64,000 nt of DNA from Pseudomonadota bacterium. Its GTDB lineage: Bacteria > Pseudomonadota > Alphaproteobacteria > Acetobacterales > Acetobacteraceae. The notes under the pieces are model-generated. The model searched no databases. It was not told the DNA's origin and saw only the letters and a list, made by a program, of their open reading frames with translations. Where the stretch lies: contig JAJZBV010000011.1 of the NCBI GenBank assembly GCA_021851785.1, forward strand, positions 1-64,000, in the 5' to 3' direction. This document shows, piece by piece, positions 1 to 64,000 of the stretch. Position 1 is the first letter of the stretch; the number at the start of each line of letters is the position of its first letter. The translations under genes were made by a program, and so were the position numbers.

Positions 1-125
1 CCCGCGCAGCGAAAGCCGGCTGCGAAGTGCCGATCTGCGCCGCCGTCGCCACCGTTCTCGCCGGCGACGCCAGTCTCCGTGCCGCGATGACGACCTTGCT
101 CGCGCGTCCGCCGCGGGATGAGTGA
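1..125 (+). CDS. gpsA: Glycerol-3-phosphate dehydrogenase [NAD(P)+], C-terminal fragment
   Basis: The window opens inside this gene. The frame starting at base 3 gives about 40 residues ending in TGA at 123-125. The stretch has the small-residue helix with E-V-P-I-C-A-A-V and the terminal L-L-A-R-P-P-R-D-E that close GpsA proteins of alphaproteobacteria. GpsA makes sn-glycerol 3-phosphate from dihydroxyacetone phosphate for phospholipid synthesis in the cytoplasm. Only the C-terminal helical domain is visible, so the call rests on a short match to the family's usual ending. The 145 bases that follow hold no gene; they are AT-richer toward 230-270 and probably terminate the facing WD40 gene. 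Confidence 0.7.
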   Translation, partial: RAAKAGCEVPICAAVATVLAGDASLRAAMTTLLARPPRDE

Positions 126-270
126 AAAGGCGGGACTTTCAGCGAACCTGCCTGGCAAGGTCTGGCCGGGCAAACTGGCCCGCGAAGCCGCTTTTTTCGT
201 TCCGCCTCCATTTCTGGTCAGCTTCTGACAAAACACTTCGCAAAATATCGGGACTAAACACCTAGGAATT

Positions 271-1569
271 TTATTGTAAAACGTGGATAATCACGATGCC
301 GCCGCCGACCACGGCTGCAATATACTGTCCGTCCTTCGTTACCGCCGCTGCAAGCGGTACCTGCCGATATTTCGCCACGACGAGTGGTGCCGCCTGCGGC
401 TTGGCGATCGGCCAGAGGATGATACTAAGGTCTGCGGCAGACACGAGATAACGATTCTGCGGATCCCAGGCCAAAGCCCCTACATTTTCAAAACTTTGTT
501 GATAGGCCCATGCGAGAGTGCCATCCGCGACACGCCAGACCCTGACGGGACCTGGCGTCTTGGGATCGGGAGAAAAGAAATATGCACCAGTTGCCAAAAA
601 GCGCCCATCAGGACTGAGGGCAATCCCTTGTGCCCCTTCTACGCCGCGGGGAGGCCCCCTAATCGCTTCGATCACTCGTATGTTTGCCAGCGTGGCAACG
701 TCGAACAGCATGACGGCGCCTACGGCGCCTCGAGGTGAAGGGCACTTGGCGCAGGCGGTTAAGCCAATGGTGGCTAGTATTTTTCCATCTGGAGAAAAGG
801 CCATTATATATGCTAGCGACCCGGGGGATGGCGTGAATTCCATCATTACACCGGAGGGAGATGGATAGAATTGTTTTTCTTTTATGTTCCCGATAATTGA
901 CCAGGTTTTCGTTTCATATATGTGAATCATAGACGAAGGGCAGCCGTCCATGGTAGCAAAGCGGCTTCCATCTGGTGAAATAGCAAAATTAAATGCCACG
1001 TTAACGTCCGCGGTATTCCAGTCTGCTCCTGCTAACTCTTCACAAGCGCCATCCACCTGCTTGGCGACGGTGCCGGTGGTCAGCGACCAGAGCGTGAAGG
1101 CCGGCACATGGCCCACCGAGCCTCGCCCAGACGCACCCGTGATCAGATATTTCCCGTCGGCGGTAAAGGCGAGCGGTTCTCCATCTGAGAACTCGCGTTT
1201 GAACTCTTGAACCATCTTGCCAGAGCGACGATCCCATACTGTCACCCGCCCATCGAAAATGCGCGAGGCTGCCACTAGCGTGCCATCTGGGCTCCATTGC
1301 ACGTGCATCACCGAGCCCGCCGGCAGAACGCGCTCGATGCGGGCGGTCAACGGGAAGTCCGGCGATGGCCTGCCCTGCGCTGCGCTTTTGATCTCGGTGG
1401 GGAGAGAGGGGTGCGTTATATCGACCGCTTGCAGCAACTCCAAAAACAGATAGGCGCGGGCACCGACATGATATACCAGCATGGCGCCGGCCGCCGAAAC
1501 CAGCAAAAACGCAAGCGGAACAGCCCAGCGGGCCGGACGCCATCCCCCCCACCCTTGGCCCATCCTCAT
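271..1569 (-). CDS. Membrane-anchored WD40/beta-propeller protein
   Basis: 432 residues. Residues about 14-37 form one hydrophobic segment (signal anchor). The rest shows repeated WD40-like blades, for example S-P-D-G-T-L-V-A-A-S followed by V-T-V-W-D, S-P-D-G-R-F-A-T and S-P-D-G-K-I-L-A-T. A periplasmic propeller used as a protein-interaction platform is the likely role; the partner is unknown. The ATG at 1569 overlaps the TGA of the upstream hlyD remnant as ATGA, so the two were once translationally coupled. Bases about 760-1030 are clearly AT-richer than the rest of the window and use codons such as ATA and TTA that neighbours avoid, which suggests recent acquisition. Function is not known. 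Confidence 0.75.
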   Translation of the reverse strand: MRMGQGWGGWRPARWAVPLAFLLVSAAGAMLVYHVGARAYLFLELLQAVDITHPSLPTEIKSAAQGRPSPDFPLTARIERVLPAGSVMHVQWSPDGTLVAASRIFDGRVTVWDRRSGKMVQEFKREFSDGEPLAFTADGKYLITGASGRGSVGHVPAFTLWSLTTGTVAKQVDGACEELAGADWNTADVNVAFNFAISPDGSRFATMDGCPSSMIHIYETKTWSIIGNIKEKQFYPSPSGVMMEFTPSPGSLAYIMAFSPDGKILATIGLTACAKCPSPRGAVGAVMLFDVATLANIRVIEAIRGPPRGVEGAQGIALSPDGRFLATGAYFFSPDPKTPGPVRVWRVADGTLAWAYQQSFENVGALAWDPQNRYLVSAADLSIILWPIAKPQAAPLVVAKYRQVPLAAAVTKDGQYIAAVVGGGIVIIHVLQ

Positions 1570-1800
1570 CTCTCCCTCAACCCGTTATGAACATCTTCGC
1601 GGAGCGGCGCGAGGAGGTAGTCGATGACGCGGCGGCGGCCGATTTTGATCTCGGCGATGACCGCCATGCCCGGGGTGATCGGCTCGGCGTGGCCATCAAC
1701 ATGCAACGCCGTCCGATCGAGCGCGATATGGGCGACATGGCCGGCGAGCAGCCCGATAGAGGGTGAACGGAAACGCCTCCACCATAATTTCCAAACAAAA
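1566..1800 (-). pseudogene. Remnant of a HlyD-family type I secretion adaptor (3' end only)
   Basis: Read on the minus strand, the sequence ends with G-M-A-V-I-A-E-I-K-I-G-R-R-R-V-I-D-Y-L-L-A-P-L, the usual C-terminus of HlyD/EmrA-type membrane fusion proteins. Just upstream in another frame is V-E-A-F-P-F-T-L-Y-R, the HlyD motif that should directly precede G-L-L-A-G-H-V. One extra base near 1755 separates the two frames. Everything N-terminal to this (some 350 residues in a normal adaptor) is missing, and the break falls at the poly-T hairpin repeat. The remnant's stop overlaps the start of the WD40 gene. It is a truncated and frameshifted pseudogene, although its last 60 codons are well preserved. 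Confidence 0.75.
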
Positions 1801-1847
1801 CGGAAAAAGTCTTTTTGCTTCTTTTTCTTCAGAAAAAGAAGGTTTTT
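1797..1847. repeat. Poly-T/poly-A hairpin repeat, copy 1
   Basis: A perfect 11-bp stem lies at 1818-1828 and 1831-1841 (CTTCTTTTTCT / AGAAAAAGAAG) with a 2-base gap, followed by a T run on the plus strand. It abuts the stop codon of the Fe-alcohol dehydrogenase, for which it can serve as a terminator. The flank on its left (AACGGA.AAAGT.TTTTTG) resembles the copies at 19915-19958 and 22024-22066, so it belongs to the same dispersed family. It also marks the point where the hlyD remnant is cut off. Confidence 0.7.
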
Positions 1848-3031
1848 TATTTAATATTCCGCCCCGAGGTCCAGACCTCGCGATAGAGCGTCACGATCTC
1901 ACCGGCCTCGGGCACGCGCGGATTGTTGCCGGGGCTGCCCGAGGCCAGCGCCTGCGCCGCCATCAGGTCGAGTTTGGCGTTCCAGGCGGCTTCATCGATG
2001 CCGTATTGCCGCGGGCCGGGGACGCCGAGATCTTCGTTCAGCGTGACCAGACCGGCGGCCAGCGCCTCGGCCGCCGCCTCGTCGCTCTCGCCGGCGGCGG
2101 CGAAGCCGGCGACCCGCGCCGCCTCGGCATAGCGCGCCAGGGCGTGCGAGAGTCCGTAGCGGGTAACGGCGGGGAGCAGCATGGCGTTGGAAAGCCCGTG
2201 CGGGACATGGAAATGCGCCCCGATCGGGCGCGACATGCCATGCACCAGGGCGACCGAGCTGTTGGAAAACGCGAGCCCGGCGAGCGTCGCGCCAAGCATC
2301 ATCGCTTCCCGCGCCGCGGCGTTTTTCGGCTCGCGATAGACACGGCGGAGATTGCCGCCGATGAGGCGCATCGCCGCCAGCGCCATGGAATCCGAATACG
2401 GGTTGGCGCGACGCGAGACGAAGGCTTCGAGCGCGTGGGTGAAACTATCGACCCCGGTATCGGCGGTGGTCCGCGGCGGCACACTGAAGGTGAGTTCGTA
2501 ATCGACGAGGGCGGCGAGCGGCAGCGCGGCGAGGCCGGCGATCAGCATTTTCTCATCCCGCGCGGTATCGGTGATGACGGTAAAGCGCGTCACCTCCGTT
2601 CCCGTTCCCGCCGTGGTCGGGATGGCGATGACCGGCAGCGCCTCGAGATCGGCCTGATGCGGCACCTTGTAATCGGCCATCGCGCCGCCGCCGGCCGCCA
2701 GAATCGCCATCGCCTTGGCGGTATCGATCGGCGAGCCGCCGCCAAAGCCGATCAGACAGTCGAAATCGCCGCGCCGGATCACTTCGGCCCCGGCGGCGAT
2801 GACCGTATCGACCGGCTCGGGCACGGTGTCGCTGAACACCGCGACCGGGATGCCGGCCGTCTCCAGCGGCGCGAGGCAGCTTTGGATCAGGCCGGAGGAG
2901 ACCATGAACGGATCGCTCACCACCAGCGGGCGGGAGAGGCCGAAGGTCGCGAGAGTCTCGGCGACGCGCCCGATCACCCCGCCGCCGACGAGAACCTGGC
3001 GTGGGCTGGAAATGGTGAAATTCATCGCCAC
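1847..3031 (-). CDS. Iron-containing alcohol dehydrogenase
   Basis: 394 residues, normal length for the group III (Fe-ADH) family. The nucleotide-binding G-F-G-G-G-S-P-I-D is near residue 95. The metal-ligand region includes D-S-F-T-H-A-L-E-A and V-H-G-M-S-R-P-I-G-A-H-F-H-V-P-H-G, supplying the expected His ligands. The enzyme reduces aldehydes or ketones to alcohols with NAD(P)H, or the reverse, in the cytoplasm. It starts 10 bases after the class II aldolase gene ends, so the two form an operon. An aldolase plus an Fe-ADH suggests cleavage of a sugar phosphate or sugar acid and reduction of the aldehyde product, as FucA and FucO do. The actual substrate cannot be read from the sequence. Confidence 0.9.
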   Translation of the reverse strand: MAMNFTISSPRQVLVGGGVIGRVAETLATFGLSRPLVVSDPFMVSSGLIQSCLAPLETAGIPVAVFSDTVPEPVDTVIAAGAEVIRRGDFDCLIGFGGGSPIDTAKAMAILAAGGGAMADYKVPHQADLEALPVIAIPTTAGTGTEVTRFTVITDTARDEKMLIAGLAALPLAALVDYELTFSVPPRTTADTGVDSFTHALEAFVSRRANPYSDSMALAAMRLIGGNLRRVYREPKNAAAREAMMLGATLAGLAFSNSSVALVHGMSRPIGAHFHVPHGLSNAMLLPAVTRYGLSHALARYAEAARVAGFAAAGESDEAAAEALAAGLVTLNEDLGVPGPRQYGIDEAAWNAKLDLMAAQALASGSPGNNPRVPEAGEIVTLYREVWTSGRNIK

Positions 3032-3041
3032 CGTCCCCGGC

Positions 3042-3821
3042 TCAGGACCGGTAATCCGGCATATCGCCGTCGATCAGGCGGAGTGCCGCTTCCCACGCCA
3101 TGTCGTAATGTTCGAGCGAGCCCTCGCGGCGGAATTGCTGGGCGGTGTGGCGGCACACCGCCTCGGGCGGGAACACCAGTTCCGCCCCGCCGGCCAGCGC
3201 CTGCACCTGCGCCTGGCAGGCGCGTTCGAGGTAATAGATGATGTTGAACCCCTCGGCGATGGTCCGCCCGGCGGCGAGCAGGCCGTGATTGCGCAGGATC
3301 ATCGCCTGATGCGGGCCGAGATCGGCGACCAGCCGCTCCCGCTCGTCGAGGTCGAGGGCGATGCCCTCATAGCCGTGATAGGCGAGATGGCCATGAAACC
3401 GGAGCGCGTGCTGGCTGATCGGCAGCAGGCCCTGTTTCTGCGCCGAAACCGCGATGCCGGCGGCGGTATGGGTGTGGATCACGCACATCAGATCCGGCCG
3501 CGCCATGTGGATCGCGGAATGGATGGTGAAGCCGGCGGCATTCACCCGAAGCGATTGCCCCTCGCCCGCGATGATGTTGCCTTCGAGGTCGATCTTGACC
3601 AGATCGGAGGCGCGCATCTCCTGAAACAGGACGCCGTATTGATTGATCAGGAAATGGTGCTCGGGGCCGGGGAGACGGGCGCTGATATGGGTATAGATCA
3701 GATCCGTCATCCGGAAATGCGCGACCAGGCGATAAAGGGCGGCGAGGTCGCAGCGGATTTTCCACTCCTCCGCGCTGATGCCGGCCTGCGGGCGGGAGGG
3801 GGTGACGATGTTCATGGACAT
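3042..3821 (-). CDS. Class II aldolase/adducin family protein
   Basis: 259 residues. The family zinc site is visible: D-L-I-Y-T-H-I-S-A-R near residue 45 and C-V-I-H-T-H-T-A-A-G near residue 117. A further His lies in R-N-H-G-L-L-A-A-G. Members cleave or epimerise phosphorylated sugars such as fuculose-1-phosphate and ribulose-5-phosphate, or act on sugar acids. This one is longer than FucA (about 215 residues) and closer to the 250-260 residue subgroup of unknown substrate. The ATG at 3821 is followed by a second in-frame ATG two codons on, and either could be used. It is first in a two-gene operon with the Fe-alcohol dehydrogenase. Confidence 0.88.
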   Translation of the reverse strand: MSMNIVTPSRPQAGISAEEWKIRCDLAALYRLVAHFRMTDLIYTHISARLPGPEHHFLINQYGVLFQEMRASDLVKIDLEGNIIAGEGQSLRVNAAGFTIHSAIHMARPDLMCVIHTHTAAGIAVSAQKQGLLPISQHALRFHGHLAYHGYEGIALDLDERERLVADLGPHQAMILRNHGLLAAGRTIAEGFNIIYYLERACQAQVQALAGGAELVFPPEAVCRHTAQQFRREGSLEHYDMAWEAALRLIDGDMPDYRS

Positions 3822-3877
3822 GCTCCTGAAACGGACCTTTCCCCCATTTCGGCCCGCCGCCGGGCCGCCGTCAAGGC

Positions 3878-4561
3878 TCAGAAGACGAAGGCGGGGGCCG
3901 GGGCGAAGCCCGGCAGAACCGCGGTCGCGGCGTCGAACGCGGGGCGCATGGCGAGGCCGGCGGCACTGCGCTCGGCGAGCACGGCATGGCCGACATGCGC
4001 CATCGCCTGCGGCCCCGGCGGCTGCATCACGGTGACCAGACGGCCGGTCTCCAGCTTCAATTGCTCGCCGATCGCCGGAGGCAGGATGGTGACGGCGCCC
4101 TCGATCAGGATCACGTCCCAGGGCGCGCCGGGCGCGTAACCAGCGGCGAGCGGGCCGCTGACGAGGCGGACGGCGGGGGCATGCGCGGCGAGCGCCGGGC
4201 GGGCGAGCGCGAGCAGGGCCGGGTCTTCCTCCAAAGCCGTGACCTGGACGCCGCAGGCGGCGAGCAGGGCGGCGCCGTAGCCGGTGCCGGCGCCGATCAC
4301 CAGCGCTTTTTCCCCCGCTTGCGGTGCAGCGAGCTGGATCAGCCGGACGGTGATCAAGGGCTGCACCAGAACCCGCCCGCCGCCGAGCGGCACATCGGCG
4401 TCGAGATAGGCGAGATCGCGGCGATCCGGCGGCAGGAAACGCTCACGCGGCAGGTCGCGTGCGGCCTTCAGGAGGCGCGGATCGGTGACCTTGTTGGGGC
4501 GCAATTGCCCGTCGACCATCACGGCGCGGGGGGCGGAGAAATCAGCGGCGGCGACATCCAT
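3878..4561 (-). CDS. Protein-L-isoaspartate O-methyltransferase family protein
   Basis: 227 residues with the SAM-binding motif I (V-I-G-A-G-T-G-Y-G) near residue 87 and an acidic loop D-V-I-L-I-E-G-A-V further on. These match the PCMT family, which methylates isoaspartyl residues for protein repair. The region that in true Pcm reads T-I-S-Q-P is V-L-V-Q-P-L-I-T here, so the Ser next to the active site is missing. The same feature occurs in the divergent paralogues that many alphaproteobacteria carry. The methyltransferase fold is secure; the isoaspartate substrate is not. The gene is monocistronic or leads the aldolase operon (56-base gap). Confidence 0.82.
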   Translation of the reverse strand: MDVAAADFSAPRAVMVDGQLRPNKVTDPRLLKAARDLPRERFLPPDRRDLAYLDADVPLGGGRVLVQPLITVRLIQLAAPQAGEKALVIGAGTGYGAALLAACGVQVTALEEDPALLALARPALAAHAPAVRLVSGPLAAGYAPGAPWDVILIEGAVTILPPAIGEQLKLETGRLVTVMQPPGPQAMAHVGHAVLAERSAAGLAMRPAFDAATAVLPGFAPAPAFVF

Positions 4562-4759
4562 GGGCAGAATTCCGATCCTCTAGACCATGAGCGGAGCGAC
4601 GGCCAAGCGGTACCCGCCCCTTCCCGACCGGTCCGGGCTGCCTCGCCACCCCGGTGTTGTAAGGCCGCCGGCGCCGGTCGCCAAGCCACCCTCCGGAGAT
4701 GTCACCGCGCGGGCTTGACCGCCCCCATAGCGGCGCCCGATATAGCGCCGTCACGCCAG

Positions 4760-4833
4760 GGTCCGGTGGCAGAGTGGTGATGCAGCGGACTGCAAATCCG
4801 CGTATGCCGGTTCGATTCCGGCCCGGACCTCCA
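4760..4833 (+). tRNA. tRNA-Cys (GCA)
   Basis: The cloverleaf can be drawn by eye. The acceptor stem is GGTCCGG (4760-4766) with CCGGACC (4823-4829). The anticodon stem GCGGA/TCCGC encloses loop CTGCAAA, with anticodon GCA at 4792-4794. The T loop TTCGATT is present. Position 73 is T, the cysteine discriminator, and CCA is encoded at 4831-4833. The gene sits alone between the Pcm-like gene and the FNR-boxed stress genes. Confidence 0.96.
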
Positions 4834-4871
4834 GGTTCCCATACCGCGCCCGAACGCCATTCATCCGGCGC

Positions 4872-4885
4872 TTGACCCATATCAA
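4872..4885. promoter_or_regulatory. FNR/CRP-type box TTGACCCATATCAA
   Basis: TTGAC-N4-ATCAA differs from the FNR consensus TTGAT-N4-ATCAA at one base. It ends 70 bases before the ATG at 4956, a normal distance for an activating site at -41.5. It would place the host-attachment-type and Hsp20 genes under oxygen or redox control. No experimental evidence is available; the call rests on pattern and position. Confidence 0.6.
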
Positions 4886-4955
4886 TGAAACGTGAGCGGG
4901 CCGGGCGCAGGGTCCACCCTGTCCCGTGGGGGATAAAACAGGGCGAGGTTCCGCG

Positions 4956-5447
4956 ATGTCCCGGCGCCGTCTTCTCATCCTCATCGCCGATGGCGAGCAT
5001 GGCCGCTTGGTTCGGCCGGCGGCGGACAATGCGCTCCGAACCGAGCGCGCGCTCGATTCGATCCTCGCCCATCGACGGGCGGCGGATCTGACCTCGGACC
5101 GCCCCGGCGCCTCGTTTCACAGCGGCGCTTCGGCCCGCCATGCCGAAACGCCGCGCCACGACCCGCACGATTTGGCCAAAGAGACATTCGCCGAAGCGCT
5201 CGCCGACCACCTCAACCAAACCGAGGCGGCGGGTGCGTTCGATGATCTGGTCCTGGTCGCCCCAGCGCAGGTGATGGCCGCGATCCGCCAACACCTCGGC
5301 GACGCCTCCAGCCGGAGGATCATCGGCACGCTTCTCAAAGATCTGGTCAAGGTTCCCGACGAGGCGCTCGCGCCGCATCTCGCGGAATGGGTGCGCCCCG
5401 TGCAGCGCCGCGGCGGATCACGCGCGGCAGGGGGTGGCGGCATCTGA
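4956..5447 (+). CDS. Host-attachment-protein family (baeRF/eRF1-like) small protein
   Basis: 163 residues from the ATG at 4956, chosen over an upstream in-frame ATG at 4926 because GGGCGAGG lies 8 bases before it. The N-terminus (R-R-R-L-L-I-L-I-A-D-G-E-H-G-R) and the later D-D-L-V-L-V-A-P-A-Q-V-M-A-A-I-R fit the family annotated as required for attachment to host cells, a name inherited from Agrobacterium. In other proteobacteria such genes accompany low-oxygen and stress genes rather than host interaction. An FNR-like box precedes it and hsp20 follows after 74 bases. Biochemical role unknown. Confidence 0.75.
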   Translation: MSRRRLLILIADGEHGRLVRPAADNALRTERALDSILAHRRAADLTSDRPGASFHSGASARHAETPRHDPHDLAKETFAEALADHLNQTEAAGAFDDLVLVAPAQVMAAIRQHLGDASSRRIIGTLLKDLVKVPDEALAPHLAEWVRPVQRRGGSRAAGGGGI

Positions 5448-5521
5448 CCCCAAGCGCGGCACATGCCCTGTCCCATGGAATCCGTTTCATACCGCAACAC
5501 AAAACGTGAAGGAAATCAGAC

Positions 5522-6019
5522 ATGGCCACGACATCGGTTCCGGTAAAGCACACCGCCGCCGCTCCCGGCGTGACGGTTGACGTCTGGCGGCCATTCCGCT
5601 CCGAAATCGAGCGGATGTTCGACCGTTTCGCGAACGGGTTCGGCCTTGCGCCCTTCGCCGCCGCTCGGTTCGATCCCTCCATCGCTCTTCCCTCCCCTGC
5701 CGTCGACATCATCGAGAGCGAGACCGGGTTCACGCTGAGCGCCGAACTGCCCGGGATGACCGAGAAGGATGTCGAGCTTTCGCTCGTCGGCGACACGCTC
5801 GCGATCAAGGGCGAAAAGCGCCAGGAACGCGAGGAAAAGGACGAGAACTTCCATCTCACCGAGCGCAGCTACGGCGCGTTCCAGCGCTCGTTCCTGTTGC
5901 CCGAGAGCGTGGACCGCGAGCACATCTCCGCCGCATTCGCCAATGGGGTTCTCACCGTGACATTGCCGAAAACGGCGCTGGCGGCACCGAAGAAGATCGA
6001 GGTCAAGCCGGCCGGCTGA
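5522..6019 (+). CDS. Small heat shock protein, Hsp20/alpha-crystallin family
   Basis: 165 residues. The alpha-crystallin domain spans about residues 58-160: D-I-I-E-S-E-T-G-F at its start, A-E-L-P-G-M near the middle, G-A-F-Q-R-S-F-L-L-P-E, and the closing A-N-G-V-L-T-V-T-L-P-K. It is an ATP-independent holdase that keeps unfolding proteins soluble. GAAGGAAATC upstream is the ribosome site. It probably shares the FNR-type promoter of the preceding gene, since no strong terminator is seen in the 74-base gap. Confidence 0.93.
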   Translation: MATTSVPVKHTAAAPGVTVDVWRPFRSEIERMFDRFANGFGLAPFAAARFDPSIALPSPAVDIIESETGFTLSAELPGMTEKDVELSLVGDTLAIKGEKRQEREEKDENFHLTERSYGAFQRSFLLPESVDREHISAAFANGVLTVTLPKTALAAPKKIEVKPAG

Positions 6020-6055
6020 CATGCCCGCCCCTGCCCGCAGCGAGGAGCCATAAAA

Positions 6056-6673
6056 ATGATCGGTATCACCCTGCTTCCCGAACAGATCCGCGCCGCTCCG
6101 CCTGAAATCCGTCGCTGGCTCGAAGCGGAGATCGCGGCGACGTTCGCGCCGGGCGCTGCCGCCGTCGGATCTCCCCGCGCCGAGGCCCATTACGGCGGCG
6201 TCCCCGGGCTCGATGCCGCGGCGCGCCATTTGGTCGCGTGCGACCTCGAGGAGGCCCGTGCCATCCTCTCCCTCATTCAGGGGATGCTGCCGGTCGTGCA
6301 TGTGTTTTTCGAACTCGGCCGCGATCCGGTCACGGTCTCGGCGGAGGGGCTGCGGGTGCTGCGGCTCGATCAGATGATGCAGCATGCGCATTTGCGCTCG
6401 CTCGATCAGCTCGCCGCGTGTCTGCAGGCGATCGACGCGGCGGGTGAGCGCGTGCGCGGCGAGCCCGGCACGGCGCTGACCGTGCTGGACGGCGCCGGCC
6501 ATTGCCTGGTCGCCGAGGAGACCGGGCGGAACGTCTTCATCCTGTGGCAGGAGATCGTCGCGACGCACGACCTCGCCCGCCCCGGCGCCGGCGCTCCCCC
6601 GGCTGCCGCGCCGCCATTTGCGACCCCCTACGCCATCTCGGTGCCGCCGCTCGCGACCCCGGGCGGGGGATGA
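6056..6673 (+). CDS. Hypothetical protein
   Basis: 205 residues, not recognised. It has an acidic, leucine-rich core (residues about 40-150) of predicted mixed helix and strand, with D-L-E-E-A-R-A-I-L-S-L-I-Q and V-H-V-F-F-E-L-G-R. The last 35 residues are a low-complexity Pro/Ala tail. There is no signal peptide or membrane span. AGCGAGGAGCC precedes the ATG. It follows hsp20 by 36 bases and precedes cobG by 52, so it may belong to the same transcript. Codon use matches the neighbours, which supports it being real. Confidence 0.6.
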   Translation: MIGITLLPEQIRAAPPEIRRWLEAEIAATFAPGAAAVGSPRAEAHYGGVPGLDAAARHLVACDLEEARAILSLIQGMLPVVHVFFELGRDPVTVSAEGLRVLRLDQMMQHAHLRSLDQLAACLQAIDAAGERVRGEPGTALTVLDGAGHCLVAEETGRNVFILWQEIVATHDLARPGAGAPPAAAPPFATPYAISVPPLATPGGG

Positions 6674-6725
6674 CCCGGCGCTTGGCCGCTTTCGGAGGCC
6701 AGGGCTTTGGGGCTATAGCCAGCGC

Positions 6726-7925
6726 ATGAGGCGGCGCGGCTGGAACCCGGATGTGTTTTCCCCGATGCGGGCCGGCGATGGCTGGCTGATCCGCGTCAAA
6801 CCGCCCGAACAGCGCCTTGCCGCCGCGGCCGCGCGGCGTCTGGCCAGCATGGCGACGCGCTGGGGCAGCGGGGCGATCGAGATCACCACCCGCGCCAGCC
6901 TGCAGCTTCGCGGCGTCAGCGAGGCCGCTTTCGCCGATCTCGCCGCCGCCCTGCGGGAGGCCGGCCTCGCCAGCGACGATCCGGCGCTGGAGCAGCGGCG
7001 GAACATCCTGGTCTCGCCGCTCGCCGGCGATGATCCGACGATCGCCGGCGATCCGCTGGCGCTGGCCCGCGCGCTCGCGCAGCGCCTCGCCGACCCCGCT
7101 TATGCCGCTCTTTCGCAGAAATTCTCGGCGGTCATCGACGGCGGCGGCGTGCTGCCGCTGAGCGGCTGGCGTGCCGATATCCGGATCACGGTCAGAGAAG
7201 ACGGGGTCGGCATCGCCGCGCTCGACGGCACCACGCTCACCTGTCTCGCCGAGGAAGCCCCGGCCGCGGCTTTGACGCTGGCGGCGCGGATGACGCTTGA
7301 GACCCGCCCCCCGGCGCCGCCGCCGCCGCCGCCGCCTGCCGGCTTCCTCCCCTATCACGGCCCCGATCCCGGCCCCTGTCCCGGAGAGGCGCGCGGCGCC
7401 TTCGCCCTGGTGCCGCCGTTCGGCGCGATGCGGGCGCCGATGCTCGCCGCTCTCGCCGATCTCAGCGAGGGGTTCGGCGATGGCTGGCTCCGCCTCGCGC
7501 CGGGCCGGGTCGCGCTGATCGCCGGCGTTGCCGCGGCGAGGGCCGGGGATCTGGCACGCGCGGCGCGCGCGGCGGGCTTCATCACCGACCCCGCGGCGCC
7601 GAGCCTCGGCCTGATCGCCTGCATCGGCGCGCCGGATTGCGCCGGCGGCGATGCCCCGAGCCGCGCCGACGCGGCGGCGCTGGCGGCGCTTCTCGATGAC
7701 GGTGTCGCGCGGCCGATTCATGTCTCGGGCTGCGCCAAGGGCTGCGCCCATGTCGGCCCGGCGCCGGTGACGCTGACCGGCGTCGGCCGAGACGCGGACG
7801 GCGGCGGCCGCTATGATCTCGCGTTCGATGCCAGCACCGAGCATGTCGGCCTGCGGGCCGATCATCGTCTGCTCTCGATCGCGGAAGCAGCGGCGCTCCT
7901 CAATCGCGGCGCGGCGCGAGAATAG
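6726..7925 (+). CDS. cobG: Precorrin-3B synthase (CobG-like siroheme/4Fe-4S oxygenase)
   Basis: 399 residues from the ATG at 6726; upstream in-frame codons read through the previous gene's tail. The two halves each look like a nitrite/sulfite reductase ferredoxin-like repeat. The cluster signature C299-X5-C305 and C336-X3-C340 (S-G-C-A-K-G-C-A) is present. CobG uses O2 to convert precorrin-3A to precorrin-3B in the aerobic cobalamin route. At about 400 residues it is shorter than the 550 or more of assimilatory reductases, which favours CobG. A proline-rich linker lies at residues about 196-204. No other corrin-ring gene is in the window, so it is isolated here. Confidence 0.82.
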   Translation: MRRRGWNPDVFSPMRAGDGWLIRVKPPEQRLAAAAARRLASMATRWGSGAIEITTRASLQLRGVSEAAFADLAAALREAGLASDDPALEQRRNILVSPLAGDDPTIAGDPLALARALAQRLADPAYAALSQKFSAVIDGGGVLPLSGWRADIRITVREDGVGIAALDGTTLTCLAEEAPAAALTLAARMTLETRPPAPPPPPPPAGFLPYHGPDPGPCPGEARGAFALVPPFGAMRAPMLAALADLSEGFGDGWLRLAPGRVALIAGVAAARAGDLARAARAAGFITDPAAPSLGLIACIGAPDCAGGDAPSRADAAALAALLDDGVARPIHVSGCAKGCAHVGPAPVTLTGVGRDADGGGRYDLAFDASTEHVGLRADHRLLSIAEAAALLNRGAARE

Positions 7926-7946
7926 CCGCGAGAACGCTGCCTCCGA

Positions 7947-9107
7947 TCAGAACACCGGCAGCGCCGGCTCATCCTGCCCGGCGATCGCGATGCCTTCGAC
8001 CTCGACCAGCCAATCCGGCCGGCAGACGCGGCCCTGGACGAACACCGCTGGCACGTCCGGAAGACGCTCGGCCAGCGCCGTCCTGATCCGCCAATAATCG
8101 GCGGGATCGCGGAGATAGACGATGAGATGCATGAGCGCGTTGAGGCCGGCATTGCCGGCGCGGAGCAGCGCCGCGACATTCTCGAGCGCGCGGTCGAGCT
8201 GACGAAGGACGTCGCCAGGGTGAACCACGCGGCCGGCGCCATCGATGCTGGCGGTTCCGGAAATCATCAGATGGGCGCGGTCGGCATAGGCGATGCGCGT
8301 GCCGCGCTCGAAGGTGACGTTGTAATCCTGGGTCGGACAGAGATAGTCGAAATCGTTGAGATACGAGATCTGCGCCGGCGCGAGACCGAGAATCGAATAG
8401 GCGTCCATCGCGACGATATCATAACGATGCGCGCACGCCCCCTCGATACCGGTCGAGGCGATGAAATGGGTCGCCGCCGAGAGATCCTGCTCGATGAACA
8501 ACTCGCGCCGGCTGGCCACCATGTCGTTGTAGAAGACATCGACATCCTTGACGTAAATCCAGGTGCGCACGCAATTGTCGCGGAGCGTGCCGCCGAGCCC
8601 GGCGACGACGGAGATCAGGGAGTCGAAGGCCTCCCGTGTCTGACGGGCGACGGGGATCAGCGCGTCCTCGGCGCCGCCGCAGAGGCCGGTGGTCCAGAGA
8701 TGGGCGAGAGAATTTCTGCCGACCAGAACGTGCCGCGGCGTCAGCCATTTCTTGTCCAATCCGCGCGGATCGTCGAGATGATAGGCGAGAAGCGCGATCT
8801 TGGCTTGCGACAGCGGCGGCTGCTGGATCAGCGAGAGCGCCACCGGCGAGCCGTCTTCGTCCGCCGCCAGGCCACTCTTGCGAACCAGCGGCGCCTGGTT
8901 GATCGCATCGCTCAGGAAAACCCGCCGGAACACGGCGCTTCCCGGCGCGAGGCCGAGGGAGCGGCGCGTCGCCTCATAGCGCCGTTCGAGATCTTCGATC
9001 TGACCGGGGAAATCGAGATCGGCATCCGGCTCGATGATGATGAAATGCTCGCCGCCGCTGGATGTGCCAAAAAAGGATTTGCTGACCGCCTTGTTGGTGC
9101 AAAGCAT
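7947..9107 (-). CDS. Two-domain RidA/YjgF-like protein resembling chorismatases, in the ubiTUV operon
   Basis: 386 residues. The C-terminal half (about 265-386) is a clear RidA/YjgF domain, with M-I-S-G-T-A-S-I-D, H-P-G-D-V-L-R-Q, E-N-V-A-A-L-L, and V-C-R-P-D-W-L-V-E-V-E. The N-terminal half is a divergent second copy. This build, and the S-G-T-A-S block followed by a Glu-bearing last strand, is that of the FkbO/Hyg5/XanB2 chorismatases, which split chorismate into hydroxybenzoates. GGAGAG precedes the ATG by 8 bases. It lies 63 bases after ubiV on the same strand. I infer a role in supplying or processing the aromatic precursor for ubiquinone; an ordinary RidA deaminase is the alternative. 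Confidence 0.65.
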   Translation of the reverse strand: MLCTNKAVSKSFFGTSSGGEHFIIIEPDADLDFPGQIEDLERRYEATRRSLGLAPGSAVFRRVFLSDAINQAPLVRKSGLAADEDGSPVALSLIQQPPLSQAKIALLAYHLDDPRGLDKKWLTPRHVLVGRNSLAHLWTTGLCGGAEDALIPVARQTREAFDSLISVVAGLGGTLRDNCVRTWIYVKDVDVFYNDMVASRRELFIEQDLSAATHFIASTGIEGACAHRYDIVAMDAYSILGLAPAQISYLNDFDYLCPTQDYNVTFERGTRIAYADRAHLMISGTASIDGAGRVVHPGDVLRQLDRALENVAALLRAGNAGLNALMHLIVYLRDPADYWRIRTALAERLPDVPAVFVQGRVCRPDWLVEVEGIAIAGQDEPALPVF

Positions 9108-9170
9108 GGAACGGACTCTCCTGTTGTGGGAAGGCGAGATTTCGCGATGGCCAAGCGCCCACGATGCGCG

Positions 9171-10094
9171 CTATCGATGGCGCGCCGGCTGCCATTCCAT
9201 GCCGGGGCGGCCATGGAGATAGCCATTGATGAGGGGAATCGGCGCGATCCATTCCTGAAGCCGCGCCAAAACCTCATCGGTGCTGACAGCGTGATCGAGA
9301 GCCGCGCGATACAGCTCCGCGACCGCGACCATGTCGAGCGCCTGCGGTGACAGGCGGAAATGGCTGACACCGGCCGCGCGCAGGTCATCAAGTTCATCGA
9401 GCAGGACGAAATAGCCATGCGACAAGGTCTGGGTGCCGTTGATCGCGAGCAAGGGGCGGCCATCGAGTTCCGCCGCCGCCAGCCCGTCCGTATCGCGCTC
9501 GCAGACGAACTGGCAATCATCCTTGTGCAAATCATGCGCGCGGGCGTGGTAGCAGCGCTGCGAGATCGCCAGCGGCTGACGGCCGAAAGCGAAGACTTCC
9601 GTCTCCCCGGTCGGATTGCCGGCGGCCAGAGTGGCGAGCGCGGTCTGGGAAAGCTCGATCGGTGCGTTCACGCGCACCGCCCCGAGCCGGACGAGAACAT
9701 CACGTGTCGCTTCGTTGAAGACATTGATCAGCGGGCCGGAGATGAATTTCCGCCCGCCCAACAGCGGCACCGCGGCGAGGTCGTTGATCTCGATGAGATC
9801 CTCCGCCGCGCACTGCGCCGCCAACGCCTCGATCGCCTTCGCCTCCCGCGTCTCGGTGATCAGAGCCGGGGTCGAGAATACCACCTGCTTGCCGGCGCGG
9901 CGCAAGCGCGCGGCGATCTCCGGCAGATCCTTCTCATACCATGCGAGACGCTTGCTGCACACGACCTCGCCGAGATAGATGCAGTCAACCGGTGCCTCAT
10001 CGGCGATGCGGGCATAAAAATCCCGCCGCTGTGCCGCCGGCCAGTGAAACAGCAATGGTCCCAGGGTAAGACGACCCTTCGTCAAGGCGCTCAT
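9171..10094 (-). CDS. ubiV: O2-independent ubiquinone biosynthesis protein UbiV (U32 peptidase family)
   Basis: 307 residues. The ATG at 10094 overlaps the ubiU stop as ATGA; the frame is open further upstream but only antisense to nothing recognisable. The four cysteines that bind the 4Fe-4S cluster in UbiV are seen at C46 (E-V-V-C-S-K-R), C181, C194 and C198 (R-C-Y-H and K-D-D-C-Q-F-V-C). With UbiU it forms the heterodimer that hydroxylates the ubiquinone ring without oxygen. It acts in the cytoplasm with the lipid-binding UbiT. It is third in a coupled operon preceded by a perfect FNR box. Confidence 0.93.
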   Translation of the reverse strand: MSALTKGRLTLGPLLFHWPAAQRRDFYARIADEAPVDCIYLGEVVCSKRLAWYEKDLPEIAARLRRAGKQVVFSTPALITETREAKAIEALAAQCAAEDLIEINDLAAVPLLGGRKFISGPLINVFNEATRDVLVRLGAVRVNAPIELSQTALATLAAGNPTGETEVFAFGRQPLAISQRCYHARAHDLHKDDCQFVCERDTDGLAAAELDGRPLLAINGTQTLSHGYFVLLDELDDLRAAGVSHFRLSPQALDMVAVAELYRAALDHAVSTDEVLARLQEWIAPIPLINGYLHGRPGMEWQPARHR

Positions 10095-11086
10095 CGCCAA
10101 CCTTTCTGATAGGCGCCGAAGGTTTCGCGCCCACCCTCGGCGATCTCGCGCAGCGCTGCCGCTTCCGCCGGCAGCGCCGCCCCCGCCGCGAGCGCGTCGA
10201 GGCTGCGTCGGAACGCCGCGACGACGGCGCCGACATAGGCCCGGCTCCGCTGCCGTCCCTCGATTTTCAGCGCGGTGACGCCGGCGGCTTTGAGTTCCGC
10301 AAGCAGCGGCATGACGTTGAGCGCGGTCGGCTCCTCGAACAAATAGCGAGGCTCGCCGCGCACCAGGAAGCGGCCCTTGCACGGCGTCGGATAAGCGGCT
10401 CCCTCGCCGGCATCGACGCGGTTCATCAGGACCGAGCCGAGATAGGAGGCCAGTTGATCGCCCTCCTCGCGGTAACTCACATGCTCGGCCGGGGCGCAGA
10501 CGCCATCGCAGCTCGGCGAACGTCCGGTCATGTAGGAGGAAAGATAGCACCGCCCCTCGACCATGGTGCCGAGGCTGCCGAAGGCGAATACCTCGGCCTC
10601 GACACCGGTTTCGCCGATCAGCGCGGCAACCTCGGCAACCGCGAGCACGCGCGGCAGGACGACGCGGCTGACGCCGAAGGTTTCCACGTAAAAACGAATA
10701 GCGAACGGGCTCGCCGCCGCTGCCTGCACCGAAAGATGGCGGCGAAGACGGGGATGATGGCGCGCGGCGTAATCGAGCATGCCGAGGTCGGCGAGGATGA
10801 CGGCATCGGCGCCGGCGCCGGCGGCATCGTCGATCGCGCGTTGCCAGGGGCCGAGATCGCCGGCGCGGGGAAAGGTGTTGACGGCGACGAAAACCCGGCA
10901 GCCACGTGCATGCGCATAGGCAACGCCGGCGCGCAGTTCATCGCGGTCGAAATTCAAACCCGGATAGTTGCGCGCGTTGGTGCAATCCTGAAACCCGCAA
11001 TAGACGCTGTCGGCGCCGGCATCGACGGCAACCCGCAACGCTGCCGGCGTGCCGGCGGGGCAAACCAGTTCCAGATAGCGTGTCAT
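10091..11086 (-). CDS. ubiU: O2-independent ubiquinone biosynthesis protein UbiU (U32 peptidase family)
   Basis: 331 residues, starting L-E-L-V-C-P-A-G-T-P-A-A-L as in U32 proteins. The cluster region holds C180 (G-R-C-Y-L-S-S-Y), C193 and C197 (S-P-S-C-D-G-V-C) and C236 (T-P-C-K-G-R-F). UbiU and UbiV together insert hydroxyl groups during anaerobic ubiquinone synthesis; related U32 enzymes take the oxygen from prephenate rather than O2. Its start overlaps the ubiT stop and its stop overlaps the ubiV start, both as ATGA, which implies tight translational coupling and equal expression. Confidence 0.94.
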   Translation of the reverse strand: MTRYLELVCPAGTPAALRVAVDAGADSVYCGFQDCTNARNYPGLNFDRDELRAGVAYAHARGCRVFVAVNTFPRAGDLGPWQRAIDDAAGAGADAVILADLGMLDYAARHHPRLRRHLSVQAAAASPFAIRFYVETFGVSRVVLPRVLAVAEVAALIGETGVEAEVFAFGSLGTMVEGRCYLSSYMTGRSPSCDGVCAPAEHVSYREEGDQLASYLGSVLMNRVDAGEGAAYPTPCKGRFLVRGEPRYLFEEPTALNVMPLLAELKAAGVTALKIEGRQRSRAYVGAVVAAFRRSLDALAAGAALPAEAAALREIAEGGRETFGAYQKGWR

Positions 11087-11754
11087 GCCGCCTTTCCGCT
11101 TTGCCCGCGCCTGCGCATCTGGGCTTCGATCCGTGCCAGGCGTCCGCTCAATGTCTGTATTTCGTGCTCCAGCCGCTCACACCGGATGGCGAGCGGCGAA
11201 GGTTCACGCCGCGCCGCGTGGAAGGCGTCATGTCGCTGCTCGGCGCGCCTTCGCGCCAAGACGATGTGCCTCTCAAGGGTCAGCGCCATGCGTTGCGCAA
11301 CCCGCGCCGCCGGCCCGAACACCTCGGTTGTCGCCGCAAACAGATCGACCGCGTCACGCTCCAGCGCATTGCGCAGGGTGACGATCGCGGCCGTGTTGCC
11401 GACGACGGTGATTTCGCGTGAAAAGAACGCGGCATCGCTGTCCAGCCGGCCTTCGAGCAACGCGAGCAGCGCCGCGAGCCGGCCTTTGACGGTGGCGCTC
11501 GGCGTTTGCGCGAAATGCGCGGCCGCCGCCAGGCTTACTGCCCCGCCGCCGAAGCGCAGCAGGAAGCGATGCGGAAGATCGCTCGGCTCGATACCGATCA
11601 GCATCGGCGGTTGCGCGGCAAGCGCGCGAAAAAGCCGCGGATGCCGGCGCTCAAGCCGGCGCATCAAGACCGCCGCCGCCCGTGTCAGCACCGGCGCCGG
11701 CAGCCTGGACAAGACATTGCCTGCCAGCAGAATGGGAAATTCGAGTTCCGCCAC
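11083..11754 (-). CDS. ubiT: Ubiquinone biosynthesis accessory factor UbiT (SCP2 domain)
   Basis: 223 residues from a GTG at 11754. AGGAGG sits 8 bases before that GTG, whereas the longer open frame back to 11874 has no ribosome site and would run over the FNR box. Residues about 50-150 form the SCP2 lipid-binding fold, with R-F-L-L-R-F-G-G-G and V-K-G-R-L-A-A-L-L-A-L-L-E-G. The C-terminal 40 residues look like a coiled coil (R-L-E-H-E-I-Q-T-L-S-G-R-L). UbiT is thought to carry the hydrophobic intermediates for UbiU-UbiV. It is the first gene of the operon. Confidence 0.88.
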   Translation of the reverse strand: MAELEFPILLAGNVLSRLPAPVLTRAAAVLMRRLERRHPRLFRALAAQPPMLIGIEPSDLPHRFLLRFGGGAVSLAAAAHFAQTPSATVKGRLAALLALLEGRLDSDAAFFSREITVVGNTAAIVTLRNALERDAVDLFAATTEVFGPAARVAQRMALTLERHIVLARRRAEQRHDAFHAARREPSPLAIRCERLEHEIQTLSGRLARIEAQMRRRGQSGKAA

Positions 11755-11841
11755 GCGTGGATCCTCCTGCCCGGCATGCCCCCGCGCCGCATCCCGTGGC
11801 GCAAAGCCGCGCGGTTTTCGCCGGCCAGAACATCCCGCGCG

Positions 11842-11855
11842 TTGATCTAGATCAA
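11842..11855. promoter_or_regulatory. Perfect FNR box TTGATCTAGATCAA between ubiT and the oxygenase pair
   Basis: The 14-mer is a complete palindrome and matches the FNR/FnrL consensus TTGAT-N4-ATCAA at every position. It lies 88 bases before the ubiT GTG and 62 bases before the ATG of the divergent gene. Both spacings allow a site at about -41.5 for each direction, or a repressing position for one of them. It ties the anaerobic ubiquinone genes to oxygen sensing. Confidence 0.82.
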
Positions 11856-11916
11856 CGCGCGCCAGCAGAAACACAGCACATCTTCACAGAAGAGCCACTT
11901 GCGAGGGGACAAACCT

Positions 11917-12588
11917 ATGCCGAATACCGACGCGTCGCTCAAAATGCTCGATGAATCGGCGATTGCCGCGGCAAAGCTGGTGCAGGATCCTTATGATTAC
12001 GCCTTCGTCGAGCAGGCGATGCCAGCCGCCCTGAAGGAGGAAGTCCTCGCCGACGCGCCGGTCATTCCGGATCGTGGCAGCTATGGGCTGCCCAGCCTGC
12101 GCTACGGGACACGCTTCGGCGCCGTCGTCCAGGATCTGCTGAGCGCCCGATTCCGCCGCCTGGTCGAGGACAAATTCGATATGGATTTGAGCCGTCGGCC
12201 GCCGGTCATCGTCATGATGGGCAACACCACCGGCCATTACAACGAGGGCTACGCGCATCCCGATTCGAAACACAAGATCGTGACCGTGCTGCTCGGCTTC
12301 ACCCGCGCCTGGCCCTATGAGCGGGGCCGGCTCCGCGTCCTGCGCAGCGCCGACCGCGAGGATGTCGCCTTCGAATTCGCCCCCGAATTCGGCCGCATGC
12401 TGATGTTCCGGGTGTGCGACCATTCCTGGCACGGCTTCCTGCCGCAGAAGGGGCCGCGGATGAGCCTGCAATTGTGCTTCGTCGATTCGGAATGGTACGT
12501 CCGGCGCGAATACTGGCGCCACAGCGCCAGCGCGATGGCGAAATCCATTCCCGTCCTCAATAAAATCATCGAATGGGCGCCACGCTGA
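11917..12588 (+). CDS. 2OG-Fe(II) oxygenase-like protein A
   Basis: 223 residues from the ATG at 11917, which has GAGGGGAC 8 bases upstream; a TTG at 11899 is possible but would bury that site. A double-stranded beta-helix is suggested, with H114-P-D116 (iron ligands), H172 in S-W-H-G-F as the distal ligand, and R181 in G-P-R-M-S-L-Q-L-C-F as a candidate 2-oxoglutarate anchor. Strand G-H-Y-N-E-G-Y precedes the H-X-D. The substrate is unknown; small-molecule or protein hydroxylation is possible. It is the first gene divergent from ubiT across the FNR box and is followed after 11 bases by a second oxygenase. Confidence 0.72.
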   Translation: MPNTDASLKMLDESAIAAAKLVQDPYDYAFVEQAMPAALKEEVLADAPVIPDRGSYGLPSLRYGTRFGAVVQDLLSARFRRLVEDKFDMDLSRRPPVIVMMGNTTGHYNEGYAHPDSKHKIVTVLLGFTRAWPYERGRLRVLRSADREDVAFEFAPEFGRMLMFRVCDHSWHGFLPQKGPRMSLQLCFVDSEWYVRREYWRHSASAMAKSIPVLNKIIEWAPR

Positions 12589-12599
12589 AGGGAGCCGCC

Positions 12600-13277
12600 A
12601 TGACCTATCCCAAAATCCCCAGCGCCGGCGAGGTCTCCCGCCAGTTCTGCGCCAGCATCGGTGCGGCACAACGCAAGGAGACGCCCTATCGCCATTGGCT
12701 GTTCACGGAGATTTTTCCAGAGCGGCTCTGCACCGGCATTCTGACCTTGCCGATCGCGCCGCCCGCTCTCGGCCGCACCGACGGCACCCGCAACAGCTAT
12801 AACGACCGGCGCAGCTTCATCACCCCAAAGCTCCGCGAAAAATTCCCGACCTGCGCCGTCCTCGCCGAGGCGCTACAGACGCCGGACGTCGCCCGGCTGA
12901 TGGCCAGAACCTGCGACATCGTGGTTGATGGCAGCTTCCTGCGCATCGAATATATCCAGGATCTGGACGGCGCCTGGCTCGAGCCGCACCATGACATTCC
13001 GGAAAAACTGTTTTCCATGGTGATCTATCTCTTCACCGGTCCGGATGCGAAGGAATGGGGCACCGATATCTACGACAGTGAAAAGCGCTGGGTCGGCCAA
13101 TCCTTGGGCGAGTTCAATTCCGGCGTGATTTTCGTGCCCGGCGAAAATACCTGGCATGGTTTCGAGCCGCGTCCGATCATCGGCGTCCGCCGCCTGATGG
13201 AAATCAACTATGTCGCCCCGAACTGGCGTGACCGCGAGCAGCTCTGCTTCCCCGACCAGCCGATCCGCACCGGCTGA
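12600..13277 (+). CDS. 2OG-Fe(II) oxygenase-like protein B
   Basis: 225 residues. H130-H-D132 in L-E-P-H-H-D-I-P and H186 in N-T-W-H-G-F-E-P-R give the iron triad. R197/R198 in G-V-R-R-L-M-E-I-N-Y is placed to bind the 2-oxoglutarate carboxylate. It shares the W-H-G-F signature and size with the preceding gene but little else, so the pair looks like an old duplication or a two-component enzyme. GAAGGGAGCC precedes the ATG. These are O2-dependent enzymes by family, which makes their position next to anaerobic ubiquinone genes notable. Substrate unknown. Confidence 0.74.
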   Translation: MTYPKIPSAGEVSRQFCASIGAAQRKETPYRHWLFTEIFPERLCTGILTLPIAPPALGRTDGTRNSYNDRRSFITPKLREKFPTCAVLAEALQTPDVARLMARTCDIVVDGSFLRIEYIQDLDGAWLEPHHDIPEKLFSMVIYLFTGPDAKEWGTDIYDSEKRWVGQSLGEFNSGVIFVPGENTWHGFEPRPIIGVRRLMEINYVAPNWRDREQLCFPDQPIRTG

Positions 13278-13293
13278 GCGCGACGCATAGGAT

Positions 13294-13605
13294 TGTCCGC
13301 GGCGGGATTCGAACCCACGGCCCCAGGATTCGCGCCACTTCGGCTTGCGCCGCCGCGGGGGGCGAGCCCCCGCGTTCGTGGCCCGGACTGTCCCTTCACC
13401 ATGGGCCGCGAAAGCCTTTAGGTGCCGCCCGTCCAGTCTCTACACCTTCCCGGCGCCAGCGACGCCGGGCTTGGCTCGGGATCGGCTCGGCGCGAGGGCG
13501 CCGGGCGTTCCCCGAATTTGAGCGGATCCGCCGCGCGGTTTCCCGGCGCGACGCCCAGTTTCACAACAAGGAATCCTGTGCTCTATCCTGCTGAGCTACG
13601 CGGAC
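13294..13605 (-). tRNA. tRNA-Arg (CCU) interrupted by a group I intron
   Basis: The two exons fold into one tRNA. The acceptor is GTCCGCG (13605-13599) with CGCGGAC (13301-13295). The D arm lies at 13596-13580. The anticodon stem CAGGA (13578-13574) pairs with TCCTG (13328-13324), and anticodon CCT is at 13571-13569. The T arm is GTGGG-TTCGAAT-CCCGC (13318-13302). Discriminator A is at 13294, and CCA is not encoded. The 5' exon ends at U36 (13569); the 3' exon resumes with A37-A38 at 13330-13329. Removing 13331-13568 restores a normal 7-base anticodon loop. Confidence 0.93.
13331..13568 (-). ncRNA. Group I intron (IC3-like) within the tRNA-Arg anticodon
   Basis: 238 nt, minus strand. It follows U36 and ends in G (13331), as group I splicing requires. 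The internal guide GGG at 13556-13554 can pair with the anticodon C-C-U, giving the U.G pair at the 5' splice site. The core carries GCGCCGGGAAACC (P2 with a GAAA loop), CAAATTCGGGGAA, GGTGTAGAGACT (P7 side) and ATGGTGAAGG followed by AGTCC. These blocks agree with my recollection of the Azoarcus tRNA-Ile ribozyme. There is no homing endonuclease frame. Group I introns in tRNA-Arg(CCU) are known in Agrobacterium and relatives. Confidence 0.9.
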
Positions 13606-13653
13606 ATCACGCAGCGTCTATAGCCGCTGGTGCGGGCAGGATCAAATACCGGC

Positions 13654-15534
13654 TCAGATCGCGACCCTGACGCCGAGTTCGACCACGCGATCGGGCGGGA
13701 TGCGGAAAAATTCGGTGGCGGAAACGGCGTTGCGCGCCATGGCGAGGAACAGCCACATCCGCCACAGCGACATTTTCGGCACCATCGCCTGAACCAGCGT
13801 CTCGCGGCCGAGGAAATAGCTCACCTGCATGGTATCGAACGGCACGTTCTGGTCGCGCAGCGTCTCCAGCGCGCGCGGAATATTGGGGCTCTCCTTGAAG
13901 CCATAGGACAACACGACCCGATAGCAGCCGGCGCCGAGATCCTCGATATGCGTGCGGTGCTCCGGCAGGACTTCGGGGACGTCGATATTGTTCACGGTCA
14001 CGAACAGAACCTGTTCGTGCAGCACTTTGTTGTGCTTGAGATTGTGGAGGAGGGCTCCGGGCACGTAATCGGGGTTGCCGGTCAGGAACACGGCGATGCC
14101 GGGGACGCGCACCATCCGCGATTGCGGCAGCCGCGCGATGAAGGTCGCGAGCGGCAGACTGTCCTGCTGCCAGCGCGCCAGCATGAGATCGCGCCCGCGC
14201 CGCCAGGTGGTCATCACCGCGATCAGCGCGCCGCCGATCACCAGCGGCACCCAGCCCCCCTCGACGATTTTCAGCGAATTGGCGGCGAAGAACGTGCCAT
14301 CGAGCAGGAAGAAGAAGCCGAACACCAGAAATGTCGCGGCGCGCGACCAGAGGAATTGGCGGCGAAAGACGACGGCGGCGAGGATCGCGGTGCAGGTGAA
14401 GGTGCCGGTGACGGCGATGCCATAGGCCGAGGCCAGGCTGTCGCTGGTCTTGAAGGAAAACACCAGGATCAGCACCGCGATCGCGAGGATGTAATTGATC
14501 TGCGGGACATAGATCTGCCCCTCCTCGGTCTCGCCGGTGTGGCGCACCGTCATGCGCGGCAGGAAGCCGAGCTGCATGCATTGCCGGGCCATCGAATAGG
14601 CCCCGGAAATCAGCGCCTGGCTCGCGATCACCGTCGCGACGGTGGCGAGAATGACCATCGGCAGGCCGAGCCAGGACGGCGCCAGCAGGTAGAACGGATT
14701 GGCGATCGCGCTCGGGTCATTGAGCACCAGCGCGCCTTGGCCGAGATAATTCAGGATCAGCGAGGGCAGGACGAAAAACGACCATGAGGCGCGGATCGGC
14801 CGGGCGCCGAAATGGCCCATATCGGCGTACAGCGCCTCCGCCCCGGTCACCGCGAGCACCACCGCGCCGAGCACGATGAAGGCGACGAACCGATAATGCA
14901 GACATAGCGCGATCGCGTAGCTCGGCGAGAGCGCGAGCAGGATGAACGGGTGCCGCGCGACCGAAATCGCGCCCAAAACGCCGATCACCGCGAACCACAG
15001 CGCCATCACCGGCCCGAAAACCCGCCCGACGCTGCCGGTGCCGCGCGACTGCATGACGAAGAGCGCGACGATGACCAGGGCCGCGATCGGCAGGACATAG
15101 GTTTGCAGCCCCGGCGCCGAGATCTCCAACCCCTCCAGCGCCGAGAGCACCGAAATCGCCGGGGTGATGACGCCGTCGCCGAAAAAGAGGCTGGCCCCGA
15201 CGATGCCGACCAAAGCGAGGCCACGCCGTGTGCTCGCCAGTTTCGAGACCCGCTGCGCCAAGGCCATCAGCGCGAGAATGCCGCCCTCGCCGCGGTTATC
15301 GGCGCGCATCACCAATGTCACGTATTTGACCGTGACGATGAGGATCAGCGACCAGACGATGAGCGAGAGAATGCCCAGAATCTCCGGCGCGTTGATCGGA
15401 TGCGGCTGCAACAGAACGAGGCTGGCGTGGAAGGCATAGAGCGGGCTGGTGCCGATATCGCCATAGACGACGCCGAGCACGGCGAGCAGCACGCCGAGCC
15501 GCGGCGCCGCCTCGCGCCGTTCGGCGATGGTCAT
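13654..15534 (-). CDS. kup: Low-affinity potassium transport system protein Kup
   Basis: 626 residues from the ATG at 15534; the open frame extends 45 codons further but that part is arginine/proline-rich with no ribosome site. The start of the transporter, [15 protein letters not shown], is the Kup hallmark. Twelve hydrophobic segments fill residues 15-430, followed by a cytoplasmic C-terminal domain that ends in R-V-V-E-L-G. Kup brings in K+ with protons and matters most in acidic or high-osmolarity conditions. It stands alone; the 183 bases before it hold no gene. Confidence 0.95.
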
Positions 15535-15717
15535 CGGCCACCCTCCCGCCAGGCGGCGCCTGGGATCGCGCGCTGATGGCGGGTGAGCAAGACGGGGGGC
15601 GGGAGAAGCGTCATCGTCTCGGGCCTCTGCTCGGGTTGTGCATTGCAAAATCGTGGCGCCGGGCGGCACCCATACGCCAGCCGCCGCCGGCGGCGCAAGC
15701 AGGCGGCGGCTTGGGCC

Positions 15718-16431
15718 TCAGGCGGCGGCTGGGCGAGCGCCGAAAATCGCCGCCCCCAGGCGGATTTCGGTGGCGCCGGCAGCGATCGCCGCCTCAAAAT
15801 CGGCCGACATCCCCATCGAGATCACGCCGAGGCGATGGCGCCGGGCGCAGGCGGCGAGCCAGGCGAAATAGGGCGCGGGATCGGCTTCGAGCGGCGGAAT
15901 CCCCATGACACCGACCAATGCCGCCCCGAACCGGGCCTGACAGGCGGCGATGAAGCCATCGGCGGCTTCCCGTGCGACCCCGGATTTCTGCGGCTCGTCC
16001 CCGAGATTGACCTCGACCAGCAAATCCGGCCGCCTTCCCTCGCGCGCCATCGCCGCGTCCAGGGCATCGGCAAGGTTGGGGCGGTCGAGGCTCTCGATGA
16101 CGTCGAACAGCCGCACCGCGTCACGCGCCTTGTTGGTCTGGAGGCGGCCGATCAGATGCAGGCGAAGATCGGGATAGTCGGCGCGGAGGGCGGGAAATTT
16201 CGCCGCCGCCTCCTGCACCCGGTTTTCGCCGAAGCGCCGCTGCCCGGCGGCCAACGCCTCCCGGATCGCCGCTTGCGGCTGGGTTTTGGAAACCGCGAGC
16301 AGGGTGAGCGCCGCCGGATCGCGCCCGGCCGCCCGCGCCGCCGCCATGATTGCCGCGCGGCAGGCGGCAAGCCGGGCGGCAATGGCGCCGCTCTCGCCGC
16401 CAGGGTCGGGATGTGCTTTGACCTCGGCCAT
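15718..16431 (-). CDS. YggS-family pyridoxal 5'-phosphate homeostasis protein
   Basis: 237 residues from the ATG at 16431. The PLP lysine lies in L-L-A-V-S-K-T-Q-P near residue 50. G-E-N-R-V-Q-E, H-L-I-G-R-L-Q-T-N-K and the late S-M-G-M-S-A-D-F are all typical of the PLPBP/YggS/ProSC group, which buffers PLP and has no catalytic activity of its own. The longer frame to 16989 is antisense to the next gene. Its start codon overlaps the start of the divergent thiE-like gene (CATG at 16429-16432), an unusually tight arrangement. Confidence 0.92.
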   Translation of the reverse strand: MAEVKAHPDPGGESGAIAARLAACRAAIMAAARAAGRDPAALTLLAVSKTQPQAAIREALAAGQRRFGENRVQEAAAKFPALRADYPDLRLHLIGRLQTNKARDAVRLFDVIESLDRPNLADALDAAMAREGRRPDLLVEVNLGDEPQKSGVAREAADGFIAACQARFGAALVGVMGIPPLEADPAPYFAWLAACARRHRLGVISMGMSADFEAAIAAGATEIRLGAAIFGARPAAA

Positions 16432-17020
16432 GGACGGCAAACTCCTTGCCTGGGCCTTCCGGGTCAAGCCCTGGCGACGGGGTCGGCTGCCGGCGCTCTG
16501 GCTGTTCAGCGATCCGGCGCGACTCCCCGACCCGCGCGCCGCGATCCTCTGTCTCCCGCGCGGCCGGGCCGGGGTCGTGCTGCGTGGTGCCGCGTCCGAA
16601 CTCGCGCGCGCCACGGCGCGGCTCTGCCGGGCGCGGCGGATCGCGCTCGCCATCGCCGGCGATTGGCGGCTCGCCTGGCATCTCCAGGCCGGGCTGCATC
16701 TCCCCTCTCGCCACGCACGGTGGCGCGGCAGGGGGAGGCCGCGTTTCCTGACCGCCGCCGCGCATTCGGCGGCGGAATTGCGGCGGGCACGCAGGATCGG
16801 CGCGCAACTCGTCTTCCTCTCTCCGGTTTTCCCGACCGCGAGCCATCCCGGCGCGGCGGCGCTCGGCGTTTTGCGCTGGGTGGCGCTGGCATCGCGTGTC
16901 CGCCTCGCGGTCGCCGCGCTCGGCGGCCTCGATGGCCGTCGCGCGCGCCGTCTGCCGCGCCGGCACTGCGCCGGCCTCGCCGCGATCACGGCGCTTGGCG
17001 GCGCCCCGCCGAACGGCTAG
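16430..17020 (+). CDS. Thiamine phosphate synthase-like (ThiE/TenI family) protein
   Basis: 196 residues if the ATG at 16430 is used. It has a TIM-barrel layout with short strands L-P-A-L-W-L-F-S-D-P, A-I-L-C-L-P-R, I-A-L-A-I-A-G-D and L-V-F-L-S-P-V-F-P-T-A-S-H-P. The last is the ThiE/TenI phosphate-loop neighbourhood. ThiE joins HMP-PP and thiazole phosphate. Here G-D-W-R-L-A replaces the usual N-D-R and the protein is short and Arg/Ala-rich, so it may be a divergent TenI-like protein rather than an active synthase. The start is ambiguous because it shares the CATG with yggS. Confidence 0.72.
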   Translation: MDGKLLAWAFRVKPWRRGRLPALWLFSDPARLPDPRAAILCLPRGRAGVVLRGAASELARATARLCRARRIALAIAGDWRLAWHLQAGLHLPSRHARWRGRGRPRFLTAAAHSAAELRRARRIGAQLVFLSPVFPTASHPGAAALGVLRWVALASRVRLAVAALGGLDGRRARRLPRRHCAGLAAITALGGAPPNG

Positions 17021-17029
17021 AGAGCGCTC

Positions 17030-17584
17030 ATGCCGCCATCGTCGCGCCCGCATCTCCTCGCTTCCCGCCTCGCCCCCACGGCGTTTGCCCCCACCGCGTT
17101 TGCCCCCACGGCGTTTGCTCTGGCGCTCGCCGTCACGCTCGCCGGCTGCGCGAGCAAGGCGGACAAGAACCCGCCGAGCGATCCCGGCCTCGGCGCCAAC
17201 GCCGCCGGCGCGACCGCGAAGGGCGGGCCCAATCCCAACGCCGGGGTCGGCGTCAACGCCTATCTCTGGCGCGGCGCCCTCGATATCCTGTCCTTCATGC
17301 CGCTCGCCTCGGAAGATCCGTTCGGCGGCGTCATCATGACCGATTGGTACCAGCCCACCCCTTCGGCCAATGAGCGCTTCCGCGCCACCGCCTATATCCT
17401 TGGCCGCCAGATGCGCGCCGATGCCATCCGCGTCACCCTCTTCCGTCAGGTGCAGCAGAACGGCCAATGGGTCGATGCGCCGGTGAGCAAGATCACGGTC
17501 GGCGAGCTGGAGAGCAAGGTGCTTGCCCGGGCCCGCGAGTTGCGCACCCACGACCTCGCCCACGGCGCTACCGAGTCTTATTGA
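17030..17584 (+). CDS. DUF3576 family lipoprotein
   Basis: 184 residues. The N-terminus is a lipoprotein signal with lipobox L-A-G-C (Cys at about 41). After a Gly/Asn-rich linker the conserved domain reads A-Y-L-W-R-G-A-L-D-I-L-S-F-M-P, F-G-G-V-I-M-T-D-W-Y and ends I-T-V-G-E-L-E-S-K-V-L-A-R-A-R-E-L-R. DUF3576 proteins are widespread in alphaproteobacteria, often beside leucyl-tRNA synthetase and LPS-assembly genes; the function is not established. The signal contains three 15-base repeats (17072-17116) encoding A-F-A-P-T units, which lengthen the leader without disturbing the frame. Confidence 0.85.
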   Translation: MPPSSRPHLLASRLAPTAFAPTAFAPTAFALALAVTLAGCASKADKNPPSDPGLGANAAGATAKGGPNPNAGVGVNAYLWRGALDILSFMPLASEDPFGGVIMTDWYQPTPSANERFRATAYILGRQMRADAIRVTLFRQVQQNGQWVDAPVSKITVGELESKVLARARELRTHDLAHGATESY

Positions 17585-17705
17585 TTAGGCGCAACCAATC
17601 TATCTGGTCGAACGATCCCAGCGGAACATTTCGTTGGAACTCCGCGGTTTGCGCCGTCATTCTCTGGCCAACGCCGGCGAGTCCGCCGGAGGATCGGAGA
17701 AGGCC

Positions 17706-18701
17706 ATGAAGAACCAACCACACCCGACGAACAAACTGGCACAACGGCGGCGCGCGGGATTGACCGCCCTTGCCGCCCTCGCCCTGCTCGCCGCCCCTCG
17801 CCCGACGCCGGCCGCGGCGGCGACGCTCTATCCGCCCTGGCAGAACGGCGCCAATGACGATGCAACCAAGCGGGGCTTCGAATTCACCGTCCCGGAAGTG
17901 GACAATCTCGCCGATTTCCATGGCGACCCGATGACCGCCAAGCTCTCGCTCTATGTCGGGGGCAATTATTTCTTCGCCATGGCGCCGCTGGTCGCCGCGT
18001 TCGAGACCGCGCATCCCGACCTCAAGGGACGCATCTATTACGAGACCATCCCGCCCGGCATGCTGGTCAAGCAGATCGAGGCCGGCGGCACCATCACCTC
18101 GGGCAACATGACCTGGACGGTGCCGGCGGATGCCTATTTCGCCGGGTTCAAGAAAATCCAGGCCCTGATCAAGGATGGGCATCTCGTCGGCCCGGCGGTG
18201 CCCTATGCCACCAACCAGCTCGCGATCATGGTGCCCAAGGGCAATCCCGGCCATATCACCAGCCTTGCCGATCTCGGCCGGCCCGATACGCGGCTCGTCA
18301 TGCCCAATCCGGAATTCGAGGGCATCGCGCGGCAGATCAAGGCAGCGCTGGAGAAGGCCGGCGGCAAAGCGCTCGCCGAGCGTGTCTATGGCGCCAAGGT
18401 CGCGGACGGAACCACGCTGCTCACCCATATCCACCATCGCGAGACGCCGCTCTGGCTGATGGAGGGCAAGGCGGTCGCCGGCGTCACCTGGCAATCGGAG
18501 GCGATGTTCCAGGAGCAGGCCGGCCACCCGATCGCAACCATCGCCATCCCGCCGGCGCAAAACGTCACCGCGATCTATGCCGGCGCCCTGGTCAAGGGCG
18601 CGCCGCACTCGGACGCCGCCCGCGCCTGGCTCGAATTCATCCGCTCGCCCGAAGCGCTGGCGATTTTCGCGCGCTACGGTTTCAAGCCGTATAAAGAATA
18701 A
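17706..18701 (+). CDS. Orphan periplasmic solute-binding protein (ModA-like), paired with DoxDA
   Basis: 331 residues with a Sec signal (R-R-R near residue 16, hydrophobic 18-32, A-A-A-A cleavage zone). The mature part fits family 1 extracellular solute-binding proteins: L-S-L-Y-V-G-G-N-Y-F-F-A-M-A-P-L-V, T-N-Q-L-A-I-M-V-P-K-G-N-P, and a late A-R-A-W-L-E-F-I-R-S-P-E-A-L. That arrangement resembles molybdate, tungstate or sulfate binders. There is no ABC permease or ATPase nearby. Instead it precedes doxDA by 25 bases, so a role in capturing or sensing a sulfur oxyanion is a fair inference. CGGAGAAGG precedes the ATG at 17706. Confidence 0.78.
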   Translation: MKNQPHPTNKLAQRRRAGLTALAALALLAAPRPTPAAAATLYPPWQNGANDDATKRGFEFTVPEVDNLADFHGDPMTAKLSLYVGGNYFFAMAPLVAAFETAHPDLKGRIYYETIPPGMLVKQIEAGGTITSGNMTWTVPADAYFAGFKKIQALIKDGHLVGPAVPYATNQLAIMVPKGNPGHITSLADLGRPDTRLVMPNPEFEGIARQIKAALEKAGGKALAERVYGAKVADGTTLLTHIHHRETPLWLMEGKAVAGVTWQSEAMFQEQAGHPIATIAIPPAQNVTAIYAGALVKGAPHSDAARAWLEFIRSPEALAIFARYGFKPYKE

Positions 18702-18726
18702 TACGGACAGGCAAGGAGGATCTCCC

Positions 18727-19827
18727 ATGTCCACGACCACGCTCAAACCCGGCTATCCCGGCCTCGCTGCGCCGCTCGCCGATGCCGGCTGGCAGATCGC
18801 CGGACTCGCGCTGCTCCCGGTCCGCATCATCCAGGGCTTCATCTACTGGGGCGGCGGCTCGCGGCGCTTCATCTATGCCCCCTCCAAGCTCGACGCCTGG
18901 GGCGGGCATAGCTGGATGGCGCATAAATTCCACACCGCCATGCCCGGGGCGCTCCTTGGCCTCGACAAAGTGATCGGCTTCCTCCTCCAGCATTTCGTCC
19001 TGCTCTACACCTCGGTGATCCTGTTCAGCGCCGCCGAGCTGATCGCCGGCCTCTTTCTCATCCTCGGTCTCTACACCCGCGCCAGCGCCCTGGTGTCGAT
19101 CGGCTTCTCGGTGGTGCTGATGCTGATGTTCGGCTGGCAGGGCGCGACCTGCATCGACGAATGGACGATGGCCGCCGCCAACCTCGCCATGGGCGGAACC
19201 CTGCTGCTCGCCGGCGGCGGCGCTTATGCCCTCGACAATGTCCGCCTCGGCCGCAACCCGGCGCTCGCCGGGCGGAAGCTGTTCCGCTGGCTCTCGGGCA
19301 GCCTGCCGCTGCCGCTCGCTGAGCGGCGCTTCCGCACCCTCGCCCTCGCCGTCCTCGCCTTCGTCGCCGCTTTCGATATCGGCACCTACAGCTATTATCG
19401 CGGCTCGGTGCTGACCCCGTTCCATGGCGGCCCGGTCAGCCCGACCAAGCACCACGTCACCATGACCGCGGGTGTGCTCGGCGCCGATGGCAGCGTGCGT
19501 TTCCACGCCTATCTCGACGCCGGCACGCCGGAAGCGCCGTCCCATATCGTCGATGCCGCGCTGCTTGCCGCGGGCTCCGGCGACGTGATCGCGCATTGGG
19601 ATACCAAGACCCTGACGACGCTGCCGAAAACCGCGATCGTCAACGACTTCGCCTATCAGCAGTTCAAGCCCGGCCCGTTCGGCATCGTCGCCGGCGTCGG
19701 CGCGATGGCAACCATCACGCTCCCGCCCGCGCAAGGCGCCGCCCCGCTCCCCAGCGCCGGCACCGTGCTGCGGCTGACCAGCGCCAATAACCACGTTTTC
19801 ACCCTGGCGCTCCAGCCCGCGCATTAA
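18727..19827 (+). CDS. doxDA: Thiosulfate:quinone oxidoreductase, DoxD-DoxA fusion
   Basis: 366 residues. Residues 20-190 are the four-helix DoxD membrane domain (P-V-R-I-I-Q-G-F-I-Y-W-G-G-G-S-R-R at the first helix; L-I-A-G-L-F-L-I-L-G-L-Y-T-R). One more helix near 205-225 leads into the DoxA part (T-Y-S-Y-Y-R-G-S-V-L-T-P-F and a beta-rich extracytoplasmic domain to the end). In Acidianus the two are separate subunits that oxidise thiosulfate to tetrathionate and reduce membrane quinone. Fused forms are known in acidophilic bacteria. AAGGAGG precedes the ATG by 9 bases. This implies some capacity for sulfur-compound oxidation feeding the quinone pool. Confidence 0.85.
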   Translation: MSTTTLKPGYPGLAAPLADAGWQIAGLALLPVRIIQGFIYWGGGSRRFIYAPSKLDAWGGHSWMAHKFHTAMPGALLGLDKVIGFLLQHFVLLYTSVILFSAAELIAGLFLILGLYTRASALVSIGFSVVLMLMFGWQGATCIDEWTMAAANLAMGGTLLLAGGGAYALDNVRLGRNPALAGRKLFRWLSGSLPLPLAERRFRTLALAVLAFVAAFDIGTYSYYRGSVLTPFHGGPVSPTKHHVTMTAGVLGADGSVRFHAYLDAGTPEAPSHIVDAALLAAGSGDVIAHWDTKTLTTLPKTAIVNDFAYQQFKPGPFGIVAGVGAMATITLPPAQGAAPLPSAGTVLRLTSANNHVFTLALQPAH

Positions 19828-19914
19828 CGCCACATCACGGCGTCGCCCGGTTCCCGAAGGGGGACCGGGCGCCTATATTGGGGCAAAGGCGGCAGGGGGC
19901 CAAAAAGGAGGCGT

Positions 19915-19958
19915 GTTCTTTTTTTGAAAAAAAGAACCAAAAAACTTTTATCTGTTGG
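19915..19958. repeat. Poly-T/poly-A hairpin repeat, copy 2 (left arm of an inverted pair)
   Basis: GTTCTTTTTTT (19915-19925) and AAAAAAAGAAC (19927-19937) form a perfect 11-bp palindrome around one G. The tail 19938-19958, CAAAAAACTTTTATCTGTTGG, continues the repeat. Its reverse complement is nearly the same as 22024-22066 (one substitution plus a change of arm length). It lies between doxDA and cobW, where it may act as a terminator. Confidence 0.85.
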
Positions 19959-20008
19959 ACAGCGCCTGCGGCGCTATTGGCGATGTTCGTGTGGCATGGA
20001 GTGACGTG

Positions 20009-20989
20009 ATGGCGGAGACTCAACAAGTGCCGGTGACCGTGCTCACCGGCTATCTCGGCGCCGGCAAGACGACGCTGCTCAACCGGATTCTGACCGAGAA
20101 CCACGGCAAGCGCTATGCCGTGGTGGTCAACGAATTCGGCGAACTCGGCGTCGATAACGATCTCGTCGTCGATACCGACGAGGAAGTGTTCGAGATGAAC
20201 AACGGCTGCATCTGCTGCACCGTGCGCGGCGACCTCATCCGCATCCTCGGCGGGCTGATGAAGCGGCGCGACAAATTCGACGGTATTCTGATCGAGACCA
20301 CGGGTCTTGCCGATCCCGCCCCGGTCGCGCAGACGTTTTTCGTCGACGAATTGGTGCGCGAAAAAACCCGGCTGGACGCCATCGTCACCGTGGTCGATGC
20401 GAAGAACCTCGCGGCGCGGCTCGCCGACAGCCCCGAGGCGAGCGAACAGATCGCCTTCGCCGATGTCATCGTGCTCAACAAAATGGACCTGGTGTCGGAC
20501 GCGGAAGCGGCGGCGCTGGAAGAGCGCATCCGCAAGATCAACCGCTTCGCGCGCATCCATCGCGCGACCCGCGCCGGTGTCGCCATCGCCGATCTCCTCG
20601 ATCAGGGCGCCTTCGATCTCAGCCGCGTGCTCGAACGTCAGCCGGATTTCCTCGAAGACGACAGCCACAGCCATAACGAGGACGTCGCCAGCATGAGCTT
20701 CGCGGCGGAACATCCGATCGATCCCGAGAAATTCAACGCCTGGATCAGCGCCCTCCTCGCAGCCCAGGGCCAGGACATCCTCCGCACCAAGGGAATTTTG
20801 CACTATGCCGGCGAGGCTAGGCGCTTCGCTTTCCAGGCCGTTCACATGATGGCCGATGGGGATTTCATCGGCCCCTGGCCGGCGGGCGCGAAGCCGGCCT
20901 CGAAGCTGGTCTTCATCGGCCGCAACCTCAACCGCCCGCAGCTCCGCCGCGGTTTCCTCGCCTGTCAGGTCGAGCCGGCGGCGGCATGA
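20009..20989 (+). CDS. CobW/ZNG1-family GTP-binding metallochaperone
   Basis: 326 residues from the ATG at 20009. Walker A G-Y-L-G-A-G-K-T-T-L lies at residues 12-21. The metal-binding C-I-C-C is near residue 68, with E-T-T-G-L-A-D-P and the GTPase N-K-M-D later. The CobW C-terminal domain carries R-T-K-G-I-L-H-Y. A short His-rich loop (D-D-S-H-S-H-N-E-D) separates the halves. Members insert or deliver Zn2+ or Co2+. The stop overlaps the next gene as ATGA. CobG is also in the window but 12 kb away; the C-I-C-C/His loop layout favours a zinc chaperone over cobalamin synthesis. Confidence 0.9.
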   Translation: MAETQQVPVTVLTGYLGAGKTTLLNRILTENHGKRYAVVVNEFGELGVDNDLVVDTDEEVFEMNNGCICCTVRGDLIRILGGLMKRRDKFDGILIETTGLADPAPVAQTFFVDELVREKTRLDAIVTVVDAKNLAARLADSPEASEQIAFADVIVLNKMDLVSDAEAAALEERIRKINRFARIHRATRAGVAIADLLDQGAFDLSRVLERQPDFLEDDSHSHNEDVASMSFAAEHPIDPEKFNAWISALLAAQGQDILRTKGILHYAGEARRFAFQAVHMMADGDFIGPWPAGAKPASKLVFIGRNLNRPQLRRGFLACQVEPAAA

Positions 20990-22011
20990 GCGGCCTCGGC
21001 GAGGCCGACCGGCTGCTCCGCGAGCGCGGGATCAGCGAGCATTTCGGCGCCTTCGTCGCCGCCGCCGCCTGGACGCGAGACGGCAGCGTTTGCGCCTGCG
21101 CGCTCGGCGATGGCACGCTCGCCCTCGCTGACGCCGCCGGTTTCCGGCGCGTCGCCGCGCATGATGGCGCGGCGCTGGCGCTCGCTCCCGATCTCGGACC
21201 GGCGGGCTTTCTCTCCGGCGGCGATGACGGGCGTTTTCTCGCCGTCGCGGCGACGGGCGAAATTACCGAGATCGCGCGTTTCGGCCTGAAATGGGTCGAG
21301 CATGTCGCGAGCCACGCGGGCGGCTGCCGCGCCGCCGCGGTCGGCAAAAAACTCCATCTCTTCGATCAAACCGGGCGGGCGCAAAAACAGCTCGATCATC
21401 CTTCGGCGGTCACCGGGCTCGCTTTCGATGCCAAAGGCAAGCGCGTTGCCGCCGCGCATTACAACGGCGTCAGCCTGTGGTTCGTCGCCTCGAAATCGGA
21501 CAATCCGCGCCGGCTGGAGTGGAAGGGAAGCCACATCGCGCTCGCCTGGTCGCCGGACAATGATGCGGTGGTGACGGCGATGCAGGAGAACGCGCTCCAT
21601 GGCTGGCGGCTCGGGAGCGGCGAGCATATGCGCATGAGCGGCTATCCGGCCAAGACGCAATCGCTCTCTTTCAGCCGCGGCGGCAAATTTCTTGCGACCA
21701 GCGGCGCCGAGACGGTGGTGCTGTGGCCATTCACCGGCGGCGGGCCGACCGGCAAGCCGCCGGTCGAGCTTGCCGGCGGCGATGGCGTGCTTTGCACGCG
21801 CGTCGCCTGCCACCCCGAGCACGACGCGGTCGCCGCCGGTTTCGCCGATGGCCTCGTCGTGCTCGCCGACATCTCCTCCGAGCGCATCCTGCCGGTCGCG
21901 GCGCCAGGGCGCGGCGCGGTTTCGGCGCTCGCCTGGAGCGCGGATGGCGCCAATCTCGTCTTCGGGACGGAAACCGGCTTCGCCGCCCGCGTCGATTTCA
22001 CGAAACGCTAG
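20986..22011 (+). CDS. WD40 repeat protein coupled to the CobW-type GTPase
   Basis: 341 residues with six or seven degenerate WD40 blades: A-A-A-W-T-R-D-G-S-V-C-A-C, G-L-A-F-D-A-K-G-K-R-V-A-A, A-L-A-W-S-P-D-N-D-A-V-V, L-S-F-S-R-G-G-K-F-L-A-T and A-L-A-W-S-A-D-G-A-N-L. There is no signal peptide, so it is cytoplasmic. Its ATG overlaps the cobW TGA. The CobW-WD40 pairing recurs in alphaproteobacteria, which suggests the propeller is a partner or client scaffold for the metallochaperone. It is unrelated to the membrane-anchored WD40 gene at the start of the window. Confidence 0.85.
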   Translation: MSGLGEADRLLRERGISEHFGAFVAAAAWTRDGSVCACALGDGTLALADAAGFRRVAAHDGAALALAPDLGPAGFLSGGDDGRFLAVAATGEITEIARFGLKWVEHVASHAGGCRAAAVGKKLHLFDQTGRAQKQLDHPSAVTGLAFDAKGKRVAAAHYNGVSLWFVASKSDNPRRLEWKGSHIALAWSPDNDAVVTAMQENALHGWRLGSGEHMRMSGYPAKTQSLSFSRGGKFLATSGAETVVLWPFTGGGPTGKPPVELAGGDGVLCTRVACHPEHDAVAAGFADGLVVLADISSERILPVAAPGRGAVSALAWSADGANLVFGTETGFAARVDFTKR

Positions 22012-22023
22012 ATCGGCACTGCC

Positions 22024-22066
22024 CCAACGGATAAAAGTTTTTTGGTTCTTTTTTCCAAAAAAGAAC
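22024..22066. repeat. Poly-T/poly-A hairpin repeat, copy 3 (right arm of an inverted pair)
   Basis: CCAACGGATAAAAG, a T run, then GTTCTTTTTT (22045-22054) and AAAAAAGAAC (22057-22066) separated by CC. It is the inverted counterpart of 19915-19958, so the two face each other across cobW and the WD40 gene. Here it follows the WD40 stop by 12 bases and can form a terminator hairpin. Confidence 0.85.
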
Positions 22067-22093
22067 AACTTCCATTCAATCCGGAGAGCCATC

Positions 22094-22912
22094 ATGGAAA
22101 AAATCACCATCGGCGACTTGCGCATGGACCGGCTCGGCCTCGGCACCTTCCGGCTCACCGGCGAGGCCTGCCGCGCCGCCGTCGCGCAGGCCCTCGCTCT
22201 CGGCTATCGCCATATCGACACCGCCGAGATGTATGGCAACGAAGCTGAAATCGGCGCGGCGATCGCCGAATCCGGCGTCCCGCGCGGCGATCTCCATGTC
22301 ACCAGCAAGGTGTGGTGGGAGCATCTGACCCCGGACGGCATCCGCCGCGCCGCCGCGGCGTCCTTGCGCGCGCTCCGGCTCGATCATCTCGATCTTTACC
22401 TGATCCACTGGCCGGCGCCGGGGATGGATCTGCCGGCGGCGCTGGACGCGATGACACGGCTTCGCGAGGAGGGGCTCACGCGCGCGATTGGCGTCTCCAA
22501 TTTCCCGACCGCGCTGCTCCGCCAGGCGGTGGAGGAGGTGCGGGCGCCGATCGTCTGCAACCAGATCGAATACCATGTGCTGCTCGACCAGTCGGCGGTG
22601 CTGTCCTATGCCCGCGCCCATGGGCTGTTCGTCACCGCTTATTGCCCGCTCGCCCAGGGCGCCCTCGCCGAACACCCGACACTCGCCGAGATTGCCCGGA
22701 AACACGGCGCGAGCCCGGCCCAGATCGCCCTCAAATGGCTGCTCGATCAGCCGGGGGTCGCGGCGATCCCGAAAGCCGGACGGCGCGAGAGCCAGGAAGC
22801 CAATCTCGCCGCCTGGAAGATCGCGCTCGATGATGACGACCGCGCCCGGATCAAGGCGCTGCCCAAAAACCAGCGCCGCGTCACCCCGCCTTTCGCGCCC
22901 GCTTGGGATTAG
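22094..22912 (+). CDS. Aldo/keto reductase
   Basis: 272 residues. The catalytic tetrad is visible in order: Asp and Tyr in H-I-D-T-A-E-M-Y-G-N-E, Lys in T-S-K-V-W-W and His in Y-L-I-H-W-P. The NADP(H)-binding I-P-K-A-G-R-R-E-S is near residue 235. It resembles the DkgA/DkgB group that reduces 2,5-diketo-gluconate, methylglyoxal and similar carbonyls. CGGAGAG lies just before the ATG at 22094. Its stop codon lies within the first copy of a 14-base repeat. Confidence 0.93.
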   Translation: MEKITIGDLRMDRLGLGTFRLTGEACRAAVAQALALGYRHIDTAEMYGNEAEIGAAIAESGVPRGDLHVTSKVWWEHLTPDGIRRAAAASLRALRLDHLDLYLIHWPAPGMDLPAALDAMTRLREEGLTRAIGVSNFPTALLRQAVEEVRAPIVCNQIEYHVLLDQSAVLSYARAHGLFVTAYCPLAQGALAEHPTLAEIARKHGASPAQIALKWLLDQPGVAAIPKAGRRESQEANLAAWKIALDDDDRARIKALPKNQRRVTPPFAPAWD

Positions 22913-22937
22913 GCCCCTATTGCGATTAGGCCCCTAT
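22907..22937. repeat. Tandem 14-base repeat spanning two convergent stop codons
   Basis: GATTAGGCCCCTAT occurs at 22907-22920 and 22924-22937. The first copy supplies the TAG of the aldo/keto reductase (plus strand). The second supplies, on the minus strand, the TAG of the deacetylase pseudogene. A short duplication therefore created the intergenic spacer. Confidence 0.85.
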
Positions 22938-23816
22938 CCCGGCCGGCCGTTCGCGCCCGTCTCCCACCATTTCAGGATGTCGAGGCCATTCCAATGCAAA
23001 ACGCCCTCGTGGCGATTGATATGGGCATAGACTTCCTCGAGATAGCGGATGCGATGGGGCTGGCCTGAAATATAGGGGTGGATCGCGATCGCCATGAATT
23101 TCGGGCGCTCGGCCCCTTCGGCGTAGAGGCGGTCGAAACTGTCCTGGCAGCGCTTCAGCCAATAGGGCGATTCGTGGTGCTGGACGATCATCGTCGGGAT
23201 GTCGTTCAGTTCCACCGTGTAGGGCAGCGTGACCAGCTTGCCATTGCGGGTCTGGATCTCCGTCGGCTCGTCATCATAGACCCAATACGCCGATATAGCG
23301 GATGCCGGCCTCGGCCAGGAGATCGGGGGTCTCGGCGGTCTCGGTGAGGCCGGGGCCGAGCCAGCCGACCGGCCGCGTTCCCGTGAATGCCTCGATTTTA
23401 TCGAGGCTTCCGCGGATCATCCCGGCCTGGCCCTCGATCTTGTGGATCGGGATCTGATCCCAGGCATGGCCCATGAACTCCCACCCGGCATCGCGCGCCG
23501 CCGCCGCGACGCGCGGATAATCCTCGCAGACGCGAGCGTTGATCGAGAGCGTCGGGCGGATGCCGAGGGCCGCGAACAGGCGAAAGAAACGCCAGACACC
23601 GACCCGCATGCCGTATTCGTGCCAGGTTCAGTTGGGCACATCGGGCAGCAGCACCTGCCCGGTCGGCGCCGGCAGAATCTGGCGCGCCATCGGCCGGCCG
23701 ATGTCCCAGACCTCGAGATTGACGATGGTCCAGATGACGACCCTGGCATTGCCGGGCAATCTGATCGGCGGCCGGTCGACGATCGCCGAATAGGCGGTGC
23801 GCTCGCGCGGGATCAT
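22934..23816 (-). pseudogene. Polysaccharide deacetylase family protein (PuuE/allantoinase-like), broken by a stop and a frameshift
   Basis: Three minus-strand pieces add up to one protein of about 294 residues starting M-I-P-R-E-R-T at 23816. The first piece ends at D-V-P-N followed by TGA near 23629 where the family has Trp (TGG), then T-W-H-E-Y-G-M-R-V continues in the same frame. The second break is near 23285: Y-I-G-V-L-G-L then stop. Deleting one T restores D-W-V-Y-D-D-E-P-T-E-I. The NodB-like core H-A-W-D-Q-I-P and the tail H-P-Y-I-S-G-Q-P-H-R are intact. Two independent lesions make an expressed full-length enzyme unlikely. It is cotranscribed with the amidohydrolase. Confidence 0.88.
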
Positions 23817-23851
23817 GGGGCTCTCCTCTGCTTGCCGGGACGCGGCGGCGC

Positions 23852-24799
23852 TCAGGAAAATCCATAGAGAATTTCTGGATTTTTGACCAGGATCCGGGTT
23901 CGCGTCGCCGCCTCCGGCGCCCAATCGGCGAGAAGGTCGAACAATATCGCGTCATCCGGCTTCACTTTCTCGGTCGGGTGCGGCCAGTCGGAGCCCCAGA
24001 CGAGACGCTCCGGCGCCGCCTCGACATAGGCGCGGGCGATGGCGCTGACATCCGAATAGCCCGGCGGCCCGATGCGGCTGTCCTGATAGGCGCCGGAGAG
24101 TTTCACCCAGACTTGGCCGCGATCGAGGAGCGCGCGGAGCGTCGCGAAGGCCGGGCTGTTCACGCCCTCGGGCTCGGGGATGCGGGCGAGATGGTCGAAC
24201 ACGATCGGCGTCGGCAAACGCCGGAACATATCGGCCGCGTCGACGATCCGCGGCCCCAGCATATGGATCTGCACATGCCAGCCGAGATCATGGATGCGCC
24301 GCGACAGCGGCTCGACCATGTCGATCGTCGTCGCACCCGCCTGCACGAGATTGAAGCGGATGCCGCGCACCCCGGCCGCGTCCATGCGGCGCAGCTCGGC
24401 GAGCGGGGCGTCGGGATGGACGACGGCGATGCCGCGCGCGGTCTTGCCGAAGGCGGCCAGCGCGGCGAGCATGCAGCTATTGTCGAGGCCATAGGTCGAG
24501 GGCTGCACGACGACGTTCCGGGTGGTGCCGAGGCGGCGCTGCAGCAGGCGGTAATCGGCGACCGTGGCATCCCCGGGATGGAGGCCGGCGGCAGGATCGG
24601 CGGGGAAGCGGTGATCGTAGATGTGATGGTGGCAATCGGCGGCGCCGGGCGGGGCGATGAGGCTCGGGCGCTCGCGGCCCGCCGACCTGGGCACGGCGAT
24701 CGCCTCGGCCGCCAGGGCAGTGCCGCCAGTGGAGCCACTCGCGGCGCTGCCGGCGAGGATTTGCAGCGCCGCGCGCCGGCCAAGCGGATGTGAAACCAT
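23852..24799 (-). CDS. TIM-barrel amidohydrolase with Tat-like signal (COG3618 type)
   Basis: 315 residues from the ATG at 24799. G-R-R-A-A-L-Q-I-L-A-G-S near residue 8 is a twin-arginine-like leader, which would export the folded enzyme. The barrel begins A-D-C-H-H-H-I-Y-D near residue 55, holds H-V-Q-I-H-M-L and I-V-F-D-H-L, and ends W-G-S-D-W-P-H-P with the catalytic Asp. This is the layout of 2-pyrone-4,6-dicarboxylate lactonase and L-fucono-lactonase relatives. It probably opens a lactone; the substrate is not known. It is upstream of the broken deacetylase (35-base gap) and divergent from the TauD-type gene. Confidence 0.85.
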   Translation of the reverse strand: MVSHPLGRRAALQILAGSAASGSTGGTALAAEAIAVPRSAGRERPSLIAPPGAADCHHHIYDHRFPADPAAGLHPGDATVADYRLLQRRLGTTRNVVVQPSTYGLDNSCMLAALAAFGKTARGIAVVHPDAPLAELRRMDAAGVRGIRFNLVQAGATTIDMVEPLSRRIHDLGWHVQIHMLGPRIVDAADMFRRLPTPIVFDHLARIPEPEGVNSPAFATLRALLDRGQVWVKLSGAYQDSRIGPPGYSDVSAIARAYVEAAPERLVWGSDWPHPTEKVKPDDAILFDLLADWAPEAATRTRILVKNPEILYGFS

Positions 24800-24915
24800 G
24801 GCGTTTTTTCGTCCTCCCGCGTGTTTTGCCCAACCCGCGCCGGCTTGACATATCACCGCCCGCCGCGCTTGGCTCGGGCTCCGAGCATAACAACGTCGCC
24901 GCGGAAGGGAATGCC

Positions 24916-25797
24916 ATGGGTCTCGGGATCACGCCGCTGCATCCGCTTTTCGCCGCCGAGGTGAGCGGCGTCGATGCCGGGGCGACGCTCGCGCCACCGG
25001 TGGTCGCGGCGCTGACGGCGGCGATCGACCGCTATGCCGTTCTGGTGCTGCGCGGGCAGACCCTGACCGATGAGCAGCAGATCGCCTTCGCGAGCCTGTT
25101 CGGCCCGCCGGAGATCAATATCGGCGTCCACCGCGCCGCCTCCCAGCGCCGCCTCACGCGGCCGGAAATGGCCGATGTCTCGAACATCAACCCGCAAAAC
25201 GAGGTCCACCGCCGCGATGATGCGCGGCGGATGTTCAATCTCGGCAACATGCTCTGGCACACCGACAGCTCATTCCGCGACCCGCCGGGCGGCGTGTCCC
25301 TGCTCCATGCCCACGCGGTGCCTTCCCGCGGCGGCGAGACCGAATTCGCCGATCTCCGCGCCGCCCATGACGCGCTCGATGACGAGACGAAGGCGCTCAT
25401 CGCCGATCTCCGCGCCGAGCATGCGATCATGCATTCGCGCGCGACCCTCGGTTTCACCGAATTTTCCGAAAGCGAGCGCGCGGCCCTGCCGCCGGTTGCC
25501 CAGCGCGTGGTGCGGCGCCATCCCGGCTCGGGGCGAAAGACGCTCTATCTCGCCTCGCATGCCTCGCACATCATCGGCTGGCCGGTGCCGGAGGGGCGGC
25601 TTCTACTCCGCGACCTCATCGAATTCGCGACCCGCCGCGAATTCGTCTTCGTCCACCACTGGCAAGCGGGTGATCTGGTGATCTGGGATAACCGCTGCAC
25701 GCTCCATCGCGGCCGGCCCTATCCGGCGGAGGAACGCCGCGATCTCCGCCGCGTGACCACGTCCGATCATGCGGCGATGGCGGAGAAGGCGGCCTGA
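24916..25797 (+). CDS. TauD/TfdA-family 2-oxoglutarate dioxygenase
   Basis: 293 residues. The ATG at 24916 has GGAAGGGA 5 bases upstream. The iron triad is H115-T-D117 in M-L-W-H-T-D-S-S-F and H264 in C-T-L-H-R-G-R-P-Y. R278/R279 lies where 2-oxoglutarate is anchored. Relatives hydroxylate taurine, alkyl sulfates or phenoxyacetates and so release sulfite or a phenol. The gene diverges from an exported lactonase-like enzyme, so the region looks like a small catabolic island for an unidentified organic compound. Confidence 0.9.
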   Translation: MGLGITPLHPLFAAEVSGVDAGATLAPPVVAALTAAIDRYAVLVLRGQTLTDEQQIAFASLFGPPEINIGVHRAASQRRLTRPEMADVSNINPQNEVHRRDDARRMFNLGNMLWHTDSSFRDPPGGVSLLHAHAVPSRGGETEFADLRAAHDALDDETKALIADLRAEHAIMHSRATLGFTEFSESERAALPPVAQRVVRRHPGSGRKTLYLASHASHIIGWPVPEGRLLLRDLIEFATRREFVFVHHWQAGDLVIWDNRCTLHRGRPYPAEERRDLRRVTTSDHAAMAEKAA

Positions 25798-25864
25798 GCG
25801 AAGGTTTGGGGGCCTGCCCCGGAGCCGAGACTGGCGGATGCCGATCCGGCGGGGCGAAAACCTG

Positions 25865-26128
25865 TCAGACCGAAAGATTGAGCAGCGAGCCGCGCGGCAG
25901 GATCTGCCCCGGCGGAAGGGGGGGGAGCGAGAACGGCTGACCCGGCTGGTTGGGCTGCGCCTGCGGGCTCGCCTGCTGGCCGGTGTTGGGCTGGCCGTTC
26001 ACCATGCTGTTGGTCAAATCCCGCACCGGCAGGATAGCGCCCGGGCGCAGATTCTGCGGGGCCCCGGGCGTGATCGAGAAAGCCGAAAGGGATGCGTTAT
26101 TCAACATGGAGAAGATGGTGGTGTACAT
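25865..26128 (-). CDS. Small hypothetical protein
   Basis: 87 residues, not recognised. It is neutral, rich in Gln, Pro and Asn (residues 38-75 read as P-N-T-G-Q-Q-A and P-N-Q-P-G-Q), and ends L-P-R-G-S-L-L-N-L-S-V. There is no cysteine or membrane span. The ribosome site is weak, and an internal ATG at 26107 is an alternative start. It lies 127 bases downstream of the cytochrome gene on the same strand, beyond a small hairpin. It is kept because the composition is protein-like and no better frame overlaps it. Confidence 0.5.
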   Translation of the reverse strand: MYTTIFSMLNNASLSAFSITPGAPQNLRPGAILPVRDLTNSMVNGQPNTGQQASPQAQPNQPGQPFSLPPLPPGQILPRGSLLNLSV

Positions 26129-26181
26129 GAGTTACCATCTAGTTAACGGCGCCGGATCTTAAAATTGAATTTTTGCTCTAT

Positions 26182-26200
26182 CACGCATTTGTGATGCGTG
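26182..26200 (-). terminator. Hairpin between the cytochrome fusion gene and the small hypothetical gene
   Basis: CACGCAT (26182-26188) and ATGCGTG (26194-26200) form a perfect 7-bp stem with a 5-base loop, in an AT-rich spacer. On the minus strand it is followed by an A/T-rich stretch rather than a clean U run, so it is a weak terminator or an mRNA 3'-end stabiliser for the alcohol-oxidation operon. Confidence 0.4.
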
Positions 26201-26255
26201 GCCGAAACCCGGCCGGTGCGCGGCGAGGGAATTTCGCTCTCGTCCGGCGCTCCGG

Positions 26256-27416
26256 TCAATCCTGTGAGGCGTGCAAATAGGCCAGGACATCTTTGAACTG
26301 GTCTTCGGTCAAGACACCGGACCAATTCGGCATGCCCTTGTCCGGCCGGCCATGATGCACCGTGGTCATGAACACCTGATCCATCGTATCGCCATAGCGC
26401 TCACGCAAGAGATGCAGATTCTGACGCCTGACCGGCGCCCGGGCATCGATGCCGTGGCAATGCGAGCAATAGGTGTTGATGATTTCGCGTCCGTTTTGCG
26501 CGTTGCCGGCGGGAGGCCCACCGGCTTGCTCATCGTTGACGCGGCGGATCGCAAGACCAGTCGCCGGCGGGAGCGGAAAGCGGCCGGCCTGGCGGGTGAT
26601 GGCAGGGCCGGCGGCGAGTTCGCGCGGCGCGCCATCGGGCATGCCGTATTTGGCGGCGAGTTTTCGGGGGAGATCACCGAGCGCCGCGAGCGCCCGATCG
26701 ACCGCGTCGCGAAGCGCCAGGTCGCGCGCGGCGAAGCCGATCGCGGCGGCGAACTGCATGCCGGGATTGGCGAGCGGCGTGATCCGGTAAGTGCCGCCGA
26801 AGCGGGTCTGATTGAGAAACCCGGCGCTCGGACCCCAGAGGATCGCGCCATCCGCCTCGCGCGCGGCGAGGGCGGCAAAAACCTGCTCCGGCGTCAGGCG
26901 GGTGACGAGGCCGATCCCCGCATGCGCGGCGAGAAAACCCTGCGGCGGGGTTGCGAATTGCACCGCGACCTTCTTGCCCGCGAGATCGGCAAGATGCGCG
27001 ATCTCGGTGCCGGGAGGCGTCACCAGCGCGTACGAGCCGGCAAGGATCGGGCGCGAGAAGATGATTTTCGGCCCCATGCCGCCCGGGCGGCTCGGTAGCG
27101 CGAAAAACGCATCGCATTTGCCGCCCAGAAGCGCCTCGCGCGCGGCGTGGCCGGCGAACTGCATGACATACCAGACCGGCTCCAGCCTGCGGCCGAGCCG
27201 GTCGGCGATGGCCTGCGCGAGATCGACATAATATCCTTGCCCCGCATAATCCTGTCCCGCCGGGGTCTCGCCAGAGGCGTCACGGCTGAACGGCAGATCA
27301 TCGGGATCGAAACAGGCGCGCCAGGTCGGCGTCTGTCCCGCGGCCAAAGCGGGCGCGGCGACAGCGATCGCCAGAAGCGGCACGGCGCAGCGGAACCGGC
27401 GGAGAAAAGCGCGCAT
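26256..27416 (-). CDS. XoxJ-like periplasmic binding protein fused to a c-type cytochrome
   Basis: 386 residues with a Sec signal (hydrophobic 10-25, A-L-A-A). Residues about 30-260 match the solute-binding domain found beside quinoprotein dehydrogenases (Y-Y-V-D-L-A-Q-A-I-A-D-R-L-G, G-K-K-V-A-V-Q-F, A-I-L-W-G-P-S-A-G-F). Residues 310-386 are a cytochrome c domain with C317-S-H-C-H321 and axial Met in K-G-M-P-N-W. In methylotrophs XoxJ and XoxG are separate proteins that activate and accept electrons from XoxF; here they are one chain. The start at 27416 follows GAGGA. It is the last gene of the operon, beyond a terminator-like hairpin. Confidence 0.85.
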   Translation of the reverse strand: MRAFLRRFRCAVPLLAIAVAAPALAAGQTPTWRACFDPDDLPFSRDASGETPAGQDYAGQGYYVDLAQAIADRLGRRLEPVWYVMQFAGHAAREALLGGKCDAFFALPSRPGGMGPKIIFSRPILAGSYALVTPPGTEIAHLADLAGKKVAVQFATPPQGFLAAHAGIGLVTRLTPEQVFAALAAREADGAILWGPSAGFLNQTRFGGTYRITPLANPGMQFAAAIGFAARDLALRDAVDRALAALGDLPRKLAAKYGMPDGAPRELAAGPAITRQAGRFPLPPATGLAIRRVNDEQAGGPPAGNAQNGREIINTYCSHCHGIDARAPVRRQNLHLLRERYGDTMDQVFMTTVHHGRPDKGMPNWSGVLTEDQFKDVLAYLHASQD

Positions 27417-27443
27417 CAACTCATTCCTCATCGGAGAAAAAGA

Positions 27444-27468
27444 AGAGAGCCGCGCGCGGCGGCTCTCT
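27444..27468 (-). terminator. Terminator-like hairpin between the PQQ dehydrogenase and cytochrome genes
   Basis: AGAGAGCCGC (27444-27453) and GCGGCTCTCT (27459-27468) form a perfect 10-bp GC-rich stem with a 5-base loop. Read on the minus strand it is followed at once by TTCTTTTTCT. This is the form of an intrinsic terminator inside the operon and would lower expression of the cytochrome gene relative to the dehydrogenase. Confidence 0.65.
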
Positions 27469-27477
27469 TGTCGGAGT

Positions 27478-29163
27478 TTAGAGGGAGAAAACGAACAGAG
27501 CGCCACCCTCGGGCGTGGTCAGCATTTTCTTGCCGATATCGCCGAGAAACGCGGGGATGGCGGCGGTGCGGCCGACGACGATCGCAATGTATTGCTTGCC
27601 ATCGACGCTGAAGGAGATCGGCCCGGCACCGATGCCGCTGCCGAGATTTTTGCTCCACAGCACCTTGCCGTCGGCGGCGTCGAAGGCGCGAAAATTGCCT
27701 TCCATGTCGCCGGCGAAGACCAGCCCACCCTCGGTCGCGAGCGTGCCGCCATTGAACGGCAGCGGCTCCTTGAAGCTCCAGACAGTCTTTTTCTTCACCG
27801 GATCCCAGGCGAGAAGCGCGCCGAGATAGCCGCCCGGGCCGGCCTTGGAGGGAAATTCCGACCCGAGATAGAACACGCCGCGATGATAGGTGACATCGCC
27901 GACCGACCAGTCCATGCACACATTGTTGGACGGAATATAGACCAGGCCGGTTTTCGGGCTGTAGGACATCGGCTGCCAGTTCTTGCCGCCGATCAGATTG
28001 GGGCAGATATCCGCGGCCGGATGGTTCGGCCCCGGCCGCTTCGCCGGATCCTCGATGGGGGTCGCGGTGGCGAGATCGATCTTTTCGGCCCAATTGGTCG
28101 GCACGTATTTGTCGGCCGAGAGAACTTTGCCGGATTCGCGGTTCACGACATAGAAAAATCCGTTCCTGTCGGCCTTCATGTAGACCGGCTCGGTCTTGTT
28201 GGCGACGCTGAGATTGGCGAGCACGAGTTCGTTCACGCCGTCATAGTCCCAGGCATCTTCCGGCGTCGATTGCACATACCATTTGATGTGGCCGGTATCG
28301 GCATCGAGGGCCAGGGTGCTCGACGTATAAAGATTGCGGAGCTTGCCGTAATCGCTATTGCCGGTGCTGCGCACGACGGAATTCCACGGCCCGGGATTGC
28401 TTGTCCCCCAGAAGACGGTGTTGGTGGTGGGATCATAGGAGCCGACCAGCCATGGCGCACCGCCGCCATGTTCCCAGCTATCGCCTTTCCAGGACTCATT
28501 GCCCGCCTCGCCGGGGCCGGGCACCGTCCAGGTTTTCCACACCTGCTTGCCGGTTTCGGCGTCATAGGCCGAGAGATAGCCGCGCGCGCCGTATTCGCCG
28601 CCACCGAAGCCGGTGATGACGAGATTTTTGACCACGAGCGGCGGCGAGGTGATCACCGAGCCTTGTTTGTAGTCTACGACATCGGCTTTCCAAAGCTCCT
28701 TGCCGGTTTTGGCGTCGAGCGCCACCAGCTTGCCATCGAGGCGGCCGACGAAAAGCTTGCCATCGGCATAGGCGACGCCCCGGCTGTTCACGTCGCAGCA
28801 CGCATATTGCAGGACATCATCCGGCACGTCCGGCTCGTAGCGCCATTTGACCGCGCCGGTCCTAGCATTCAACGCATAGACGAATTTCGGCCCCCAGGAG
28901 GTGGAGACGAACATGGTGTCGCCAATCACCAGCGGCGTCATTTCGTTCGAGCGCAACGAGCCGAGTTGCAGGGAATAAGCGAGCTTGAGCCCGCTCACGT
29001 TTTTGACGTTGATCTGGTTGATCTGGCTGAAACGCTCATTGGTATAATCATGGCCGTACATTGGCCAGCCAGTGTCTTTTTGCGCCTCGCCGGCATGCGA
29101 CAGACCGGGCAGGCCGGCCAGCAGCAGAGCGCCAAGTGCGGCGCGGGTGATGACATTTCTCAT
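27478..29163 (-). CDS. PQQ-dependent alcohol dehydrogenase, lanthanide-type active site
   Basis: 561 residues with a Sec signal (A-L-L-L-A-G-L-P-G-L-S-H-A). It is an eight-bladed propeller with repeated tryptophan-docking motifs such as A-R-T-G-A-V-K-W and A-K-T-G-K-E-L-W. C122-C123 forms the vicinal disulfide next to PQQ. The catalytic Asp is D306 in W-D-Y-D-G-V-N, and D308 two residues on is the extra Asp that marks lanthanide-dependent enzymes such as XoxF and PedH; calcium enzymes have Ala or Ser there. It oxidises primary alcohols in the periplasm and passes electrons to cytochrome c. Length and motifs are closer to ethanol dehydrogenases than to MxaF. Confidence 0.93.
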   Translation of the reverse strand: MRNVITRAALGALLLAGLPGLSHAGEAQKDTGWPMYGHDYTNERFSQINQINVKNVSGLKLAYSLQLGSLRSNEMTPLVIGDTMFVSTSWGPKFVYALNARTGAVKWRYEPDVPDDVLQYACCDVNSRGVAYADGKLFVGRLDGKLVALDAKTGKELWKADVVDYKQGSVITSPPLVVKNLVITGFGGGEYGARGYLSAYDAETGKQVWKTWTVPGPGEAGNESWKGDSWEHGGGAPWLVGSYDPTTNTVFWGTSNPGPWNSVVRSTGNSDYGKLRNLYTSSTLALDADTGHIKWYVQSTPEDAWDYDGVNELVLANLSVANKTEPVYMKADRNGFFYVVNRESGKVLSADKYVPTNWAEKIDLATATPIEDPAKRPGPNHPAADICPNLIGGKNWQPMSYSPKTGLVYIPSNNVCMDWSVGDVTYHRGVFYLGSEFPSKAGPGGYLGALLAWDPVKKKTVWSFKEPLPFNGGTLATEGGLVFAGDMEGNFRAFDAADGKVLWSKNLGSGIGAGPISFSVDGKQYIAIVVGRTAAIPAFLGDIGKKMLTTPEGGALFVFSL

Positions 29164-29219
29164 GAGACGGATGGTCCTCCTTGGTTGATGGTGTGGTTTC
29201 TTTGTTCCGGGTCGTGGCA

Positions 29220-29588
29220 TTACAAAAGCGCGTCCTCCACTTCGGAATAGAGCGTCGAGCGGGTGAGGAAACGCTTGCCGGTCGGCCCTTCGAGCGAGAA
29301 CATGCCGCCACGCCCGGGAACGACATCGATGATCAGGCGCGTATGCCGCCAGTATTCGAACTGCGCGCGGCCCATATAGAATGGCTCGCCGCCGATCTCG
29401 CCGAGCAGCACGTCAGACGCGCCGACGAGAAACCCGCCGCGCGGGAAACACATCGGCGCGCTGCCGTCACAGCAGCCCCCTGACTGGTGAAACATCAGAT
29501 TTCCGTGCTCGCGGCGCAATTCTTCGATCAGCGCGAGCGTTGCATCCGTCGCGATCACCCGACGCAGATCCAAAGCTTCATCCGACAT
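29220..29588 (-). CDS. DUF779 domain protein
   Basis: 122 residues. The conserved core is L-M-F-H-Q-S-G-G-C-C-D-G-S-A-P-M-C near residue 35 and G-E-P-F-Y-M-G-R-A-Q-F-E-Y-W-R-H-T later. This small cytoplasmic family of unknown biochemistry nearly always sits beside acetaldehyde dehydrogenase genes of the AcoD/ExaC type, as it does here. The Cys-Cys and His could bind a metal. It lies between the aldehyde and alcohol dehydrogenase genes (65- and 56-base gaps). Confidence 0.9.
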   Translation of the reverse strand: MSDEALDLRRVIATDATLALIEELRREHGNLMFHQSGGCCDGSAPMCFPRGGFLVGASDVLLGEIGGEPFYMGRAQFEYWRHTRLIIDVVPGRGGMFSLEGPTGKRFLTRSTLYSEVEDALL

Positions 29589-29653
29589 GCGCGCCTCCCC
29601 ATCCGCCCGCGGCGGCCGGCCATCGCCGCACATCTCGGGCCGTATTTTTTGTT

Positions 29654-31174
29654 TCAGAAAAATCCGAGCGCCTTCGGGCTGTAGCTCACCAGAAGATTCT
29701 TGGTCTGCTGGTAGTGATCGAGCATCATCTTGTGTGTCTCACGCCCGATGCCGGATTGCTTGTAGCCGCCGAAGGCGGCGTGCGCCGGATAGGCGTGATA
29801 GCAATTGGTCCAGACGCGGCCGGCCTTGATCCCGCGCCCCACGCGATAGGCGGTCGCGGAATCGCGCGTCCAGACCCCGGAGCCGAGCCCGTAGAGCGTG
29901 TCATTAGCGATCGACAGGGCCTCGGCCTCGTCCTTGAATGTCGTGACCGAGACGACGGGGCCGAAGATCTCCTCCTGGAAAATACGCATGCGGTTATGGC
30001 CCGCGAACACCGTCGGCTGGATGTAATATCCTTCGGCGAGATCGCCGCCGAGCACGGCGCGCTCGCCGCCGGTCAGGCAGCGCGCGCCTTCCTGGCGGCC
30101 GATATCCATGTAGGAAAGGATTTTCTCCAGTTGTTCGTTGGAGGCTTGGGCACCGATCATGGTTTCGCTATCGAGCGGGTTGCCCTGACGCACCGCGCGC
30201 ACGCGGGCGATCGCCCGCTCCATGAAGCGGTCATAGATCGATTCCTGGATCAGCGCGCGCGAGGGACAGGTGCAAACCTCGCCCTGATTGAGCGCGAACA
30301 TCGTGAAACCTTCGAGCGCCTTGTCGAAGAACGCATCGTCGGCGGCCATCACGTCGGCGAAAAAGATGTTGGGTGATTTGCCGCCGAGTTCCAGCGTCAC
30401 CGGAATCAGGTTCTGGCTGGCGTATTGCATGATCAGCCGCCCGGTCGTGGTTTCACCGGTGAAGGCGATCTTGGCGATGCGCGGCGAGGAGGCGAGCGGC
30501 TTGCCGGCCTCCAACCCGAAGCCGTTGACGACATTGAGGACGCCGGGCGGCAGCAGATCGGCGATCAGTTCCATCAATACCAGGATGCTCACCGGCGTCT
30601 GCTCGGCCGGCTTCAAAACCACGGCGTTGCCCGCCGCCAGCGCCGGCGCGAGCTTCCAGACCGCCATCAGGATCGGAAAATTCCATGGAATGATTTGCCC
30701 CACGACGCCGAGCGGTTCATGGAAATGATAGGCGACGGTATCGGCATCGATCTCGCCGAGCGAGCCTTCCTGCGCCCGGATGGCACCGGCGAAATAGCGG
30801 AAATGATCGATGGCGAGGGGAAGATCGGCGGCCATCGTCTCGCGGATCGGCTTGCCGTTGTCCCAGGTCTCGGCGAGCGCCAGCCTCTCGAGATGGGCTT
30901 CCATGCGATCGGCGATGCGGTTCAGGATGTTGGCCCGCTCGGCGACCGAGGTGCGGCCCCAGCCTTCGGCGGCGGCATGCGCGGCATCGAGCGCGAGTTC
31001 GATATCCTCGGCGGAAGAACGGGCCACTTCGCAAAAGATCTTGCCGGTCACCGGCGTCGGATTGGCGAAATAGGCGCCCTTGACCGGAGCGACCCAGGCG
31101 CCACCGATGAAATTGTCATAGCGCGGCTTGAAGGTGAGTTTGGCGGATGGGCTGCCGGGGGCTGAATACAGCAT
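29654..31174 (-). CDS. NAD-dependent aldehyde dehydrogenase (AcoD/ExaC type)
   Basis: 506 residues, the usual length. Key sites are P-W-N-F-P near 160, [16 protein letters not shown], and the nucleophile C301 in N-Q-G-E-V-C-T-C. It oxidises acetaldehyde and other short aldehydes to acids with NAD+, completing alcohol oxidation begun by the periplasmic PQQ enzyme. AGGAGG lies 6 bases before the ATG. It is first in the operon and is reached by a sigma-54 promoter 66 bases upstream. The 3' end carries a small T/A hairpin. Confidence 0.94.
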
Positions 31175-31486
31175 GTGTCCTCCTGTTGCTGAGCGCGAGC
31201 CGGGTCGCGCCAGAGTGATTTTTCGTGCCCGATCAGGACAGCAAACCTCGTGCCAGCCCGCGTGGATCGCTAATGCTCTGAAATCAGAACGCTTTCCTTT
31301 GATGCCGCGCGACCCGGACGCGGCGCGCCGGTGCCTTGGGAAACACCTGGGCCAAAAGGAAACACTTTCCCCTTGGCAACGTCCGTTTGCTTGCAGGCGC
31401 TCATCGTGACGCCTAAAACACATTTGGCTCCGGCTCGATTTCCGGCAGATCAAAACAAAACCGCTTTTCAGCGGGAGGGAACGGTC
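31175..31486. promoter_or_regulatory. Divergent control region between ald operon and AcoR-type gene
   Basis: 312 bases with no gene. It contains a sigma-54 promoter toward the minus strand at 31240-31255. GGAAACAC occurs as direct repeats at 31339-31346 and 31358-31365 (19 bases apart), about 85-125 bases upstream of that promoter, where an activator of this class binds. The activator gene's own promoter must lie in the right half; no sigma-70 match stood out. Confidence 0.55.
31240..31255 (-). promoter_or_regulatory. Sigma-54 promoter TGGCACGAGGTTTGCT
   Basis: On the minus strand the sequence is TGGCACG-N4-TTGCT, an exact match to the -24/-12 consensus TGGCACG-N4-TTGCW. The ald ATG is 66 bases downstream. 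The divergent gene encodes a sigma-54 activator with GAFTGA, which makes the match biologically coherent. Confidence 0.88.
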
Positions 31487-33421
<1,935 letters not shown>

Positions 33422-33448
33422 CCGGGAGCCATCGCGGCGCCCGCGCCT

Positions 33449-34240
33449 TCAGGCGAACGCATACGCATCCATCGCGAGACCATAATCGGTGCTGTGATGC
33501 CAGCGTTCGCCGATCGCCCCCGGTGTCGCGGCGCCGAGGGCGGTGAAAAACGGCAGAAAATGCTCATCCGTCGGGTGGTTTTCCGCCCCGTACGGCGCCT
33601 GTTCGCGATAGGCGAGCAAGGCGGGAATGTCGCCCGCCGCCACTTTCTCGCCGATCCAGGCGAGGAAGGGCGCGGTAGCCGGAAGTTCCGTCTCCGCCGC
33701 CCCACCCCCGCGCATCAGGCCGAACGCGGCGCGGAGATTATGGGTGAAACTCCCCGAGCCGAGAATGAGCACGCCTTCCTCGCGCAGCGGGCGGAGCGCT
33801 GCTCCGATCTGGTAGTGATGCGCGGGATCGGCCTCGGGCTGGATGGAAATCTGCGCGATCGGGATATCGGCGTCGGGATACATGAGGAGAGCCGGGATCC
33901 AACTGCCGTGATCGAGGCCGCGCGCCGCGTCCTCCGCCACCGCGAGCCCCGCCGCGCGAAGCCGCGTGCCGGCCTCCCGTGCGACCTCCGGCGCGCCCGG
34001 CGCGGGGTAGCGAAGAGCGTAGAGCGCGGGCGGAAAGCCGCCGAAATCATGGATCGTCTCCGGCCTTGCCGCGGTGCCGAGCACCGGCGTCGCCGTTGCC
34101 CAATGCGCGGTCGCGATCAGAATGGCGCGCGGCCGGCCCAGACGCGGGCCGAGGTCGCGGAGGAAATGATGCGCGGGATTGGGGGTGATCGCGATCATCG
34201 GCGAGCCGTGGGAGACGAACAAGGCGGGGAACCGGTCCAT
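33449..34240 (-). CDS. Extradiol ring-cleavage dioxygenase, DODA/YgiD family
   Basis: 263 residues from the ATG at 34240 (GGAGG 6 bases upstream). Zinc/iron-site residues are visible: H in F-V-S-H-G-S-P-M, H in A-T-A-H-W, H in G-L-D-H-G-S-W, and H in the final R-W-H-H-S-T-D-Y-G-L. The family contains plant 4,5-DOPA dioxygenase and E. coli YgiD, which cleave catechols. The physiological substrate in bacteria is mostly unknown. The gene ends 27 bases after the convergent regulator and diverges from the ABC exporter. Confidence 0.88.
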   Translation of the reverse strand: MDRFPALFVSHGSPMIAITPNPAHHFLRDLGPRLGRPRAILIATAHWATATPVLGTAARPETIHDFGGFPPALYALRYPAPGAPEVAREAGTRLRAAGLAVAEDAARGLDHGSWIPALLMYPDADIPIAQISIQPEADPAHHYQIGAALRPLREEGVLILGSGSFTHNLRAAFGLMRGGGAAETELPATAPFLAWIGEKVAAGDIPALLAYREQAPYGAENHPTDEHFLPFFTALGAATPGAIGERWHHSTDYGLAMDAYAFA

Positions 34241-34360
34241 TTTACCTCCGAAGCATCTCCCCCGCATGTTCGTCCGCCCCGGCACGATTGCAAGGGCGCG
34301 ATGGCAAGGGCGCGCCGATCGCGATTTCGCGCCGGCGCCGCGTTCGCGTATGGAAGGCGC

Positions 34361-35086
34361 ATGGCGGCGATCCGGGTCGAGGGGCTGAGCAAGCGGTATG
34401 GGCCGGTCACGGCGGTGGCGGGGATCAGCTTCACCGTCGCCGCCGGCGAGATCGTCGCCCTCCTCGGGGCCAATGGCGCCGGCAAGACGACGACGCTCGC
34501 GATGCTGCTCGGCCTGGTTTTGCCAAGCGCCGGGCGGATCGAAATCCTCGGCCACGACATGGCGCGCGACCGCTTCGCGGCGCTGGCGCGGATGAATTTC
34601 GCCTCGCCCTATATCGCCTTGCCGGCGCGGCTGTCGGTTGCCGAAAATCTCCGCGTCTACGGCCATCTCTACGGCGTTGCCGGGCTCGAGCGGCGGATCC
34701 GCGAACTCGCCGGCGAGCTTGATCTCCTCGCCTTCCTCGACCGCCCGGCGGGGACGCTGTCGGCGGGGCAGAAGACACGGCTCGCGCTCGCCAAGGCGCT
34801 GATCAACCGCCCCGCGGTGCTGCTCCTCGACGAGCCGACGGCGAGCCTCGATCCCGACACCGCCGACCGGCTGCGCGCCTGGCTCGCCGCCTATCGCGCG
34901 GCGAGCGGCTGCGCGATCCTGCTCGCCTCGCACAACATGGCCGAAGTCGAGCGGCTCTCCGACCAGGTGCTGATGCTGCGGCAGGGGGCCATCGTCGCGC
35001 GCGGCAGCCCGGCGGCGCTCTGCGGCCAGTTCGGGCGCGACACGCTGGAGGCGGTCTTCCTCGCTATCGCGCGGGCGACGTGGTGA
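34361..35086 (+). CDS. ABC-2 type transporter, ATP-binding protein
   Basis: 241 residues. Walker A G-A-N-G-A-G-K-T-T-T lies near residue 36. The signature is L-S-A-G-Q (Ala for Gly) near 138, followed by Walker B L-L-L-D-E-P-T-A-S-L-D and the switch His in L-A-S-H-N-M-A-E-V-E. It belongs to the NodI/CcmA-like export group. The ATG at 34361 fits the family start. Its TGA shares a base with the permease ATG (TGATG), so the two are coupled. The exported substrate is unknown. Confidence 0.92.
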   Translation: MAAIRVEGLSKRYGPVTAVAGISFTVAAGEIVALLGANGAGKTTTLAMLLGLVLPSAGRIEILGHDMARDRFAALARMNFASPYIALPARLSVAENLRVYGHLYGVAGLERRIRELAGELDLLAFLDRPAGTLSAGQKTRLALAKALINRPAVLLLDEPTASLDPDTADRLRAWLAAYRAASGCAILLASHNMAEVERLSDQVLMLRQGAIVARGSPAALCGQFGRDTLEAVFLAIARATW

Positions 35087-35907
35087 TGGCCAAGGGGGCG
35101 ATGAGCGCCGGCCTTGGCGCGGCGCGGCGGGTCTGGGCGCTGGTCTATCGCCATCTCGCGCTTTATCGCCGCTCCTGGCCGCGCCTTCTCGATTTCGCCT
35201 ATGGCCCGGTGCTGCAATTGCTGATCTGGGGGTTCACGGCGCGGTTTCTCGCCGCGCACGGCGGCGCTTCCGCGGGGCTTGCCGGGCTGCTCATCGCCGG
35301 GGTGCTGTTGTGGGAGGCGGCGCTCGCGAGCCAGCTCGGGTTTTCGGTGAGTTTTCTCGAGGAAATCTGGTCGCGCAATCTCGGCCATCTGTTCGTCAGC
35401 CCGCTCCGGCCATGGGAATTGATCGCCGCCCTGATCGTGATGTCGGTTCTGCGCCTGCTGGCCGGTATGATGCCGGCGATTCTGCTGGCCTTCCTGCTCT
35501 ATGCGTTCGACATTTTCGCCCTCGGCCCGGTGGTCTTGCTGCTGTTTGCCAATCTCGCGGCAATGGGCTGGTGGGTGGCGCTCGGCATCGTCGCCTTCAT
35601 CCTCCGCCATGGCGCCGGCGCCGAGGGGCTTGTTTGGACCGTGATGTTCGGCTTGACGCCGCTTTCCGCCGTGTTCTACCCGGTCTCGGCGTTGCCGGCG
35701 GCGCTGCGGCCGCTCGCCTGGGCGCTGCCGTCCGCGCATGTCTTCGAGGGGCTGCGCGCGGCCCTCTCTGGCGGCGGCAGCGGGTTTCGTGACCTCGCCT
35801 TCGCGTTCGGCCTCAACCTTGTCTGGCTCCTGGCGATGGCGCTTTTGTTCCGGCGCGAGTTGCACGCCGCCCGCCGCGGCGGCGCTCTGGTCTCGCTCGG
35901 CGAATGA
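35086..35907 (+). CDS. ABC-2 type transporter, permease
   Basis: 273 residues with six hydrophobic segments starting near residue 40 (F-A-Y-G-P-V-L-Q-L-L-I-W-G-F). The ABC-2 signature region P-L-R-P-W-E-L-I-A-A-L-I-V-M lies in the first half and L-T-P-L-S-A-V-F-Y-P-V-S-A-L-P in the second. It pairs with the ATPase just upstream to make a half-size exporter, possibly of a lipid or glycan. A GTG at 35080 is an alternative start. Confidence 0.9.
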   Translation: MAKGAMSAGLGAARRVWALVYRHLALYRRSWPRLLDFAYGPVLQLLIWGFTARFLAAHGGASAGLAGLLIAGVLLWEAALASQLGFSVSFLEEIWSRNLGHLFVSPLRPWELIAALIVMSVLRLLAGMMPAILLAFLLYAFDIFALGPVVLLLFANLAAMGWWVALGIVAFILRHGAGAEGLVWTVMFGLTPLSAVFYPVSALPAALRPLAWALPSAHVFEGLRAALSGGGSGFRDLAFAFGLNLVWLLAMALLFRRELHAARRGGALVSLGE

Positions 35908-35922
35908 TGTTTCGGACACCCC

Positions 35923-35963
35923 GTTTGAGAGAAGAGTGAACCCGGGTTTGAGAGAAGAATGAA
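35923..35963. repeat. 18-base direct repeat carrying a ribosome site and start codon
   Basis: GTTTGAGAGAAGAGTGAA (35923-35940) and GTTTGAGAGAAGAATGAA (35946-35963) differ at one base. The second copy holds the ATG of the phosphatase gene, while the first copy has GTG in the same place. The first GTG (35935) is in frame with the ATG 24 bases later, so either copy could be used for initiation. Confidence 0.8.
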
Positions 35964-36576
35964 ATCGGTTCGGTTCTGGCTACTCCGCCATGCGCTGGTC
36001 GAGGCGCGGGCGCGGGCGGTGCTCTACGGCGCCCATGACGTGCCGCTCTGCCCGCTCGCCCTCGCCGCCGAGCGGCCCCTCTATGAGCGCCTCGCCACCC
36101 GCCTGCCGCGGCCGGCGCGCTGGCTGATCTCGCCGCTTTCGCGCACCCGGGAGACGGCGCGGGCGATTTTCGCCGCCGGCTACCCGGCGCAGACGCTGAC
36201 CGTCGAGCCGGCCTTGATCGAGCAGACGCTCGGCGCCTGGGAGGGGCTGCCGCAGAGCGAGGTGGCGGCGCTGTTCGCCCGCCGGCCCGATCAGTTCTGG
36301 CCGCTGCCCGCCGCGACGCGCCCCCCCGGCGGCGAGAGCATGGCCGATGTGGTGGCGCGGGTCGGCGTCTGCCTCACCCGGCTGGCGGCGACGCATGGCG
36401 GGGAGGACGTGGTCGCGGTCGTCCATGGCGGGGTGATCCGCGCCGCCCTCGCGCATGTTCTTGGCATCGCCGCCGAGCAGGCGCAAAACGTCTCGGTCGG
36501 CAATCTTTCCCTCACCCGCTTTGAATGGCACCGCGAGGGGTGGTGGATCGGCGGTGTCAACGAGGCGCCGGGGTGA
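35959..36576 (+). CDS. Histidine phosphatase (phosphoglycerate mutase-like) family protein
   Basis: 205 residues. The phosphohistidine motif reads L-L-R-H-A near residue 9 (R-H-A instead of R-H-G), with S-P-L-S-R-T-R-E-T-A and the second histidine in V-V-H-G-G-V-I-R. CobC alpha-ribazole phosphatase and GpmB-like enzymes share this frame; the substrate cannot be chosen between them. A short GTG-started extension from the upstream repeat is possible. It follows the ABC permease by 51 bases. Confidence 0.88.
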   Translation: MKSVRFWLLRHALVEARARAVLYGAHDVPLCPLALAAERPLYERLATRLPRPARWLISPLSRTRETARAIFAAGYPAQTLTVEPALIEQTLGAWEGLPQSEVAALFARRPDQFWPLPAATRPPGGESMADVVARVGVCLTRLAATHGGEDVVAVVHGGVIRAALAHVLGIAAEQAQNVSVGNLSLTRFEWHREGWWIGGVNEAPG

Positions 36577-36646
36577 TCTTGCCAAAGCCCCGGGCCGATA
36601 TCAAGATCGTCATCAAGATCGCCCGCCAATCATCTGGAGAACAACC

Positions 36647-37471
36647 ATGTTGCGTTATCTGCTCACGGCTCTCCTGACCCTCGCCCCGGCGCTCGCCCCA
36701 ACCCTCGCCTGGGCCCAGAGCGAACAGCAGACCCTGGTCGACCGGGCGACGCTCTCCGTGCAGGAAATGCTGAGCGGCGCCAATACCGGCGACCGCGCCT
36801 GGGCGATGCAGCGGGCGCGGGCGGTGATGGTGTGCCCGCGGGTGTTTCGCGCGAGCTTCTTCATCGGCGGCGCCGGCGGTGATTGCGTGCTGGCCGCCCG
36901 CGACGGCAATGGCTCCTGGTCCTCGCCGGCCTTCTTTCAGCTCAGCACCGCGAGTTTCGGGCTCCAGGTGGGACTTCAGGACAGCGAGATCCTGATCACC
37001 ATCCTGACCGAGAAAGGGCTGAACGCGGTGATGGATAGCCGTTTCAAGATCGGCGGCGACGCCTCGGTCGCCTTCGCGCAGATGGGCGCCGGCGTCGAGG
37101 GCGCGACGACGGCGGCGCTGCGCGCCGATATTCTCGCGTTTTCGCAATCGAGCGGGCTGTTCGTCGGGATTTCGCTCAACGGCAGCCTGCTCGCCGCCAA
37201 ATCGGAATGGGATCGCGCCTATTACGGCCAGGATATCGGCGCGCGCGAGATCGTCGTCGATATGAAGGTGAACAACCCCGGCGCCGATCCGCTCCGCGCC
37301 ATTCTCGCCAAATACGGCGCCACCGCCTCCGCGCCGGCGGCCAACGCGACGCTGCCGAACCCGCCGGCCGCCGCCAATACCGCGCCCGAGAACCCGCCGC
37401 CCGCCGCGCCCGGCGCGCCGCAATCGCTCGCGCCGGTGCAAAGCCAGGATCTGGCGGCGCCCAAGAATTGA
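36647..37471 (+). CDS. SYLF (Ysc84-like) lipid-binding domain protein, exported
   Basis: 274 residues with a Sec signal (L-L-T-L-A-P-A-L-A-P-T-L-A-W-A). Residues about 30-215 are the SYLF domain: A-R-A-V-M-V-C-P-R-V, S-P-A-F-F-Q-L, S-F-G-L-Q-V-G-L-Q-D-S-E, and A-Y-Y-G-Q-D near the end. SYLF proteins bind phosphoinositides in eukaryotes; bacterial ones are periplasmic or surface-associated with unknown roles. The last 55 residues are a Pro/Ala-rich tail. TGGAGAAC precedes the ATG. Confidence 0.9.
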   Translation: MLRYLLTALLTLAPALAPTLAWAQSEQQTLVDRATLSVQEMLSGANTGDRAWAMQRARAVMVCPRVFRASFFIGGAGGDCVLAARDGNGSWSSPAFFQLSTASFGLQVGLQDSEILITILTEKGLNAVMDSRFKIGGDASVAFAQMGAGVEGATTAALRADILAFSQSSGLFVGISLNGSLLAAKSEWDRAYYGQDIGAREIVVDMKVNNPGADPLRAILAKYGATASAPAANATLPNPPAAANTAPENPPPAAPGAPQSLAPVQSQDLAAPKN

Positions 37472-37542
37472 CGAAGCGCACTCGGTTGGGAACCAGCCTC
37501 GCGAATTGACGCCGCGCTCCGGCACGGCGATGATCGCCGCCG

Positions 37543-38028
37543 ATGCGCGAGGAATTCTGGAAAACCAAGCGGCTCGAGGAGATGAGCCGCAACGAGTGGG
37601 AGCGGCTATGCGATGGCTGCGGGCGCTGCTGCCTGCATAAATTGCGTGATGAGGACAGCGACGAAATCACTTTCACCAATGTCGCCTGCCGGCTGCTCGA
37701 CACGGCGTCCTGCCGCTGTGGTGATTACGCCCATCGCCGGCTCCGCGTCCCCGATTGCGAGCAGCTCACCCCGACCTCGGTGCGCGAGATCGACTGGCTG
37801 CCGCCGAGCTGCGCCTATCGCCGCCTCGCCGAGGGCAAGGATCTGCTGTGGTGGCATCCGCTGGTTTCGGGGCGGGCGGAAACCGTGCATGAAGCGGGGG
37901 TTTCGGTGCGCGGGCGCAGTGTCGGCGAGCGCGTGGCGGGGCCGCTCGAGCATCATATCGTGACCTGGCCCAGCCAGATTCCGCGCCAGATTCCGCGCCG
38001 CCGGACGGCGATCAAGGAGACCACATGA
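37543..38028 (+). CDS. YcgN/UPF0260 family cysteine-cluster protein
   Basis: 161 residues. It has eight or more cysteines arranged as C-D-G-C-G-R-C-C (residues 23-30), [13 protein letters not shown] and S-C-A-Y, the zinc- or iron-sulfur-binding pattern of the YkgJ/YcgN group. The function is unestablished. The C-terminus contains a 12-base tandem duplication (37975-37998) giving Q-I-P-R-Q-I-P-R. Its stop overlaps the next start as ATGA. Confidence 0.9.
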
Positions 38029-38951
38029 AAAACGCCCTGTTCGGCGGCGTCAACGTCGCCGTGCTGACCCCTATGGGCGCCGATCTCGCGCCCGATCTCG
38101 ATCGCATGGCGGCGCATTGCCGCTGGCTGCTCGCCAATGGCGCGAACGGGCTCGGCATTCTCGGCACCACCGGCGAGGCCAACAGCCTCGGGATCAGCGA
38201 GCGCGTCGCCCTGATGGAGGGGATCGTGGCCCGCGGCATTCCCGCCTCGCGCCTTCTGCCCGGGCTCGGCACCACCGCGATCACCGATACCGTGTTCTTG
38301 CTCCGCCGCGCCGCCGAACTCGGCTGCCGCGGCGCGCTGCTGCTGCCGCCGTTCTTCTACAAGGCCCCGAGCGAGGACGGCCTGTTCGCCTATTTCAGCG
38401 AGGTGATCACCCGCGCCATGGGTCGCGCCGGGGGGCTCGCGATCTATCTCTATCATTTTCCGGCGCAATCGGCGGTGCCGTTCACCCTCCCGCTCATCGC
38501 CCGCCTGCTCGCCGCCTTCCCCGGCGTCGTCAAGGGGATCAAGGACAGCAGCGGCGATTTCGCCAATACCCGCGCCTATGTCGAGCATTTCGCCGCCCAA
38601 GGCTTCGAGGTCTATTGCGGCGATGACGGCGCGCTGCACGATCTTCTGACCATCGGCGGCGCCGGCAGCATCAGCGCCGCGTCCAACGTTTCGAGCGCGA
38701 TCAACGCCGAGGTCTATGCCCATGCCGGCACGGCGCGCGCGGCGGCGGCGCAGGCGCGGCTTTCCCTGATCCGCAAGGCGGTGACCTCGGCGCCGCTGAT
38801 CCCCGGCCTCAAATCCCTGGTCGCGCGCCACACCGGGGACGCCGCCTGGACCCATATCCGCCCGCCGCATCTTCCGCTCACGCCGGCGCAGGAAGCAGCG
38901 CTGTTCGCCGCTTTCGACGCCTGCGGCTTCGCCCTGCCGGCGGCGGCCTGA
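38025..38951 (+). CDS. Dihydrodipicolinate synthase family lyase
   Basis: 308 residues with a DapA/NanA barrel. G-T-T-G-E-A-N-S-L lies near residue 47. The catalytic Tyr is in A-I-Y-L-Y-H-F-P, and the Schiff-base Lys is in [11 protein letters not shown] near residue 168. The family covers DapA, N-acetylneuraminate lyase and 2-keto-3-deoxy sugar acid aldolases. T-G-E-A-N rather than T-G-E-S-P/A-T and the absence of lysine genes nearby argue against a housekeeping DapA. It is coupled to ycgN, an arrangement whose logic is unclear. Confidence 0.88.
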
Positions 38952-39038
38952 GCGGCGCAGGCTCGCGGCGCAAATCGGGCTTGCCCTTGGTCCCCGTCCG
39001 GGGGGATGATAGGGTTTTGATGAGCCCGTTATCGCGCC

Positions 39039-40159
39039 ATGGCTTCGCCCGCATCCCTCCTCGCCCCTTTCTCGCGGCCTCCGGCCGGCGAGCCGCCGGT
39101 ATCCGGCCACGCCTATGCCGCGCTCGATCTCGGGACCAATAATTGCCGCCTCCTGGTCGCCGCCCCGGCCCAGGGCGGGTTTCGCGTGGTCGACAGCTAT
39201 AGCCGGATCGTGCGCCTCGGCGAGGGGCTCGATCATTCCGGCCGCCTCTGTCCGGAGGCGATGACACGGGCGCTCGCCGCGCTCAGGGTCTGCGCGGCGC
39301 GGCTTGCCCGGCGCGATCTCCGGGGGGTGCGCGCCGTCGCCACCGAGGCCTGCCGGCGGGCGAGCAATGGCGCCGCCTTTCTCGCCGAGGTGCGCAACGA
39401 GACCGGGCTCGCGATCGACATCATCTCGACCCGCGAGGAGGCGGAGCTGGCGCTGGAGAGCTGTGCGCCGCTGCTTGCGCGCGGCGGGCGGCGGGTTTTG
39501 CTGTTCGATATCGGCGGCGGCTCGACCGAGATCGCCTGGGTGCGCCTTGGCGGGCCAGGAGCCGGACAGTCGGCAGGGCGTTCGGCGGAGACGGTGGCGG
39601 ACGCGCGGCCGGAGCTGATCGGCTATTTCTCCATCCCCTATGGCGTCGTGACGCTGGCCGAGCGGCTGGGCTCGGCCTGCTTCACCGCCGCCGGGTTCCA
39701 GGCCGCGGTGGACGAGGTCGCGGGCCGGCTGGAAGTGTTCGAGCGCATCCATTGCATCGCCAAGGAGATCACCCAGGGCGGCGTGCAATTGCTCGGCACC
39801 AGCGGCACCGCGACCACCCTCGCCGGGGTCGCGCTCAACCTGCCGCGCTATCACCGGCCGCAAATCGATGGCGCCGTGCTCTCCGGTGCTGCGTGCGAGG
39901 CGGCGCTGGCGACGCTGCGCGCCCTCGGCCGCGACGGGCTTGCCGCCCATCCCTGCATCGGGCCGGAACGCGCCGATTTCGTGCTGCCGGGCTGCGCCGT
40001 CTTCGCCGCCATCCGCCGGCTATGGCCGACGGGTCGGGTCGTGGTCGCCGATCGCGGCCTCCGCGAGGGCATCCTGCTCCGCTTGATGCGGCGCGATAAC
40101 ACCCCTTCGCCGCAGCGCCGCTGGCCACGCGCCGGGCGCGGGCGCGCCGCGGGCGGCGC

Positions 40160-40163
<4 letters not shown>
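39039..40163 (+). CDS. Ppx/GppA family phosphatase (exopolyphosphatase type)
   Basis: 374 residues. The ASKHA phosphate loops are A-L-D-L-G-T-N-N-C-R-L-L near residue 30 and L-F-D-I-G-G-G-S-T-E near 158. A-T-E-A-C-R-R-A and G-T-S-G-T-A-T-T-L-A complete the active site. It releases phosphate from polyphosphate or pppGpp. It lacks the long C-terminal domains of E. coli Ppx, as usual for the alphaproteobacterial short form, and ends in an Arg-rich tail. Its stop overlaps rlmE as ATGA, a pairing common in this class. Confidence 0.93.
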
Positions 40164-42515
<2,352 letters not shown>

Positions 42516-42562
42516 TGGCCAATGTTGCGGCTCACGATTGTCACCGTCGAGGAGCCGCGCCG

Positions 42563-43885
42563 ATGACTGATATCCCCCCGCCCGATGCCGCAACGCTGCG
42601 CCGCGCGGTGATCGCCTCGGTGATCGGCAACGGCCTCGAATGGTTCGATTTTCTCATCTACGGGTTTTTCGCCGCGGTGATCGCCGAGGTGTTCTTCCCG
42701 GCGCGCGATCCGGAACTTTCGCTGATTCTGACCTTCGCGACCTTTGGCGTCGGCTTCGTCGTGCGCCCGCTCGGCGGTGTTCTGATCGGGATCTATGCCG
42801 ATCACGCCGGGCGGCAGAAGGCGCTCTCGATGCTCATCGCGGTGATGGCGGTCGGCACGGTGATGCTCGGAATCACCCCGAGCTATGCCGCGATCGGCCT
42901 CGCCGCGCCGATCCTGGTGGTGGCGGCGCGGGTGTTGCAGGGACTTTCGGTGGGCGGCGAATTCGCCTCCTCGACCGCGCTCCTGGTCGAATACGCGCCG
43001 CCGGGCCGGCGGCATTATTTCGGCGCCTTCCAGATGGTCGCGCAATCCTTCGCGGTCGCGCTCGCCGCCGGCATGGGGTTCGTGCTCACCACCTGCCTCT
43101 CGCCGCAAGCGCTCGCTGCCTGGGGCTGGCGGGTGCCGTTCCTGCTCGGCGGGCTGGTCGGGCCGGTCGGGTTCTATATCCGCCGGCGCGTCGCCGATGC
43201 CCCGGAATTCCTCGAAGCGCGCCGGCAGGCGAAAGCGCGGGCCGAGCGCGCGCCGCTCGCGCTCGTGCTCGCCGATTACCGTGGTCCGCTGCTCTGCGCC
43301 ATCGGCACCATCGTGTGCGGCACCGCCGCGACCTATCTCTGGAACTCCTATCTGCCGGTCTATGTCGTGCGCACGCTGCATCTGCCGCTCGCCGCGCCTT
43401 TGGCCGGCATCGCGGTTTGCGGGCTGATCAACATGGTGGTGAACCCGGCCGCCGGCGCGCTCGCCGATCGCATCGGCCCCTATCGGGTGTTTTTTCCCGC
43501 CGTGATCGCCTCCGGCCTTCTGACCTATCCGCTGTTCGCCTTCGTCGTCGCCCATCCGAGCCGGCTCAATCTGTTTTGCGTGCAATTGGCCGCGACCCTC
43601 CTCCTCGGGCTCACCGCCGGGCCGATTCCCGGCCTGCTCGGAAGCTTTTTCCCGCCGCGCGCGCGCTCGACCGGGCTTTCCATCAGCTACAACCTCTCGG
43701 TCACCCTCTTCGGCGGCTTGGCGCCGCTCACCGTCACCTGGCTCTCCGGGCTCACCACCAGCCGCTTCGTGCCGGCTTTCTATCTCGTCGCATCGGCGGT
43801 CCTGTCGCTGATCCTGGTCGCCGGCTTCCGTCCCCGCCCGCGCCGCGAAGTGATCGGCGTCATTGCCCCTCGGGCGCCGGGCTGA
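42563..43885 (+). CDS. MFS transporter, metabolite:H+ symporter (MHS) family
   Basis: 440 residues with twelve membrane spans. The opening G-N-G-L-E-W-F-D-F-L-I-Y-G-F-F-A is the MHS family signature (ShiA, KgtP, ProP, citrate carriers). The MFS loop D-H-A-G-R-Q-K-A-L lies after the second helix, and L-Q-G-L-S-V-G-G-E-F-A-S-S-T is in helix four. The likely cargo is an organic acid or betaine. GAGGAGC precedes the ATG at 42563. The last 26 bases overlap the convergent lipoprotein gene. Confidence 0.93.
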   Translation: MTDIPPPDAATLRRAVIASVIGNGLEWFDFLIYGFFAAVIAEVFFPARDPELSLILTFATFGVGFVVRPLGGVLIGIYADHAGRQKALSMLIAVMAVGTVMLGITPSYAAIGLAAPILVVAARVLQGLSVGGEFASSTALLVEYAPPGRRHYFGAFQMVAQSFAVALAAGMGFVLTTCLSPQALAAWGWRVPFLLGGLVGPVGFYIRRRVADAPEFLEARRQAKARAERAPLALVLADYRGPLLCAIGTIVCGTAATYLWNSYLPVYVVRTLHLPLAAPLAGIAVCGLINMVVNPAAGALADRIGPYRVFFPAVIASGLLTYPLFAFVVAHPSRLNLFCVQLAATLLLGLTAGPIPGLLGSFFPPRARSTGLSISYNLSVTLFGGLAPLTVTWLSGLTTSRFVPAFYLVASAVLSLILVAGFRPRPRREVIGVIAPRAPG

Positions 43886-44546
43886 CCCAGCCTTCGGCGG
43901 CGAACAGCGCGCGCAGCCGGACCATGAGGCGCAGCGCGAGGCGATGCGCCTGGAGCGCCACGTCTCGCGTGCGGGCATCGGCGCCCTCGGGCGCGAGATA
44001 GGTGAGCGGCATGCCATCGGCCTCGACGCGGGTCTGCGCCTCTTCGGGCGCCGGCGTCACCGGCGCATTGACGGTGACATCCTGCCATAGGCGCGGCGCC
44101 TTCCCGGCGAATTGGTAGGAGAGCGTGACGCGCGCGTTCACCTGGCTCGCCGGCGCGCCGACGGCGAAACTCGCGAGATCGCTCGGGATCGCCTCGGTGA
44201 TGTTGGTGATGTCGCCGGCGATGATGAGGGCATTTTCGCGCGCTTGCGGCGGCGTGGTGGCGGCGAAACCCATGGCGCGCAGCTCGGCGAGCAGGGTCGC
44301 GCGGATCGCCGCCCGCGCGGCGATGGCATCGGCGCGGCGGGAGCGGGCGTCGCGCGGCATGGCAAGCCCTTCCATCACGTAGCTGAACTGATTGGTATCG
44401 ACCAGGACGGCGGCCGCCGGGGCATGAAAATCCTCGACATAGACGCGGTCGGGGCGGGGCAGACGGGCGGTGGCGGGAATCCTCTCCGCGGCGCATCCGG
44501 CGAGAGCCGTGGCCACGAGGGCGAGAAGCCGGCGCCGCGCGATCAT
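43860..44546 (-). CDS. Lipoprotein, DUF4410-like
   Basis: 228 residues. R-R-R-L-L-A-L-V-A-T-A-L-A-G-C gives a lipobox Cys at 18. The domain begins R-V-Y-V-E-D-F-H-A-P and continues with D-A-I-A-A-R-A-A-I-R-A-T-L-L-A-E-L-R-A-M-G-F, then an outer-strand region (I-I-A-G-D-I-T-N-I). This order fits DUF4410/GNA1162-like outer-membrane lipoproteins of unknown role. It starts 6 bases after the permease gene stop, so it is the last gene of the adc-bdhA operon. It overlaps the MFS gene tail-to-tail. Confidence 0.75.
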   Translation of the reverse strand: MIARRRLLALVATALAGCAAERIPATARLPRPDRVYVEDFHAPAAAVLVDTNQFSYVMEGLAMPRDARSRRADAIAARAAIRATLLAELRAMGFAATTPPQARENALIIAGDITNITEAIPSDLASFAVGAPASQVNARVTLSYQFAGKAPRLWQDVTVNAPVTPAPEEAQTRVEADGMPLTYLAPEGADARTRDVALQAHRLALRLMVRLRALFAAEGWVSPAPEGQ

Positions 44547-44552
44547 TTCCTG

Positions 44553-46013
44553 CTACCCTCCGAACCCGCCATTCATCACGAGCGACAAGGCGCCGATCGC
44601 GCCCCAGGCGAGCAGCAAGGCCGCAGCAGCGAAACCGGCGTTCCACACCGTGCTCACCCGCCACGGCGAGACATGGAGCCAGCGCGCGGTGGTGATCGCG
44701 CTCGCCGACATCGGCGTCACCGAGACCGCGAGCGCCCAGCCAAGCATGCAGGCGAAAGCGAGGGCGGCGGGGGCGACGCCGAGGGCCGCCGGCGCCGGGA
44801 TCGCGGCGCCGATCAGGGCGACGACGGCGATCGGGTTGAGCCCGATCTGGCCGGTCAACATGAGGAGAGGCGGCACCGCGAACGGGATCACGAGCGGCGG
44901 CAAGCCGCCGAGATGCGGCGCCAGTCCCCCCCCCGGCAAGGCGCCGCCCAGCGCCACCCCCATGAAGCCGGAGGCGCCGAGAACCAAGGCTTCGGCGCGA
45001 AACGCCGGCGCGCGGGCGATGAAACGCCGCCCGCGGCGGAACAGCCAGGCCGGCAAGGCAGGCGCGCCGGGGATGGGGCCGAGCCGCGCGATGCCGCCAA
45101 GCGTCTGCACCCCGACCCAGATCAGCGCCACCAGCGGCACCACCAGCGTCACCGCCGCGATCACCCCGCCACCGAGGACGGCATTGGCGGCCTCGGCCAG
45201 CACCATGACCAGCCCGACCAGGCCGATCAGCCGCAAAGGCTCCGCCCAGCCACCGGCCGCGACCGGCGTTGCCGCCCGCTCCCGCTCTCCCCGCCAGCGC
45301 CAGCGATCCTCCGCCCAGCCGAGCGCCATCATCATCAGCGCGACCCCGAGGCCGAGCGGCATCAGTAAGCGCATCGGCGCCGCCGGCACCGCCGTCGTCA
45401 CCACCGCGGTCATCACGTTGAGCGGATTCCAGGCATTCACCGTGCAAAACCCACGATTGATCGCGAGCATCATGCGCCGCGCGCGCAGCGTCCCCGCCGG
45501 CCCCTCGGCGCGCGCCCGGCTGACCATGGCGCCGAGCAGATCGATCGCGCCATACGAGAGAATGAGGCCAAAAAGATGGCCGCCCACGGTCAGCGCAGCA
45601 TAGCGCCGCCCCGGCGGCTGCGCCACAAGATGCCGCCCCGAGCGGCGAAAGAGCGGGCTGGTTTCGGCCGCGTCGCGCAAGGCGCCGAGCGCGAAATAGA
45701 ACGCCGCCAGCGCCGCGCCACGCCGCCATCCGGCGACGAACACGCCGAGCGGCGCGACCCCATGGCGGGCGGCGAGCACGATGCCGAGGCCGCCGGCGGC
45801 CGAAAAGCCGAGCAGCACGAGGCGGGCATAGCGGCGCTGGCGCGGCCATTCCAGGGCGAGAAACAGCAGCAGGAACAGCCCCGCGGCGTCGCCGGCGAGA
45901 GGCAACCCGGCGATCTCGGAGGCCAGCGTTCCAAGCCAGACCAGCGCATAGCAAACGCCGCTCGGCGGCAGGACAGCGCGAGCGGCGGCAAAAGGCGGTG
46001 GCGCGGCGCCCAT
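44553..46013 (-). CDS. Polytopic membrane protein, probable ion-coupled permease
   Basis: 486 residues with about 12-13 hydrophobic segments, family not recognised with certainty. Two re-entrant-like motifs stand out: F-C-T-V-N-A-W-N-P-L-N-V-M-T-A-V (residues about 188-203) and V-S-V-T-P-M-S-A-S-A-I-T-T (about 435-447). The paired arrangement recalls ion-transporter superfamily carriers (NhaD, ArsB, citrate and gluconate carriers). The ATG at 46013 lies 28 bases after the bdhA stop, and the lipoprotein follows after 6 bases. Position suggests transport of a C4 acid such as 3-hydroxybutyrate or acetoacetate. This is inference from context only. Confidence 0.7.
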   Translation of the reverse strand: MGAAPPPFAAARAVLPPSGVCYALVWLGTLASEIAGLPLAGDAAGLFLLLFLALEWPRQRRYARLVLLGFSAAGGLGIVLAARHGVAPLGVFVAGWRRGAALAAFYFALGALRDAAETSPLFRRSGRHLVAQPPGRRYAALTVGGHLFGLILSYGAIDLLGAMVSRARAEGPAGTLRARRMMLAINRGFCTVNAWNPLNVMTAVVTTAVPAAPMRLLMPLGLGVALMMMALGWAEDRWRWRGERERAATPVAAGGWAEPLRLIGLVGLVMVLAEAANAVLGGGVIAAVTLVVPLVALIWVGVQTLGGIARLGPIPGAPALPAWLFRRGRRFIARAPAFRAEALVLGASGFMGVALGGALPGGGLAPHLGGLPPLVIPFAVPPLLMLTGQIGLNPIAVVALIGAAIPAPAALGVAPAALAFACMLGWALAVSVTPMSASAITTARWLHVSPWRVSTVWNAGFAAAALLLAWGAIGALSLVMNGGFGG

Positions 46014-46041
46014 CAGAGCGGGCGCCGCTGGCGTCCGACGC

Positions 46042-46827
46042 TCAGTGCGCGACCCAGCCGCCGTCGATCGAAAGCGGCACGCCGGTGATGGTTTTGGCGC
46101 CGTCCGAGCAGAGGAACACCGCCAGCGCGCCAATCTCCTCGGGGGTCGAGAAGGTCAGCATCGGCTGGGTTTCGGCGAGCATCGCCTTTTTCTCCTGCTC
46201 GACGCTGGTGCCGTTCTGCTTGGCGCGATCCTCCAACTGCTTCTGCACGAGCGGCGTCAGCACCCAGCCCGGGCAGATGGCATTGGCGGTGACGCCGTCA
46301 TTGGCGGCTTCGATCGCGACCACCTTGGTGAGGCCGACGATACCGTGCTTGGCCGCGACATAGGCCGCCTTGTGCGGGCTCGCGACCAGGCCATGGGCGG
46401 AGGCGATGTTGATGATCCGCCCCCAGCCTTTCTGTTTCATCGCCGGCAGCGCCGCGCTGATCGCGTGAAACGCCGCCGAGAGATTGATCGCGATGATCGC
46501 GTCCCATTTCTCGGCGGGAAATTCCTCCACCGCGGCGACGAACTGGATACCGGCGTTGTTGACCAGGATGTCGAGCCCGCCGAGGGTCTTTTGCGCCTCG
46601 GCGACCATGCCGCGGATTTCCGCGGGCTTGGTCATATCGGCGCCCGAAAACGCGGTTTTGACCGAAAATTCGGCGGCGGTATCGCTGACCAGCTTGTCGA
46701 TCGTGGCCCGATCGCCGAGGCCGTTGAACAGGATATGCGCGCCGCCCGCGGCCAGCGCGCGGGCGATGCCGAGACCGATCCCGCTGGTCGAGCCGGTGAC
46801 CAGCGCCACCTTGCCTTTGAGACTCAT
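46042..46827 (-). CDS. bdhA: 3-Hydroxybutyrate dehydrogenase
   Basis: 261 residues, a short-chain dehydrogenase. The cofactor loop is T-G-S-T-S-G-I-G near residue 10. N-N-A-G lies near 92, a catalytic Ser in A-S-A-H-G, and Y-V-A-A-K at about 155-159. The late Q-P-M-L-T-F-S-T-P-E-E-I-G and G-V-P-L-S-I-D-G-G-W fit bacterial BdhA closely. It interconverts 3-hydroxybutyrate and acetoacetate with NAD+, typically in polyhydroxybutyrate turnover. It follows adc by 35 bases. Confidence 0.93.
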   Translation of the reverse strand: MSLKGKVALVTGSTSGIGLGIARALAAGGAHILFNGLGDRATIDKLVSDTAAEFSVKTAFSGADMTKPAEIRGMVAEAQKTLGGLDILVNNAGIQFVAAVEEFPAEKWDAIIAINLSAAFHAISAALPAMKQKGWGRIINIASAHGLVASPHKAAYVAAKHGIVGLTKVVAIEAANDGVTANAICPGWVLTPLVQKQLEDRAKQNGTSVEQEKKAMLAETQPMLTFSTPEEIGALAVFLCSDGAKTITGVPLSIDGGWVAH

Positions 46828-46862
46828 GCGATTTTTCTCCTTGATGGTGAATTTGGATGGGC

Positions 46863-47606
46863 TCAGCGGGCGAGATAATCGTGCAGAACCTTGCCGTAGG
46901 GCAAGGTGAGGTCGGCGACCAGGTGGCGGCCGTACAGCACTTTCCGCACCGGCAGATCGGCGACCCGGCAATTGACATGGGCGACGAGATCGAGCCGCGC
47001 CGGCCCGCCCCAGGCGCCCTTCACGGTGATGTCGGAGAGGTGGTAGCCGATCAGTTCGGCGATCCGCGGCGAGCCATCGATATGGGGGATGAATTTGAGA
47101 TTGACGTTGAGCTTCTCCATCTCCGTCTTCACCTGCGCGTGATCGAGCCCGAGATCGGGGTATTTATAGGCCATGGTGCCCATGGCGACGCGGATATCGT
47201 CGTAATGCAGGGTGCCGGTCAGGGTGTCGTGGATGATGCGGAGATCGGGCTGGCCGATTTTTTTCGGAAACCCCCAGATTTCGCGCCCGCCAGTGGTCGG
47301 CGCCTCGTCATCCAGATACATCTGGGCGCTATAATTACAGGGGGTTCCGTTCCATTTCGCGGCGATGCCGCAGCCGCTTTCCTGGTAACTCCCGAAACCG
47401 GACGAATCCGGCATTTTCATCCATTCGAAAAACACGTGGTTGCCATCCGGCTCCAGCGGCTCGGGCAGCATGGCGCGGATGGCCTCCGGGTCGCTTTCAT
47501 AATGGATGACCAGATATTCGCGGTTGATGAAACGATAGGGCCCTTTGGGATAGCTCGGGCTCGCGAGCGGCATGGAGGAAGAGGCGAGGATCTCGTCGCG
47601 GGTCAT
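46863..47606 (-). CDS. adc: Acetoacetate decarboxylase
   Basis: 247 residues. The catalytic pair K115-K116 in E-I-W-G-F-P-K-K-I-G is at the same residue numbers as in the Clostridium acetobutylicum enzyme, and E-W-M-K-M-P-D and G-C-G-I-A-A-K flank it. The Schiff-base Lys decarboxylates acetoacetate to acetone and CO2. AGGAGCCGC lies before the ATG at 47606. Being first in an operon with bdhA, it links 3-hydroxybutyrate oxidation to acetone release, or disposes of excess acid. Confidence 0.94.
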   Translation of the reverse strand: MTRDEILASSSMPLASPSYPKGPYRFINREYLVIHYESDPEAIRAMLPEPLEPDGNHVFFEWMKMPDSSGFGSYQESGCGIAAKWNGTPCNYSAQMYLDDEAPTTGGREIWGFPKKIGQPDLRIIHDTLTGTLHYDDIRVAMGTMAYKYPDLGLDHAQVKTEMEKLNVNLKFIPHIDGSPRIAELIGYHLSDITVKGAWGGPARLDLVAHVNCRVADLPVRKVLYGRHLVADLTLPYGKVLHDYLAR

Positions 47607-47689
47607 AGCGGCTCCTTCGGAAATGATCCCCTGCAATAAGGGCTTTTCGCGCCGCCATAACAGCGGCAAGGGGCGAAAACCCGCTCACA

Positions 47690-48463
47690 TTACGGCGAGG
47701 GAGCGGGCGGGGGCGCCGGCTTCCAGGCGGCGAGCAGGTAATTGATCGCGACATCGCGGCTCAGGCGAAACCGCTGGCGGAGCGGATCGAAGCTCATCCC
47801 GGCGAGATCGAAGAGGCCGAGCCCGGCGGCGCCGAGCCCGTCCTCGATCTCCGCCGGCGTCAGAAAGCGCCGCCAGTCATGCGTCCCCGGCGGCACCCAG
47901 CCGAGCACGTATTCGGCGGCGAATTTGCCGAACAGCAGCGACCGCTTCGTGCGGTTGAGCGTCGACAGGACGAGAACCCCGCCCGGGGCGAGGCGGGCGG
48001 CGATCTCGGCCAGGAAGCGGCGCGGCTCGGGCACGTGCTCGATCACCTCGAAGGCGGTGATGGCGTCGAACATCTCGCCGTCGGCACCGAGCCTGGCGAG
48101 GCTGCCGAGACGATAGCGGAGCGAGAGATTCCGCCCCTCGGCGTGGCGGCGGGCGGCGGTGAGCACGGCCTCGCTGGCGTCGAGGCCGGTGACGTCGTGG
48201 CCGGCGCCGGCCAGCGCCTCGGCGGCGAGCCCGGCGCCACAACCGACATCGAGCACGCGGAGGGCGCGCCCGCCACATCGCTCGCGAAACCGCGCCAGCG
48301 CCCATTCAACGCGGATCCCGTTCATCCGATGCAGCGCCCGCATCGGCCCGGCCGGATCCCACCAGGTCTCGGCGAGTGCCGCGAAGCGCGCGATCTCGGC
48401 GGGCGAGACGTTGTCCGCTTGGGGCTGGTCCGCTTGGGGCCGGCCGGTTTCTTCGCTCTGCAT
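47690..48463 (-). CDS. ubiG: Ubiquinone biosynthesis O-methyltransferase UbiG
   Basis: 257 residues from the ATG at 48463 (GAGGAGAG upstream). F-A-A-L-A-E-T-W-W-D-P-A-G-P-M-R-A-L-H-R-M-N is the UbiG N-terminal signature. The SAM site is V-L-D-V-G-C-G-A-G-L-A-A-E near residue 72, and G-T-H-D-W-R-R-F-L lies near 195. It carries out both O-methylations of the quinone ring, whichever hydroxylases (oxygen-dependent or UbiUV) supply the substrate. The N-terminus contains Q-A-D-Q-P-Q-A-D from a 15-base duplication at 48414-48443. It diverges from lysC. Confidence 0.95.
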   Translation of the reverse strand: MQSEETGRPQADQPQADNVSPAEIARFAALAETWWDPAGPMRALHRMNGIRVEWALARFRERCGGRALRVLDVGCGAGLAAEALAGAGHDVTGLDASEAVLTAARRHAEGRNLSLRYRLGSLARLGADGEMFDAITAFEVIEHVPEPRRFLAEIAARLAPGGVLVLSTLNRTKRSLLFGKFAAEYVLGWVPPGTHDWRRFLTPAEIEDGLGAAGLGLFDLAGMSFDPLRQRFRLSRDVAINYLLAAWKPAPPPAPSP

Positions 48464-48557
48464 GTTGCCTCTCCTCGGTGAGGGCTTTATGTGATCCCCG
48501 CCGAGACGGCAAACCGCGCGCCGCGTTTGAGCCGGCCGGCCGTTCCCCGGGGGAGAG

Positions 48558-49778
48558 ATGGCTCGCATCGTCATGAAGTTCGGCGGCACCTCGGTCGCCG
48601 ATCCGGAGCGCATTCGCAATGCCGCCGCCCGCGTCAAGCGCGAGGTCGAGGCCGGAAACGAGGTCGCGGTCGTGGTCTCGGCGATGGCCGGCGCAACCAA
48701 CCAGCTCGTCGCCTGGTGTCAGGAGATGTCGCCGCTGCATGACGCCCGCGAATACGATACCGTGGTCGCGACCGGCGAGCAGGTGACGAGCGGCCTCCTC
48801 GCCATCGCCTTGCAGCATGTCGGCATCGAGGCGCGCTCCTGGCAGGGCTGGCAGATTCCGATCAGAACCGATGGCGCGCATGGCAAGGCGCGGATCGATG
48901 CGATCGAGGGCGCCGAGCTGATCCGGCGGATGCGCGACTTGCGCCAGGTCGCGGTGGTCACCGGGTTTCAGGGGCTGGGGCCGGATCATCGCGTCACCAC
49001 CCTCGGGCGCGGCGGCTCGGACACCTCGGCCGTCGCGCTGGCGGCGGCGCTGGCGGCCGATCGCTGTGACATCTATACCGATGTCGAGGGGGTCTTCACC
49101 ACCGATCCGCGCATCGTGGCAAAAGCCCGCAAGCTCGATAAAATCGCCTATGAGGAGATGCTGGAACTCGCCTCGGTCGGCGCCAAGGTGCTGCAAACCC
49201 GGAGCGTCGAGCTGGCGATGAAGGAAAAAGTCCGGGTGCAGGTGCTCTCCAGCTTCACCGACGCGCCCGGCACCCTGGTCGTGGATGAGGACGAAATCGT
49301 GGAAAAAGCATTGGTCGCCGGCATCGCCTATTCGCGCGACGAAGCCAAGATCACCATCCGCCGGGTGCCCGACCGGCCGGGCATCGCGGCGGCGATCTTC
49401 GGCCCGCTCGCGGGTGCTGCGATCAATGTCGACATGATCGTGCAAAACGTCGCCGCCGACGGCACCACCGACATGACGTTCACCGTTCCCAAGGCCGACC
49501 TGCCGCGCGCCGAGGCGACGCTCGCCGGGATCAAGGACGCGATCGGCTATGCCGAGATCACCGCCGATCGCGATGTCGCCAAGGTCAGCGTGGTCGGGGT
49601 CGGCATGCGGAGCCACGCCGGCGTCGCCAGCACCATGTTCCGCACCCTCGCCGAGAAGGGGATCAACATCCAGGTGATCTCGACCAGCGAAATCAAGGTG
49701 AGCGTGCTGATCGGCGCGGAATATATCGAACTCGCGGTGCGCGCCCTCCATACCGCTTACGGCCTCGATGCCGCCTGA
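48558..49778 (+). CDS. lysC: Aspartate kinase
   Basis: 406 residues. The kinase domain starts I-V-M-K-F-G-G-T-S-V-A. T-G-E-Q-V-T-S-G and G-R-G-G-S-D-T-S-A-V-A-L-A mark the aspartate and ATP sites. Two ACT domains follow from about 265 (K-I-T-I-R-R-V-P-D-R-P-G-I-A and K-V-S-V-V-G-V-G-M-R-S-H-A-G-V), the sites of feedback inhibition by lysine or threonine. It commits aspartate to lysine, threonine and methionine. It overlaps the next gene by 11 bases. Confidence 0.97.
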   Translation: MARIVMKFGGTSVADPERIRNAAARVKREVEAGNEVAVVVSAMAGATNQLVAWCQEMSPLHDAREYDTVVATGEQVTSGLLAIALQHVGIEARSWQGWQIPIRTDGAHGKARIDAIEGAELIRRMRDLRQVAVVTGFQGLGPDHRVTTLGRGGSDTSAVALAAALAADRCDIYTDVEGVFTTDPRIVAKARKLDKIAYEEMLELASVGAKVLQTRSVELAMKEKVRVQVLSSFTDAPGTLVVDEDEIVEKALVAGIAYSRDEAKITIRRVPDRPGIAAAIFGPLAGAAINVDMIVQNVAADGTTDMTFTVPKADLPRAEATLAGIKDAIGYAEITADRDVAKVSVVGVGMRSHAGVASTMFRTLAEKGINIQVISTSEIKVSVLIGAEYIELAVRALHTAYGLDAA

Positions 49779-50844
49779 CATCACCCCCCCGGAGTCCGCC
49801 GCTTCGGCGCCATCCGCCGAACTCGCCCGGCTGTTCGCGCGCGGCGCCGCCTTTCTCGGCGCCCGCGTCCCCATTCTCGGCGGTGCGATGAGCTGGGTGA
49901 GCGAGCGCCATCTGGTTGCCGCGATCTCCAATGCCGGCGGCTTCGGCGTCATCGCCTGCGGCGCCATGGGGCCCGATCTGCTCGCCGCCGAGATCGCCGG
50001 CACGAAGGCGCTGACCGATCAGCCCTTCGGCGTCAACCTGATCACCATGCATCCGGCGCTCGATCGGCTGATCGCGGTGACGCTGGCGTCCGGCGTCAAG
50101 CATATCGTGCTCGCCGGCGGCATCCCGCCGGGAGGCGCGATCCGCGCGATCAAGGAAGGCGGGGCGCGGGCGATCTGTTTCGCCCCGGCGCTGTCGCTGG
50201 CGCGGCGGCTGGTGCGCCTCGGCGCCGATGCGCTGGTGATCGAGGGGTCGGAGGCCGGCGGCCATATCGGCCCGGTCTCGCTCACCGTTCTGGCGCAGGA
50301 AATCCTGCCCCATGTCACCGAGGTGCCGGTGTTCGTCGCCGGCGGGATCGGCCGCGGCGAGGCGATCCTTGCCTATCTCGAAATGGGCGCCGCCGGCGCG
50401 CAGCTCGGCACCCGCTTCGTCGCCAGCGTCGAATCGATCGCCCATCCCCGCTTCAAGGCGGCCTTCGTGCGTGCCAATGCCCGCGACGCGGTGCCATCGG
50501 TGCAGCTCGACGAGCGTTTCCCGGTGATCCCGGTGCGCGGTCTCGTCAATGAGGGCACACGGCGCTTTCTCGCCCATCAGAGCGCGGTTCGCGACCGCTT
50601 TCTCGCCGGCGAACTCTCGCGCGAGGCGGCGCAGCTCGAGATCGAGCATTTCTGGGCCGGCGCCTTGCGACGCGCGGTGATCGAGGGCGATGTCGAGACC
50701 GGGTCGGTGATGGCCGGCCAGTCGGTCGGCATGGTCGGCGCCATCCAGCCGATCGCCGAGATCATCGCCGAACTCGAGACCGAGGCCACGGCCGCGCTCG
50801 CCGCGCGCCTGGCGCGAGCGGCCCCATCGCCGCCGGGGGAATGA
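49768..50844 (+). CDS. NAD(P)H-dependent flavin oxidoreductase, nitronate monooxygenase family
   Basis: 358 residues, an FMN barrel. V-P-I-L-G-G-A-M-S-W opens the active site. N-A-G-G-F-G-V-I-A, E-G-S-E-A-G-G-H-I-G near residue 155 and F-V-A-G-G-I-G-R-G follow, the standard order in 2-nitropropane dioxygenase/FabK-like proteins. It may detoxify nitronates or act as an enoyl reductase; the H-I-G-P loop is common to both. Its insertion between lysC and ptsP is unusual for this neighbourhood, although the codon use is ordinary. Confidence 0.9.
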   Translation: MPPDITPPESAASAPSAELARLFARGAAFLGARVPILGGAMSWVSERHLVAAISNAGGFGVIACGAMGPDLLAAEIAGTKALTDQPFGVNLITMHPALDRLIAVTLASGVKHIVLAGGIPPGGAIRAIKEGGARAICFAPALSLARRLVRLGADALVIEGSEAGGHIGPVSLTVLAQEILPHVTEVPVFVAGGIGRGEAILAYLEMGAAGAQLGTRFVASVESIAHPRFKAAFVRANARDAVPSVQLDERFPVIPVRGLVNEGTRRFLAHQSAVRDRFLAGELSREAAQLEIEHFWAGALRRAVIEGDVETGSVMAGQSVGMVGAIQPIAEIIAELETEATAALAARLARAAPSPPGE

Positions 50845-50866
50845 TCTGGCGCTGGGCACCCGGCGC

Positions 50867-53098
50867 ATGACCGCCGGCGCCATGAGCCGGCGCCTGCTCG
50901 CGCGGCTCCGCGAATTGATGGCGCGGAGTGCGGCGCCCCTCTCCGAACTCGCCGCCGTCATCGCCGCCGAGATGGTGAGCGAGGTGTGTTCGATCTACGC
51001 CCTTCGCCCGGGCGAGGTGCTGCAATTGGTGGCGACGCACGGGTTGCGTCCGGAGGCGGTGGGGCGGACGCGGCTCCGCATCGGCGAGGGGCTGGTCGGG
51101 CTTTCGGCGGCGACCGGCGAGACTCTCAATCTTCCGGATGCGCAGAACCACCCCGCCTTCGCCTATCGCCCGGAAACCGGCGAGGAGCCCTTCGCCGCCC
51201 TGCTCGCGGTGCCGGTGCGGCGGGCCGGGCGGATGCTCGGCATCGTCGTGGTGCAGAACCGGGCGGCGCGGCTCTATGCCGAGGACGAGGCGGAAACCCT
51301 GGAAACGGTCGCCATGCTGCTTGCCGAGCCGCTCGCCGCGATGGCCGCGGGCGAGCCCGGGGGCGAGGATCTGGCGACGACGCTGCCGCGGCATTTCGTC
51401 GGCACGGCCCTGGTTGCCGGCCTCGCCATCGGGAACGTGGTGGTGCATGGGCTGCGCCCGGCGCCGACGCGGCTGCTCGCGGACGATCCGGCGCAAGAGC
51501 AGGCGCGGCTCGCGCAAGCGGTCGCACGGATGCGCCGCGGGATCGACCAGTTGATCGCAGCCTCCGGCGATCTTCCGGTCGCGGCGACGACGCGTGACGT
51601 CCTGGAGGCGTATCGGCTGGTCGCCGAGGATGCCGGCTGGCTGCGGCGGGTCGCCGAGCGCATCGCGGCCGGGCTTTCGGCCGAGGCGGCGGTGCAGCGG
51701 GCGGCGAGCGAGGTGCGCGAGCGCATGCGCCGCATCAATGATCCTTATCTTCGCGAGCGTGTCGCCGATATCGAGGATCTCGCCGAGCGGCTGCTCGCGG
51801 CCCTCGATGCCGGCGCGCCGCCGCCACCGGTGCCGCCGGGGGCGATCCTGCTGGCGCGGCGGCTGGGGCCGGCGCATCTGCTCGACTGGCACGGGCGCGG
51901 CATCGCCGGGGTGGTGGTCGAGGAGGCGAGTGCCGCCGGACATGCGGCGATCATCGCCCGGGCGCTGGCGCTCCCCATGCTCGGCGGCGTGCGCGATGCG
52001 GTGGCGGCGGCCGAGCCGGGTGATCTCGCGATCCTCGATGGCGATGAGGGGCATCTGATCCTACGCCCGTCCGAGGATCTGCGTCTCGCCTATTTGCGCG
52101 CCGCCCACGACCGCGCCGCGCGCGCCCTGGTCTGGGCCGGCCTCGCCGGGGCGCCGGCGCGGAGCCGCGACGGGACACCGCTCCGGCTGATGATCAATGC
52201 CGGCCTCACGCAGGAACTGGCGGCGCTCGACCGCGTCGGGGCCGAGGGGATCGGCCTCTTTCGCACCGAGATCGCGATGCTGGCGCGCGGCCGTTTGCTC
52301 GATGTCGCCGAACAGGCGGCACTTTACGCCCGGGTGCTGGACGCCGCGGCGGGGCGGCCGGTGCTGTTTCGCACCCTCGATCTCGGCGGCGACAAGCTGT
52401 TGCCCGATGCCGGCGCGGTGACCGCCGAGAACCCGGCGATGGGCTGGCGCTCGCTCCGTGTCGGGTTGGACCGCCCGGCGCTGCTCAGGCGGCAATTGCG
52501 GGCGCTGCTGCTGGCCGCGGCAGGGCGGCCGCTTTCGGTGATGTTCCCGATGGTCGCGACGGTCGCCGAATTCGCCGCCGCCAAGGCGCTCCTGCTCGCC
52601 GAGCGAGAGCGGGTGCGCCCGGCCCCGGCGCGGCTTTCGATCGGCAGCATGATCGAGGTGCCGGCGCTGCTCTGGCAGATCGACGGCCTGCTCGCCGCGG
52701 CCGATTTCGTCTCCGTCGGCTCGAACGATTTGATGCAGTTCCTGTTCGCCGCCGATCGCGGCGCGCCGGCCTTGATCGGGCGCTATGACATTCTCTCGTC
52801 ACCGGTTTTGACCCTCCTGGAGGCGCTGGCGCGCCGCGCCGCCGCCGCACTCGTGCCGCTTTCGCTCTGCGGCGAGGCCGCCGGCGAGCCGCTGGTGGCG
52901 CTGGTTCTGGCGGCGCTCGGGATCACCACGCTCTCGATGAACGCCGCCGCGGTCCTGCCAGTGAAGGCGGCGCTGGCGGCGGTGGATCTGGCGGCGTTCC
53001 GCGCCGTTCTGGAGACGCTGCGTCGTCAGGCCGGCGATGCCGCGAGCCTGCGCGGCCCGCTCGAGATCTGGGCGCGGGAGCATGACGTGCCGATTTGA
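50867..53098 (+). CDS. ptsP: Phosphoenolpyruvate-protein phosphotransferase PtsP (enzyme I-Ntr)
   Basis: 743 residues. An N-terminal GAF domain (about 25-165, with P-D-A-Q-N-H-P-A-F) is followed by the PEP-utilising fold. The phosphorylated His is H359 in A-A-G-H-A-A-I-I-A-R. The PEP-binding barrel holds G-I-G-L-F-R-T-E-I near 460, E-N-P-A-M-G-W-R-S-L-R and S-V-G-S-N-D-L-M-Q-F, with Cys in L-S-L-C-G-E-A-A-G near the end. It starts the nitrogen PTS phosphorelay, which senses glutamine/2-oxoglutarate and often affects K+ transport, a link to the Kup gene in this window. Confidence 0.95.
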   Translation: MTAGAMSRRLLARLRELMARSAAPLSELAAVIAAEMVSEVCSIYALRPGEVLQLVATHGLRPEAVGRTRLRIGEGLVGLSAATGETLNLPDAQNHPAFAYRPETGEEPFAALLAVPVRRAGRMLGIVVVQNRAARLYAEDEAETLETVAMLLAEPLAAMAAGEPGGEDLATTLPRHFVGTALVAGLAIGNVVVHGLRPAPTRLLADDPAQEQARLAQAVARMRRGIDQLIAASGDLPVAATTRDVLEAYRLVAEDAGWLRRVAERIAAGLSAEAAVQRAASEVRERMRRINDPYLRERVADIEDLAERLLAALDAGAPPPPVPPGAILLARRLGPAHLLDWHGRGIAGVVVEEASAAGHAAIIARALALPMLGGVRDAVAAAEPGDLAILDGDEGHLILRPSEDLRLAYLRAAHDRAARALVWAGLAGAPARSRDGTPLRLMINAGLTQELAALDRVGAEGIGLFRTEIAMLARGRLLDVAEQAALYARVLDAAAGRPVLFRTLDLGGDKLLPDAGAVTAENPAMGWRSLRVGLDRPALLRRQLRALLLAAAGRPLSVMFPMVATVAEFAAAKALLLAERERVRPAPARLSIGSMIEVPALLWQIDGLLAAADFVSVGSNDLMQFLFAADRGAPALIGRYDILSSPVLTLLEALARRAAAALVPLSLCGEAAGEPLVALVLAALGITTLSMNAAAVLPVKAALAAVDLAAFRAVLETLRRQAGDAASLRGPLEIWAREHDVPI

Positions 53099-53401
53099 TC
53101 GGCTTCGACGCGCGGCGACTGGCAGGCAGGCCATCCAACGTGATTTTTTGGCGGAAAATGCCGACGATCTGCAACGCATGATTGATTCGACGCCGGAGAG
53201 CAATTGCGGCATGATGACGACTCGGATCATGACGGCTTGGATGATGAAAGCCCGGTTTGGGGGCATTCTAGCGGCCTGATGACCGCCGCGGAGGGTGGCG
53301 CCCCGTCCGCGATGATCGTGTCACCGCCACCAGAGGGAAGGTGAGGCTTTGGGTAGCGTGCAGTTGGATCGCGAAACCGGACGAGTGGCGGAAACCGCGC
53401 C
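53099..53401. other. Intergenic stretch between ptsP and the RodZ-like gene
   Basis: 303 bases. A plus-strand frame of 80 codons ending at 53279 overlaps the ptsP tail; its downstream part (from an ATG at 53082) is Met-rich and has no ribosome site, so it is not called. The codon pattern looks like decayed coding sequence. No hairpin, tRNA or riboswitch was recognised. The promoter for the RodZ-ispG-hisS-prfA series probably lies here. Confidence 0.4.
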
Positions 53402-54511
53402 ATGACTCGCCCGGAGAGTGACGCGATGGCGGTCGTCGATCGTGCTCCCCCCGGCGTCGGATCGCGGTTGGCGGCGGCGCGGGAGCGAATGGGTTGGGCG
53501 CTGCCCGATGTCGCGGCGACGCTCCGCATTCGCGAGCCGCATTTGCGGGCCATCGAGGCCGGACACAGCGCGGAACTGCCGGCCCCGGCCTATGCGATCG
53601 GCTTCGTCCGCAGCTACGCGACGCTGCTCGGCCTCGATCCCGATGACATGGCGCGGCGCTATCGCGCCGAACTTGGCGGCGAACACCGCAATACCGATCT
53701 GCAATTCCCCGCCCCGGTGCCGGAACGCGGCGTGCCGGCCGGCGCGGTGGTGCTGCTCGGGGCGGTGATCGCGATCGGCGCCTATATCGGCTGGTACCGG
53801 CTTTCCGGCGAGCGGCCGGCGCCGGAGCCCGTCATGGCCGCACCCGATCGTCTGGTCACGCCGGCGGTGGTCCCGCCGGCCGCGCCGTCGTCCGCCACGG
53901 TATCCCCAGCCCCCGGCACGTCCGCCAGCATGTCCGCCAGTACGTCCGCGGACACCGCCGCCCCGCCGGTCGCCGCGCCCTTGTCTCCCCCCTCGTCCAC
54001 ACCCGCGCCGCCATCCGCCGGCGCACCGGCCCCGGCGGCGGACACGACAGCGGACACGACAGCGGACACGGCAGCAGACACCGCGACGGCGACCGTCCCG
54101 CCCGCCAGCCCGCCCAGCGCGCCAGCCGCGCCTGCTCCGGCGCCAGCGTCGGCGGCTGGCGCCGAGGCCGGCTCTCCCTCCGCCGCGGCGGAGGACGCTC
54201 ATATCCTGCTCCGTGCCCGCGCCGATTCCTGGATCGAGGTGCATGACCGCAAGGGCCATGTCCTCCTGAGCCGCATCCTCCACAGCGGCGAGACCTGGCC
54301 GGTGCCGAACCAGCCCGAGGGCGCGCCGCAACTGTTGCTCACCACCGGCAATGCCGGTGGCACCGAAATCGTGATCGATGGCACGCCGGCGCCGCCTTTG
54401 GGCGCGGCCGGAAAAGTGCGGCGGGACGTCCCCCTCGGTGCGGCGCTGATGTCGAGCGGCGAGCCGGCGGCGGCAAATTCCGGCCCACGCTCTTCCAGCC
54501 CGGCGCAATAA
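53402..54511 (+). CDS. RodZ-like protein: helix-turn-helix, one membrane span, DUF4115
   Basis: 369 residues. Residues about 19-90 are a Cro/C1-type HTH (L-A-A-A-R-E-R-M-G-W-A-L-P-D-V-A, I-E-A-G-H, G-F-V-R-S-Y-A-T-L-L-G-L-D). One hydrophobic segment lies at 118-136. A long Ala/Pro/Thr linker carries A-D-T-T repeats, from 12-base units at 54038-54073. The C-terminal DUF4115 domain holds L-L-R-A-R-A-D-S-W-I-E-V and G-E-T-W-P-V-P. RodZ couples MreB to the cell-wall machinery. Position before ispG is conserved in alphaproteobacteria. Confidence 0.9.
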   Translation: MTRPESDAMAVVDRAPPGVGSRLAAARERMGWALPDVAATLRIREPHLRAIEAGHSAELPAPAYAIGFVRSYATLLGLDPDDMARRYRAELGGEHRNTDLQFPAPVPERGVPAGAVVLLGAVIAIGAYIGWYRLSGERPAPEPVMAAPDRLVTPAVVPPAAPSSATVSPAPGTSASMSASTSADTAAPPVAAPLSPPSSTPAPPSAGAPAPAADTTADTTADTAADTATATVPPASPPSAPAAPAPAPASAAGAEAGSPSAAAEDAHILLRARADSWIEVHDRKGHVLLSRILHSGETWPVPNQPEGAPQLLLTTGNAGGTEIVIDGTPAPPLGAAGKVRRDVPLGAALMSSGEPAAANSGPRSSSPAQ

Positions 54512-54586
54512 CGGCCATATCCCGATCGGGCACCGCTCCCGCCGCGCGGCGACGACGGTGCTCGGCGACAGAACCGGAGCCCCGCG

Positions 54587-55702
54587 ATGACCTATCGACC
54601 CTATCAGCAGATCACCCGCCGCCGCTCGCGCCAGATCCATGTCGGGCCGGTCGCGGTTGGCGGCGACGCGCCGATCAGCGTCCAGACCATGACCAACACC
54701 CCGACCACCGATGTCGCCGCGACGGTCGCGCAAATCCAGCGCGCCGAGCGCGCCGGCGTCGATATCGTGCGGGTCTCCTGCCCCGACGCCGAAAGCACCG
54801 CAGCGCTGGCCGAAATCGTGCGCGCCGTCGCGGTGCCGGTGGTCGCCGATATCCATTTCCACTACAAGCGCGCGATCGAGGCGGCGCAAGCGGGGGCAGC
54901 GTGTCTGCGCATCAATCCCGGCAATATCGGCAGCGCCGAGCGGGTGCGGGACGTGATCAAGGCGGCGCGGGATCATGGCTGCTCGATGCGGATCGGTGTC
55001 AATGCCGGCTCGCTGGAGAAGCATCTTCTGGAGAAATACGGCGAGCCCAACCCCGAGGCGCTGGTGGAAAGCGCGCTCGAACACGCGAAAATCCTAGAAG
55101 ACCACGATTTTCACGAATTCAAGATCAGCGTGAAGGCCTCCGACGTGTTCCTCGCCGTCGCCGCCTATCAGCAGCTCGCCGAAATCTGCGACCATCCGCT
55201 CCATATCGGCATCACCGAGGCCGGCGGGCGGCGGACGGGGACGGTGAAATCGGCGATCGGGCTCGGAAGCCTCCTCTGGGCCGGGATCGGCGACACGGTC
55301 CGCGTTTCGCTCTCGGCCGAGCCCGAGGAGGAGGTGCTGGTCGGCTGGGAGATATTGAAATCACTCGGCATTCGCCATCGCGGCGTGCGGGTGATCTCGT
55401 GCCCCTCCTGCGCCCGCCAGGGCTTCAACGTCATCGAGACGGTGGCGAAGCTCGAGGAGCGGCTCGCCCATATCGAAACCCCGCTCACCCTCTCGATCAT
55501 CGGCTGCGTGGTCAACGGGCCGGGGGAGGCGCTGATGACCGATCTCGGCATCACCGGCGGCGGCAATGGCCGGCACATGGTCTATCACGCCGGCAAGACC
55601 GACCACACGATCAGCGACGCCGACATGATCGAACACATCGTCGATCTGGTCGAGGCCAAGGCCGCCGCGCTGGCGGTGGCGCCGAAACAGGCAGCGGAAT
55701 AA
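54587..55702 (+). CDS. ispG: 4-Hydroxy-3-methylbut-2-en-1-yl diphosphate synthase IspG (flavodoxin/ferredoxin)
   Basis: 371 residues. It begins with a Tyr/Arg-rich lead and [13 protein letters not shown], then L-R-I-N-P-G-N-I-G near 105. The 4Fe-4S ligands are C272 and C275 (S-C-P-S-C-A-R) and C307 ([11 protein letters not shown]), with the adjacent Glu completing the site. It makes HMBPP in the non-mevalonate isoprenoid route, which feeds ubiquinone side chains. hisS starts directly after its stop with no gap. Confidence 0.97.
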
Positions 55703-56962
55703 ATGCCGCGCCTGCAACCGCCGCGCGGCACCCATGACCTGATCGGCGACGAACAGCGCCGGCACCGTCTCGTCACTGATACCGCGCGCGCGATCGCCGG
55801 ACGCTACGGGTTCGAGGAATGGGCGACGCCGATTTTCGAGGATACCGCGGTCTTCGCCCGCACCCTCGGCGAGACCTCCGATGTCGTCACCAAGGAGATG
55901 TACACCTTCGCCGATCGCGGCGGCGACTCGCTCACGCTCCGCCCGGAGGGAACGGCCGGGGTGTGCCGGGCGCTGGTCTCCAATGGGTTGACCCAGACCC
56001 TGCCGCAGCGCGTGTTCTATGCCGGGCCGATGTTCCGCTATGAGCGGCCGCAAAAGGGGCGGTTTCGCCAGTTTCACCAGATCGGCGTGGAATTACTCGG
56101 GCCTCACAATCCGGTTGCCGATGCCGAGGTGATCGCCTGCGGCCATCACATTCTGCGCGCCCTCGGCATCGCCGAGGGGGTGCGGTTGGAGATCAACACA
56201 CTCGGCGATGACGAAAGCCGGGCGCGCTATCGCGAGGCGCTGGTTGCGTATTTCGGGAAATTTGTCGGCGATCTCTCGGCCGAGAGCCAAATGCGGCTGG
56301 AAAAAAACCCGCTGCGCATCCTCGACAGCAAGGATGCGAAAGACCGCGCGATCATCGCCGATGCGCCACGGATTGGCGATCATCTGAGCGATTTCGCACA
56401 CCAGTTCCATGAAGGGGTCAGAAGAACGCTGGCCGCGGCTCGCGTGCCCTTCGTCGAAAATCCGCGCATCGTGCGCGGCCTCGATTATTACAGCCTGACG
56501 GCGTTCGAATTCATCACCGAGCGGCTCGGCGCGCAGGGCACGGTGATGGCCGGCGGGCATTATGAGGCGCTGGTGAAGGAGATGGGCGGGCCGGAGATCC
56601 CCGGCGTCGGCTTCGCCGCCGGGATCGAACGCCTCGCGATGCTGCTGGCCGCGCCGCCACCGGCCCCGGCGCCGGTTTTCGTCCTCCATGCCGAAGATTC
56701 TCTCGCCGATGATGCGTTCGCCGTCACCCAGACGCTGCGCAACGCCGGGATCGTGACGGAGTTTTATTATTATCCCGCCCTCAAACGGGGTCTGGAGCGC
56801 GCCAATAAGATCGCGGCGCCGGCCGCGATTTTACTGGGCAGCGACGAGGTGGAGAAAAATGCCATCGTCGTGCGCGATCTCCGTCGGCGTGAGCAGACTT
56901 CTCATTTCGCGCCCGCAGATGTCGTCATGCACGTGAAAAAACTGCTCGCAGGCGGCGCTTGA
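55703..56962 (+). CDS. hisS: Histidyl-tRNA synthetase
   Basis: 419 residues, class II. Motif 1 is near P-R-G-T-H-D-L and [10 protein letters not shown]. Motif 2 is [22 protein letters not shown]. The histidine A signature G-L-D-Y-Y is in [10 protein letters not shown], and motif 3 is [11 protein letters not shown]. The anticodon-binding domain closes the protein. It charges tRNA-His. The stop overlaps the prfA TTG start as TTGA. Confidence 0.97.
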
Positions 56963-58011
56963 CCCTCGACCCGAAACTCGACCGCATCGAGGCGCGGGCC
57001 GACGAGCTGCGCGCGGCGCTGGCCCAGGGGCTCGGGGGCGAGGCATTCGGCCAGGCGTCGAAAGAACTCGCCGAGCTGGCGCCGCTGGTCGCGCGCATCA
57101 ACGATCTCCGCGTCGCCGAGCAGGCGCGCGCCGAGGCCGCGTCGCTGCGCGCCGATCCCGAACTCGCCCCGCTCGCCGAGGCCGAACTCGCCGCCCTCGA
57201 TGCCCGCATTCCGGCGCTCATGCGCGAGATCCAGATCGCGTTGCTGCCGCGCGATGACGCCGACGAGCGCGCCGCCATTCTTGAAATCCGCCCCGCTGCC
57301 GGCGGTGACGAGGCGGCCCTCTTCGCCGCCGAGCTTTTCACCACCTATCAGCGCTATGCCGAAGGGCGTGGCTGGCGCTTCGACATCCTCGACTACGCCG
57401 CGACCGAACTCGGCGGGCTCCGCGAAGGGATCGCCGAGATCACCGGGCGCTCGGTGTTCGCGCGCCTGAAATACGACTCCGGTGTCCATCGCGTCCAGCG
57501 CGTGCCGGCGACCGAGAACCAGGGGCGCATCCATACCTCGACCGTCACCGTCGCCGTTCTTCCCGAGGCCGAGGAGGTCGATGTCGCGATCAACGAGTCC
57601 GATCTCCGCATCGATGTCTATCGTGCCTCCGGCGCCGGCGGCCAGCATGTCAACAAAACCGAAAGCGCGGTCCGCATCACCCATCTGCCCTCGGGCATCG
57701 TGGTCACGATGCAGGACGAGAAGAGCCAGCACAAGAACCGCGCCAAGGCGATGAAGATTTTGCGCGCCCGACTTTACGAACAACAACGCGCGCGCGCGCA
57801 CGCCACCCGCGCCGCCGATCGCCGCGCCCAGGTCGGCACCGGCGACCGCAGCGAGCGCATCCGCACCTATAATTTTCCCCAAGGCCGCGTCACCGACCAC
57901 CGCATCAATCTCACGCTGCACAAGATCGATCGGATCATGGCCGGCGAGTTGGACGACATCATCGACGCGCTCGCCGCCGAGGATCAGGCGGCGCGGCTCG
58001 CGGAGGCGTAG
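56959..58011 (+). CDS. prfA: Peptide chain release factor 1
   Basis: 350 residues starting at a TTG (56959) that overlaps the hisS stop; there is no in-frame ATG before the conserved L-D-R-I-E-A-R. The G-G-Q catalytic motif is at 227-229 ([10 protein letters not shown]). The stop-codon recognition P-A-T is in [10 protein letters not shown], the RF1 form (RF2 has S-P-F). It ends translation at UAA and UAG. prmC (hemK), which methylates the GGQ and often follows prfA, is not next here. Confidence 0.96.
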
Positions 58012-58074
58012 ATTTCGTCCCCGCAAGCGGGGTGGGCGCAAGAATAACCGAATAAGGGAGCAGGGAGCGAGGCG

Positions 58075-59631
58075 ATGACGTGGCAACCCGAGCTTGACGA
58101 ATTGCGCCGGCGCGAGGCCCTGGCGCGGGCGCTGGGTGGGGCGGAGAAGGTCGCGCGCCAGCACGAAGCCGGGCGCCTCGATGTGCGCGAGCGGATCGAG
58201 GCCTGTCTCGATCCCGGCAGTTTCCATGAAATCGGCGCCATCGCCGGGCGCGCGAGCTATGACGCGAATAACCAACTCGCCGGCTTCACGCCGTCGAACT
58301 GCGTTTTCGGGCGCGGCACCGTCGCCGGGCGCCCGGTGGTCATCGTCGGCGATGATTTCACCGTGCGCGGCGGCTCGGCGGATGCGACGATCCGCGAAAA
58401 GCCGCAAATGGCCGAGCGCATGGCGATGGAATTCCGCCTGCCGATCATTCGGCTGATCGAGGGATCGGGCGGCGGCGGCTCGGTCAAGACGATCGAGACC
58501 ACGGGGCGCGCCAATCTCCCGGGCGGGGTGAATTCGGCCTATGGATTTTACCTGACGACGGCGAGCCTGGCGGTGGTGCCGGTGGTCGCACTCGGGCTCG
58601 GCTCGGTCGCCGGGCTCGGGGCGGCGCGGCTCGCGGCGAGCCATTATTCGGTGATGACGACGTCTTCCGCCATGTTCGTCGCCGGCCCGCCGGTGGTTGC
58701 GCGTCTGGGGCAGGTTCTGGACAAGGCGGAACTCGGCGGCGCCGACATCCAGACGCGGAGCGGCGCCGTCGATGACGCGGTCGCGACCGAGGCGGAAGCC
58801 TTCGCGCGCGCCCGGCGCTTCCTCTCCTATCTGCCGAACTCGGTGTTCGAGCTGCCGCCGGTGGTCGCGAGCGGAGACGACCCGTCCCGCCGCGATGAGG
58901 CCCTGCTCGGCGCCATTCCGCGCGATCCCCGCCAAGTCTACAAAATGCGCCCGATCATCGAGACGCTTTTCGATCGCGAAAGCGTCTTCGAGATCGGCGC
59001 GCGCTTCGGACGCCCGATCATCACCGGTCTCGCGCGGCTCGACGGGCGGCCGGTCGCGCTGCTCGCGAGCGATCCCTTCCATTACGGCGGCTCGTGGACG
59101 GCGGAGGCGTGCCAGAAAATCATCCGTCTCGTCGATCTCGCCGAGGTTTTTCATCTGCCGGTCGTGCATCTCGTCGATTGCCCCGGATTCATGATCGGGT
59201 TGGAGGCCGAGAAGGCGGCGACGATCCGCCATGGCGTGCGCGCGATGGCGGCGATCAACCAATGCACGGTGCCGTGGTGCAGCGTCATCCTGCGCAATGT
59301 CTTCGGCGTCGCCGGCGCCATTCATCAGCCGGCCGGGCGGCTCGCGCTGCGTTACGCCTGGCCTTCGGCGCGCTGGGGCTCGTTGCCGCTGGAGGGCGGG
59401 ATCGAGGCCGCCTATCGCGCCGATCTCGACGCCGCGCCCGACCGCGAGGCGGCCCTCCGCGAGATCGAGACGCGGCTGAATGCGCTGCGCTCGCCGTTCC
59501 GTACCGCCGAGAATTTCTGGGTCGAGGAGATCATCGACCCGCGCGCGACGCGGCCCTTGCTCTGCGAATTTTCCCGCCTCGCCGGCCCGCTTCTGGCGCC
59601 CGGCGCCGCGCGTTTCGCCATCCGGCCTTAG
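58075..59631 (+). CDS. Acyl-CoA carboxylase, carboxyltransferase subunit
   Basis: 518 residues. It has two crotonase-like halves. The N-terminal half holds V-I-V-G-D-D-F-T-V-R-G-G-S and L-I-E-G-S-G-G-G-G-S-V. The C-terminal half holds A-S-D-P-F-H-Y-G-G-S-W, D-C-P-G-F-M-I-G and G-A-I-H-Q-P. The family includes propionyl-, methylcrotonyl- and geranyl-CoA carboxylase beta subunits, which transfer CO2 from biotin to the acyl-CoA. It is followed after 11 bases by a minimal biotin carrier. No biotin carboxylase subunit is in the window, so the third component must be elsewhere. Confidence 0.9.
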   Translation: MTWQPELDELRRREALARALGGAEKVARQHEAGRLDVRERIEACLDPGSFHEIGAIAGRASYDANNQLAGFTPSNCVFGRGTVAGRPVVIVGDDFTVRGGSADATIREKPQMAERMAMEFRLPIIRLIEGSGGGGSVKTIETTGRANLPGGVNSAYGFYLTTASLAVVPVVALGLGSVAGLGAARLAASHYSVMTTSSAMFVAGPPVVARLGQVLDKAELGGADIQTRSGAVDDAVATEAEAFARARRFLSYLPNSVFELPPVVASGDDPSRRDEALLGAIPRDPRQVYKMRPIIETLFDRESVFEIGARFGRPIITGLARLDGRPVALLASDPFHYGGSWTAEACQKIIRLVDLAEVFHLPVVHLVDCPGFMIGLEAEKAATIRHGVRAMAAINQCTVPWCSVILRNVFGVAGAIHQPAGRLALRYAWPSARWGSLPLEGGIEAAYRADLDAAPDREAALREIETRLNALRSPFRTAENFWVEEIIDPRATRPLLCEFSRLAGPLLAPGAARFAIRP

Positions 59632-59642
59632 GAAGAGCCCTC

Positions 59643-59867
59643 ATGCCCGCCATCAAACTGCTTTCGGAATTGAATGCCACTGTCTGGCGTATCGCCGCCG
59701 CCGAAGGTGACAGGGTCGCTGCCGGTGAGACGTTGTTGCTGCTGGAATCGATGAAAATGGAAATTCCGGTGGCAGCGCCAGCGGCGGGCCGGGTCGCCGC
59801 GATCCTGGTGCGCGAGGCGGATCTGGTGAGCGAGGGCGACGCACTGATGCTGTTCGTTGCGGATTGA
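59643..59867 (+). CDS. Minimal biotin/lipoyl carrier protein (BCCP-like)
   Basis: 74 residues, a stand-alone biotinyl domain. E-S-M-K-M-E-I-P-V is present with the biotinylated Lys at 38. G-D-R-V-A-A-G-E-T-L-L-L-L precedes it and V-S-E-G-D-A-L-M-L-F ends the fold. GGAAGAGCC precedes the ATG at 59643. It lacks the Pro-rich N-terminal arm of AccB and so is a dedicated carrier for the adjacent carboxyltransferase. Such free-standing 70-80 residue carriers occur in some acyl-CoA carboxylases and decarboxylase pumps. Confidence 0.92.
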   Translation: MPAIKLLSELNATVWRIAAAEGDRVAAGETLLLLESMKMEIPVAAPAAGRVAAILVREADLVSEGDALMLFVAD

Positions 59868-60040
59868 GGGGGCTTCACGTCGCGCGATCGAGGGACGCCA
59901 CTTCCTCACGATACGGTGATGGCGCAAGGCGGCAAATCCCACGCTCGCGCGGAAGATATATTGCCAATTTGGCGGTTTGCGTGTCTTGTAAAGAGAATAG
60001 AAGCCGGCCATGGGACCGGCGCGTCAGGGGGAAACGACCA

Positions 60041-61321
60041 ATGACAGATCTTCACAGCGCGCGCTTTGTCGGGGCAAACCGGGTCGGACGCCGCGCGGCC
60101 CTCAGGACGGCCGCCGCGGCCGGGCTCGCGCAACTGGCATCCCCCTTCATTCTGCGCGGCGCCCGCGGCGACACGCCGCTTCGGATCGGCATGATCGACC
60201 CATTGACCGGCGCCTATGCCGCACCGGCCCGCAACGAGGTGATGGGCGCGCAACTGGCGGTTTCGCGCCTCAATGCGGCGGGTGGGGCGTTGGGGCGGCC
60301 GATTGAACTCCTGGTTGAGGATTCGGCGAATGACGTCGGCACCGGGGTGCAAAAGGCGCGCAAGCTGGTCGAGCGCGATCATGTCGATTTCCTGATCGGC
60401 GACGTGAACTCGGCGGTCGCGCAGGCGATCGCGCAGGTGGCGATGGAGAACAAGATTCTCCACGTCGTCTCCGGCGGTCATACCGACACCATCACCGGCA
60501 AGGATTGCAAGTGGAACGTCTATCGCGTCTGCAACACGACGCGCATGGAATCGAACGCCGTCGCCGATATCCTGTTCAAGAAATACGGCAAGAAATGGCA
60601 CTTCATCACGCCGGACTACACCTTCGGCCACACCTTGCAGGCGGCCCTGGAGGTCAATCTCCAGCGTCTCGGCGGCATCGAGACCGGCGCCGAGCTGATC
60701 CCGCTCGGCACCACCGATTTCTCCGCCTATCTGATCAAGGCGCGCGCCGCCAATCCCGATGTGATCATCCTGCTCGTGCAAGGCCAGGACATGGTCAATT
60801 GCCTGAAGCAGATCGTGCAGTTCGGCATCAACAAGGAGGTTCCCATCGCCGGCACGCAGCAGGAATTGGAATCGCTGGAGGGTCTGCCTTCGGAGGCGCG
60901 CATCGGCACCTGGATGTTCGAATGGTACTGGAACCAGCCCGGCGTTCCCCACCTTGCGGAATTCATCGCCGATATCCGCAAGGTCAATAAAGGGCGCGTG
61001 CCGACCGCGCGCCACTGGTTCGGCTTCACCTCGGTGATGACGATGGCGCTGGTCGCGGCGCAGGAGAAAACCACCGATGCGGTGAAACTCGCGCGCGCGC
61101 TCAGCGATTTCGAGCTGCCGCCGGAGGTGAAGCTGCAGCCGAACAAGGTCTATTACCGCGCCGGCGACCATCAGCTCATGCTCTCCGCCTTCATCGGCCA
61201 GGCGCGCGCCGAGGGCAAGGACGACCCGGATGATCTGTTCGCGGTCGATCAGGTCGTCGCCGGCGATGCCGTCGCGCCGCCGGTCGCCGATACCGGCTGC
61301 ACGCTGCACTGGCCGGCGTGA
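60041..61321 (+). CDS. Branched-chain amino acid/amide ABC transporter, substrate-binding protein (Tat-type leader)
   Basis: 426 residues from the ATG at 60041 (GGGGGAAAC upstream). V-G-R-R-A-A-L-R-T-A-A-A-A-G is a twin-arginine-type leader. The mature protein begins L-R-I-G-M-I-D-P-L-T-G-A-Y-A and has A-R-K-L-V-E-R-D-H-V-D-F-L-I-G-D, typical of LivJ/UrtA/amide binders. The 173-base spacer before it contains TTGTAAAG-like promoter material. It leads a four- or five-gene operon with LivHMGF-type components. The ligand is not evident. Confidence 0.9.
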   Translation: MTDLHSARFVGANRVGRRAALRTAAAAGLAQLASPFILRGARGDTPLRIGMIDPLTGAYAAPARNEVMGAQLAVSRLNAAGGALGRPIELLVEDSANDVGTGVQKARKLVERDHVDFLIGDVNSAVAQAIAQVAMENKILHVVSGGHTDTITGKDCKWNVYRVCNTTRMESNAVADILFKKYGKKWHFITPDYTFGHTLQAALEVNLQRLGGIETGAELIPLGTTDFSAYLIKARAANPDVIILLVQGQDMVNCLKQIVQFGINKEVPIAGTQQELESLEGLPSEARIGTWMFEWYWNQPGVPHLAEFIADIRKVNKGRVPTARHWFGFTSVMTMALVAAQEKTTDAVKLARALSDFELPPEVKLQPNKVYYRAGDHQLMLSAFIGQARAEGKDDPDDLFAVDQVVAGDAVAPPVADTGCTLHWPA

Positions 61322-61355
61322 CGCGGGCGGACGGCACAGAACGGGTACGGCGCCG

Positions 61356-62225
61356 ATGCTCCAATTGCTGCTGTTCAATGTCACCAACGGCCTGATCATC
61401 GGCGCTTTCTACGTGCTGATGGCGCTCGGGCTTTCGCTCATTCTCAACCTCTCCGGGGTGATCAATTTCGCGCATGGCGGGTTTCTCGTGCTCGGCGGCT
61501 ATCTCGCCTATACGCTGACGCCGTTTCTCGGCTTCTGGGGCGCGCTGATCGTCGCCCCGCTGCTCACCGCCGCGATCGGCGTGGTCATCGAGCAGACGCT
61601 GATCCGCCGGCTCTATGGCCGTGATCCGCTCTATAGCCTGCTGCTCACCTTCGGCCTCGCGTATATTTTCGAGGATGTCACGCGCTACATCTGGGGCGCG
61701 CAGGGGTTGCCGGTGACGATCCCCGCCTTTCTCGGCCGGCCGGTGAGCCCGACGCTTTTTTTCATCACCTATTATCGCCTGTTCATGGTGGCGGTGGCGG
61801 CGGCGGTGGTGCTGTTTTTGTTTCTGCTGCTGCGCCATAGCCGGGTCGGCGTTCGCATCCGCGCCGGAACCCTCGATCTCGAGACGGTCTCGACACTCGG
61901 CGTCAATGTCGGCCGGTTGCGCACGTTCAATTTCGCGCTCGGCATCTTCCTCGCCGGGCTTTCCGGGGTGCTGGCCGGCGGACAGCTCGGGCTCGACTCG
62001 ACGATGGGCGCCGGGCTCCTGATGCCGAGCTTCATCGCCATCATCATCGGCGGTGTCGGCAGCCTGCCCGGAACCTTGGTCGGCGGCCTGCTGATCGGGG
62101 TCGCCTCCGGCGTCACGGCGGTGTTCTTCCCCTCGGCGAGCGAAGCCGTGATGTATGTTCTGATGGCGCTCGTCCTGCTCGCCCGGCCGCGCGGGTTGAT
62201 GGGCGAGGAAGGGCTGATGACATGA
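61356..62225 (+). CDS. Branched-chain-type ABC transporter permease (LivH family)
   Basis: 289 residues with about eight membrane segments. L-N-L-S-G-V-I-N-F-A-H-G-G-F-L-V-L-G-G-Y is the LivH signature. I-I-I-G-G-V-G-S-L-P-G-T-L-V-G-G-L-L-I-G lies near the end, followed by R-P-R-G-L-M-G. It forms half of the membrane channel. Its TGA overlaps the livM-type start as ATGA. Confidence 0.94.
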   Translation: MLQLLLFNVTNGLIIGAFYVLMALGLSLILNLSGVINFAHGGFLVLGGYLAYTLTPFLGFWGALIVAPLLTAAIGVVIEQTLIRRLYGRDPLYSLLLTFGLAYIFEDVTRYIWGAQGLPVTIPAFLGRPVSPTLFFITYYRLFMVAVAAAVVLFLFLLLRHSRVGVRIRAGTLDLETVSTLGVNVGRLRTFNFALGIFLAGLSGVLAGGQLGLDSTMGAGLLMPSFIAIIIGGVGSLPGTLVGGLLIGVASGVTAVFFPSASEAVMYVLMALVLLARPRGLMGEEGLMT

Positions 62226-63178
62226 GGGAGAGCGGCCGGACGCATCCGGCGGTGCTCGCCGCGATCTGGGTGGTGCTGCTGCTCGCCCCCACTTGGCTCG
62301 GCCTGGTCGGCGGCTACACGGCGCTCGGCGCGCGCGTCCTGGTGCTCGGCCTCGCCGCGATGTCGCTCAACTTCCTGCTCGGCTTCACCGGCGTGCTTTC
62401 CTTTGGCCATGCCGCCTGGTTCGGGCTTGGCGCCTATGGCACCGGCCTCACGCTGAAATTTCTCGCCGCCAGCACGCCGCTGTCGCTGCTAGCGGGGACG
62501 CTGCTCGGCGGCGCGCTCGGCGCGGCACTCGGCGCCCTGATCGCCCATCGGCGGGGAATCTACTTCGCCATGGTGACGATCGCGTTCGGGCAGGTGTTTT
62601 ATTACATCGCCTATCGCTGGAATGCGCTGACCGGCGGCGATGACGGCCTGCGCGGCTTCTCGCGCCAGCCGCTCGCGATCGGGCCGTGGCGGATCGACAT
62701 CGTCGCGAACGGCGTTGCCTTCTACTATTTCGTGCTCGTCTGTTTTGCCGCCGCCGTCGCCATCATGGCGCTGTTGCTCCGTTCGCCCTTCGGCCACACG
62801 CTGGTCGCCATCCGCGAAAACGAGCGGCGGGCGCGGTTTCTCGGCATCCCGGTCGAATTCCATATCTGGCTCGCCTTCGCGCTGTCCTGCGTCTTCATCA
62901 GCTTCGCCGGCGGGCTCTACGCGCTGCTCAACAATTTCGCCGATCCCAACAATCTCCATTACAGCCTCTCCGGCGATCTCGTGATCATGGCGGTGCTGGG
63001 CGGCATGCGGAGCTTCTGGGGGCCGCTGCTCGGGGCCGCTTTGTTCGTCGTGCTGCAGGATTACGTCTCCAGCCTGACCACCAACTGGATGTCCTTTGTC
63101 GGCCTCCTGTTCGTGCTCGTGGTGCTGTTCTTCCCACGCGGGCTGCTCGGCGTTTTGCGCGGGAAGTCGCCGGCGTGA
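62222..63178 (+). CDS. Branched-chain-type ABC transporter permease (LivM family)
   Basis: 318 residues with about ten hydrophobic segments. F-T-G-V-L-S-F-G-H-A-A-W-F-G-L-G-A-Y is the LivM hallmark. I-R-E-N-E-R-R-A-R-F-L-G-I-P is the cytoplasmic coupling loop, and F-P-R-G-L-L-G closes the protein. It partners the preceding LivH-type permease. The stop overlaps the next gene as GTGA. Confidence 0.95.
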   Translation: MRESGRTHPAVLAAIWVVLLLAPTWLGLVGGYTALGARVLVLGLAAMSLNFLLGFTGVLSFGHAAWFGLGAYGTGLTLKFLAASTPLSLLAGTLLGGALGAALGALIAHRRGIYFAMVTIAFGQVFYYIAYRWNALTGGDDGLRGFSRQPLAIGPWRIDIVANGVAFYYFVLVCFAAAVAIMALLLRSPFGHTLVAIRENERRARFLGIPVEFHIWLAFALSCVFISFAGGLYALLNNFADPNNLHYSLSGDLVIMAVLGGMRSFWGPLLGAALFVVLQDYVSSLTTNWMSFVGLLFVLVVLFFPRGLLGVLRGKSPA

Positions 63179-63969
63179 GCCTTCTCGAAGTGCGCGAGGC
63201 GAGCAAGAGTTTCGGCAGCCTTGCCGCGGTGCGCCGTGTCTCGCTCCGCGTCGCGGCGGGTGAATTGCGCGCCGTGATCGGCCCCAACGGCGCCGGCAAG
63301 ACGACGTTCTTCAATCTGATCACCGGCGCGCTCCGCCCGAGCGCGGGCGCGATCCTTTTCGACGGGCGCGATGTCACCGCGGTTCCGGCCTGGCGGCGGG
63401 TGGTGCTCGGCATGGCGCGGACTTTCCAGATCACCGAGATTTTCCCCGAACTCACGCTCGCCGAAAATCTGCGCGTCGCGGTCGAGGCGGCCGCCGGCCT
63501 GCGGCTCCGCCCCTGGATCAGCCGCGCGGCGGCGGCGGCGGTGGGCCGGCAGGTGGAGGACATGCTCGCTCTCGCCGGCCTCGCGGCGAAAGCCGGGCGG
63601 CGTGTCGGCGAATTGTCGCATGGCGATCAGCGCGCCGCCGAGATCGCGATGGCGCTGGCGCTGCGCCCCCGCCTCCTCCTCCTCGACGAGCCGACCGCGG
63701 GGATGGGCGAGCAGGAAACCTATGACGTGGCACAGCTCGTGCGCCGCCTGCATCGCGACCGCAACCTCACCATCGTGCTGATCGAGCACGACATGCGCGT
63801 CGTCTTCCATCTCGCCGATCGCATCGCCGTGCTCGACCAGGGCGCCCTGATCGCCGACGGCACGCCCGAGGAGATCGCCGCCGACAAAACGGTGCAGGCG
63901 GCCTATCTCGGTCAAGTCGCCGAAGGAGGGGCGGCCGAAGCAGGGGCGGCCGAAGCGGGGGCGGCATGA
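63175..63969 (+). CDS. Branched-chain-type ABC transporter ATP-binding protein (LivG family)
   Basis: 264 residues from a GTG at 63175 that overlaps the livM-type stop. Walker A G-P-N-G-A-G-K-T-T lies near residue 38, with A-R-T-F-Q-I-T-E-I-F in the Q-loop. The signature is L-S-H-G-D-Q-R, where the family has L-S-H/Y-G-E/D-Q. Walker B L-L-L-D-E-P-T-A-G-M and the switch His in I-E-H-D-M follow. The last 13 residues are E-A-G-A-A repeats, encoded by 15-base units at 63928-63966, absent from typical LivG. The stop overlaps the livF-type start. Confidence 0.94.
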   Translation: MSLLEVREASKSFGSLAAVRRVSLRVAAGELRAVIGPNGAGKTTFFNLITGALRPSAGAILFDGRDVTAVPAWRRVVLGMARTFQITEIFPELTLAENLRVAVEAAAGLRLRPWISRAAAAAVGRQVEDMLALAGLAAKAGRRVGELSHGDQRAAEIAMALALRPRLLLLDEPTAGMGEQETYDVAQLVRRLHRDRNLTIVLIEHDMRVVFHLADRIAVLDQGALIADGTPEEIAADKTVQAAYLGQVAEGGAAEAGAAEAGAA

Positions 63970-64000
63970 CCGAGGCGCTCACCGTCCAGGGCCTGCACAC
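63966..64000 (+). CDS. Branched-chain-type ABC transporter ATP-binding protein (LivF family), N-terminal fragment
   Basis: The window ends 35 bases into this frame, after M-T-E-A-L-T-V-Q-G-L-H. The start overlaps the preceding stop as ATGA. The assignment rests on operon order (SBP-H-M-G-F) and on the L-T-V-Q-G-L-H opening common to ABC ATPases; no motif is reached. Confidence 0.6.
   Translation, partial: MTEALTVQGLH

Follow-up and report, generated by a model that had tools for sequence, protein, structure and literature searches.

We found that the gene following ubiT, ubiU and ubiV on a contig of an Acetobacteraceae bacterium, here named chor, encodes a protein whose predicted structure is that of a chorismatase-fold protein, distantly related to the known enzymes, and that its steadiest partners are two oxygenase-like genes, oxA and oxB. 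Comparison of sequences establishes for chor its conserved residues, its FNR boxes, its co-inheritance with oxA and oxB and, for the most part, its co-inheritance with UbiUV; its substrate, product and role are those that we infer. We regard as about evenly balanced the case for an FNR-controlled low-oxygen module made of chor, oxA and oxB, probably acting on chorismate and largely co-inherited with O2-independent ubiquinone synthesis.

In the window, i.e. the whole stretch of 64,000 nucleotides analysed, ubiT (11083-11754, SCP2 domain, GTG start), ubiU (10091-11086) and ubiV (9171-10094), the latter two of the U32 family, lie on the minus strand. All three proteins scored above the cut-offs of their NCBIfam equivalogs (NF047962, 52 bits for 46.9; NF047963, 490 bits for 440; NF047965, 356 bits for 275). 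The coordinates bear out the ATGA overlaps, of 4 bases each, described by the sequence-only reading for ubiT/ubiU and ubiU/ubiV, as well as chor (7947-9107, minus strand) 3′ of ubiV, its length of 386 residues, the SGTAS stretch (residues 283-287) and a glutamate, Glu369, in the last strand (368-377). The FNR box claimed upstream of the operon was also found: TTGATCTAGATCAA (11842-11855) lies 87 bases upstream of the start of ubiT and is the sole perfect match in the 64 kb. The FNR regulon motif, TTGATN4ATCAA, is thus present upstream, on the evidence of sequence only. This box, to which no strand is assigned, separates ubiT from the divergent oxA (11917-12588, plus strand, 223 residues), an Fe(II)/2OG oxygenase-like gene (PF13640, 31 bits, cut-off 27), which is followed by a second one, oxB (12600-13277, plus strand, 225 residues; PF13640, 18 bits, under the cut-off of 27). 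These two genes, more constant partners of chor, had been overlooked in the earlier reading. Within oxB, CTGATGGARATCAA resembles a box but is coding sequence, and it was left out of the counts; promoter and terminator scans gave nothing beyond chance.

Loci around chor were collected for the best 80 of 173 relatives; since their contigs are often short, linkage counts are lower bounds, and related loci are not independent of each other. Boxes were counted in 76 of them, L036, L044, L052 and L089 being dropped for having fewer than 300 bases upstream; L052 has a perfect box nonetheless. Of these 76 loci, 32 have a perfect FNR box ahead of the chor operon, for a background of 0.003 per window and no match with 19 reordered motifs. 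In L034, L035 and L037 it likewise lies between ubiT and a divergent oxA. Perfect boxes also occur in 20/52 loci without ubi genes, and with unlinked oxA-oxB pairs in 4/9 further genomes; they are missing from 36/68 Pseudomonadota loci and from all 8 others. Among the neighbours of chor (83 loci, the same genome being repeated in places, as L018 = L060) are nrdD/nrdG, pdxS/pdxT, cydA-like genes and FNR-family regulators, which we counted in favour of a low-oxygen module. In five Hyphomicrobiales-type loci, the trio adjoins an ACP, a FabZ-like protein, two ketosynthases, a reductase, an alcohol dehydrogenase and an acyltransferase. Among the names obtained for L102, the one set scanned with NCBIfam, is that of a lipid A acyltransferase, in favour of a lipid A set (acpXL/lpxXL); a secondary-metabolite cluster was set aside on this ground.

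In the AlphaFold2 model of chor (pLDDT 92), the entire chain adopts a two-domain YjgF-type fold, and both Foldseek and VIA gave FkbO and Hyg5 as its best matches, with E values of 3e-19 to 9e-18 compared with 8e-8 for the best RidA-type protein. In VIA, the chorismatases reached a Z of 31 over 299-303 residues and RidA structures 11.9 at most. Two FBXO22 entries rank next after the chorismatases in this list, with Z of about 13. The chor profile matched a XanB2-like profile with a probability of 99.7 over 216 columns. The protein itself scored 61 bits with TIGR04444 and 52 bits with the Pfam RidA domain. As 61 bits falls short of the curated TIGR04444 cut-off of 325 bits, chor was filed as a distant relative and not as a member of that family; this cut-off was passed by none of 398 Pseudomonadota genomes, strong matches included.

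In an alignment of the window protein with 38 of 76 chor sequences, R181, W183, G284, C362 and E369 are invariant (39/39). E369, on a C-R-x-x-x-L-V-E strand, is the counterpart of Glu334 of Hyg5, to which the available text of PMC7170507 assigns a catalytic role. The Gly/Gly/Cys signature of CH-II enzymes (Nat-hyg5 164/231/318) is found as G220 (38/39), G284 (39/39) and C362 (39/39), positions that we infer by moving the Nat-hyg5 numbering with a constant offset. Hyg5 (CH-II; PDB 5ag3/5a3k) thus shares with chor the fold over about 300 residues and the equivalents of Glu334, Cys327 and Gly240 (numbering counted in this analysis), the residues kept being known from the Hyg5 type, which forms 3-hydroxybenzoate. 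The CH-II cases described in the available part of PMC7170507 supply antibiotic starter units, whereas chor belongs to an FNR-boxed set with two oxygenases.

The proteins that we label XanB2-like come from 10 of 11 genomes with strong TIGR04444 matches (152-225 bits compared with 61), L117 being excluded for its unclear start. They have in common with chor R-x-W, Y, R, SGT, Q, N, CR and E, while the counterpart of Gly220 is A or V in 8/10 and G in 2/10. RidA/YjgF imine deaminases share the fold of the C-terminal domain, but their chains have 120-140 residues and chor is a single chain of 386. The position of their substrate-binding Arg, R105 in E. coli, aligns with chor residue 356, where Arg occurs in none of the 39 sequences. 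Fold, length and this position rule out an ordinary RidA deaminase, and predicted fold, profile match and residues together uphold the kinship with FkbO/Hyg5 and XanB2-like proteins proposed from the sequence.

It is doubtful, although the case deserves some weight, that chor keeps this fold and binds something other than chorismate, i.e. another enolpyruvyl compound, an aromatic acid, or the substrate of a detoxifying Rid-like role. An identity of about 20% to the solved chorismatases, including Hyg5, would fit such a change, as would the ENxxQ motif of XanB2-like proteins, of which E and N are lost in chor and nothing beyond the Q (Q246) is kept. So would the nearest solved folds of the oxA model (pLDDT 80), PasI and PolD. 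Against it stand the catalytic Glu, the Cys, SGT, R-x-W, Y and R positions common to chor, XanB2-like and Hyg5 sequences, and the position that is Arg in RidA and never in chor. The oxB family profile matched 9ei6, named PasI, with an E value of 7e-4, and the PasI structure was solved with an octosyl-acid-type phosphate according to its entry title.

Both oxygenase-like proteins keep the HxD...H...R residues, as H114, D116, H172 and R181 in oxA (window and 15 of 58 sequences, 16/16) and H130, D132, H186, R197 and R198 in oxB (window and 15 of 56, 16/16). Their genes are present in at least 61 of the best 80 loci (of 173 relatives), compared with at least 25 of these 80 for ubi genes. Among 200 host-order genomes, high-scoring oxA (429-446 bits, the next best match being at 142) occurs in exactly the 9 that carry chor; G180, whose match is confined to the RidA-like end (33%, 49 bits), was counted as chor-less. 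The oxA profile matched 133/200 of these genomes, the 9 with true oxA included; the distant paralog met in the others gave no pointer to function. Where the fetched locus lacks oxA, a high-scoring copy lies elsewhere in 11 of the 13 distinct chor genomes of Pseudomonadota and is absent from 2, and outside Pseudomonadota none was found in 6/6 tested. Since some chor genomes are thus devoid of high-scoring oxA, the three genes are not inseparable. A self-contained four-gene ubi module, as originally proposed, is nevertheless rejected as a full account because oxA and oxB are the closer and steadier partners.

That chor would provide 4-hydroxybenzoate to bacteria that lack UbiC and make ubiquinone independently of O2, the core of the sequence-only reading, appears unlikely. 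Part of its basis stood. A profile search found no UbiC in this genome, which, chor aside, has no TIGR04444 match above 15 bits; the gap to ubiV is 63 bases; and chor is linked to ubiTUV in 5/9 host-order chor genomes and, more widely, in at least 25 of the best 80 loci of 173 relatives. UbiV is present in 8 of these 9 genomes and in 6 of the other 191 (by genus, 4/5 with chor vs 5/46 without, p 0.002), and UbiU or UbiV in 64/72 Pseudomonadota chor genomes, UbiV not being found in 7 of 43 without ubi genes in the locus. Besides, the available text of PMC12423496 describes an alphaproteobacterium without UbiC and XanB2 whose source of 4-hydroxybenzoate is unknown. The dedicated supply itself did not stand: UbiC is missing from 192/200 host-order genomes, 183 of which also lack chor, and six of them have UbiV but neither chor nor UbiC. 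UbiC is also carried by 14/50 chor genomes tested; these figures also rule out a general UbiC substitute. Furthermore, some records under the labels Verrucomicrobiota, Elusimicrobiota, Planctomycetota and Omnitrophota carry chor, with UbiV in 0/7 genomes of other phyla tested. The Hyg5-type residues also count against this supply, which would leave the steady oxA/oxB partners unexplained.

It is very improbable that chor makes or handles a prephenate-like oxygen donor for UbiUV: these are U32 proteins, prephenate has been suggested as donor for a U32 relative (available text of PMC10470549), and the chor tree requires ubi linkage to have changed 14 times, well-supported branches forcing 9 of these changes (tree from a short search, supported by SH-aLRT values alone; L089, L095, L101 and L107, with chor broken or cut, left out of the 80), but E. 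coli has UbiV over the cut-off and no TIGR04444 match at 1e-10, six host-order genomes have UbiV without chor, and chor also occurs without UbiV.

In the chor-oxA-oxB module, FNR at the single box would turn on ubiTUV-chor one way and oxA-oxB the other. The chor protein would take chorismate, or an enolpyruvyl compound close to it, and release pyruvate and a hydroxybenzoate, 3-hydroxybenzoate being likelier than 4-hydroxybenzoate; oxA and oxB may act next on it, or on a molecule carrying it, with oxygen scarce and not absent. The tie with ubiTUV would be a common low-oxygen programme whose genes repeatedly adjoin, and a common metabolite may or may not exist. Oxygenases in an FNR set make sense only given such a low-oxygen window, which counts against the module, as do the low identity, the changed E and N, the loci without a perfect box, chor without high-scoring oxA and the Pseudomonadota chor genomes in which UbiV was not found. 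Somewhat more tentatively, we suggest a pathway not yet described, FNR-controlled and giving a chorismate-derived aromatic metabolite under scarce oxygen, in which a new clade of chorismatases would act with a pair of 2OG oxygenases, in Pseudomonadota and other phyla, largely inherited with O2-independent ubiquinone synthesis.

The FNR-controlled ubiTUV described in the available parts of PMC10470549 and PMC11707229 have, as here, the three genes together with an upstream FNR box; here, unlike there, a fourth gene and a divergent oxA-oxB pair share the box. These parts mention neither chor nor oxA-oxB, and 'oxygenase' does not occur in the text of PMC11707229. We found no paper joining UbiUV with a chorismatase, none combining three of UbiU, 2OG-Fe, FNR and RidA, and no description of such a low-oxygen aromatic pathway.

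The source of the oxygen atom for UbiUV is still a question in the available text of PMC10470549. A chorismatase-like gene within ubiTUV brings this source and that of 4-hydroxybenzoate within reach of testing, and the recurrence in many genomes of three genes that have FNR boxes of their own suggests an aromatic pathway for low oxygen. The usual company of two oxygenase genes, and often of an FNR box, makes a low-oxygen pathway not yet described a better reading than a gene that simply provides a ubiquinone precursor.

The four-gene layout proposed in the sequence-only reading, in which ubiT, ubiU and ubiV are followed by a fourth gene, here called chor (386 residues, 7947-9107, reverse strand), was borne out by ORF and profile checks, and all three ubi genes reached the NCBIfam equivalog level in the profile scan. 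The spacing between ubiV and chor is 63 bases, and the next gene past chor is the convergent cobG. A motif scan located a perfect FNR box at 11842-11855, 87 bases before ubiT. On the side opposite ubiT, oxA (11917-12588) starts 61 bases from the box and is followed by oxB (12600-13277); these two genes, absent from that reading though facing the same FNR box, are 2OG-Fe(II) oxygenase-like, with PF13640 scores of 31 bits for oxA and 18 bits, below the cut-off of 27, for oxB. The HxD...H...R residues are intact in 16/16 oxA and 16/16 oxB sequences, the window's included. Within oxB, CTGATGGAAATCAA (13194-13207), which recurs at the equivalent codons in many relatives, is a false FNR-like site arising from conserved codons. 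Elsewhere in the window's genome, two adjacent weaker UbiV-like (U32) matches of 62 and 27 bits are found at G000:C35:83864-85746.

In sequence searches, the RidA-like C-terminal half of chor scored 52 bits with Pfam, and the protein scored 61 bits with the chorismatase model TIGR04444, far under the cut-off of 325. This cut-off is an unfair test: in a sample of 398 Pseudomonadota genomes not one reaches it, and the 11 further genomes matching at 1e-10, which we label XanB2-like, score 152 to 225. The AlphaFold2 model, built from 39 sequences (pLDDT 92), matched FkbO/Hyg5 best in Foldseek (E 3e-19 to 9e-18; best RidA-type protein 8e-8), and VIA gave Z 31 against FkbO/Hyg5 over 299-303 residues at 21-22% identity, with RidA types at 11.9 or less. 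The family profile aligned with ten XanB2-like proteins at 99.7% probability over 216 columns, with R181, W183, Y193, R200, Q246, SGT, Q303, N310, Y331, D337, C362, R363 and E369 in common, each present in 38 or 39 of the 39 chor sequences. In the available text of PMC7170507, Glu334 is the catalytic acid of Hyg5, and Gly/Gly/Cys marks the type that forms 3-hydroxybenzoate; chor keeps all four, with the Gly and Cys numbering transferred by us. At the first Gly, the XanB2-like proteins have A or V in 8/10 rows and G in 2/10. According to the part of PMC3949708 that is accessible, the reaction of a chorismatase is not accurately predictable by alignment alone. Arg was never seen in the aligned chor sequences at position 356, the position of RidA's Arg, and a RidA deaminase is ruled out by this together with the fold matches and the shared chorismatase residues. 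The chorismatase build claimed earlier for the fourth gene thus holds for the modelled fold and active-site residues: fold, residue and profile evidence argue that chor is a distant relative bearing the chorismatase fold, distinct from RidA deaminases.

The proposed tie of chor to ubiTUV was confirmed as co-occurrence, though it is not exclusive. Among 200 Acetobacterales genomes (the order set), chor is present in 9 (G180 left out), UbiV in 14 and both in 8 (Fisher p 5e-10, the genomes being related); by genus, UbiV occurs in 4/5 chor genera vs 5/46 others (p 0.002). In 80 loci from named records, the best 80 of 173, ubi genes lie within the locus in 25. UbiV is found elsewhere in the genome in 36 of 50 further chor genomes and was not found in 14, namely 7/7 outside Pseudomonadota and 7/43 within (L051, L052, L074, L102, L107, L108, L109). 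With G065, G089 and G171, which have UbiV, and G112, which does not, UbiU or UbiV is present in 64/72 Pseudomonadota chor genomes. On the chor tree the ubi-linkage label needs 14 changes, a number inflated by short contigs, at least 9 being forced by well-supported branches; the label is clustered (0/500 shuffles as low). The arrangements vary, with chor and ubi genes in line upstream or downstream, divergent or convergent. In G192, a second chor copy beside an intact oxA-oxB pair (L015:11191-12233) is fragmented across frames and the ubiTUV-linked copy is intact; one might guess that one copy was replaced by the other. In the Acidiphilium-like loci L037, L038, L104 and L015, pdxS-like and pdxT-like genes stand shortly past ubiTUV-chor.

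It was proposed that chor is the source of 4-hydroxybenzoate for O2-independent ubiquinone synthesis in bacteria without UbiC. The tight spacing behind ubiV and the frequent company of UbiUV favour this role, as does the window's genome, where neither UbiC nor any other TIGR04444 match above 15 bits was found; the origin of 4-hydroxybenzoate is also described as an open question in Hyphomicrobium denitrificans in the accessible text of PMC12423496. However, only 8/200 genomes of the order have UbiC, all of one genus and without chor or UbiV, and therefore the absence of UbiC, although confirmed in the window's genome, is general in the order and uninformative on chor. Moreover, UbiC is present in 14/50 chor genomes examined, six of the order's genomes with UbiV (G103, G109, G121, G132, G153, G156) carry neither chor nor UbiC, and chor occurs in phyla outside Pseudomonadota, said in the available part of PMC11707229 to be without ubiquinone pathways. 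Replacement of UbiC by chor is thus unlikely.

The genes oxA and oxB are steadier partners of chor than the ubi genes, one or both lying within the locus in 61/80 cases (best 80 of 173). High-scoring oxA (429-446 bits) is limited, among the 200 order genomes, to exactly the 9 with chor, the next-best score being 142 bits. Twenty genome handles were checked for unlinked oxA (G171 and G642 being the same genome): it scores at least 377 bits elsewhere in 11/13 distinct Pseudomonadota genomes lacking oxA in the fetched locus (not found in G607 and G624) and in 0/6 such genomes of other phyla (Verrucomicrobiota 3, Elusimicrobiota 2, Planctomycetota 1). Two records labelled Omnitrophota hold chor, oxA and oxB together. 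The substrate of oxA cannot be named, because the nearest solved folds to its model (pLDDT 80) are PasI and PolD, at 20% identity, followed by prolyl hydroxylases. In G171, where chor lies elsewhere, L180:4823-8640 carries, in this order, an NrdG-like gene (by eye), oxA-oxB and a TrpB-like gene. Genomes across the order commonly carry a distant paralog of oxA (for example L171, L172 and L173-L179); in several of them it adjoins an AFG1-like ATPase or 2-oxoglutarate dehydrogenase gene (neighbours by eye), and in L173 and L174 it has an oxB-like partner (44-45%). The lone chor of L103 is an extra copy, since the same genome (G634) has in L159 a second chor, 54% identical to the window's, within a full chor-oxA-oxB trio.

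A perfect TTGATN4ATCAA, searched from 300 bases upstream to 30 bases downstream of where the chor-holding operon is predicted to start, is present in 32/76 loci, the first gene being chor in 18, ubiT in 9, oxA in 3 and oxB in 2. From 11 perfect sites per 1,042,702 other positions, coding included, 0.25 are expected vs the 32 observed, and when the arm letters were rearranged in the 19 other ways, every version gave 0/76. The box is found in 20/52 loci without a ubi gene, and in 32/68 Pseudomonadota loci vs 0/8 outside; its label needs 12 changes on the chor tree. Unlinked oxA-oxB pairs have their own perfect box in 4/9 further genomes (G642, which is G171, G632, G608 and G647), leaving out G648, with a box between ubiT and oxA, and G634, whose second trio lacks a box up to 400 bases from oxA. 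Neighbours of chor over 83 loci include pdxS (8), pdxT (8), nrdD (7), nrdG (6), cydA-like genes (4) and two clusters of FNR-family regulators (4 and 3). Representatives were named by NCBIfam, pdxT by eye; the FnrL-like regulator (235 bits, cut-off 300), the second regulator, nearest to FtrB, and cydA are under their cut-offs. Most of these neighbours are oxygen-limitation genes. In L059, L081, L102, L107 and L112 the trio adjoins an ACP-FabZ-ketosynthase-reductase-alcohol dehydrogenase-acyltransferase set. At the edge stand ubiU and/or ubiV in L081 and L112; oxA/oxB-like paralogs are nearby in L102 and L107, and an oxA-like paralog in L059, and FNR-family regulators are found close by as well.

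The chorismatase fold itself is already known. In open papers, most subscription papers lying outside the search, no description was found of the chor protein group, its FNR boxes or its pairing with two 2OG oxygenases. Most likely, chor would convert chorismate to pyruvate and a hydroxybenzoate, oxA and oxB would oxygenate this product, or its carrier, at low oxygen, and all three genes would be under FNR. The tie between chor and ubiquinone may then be a regulon in common, a metabolite in common with ubiquinone being only a possible step.
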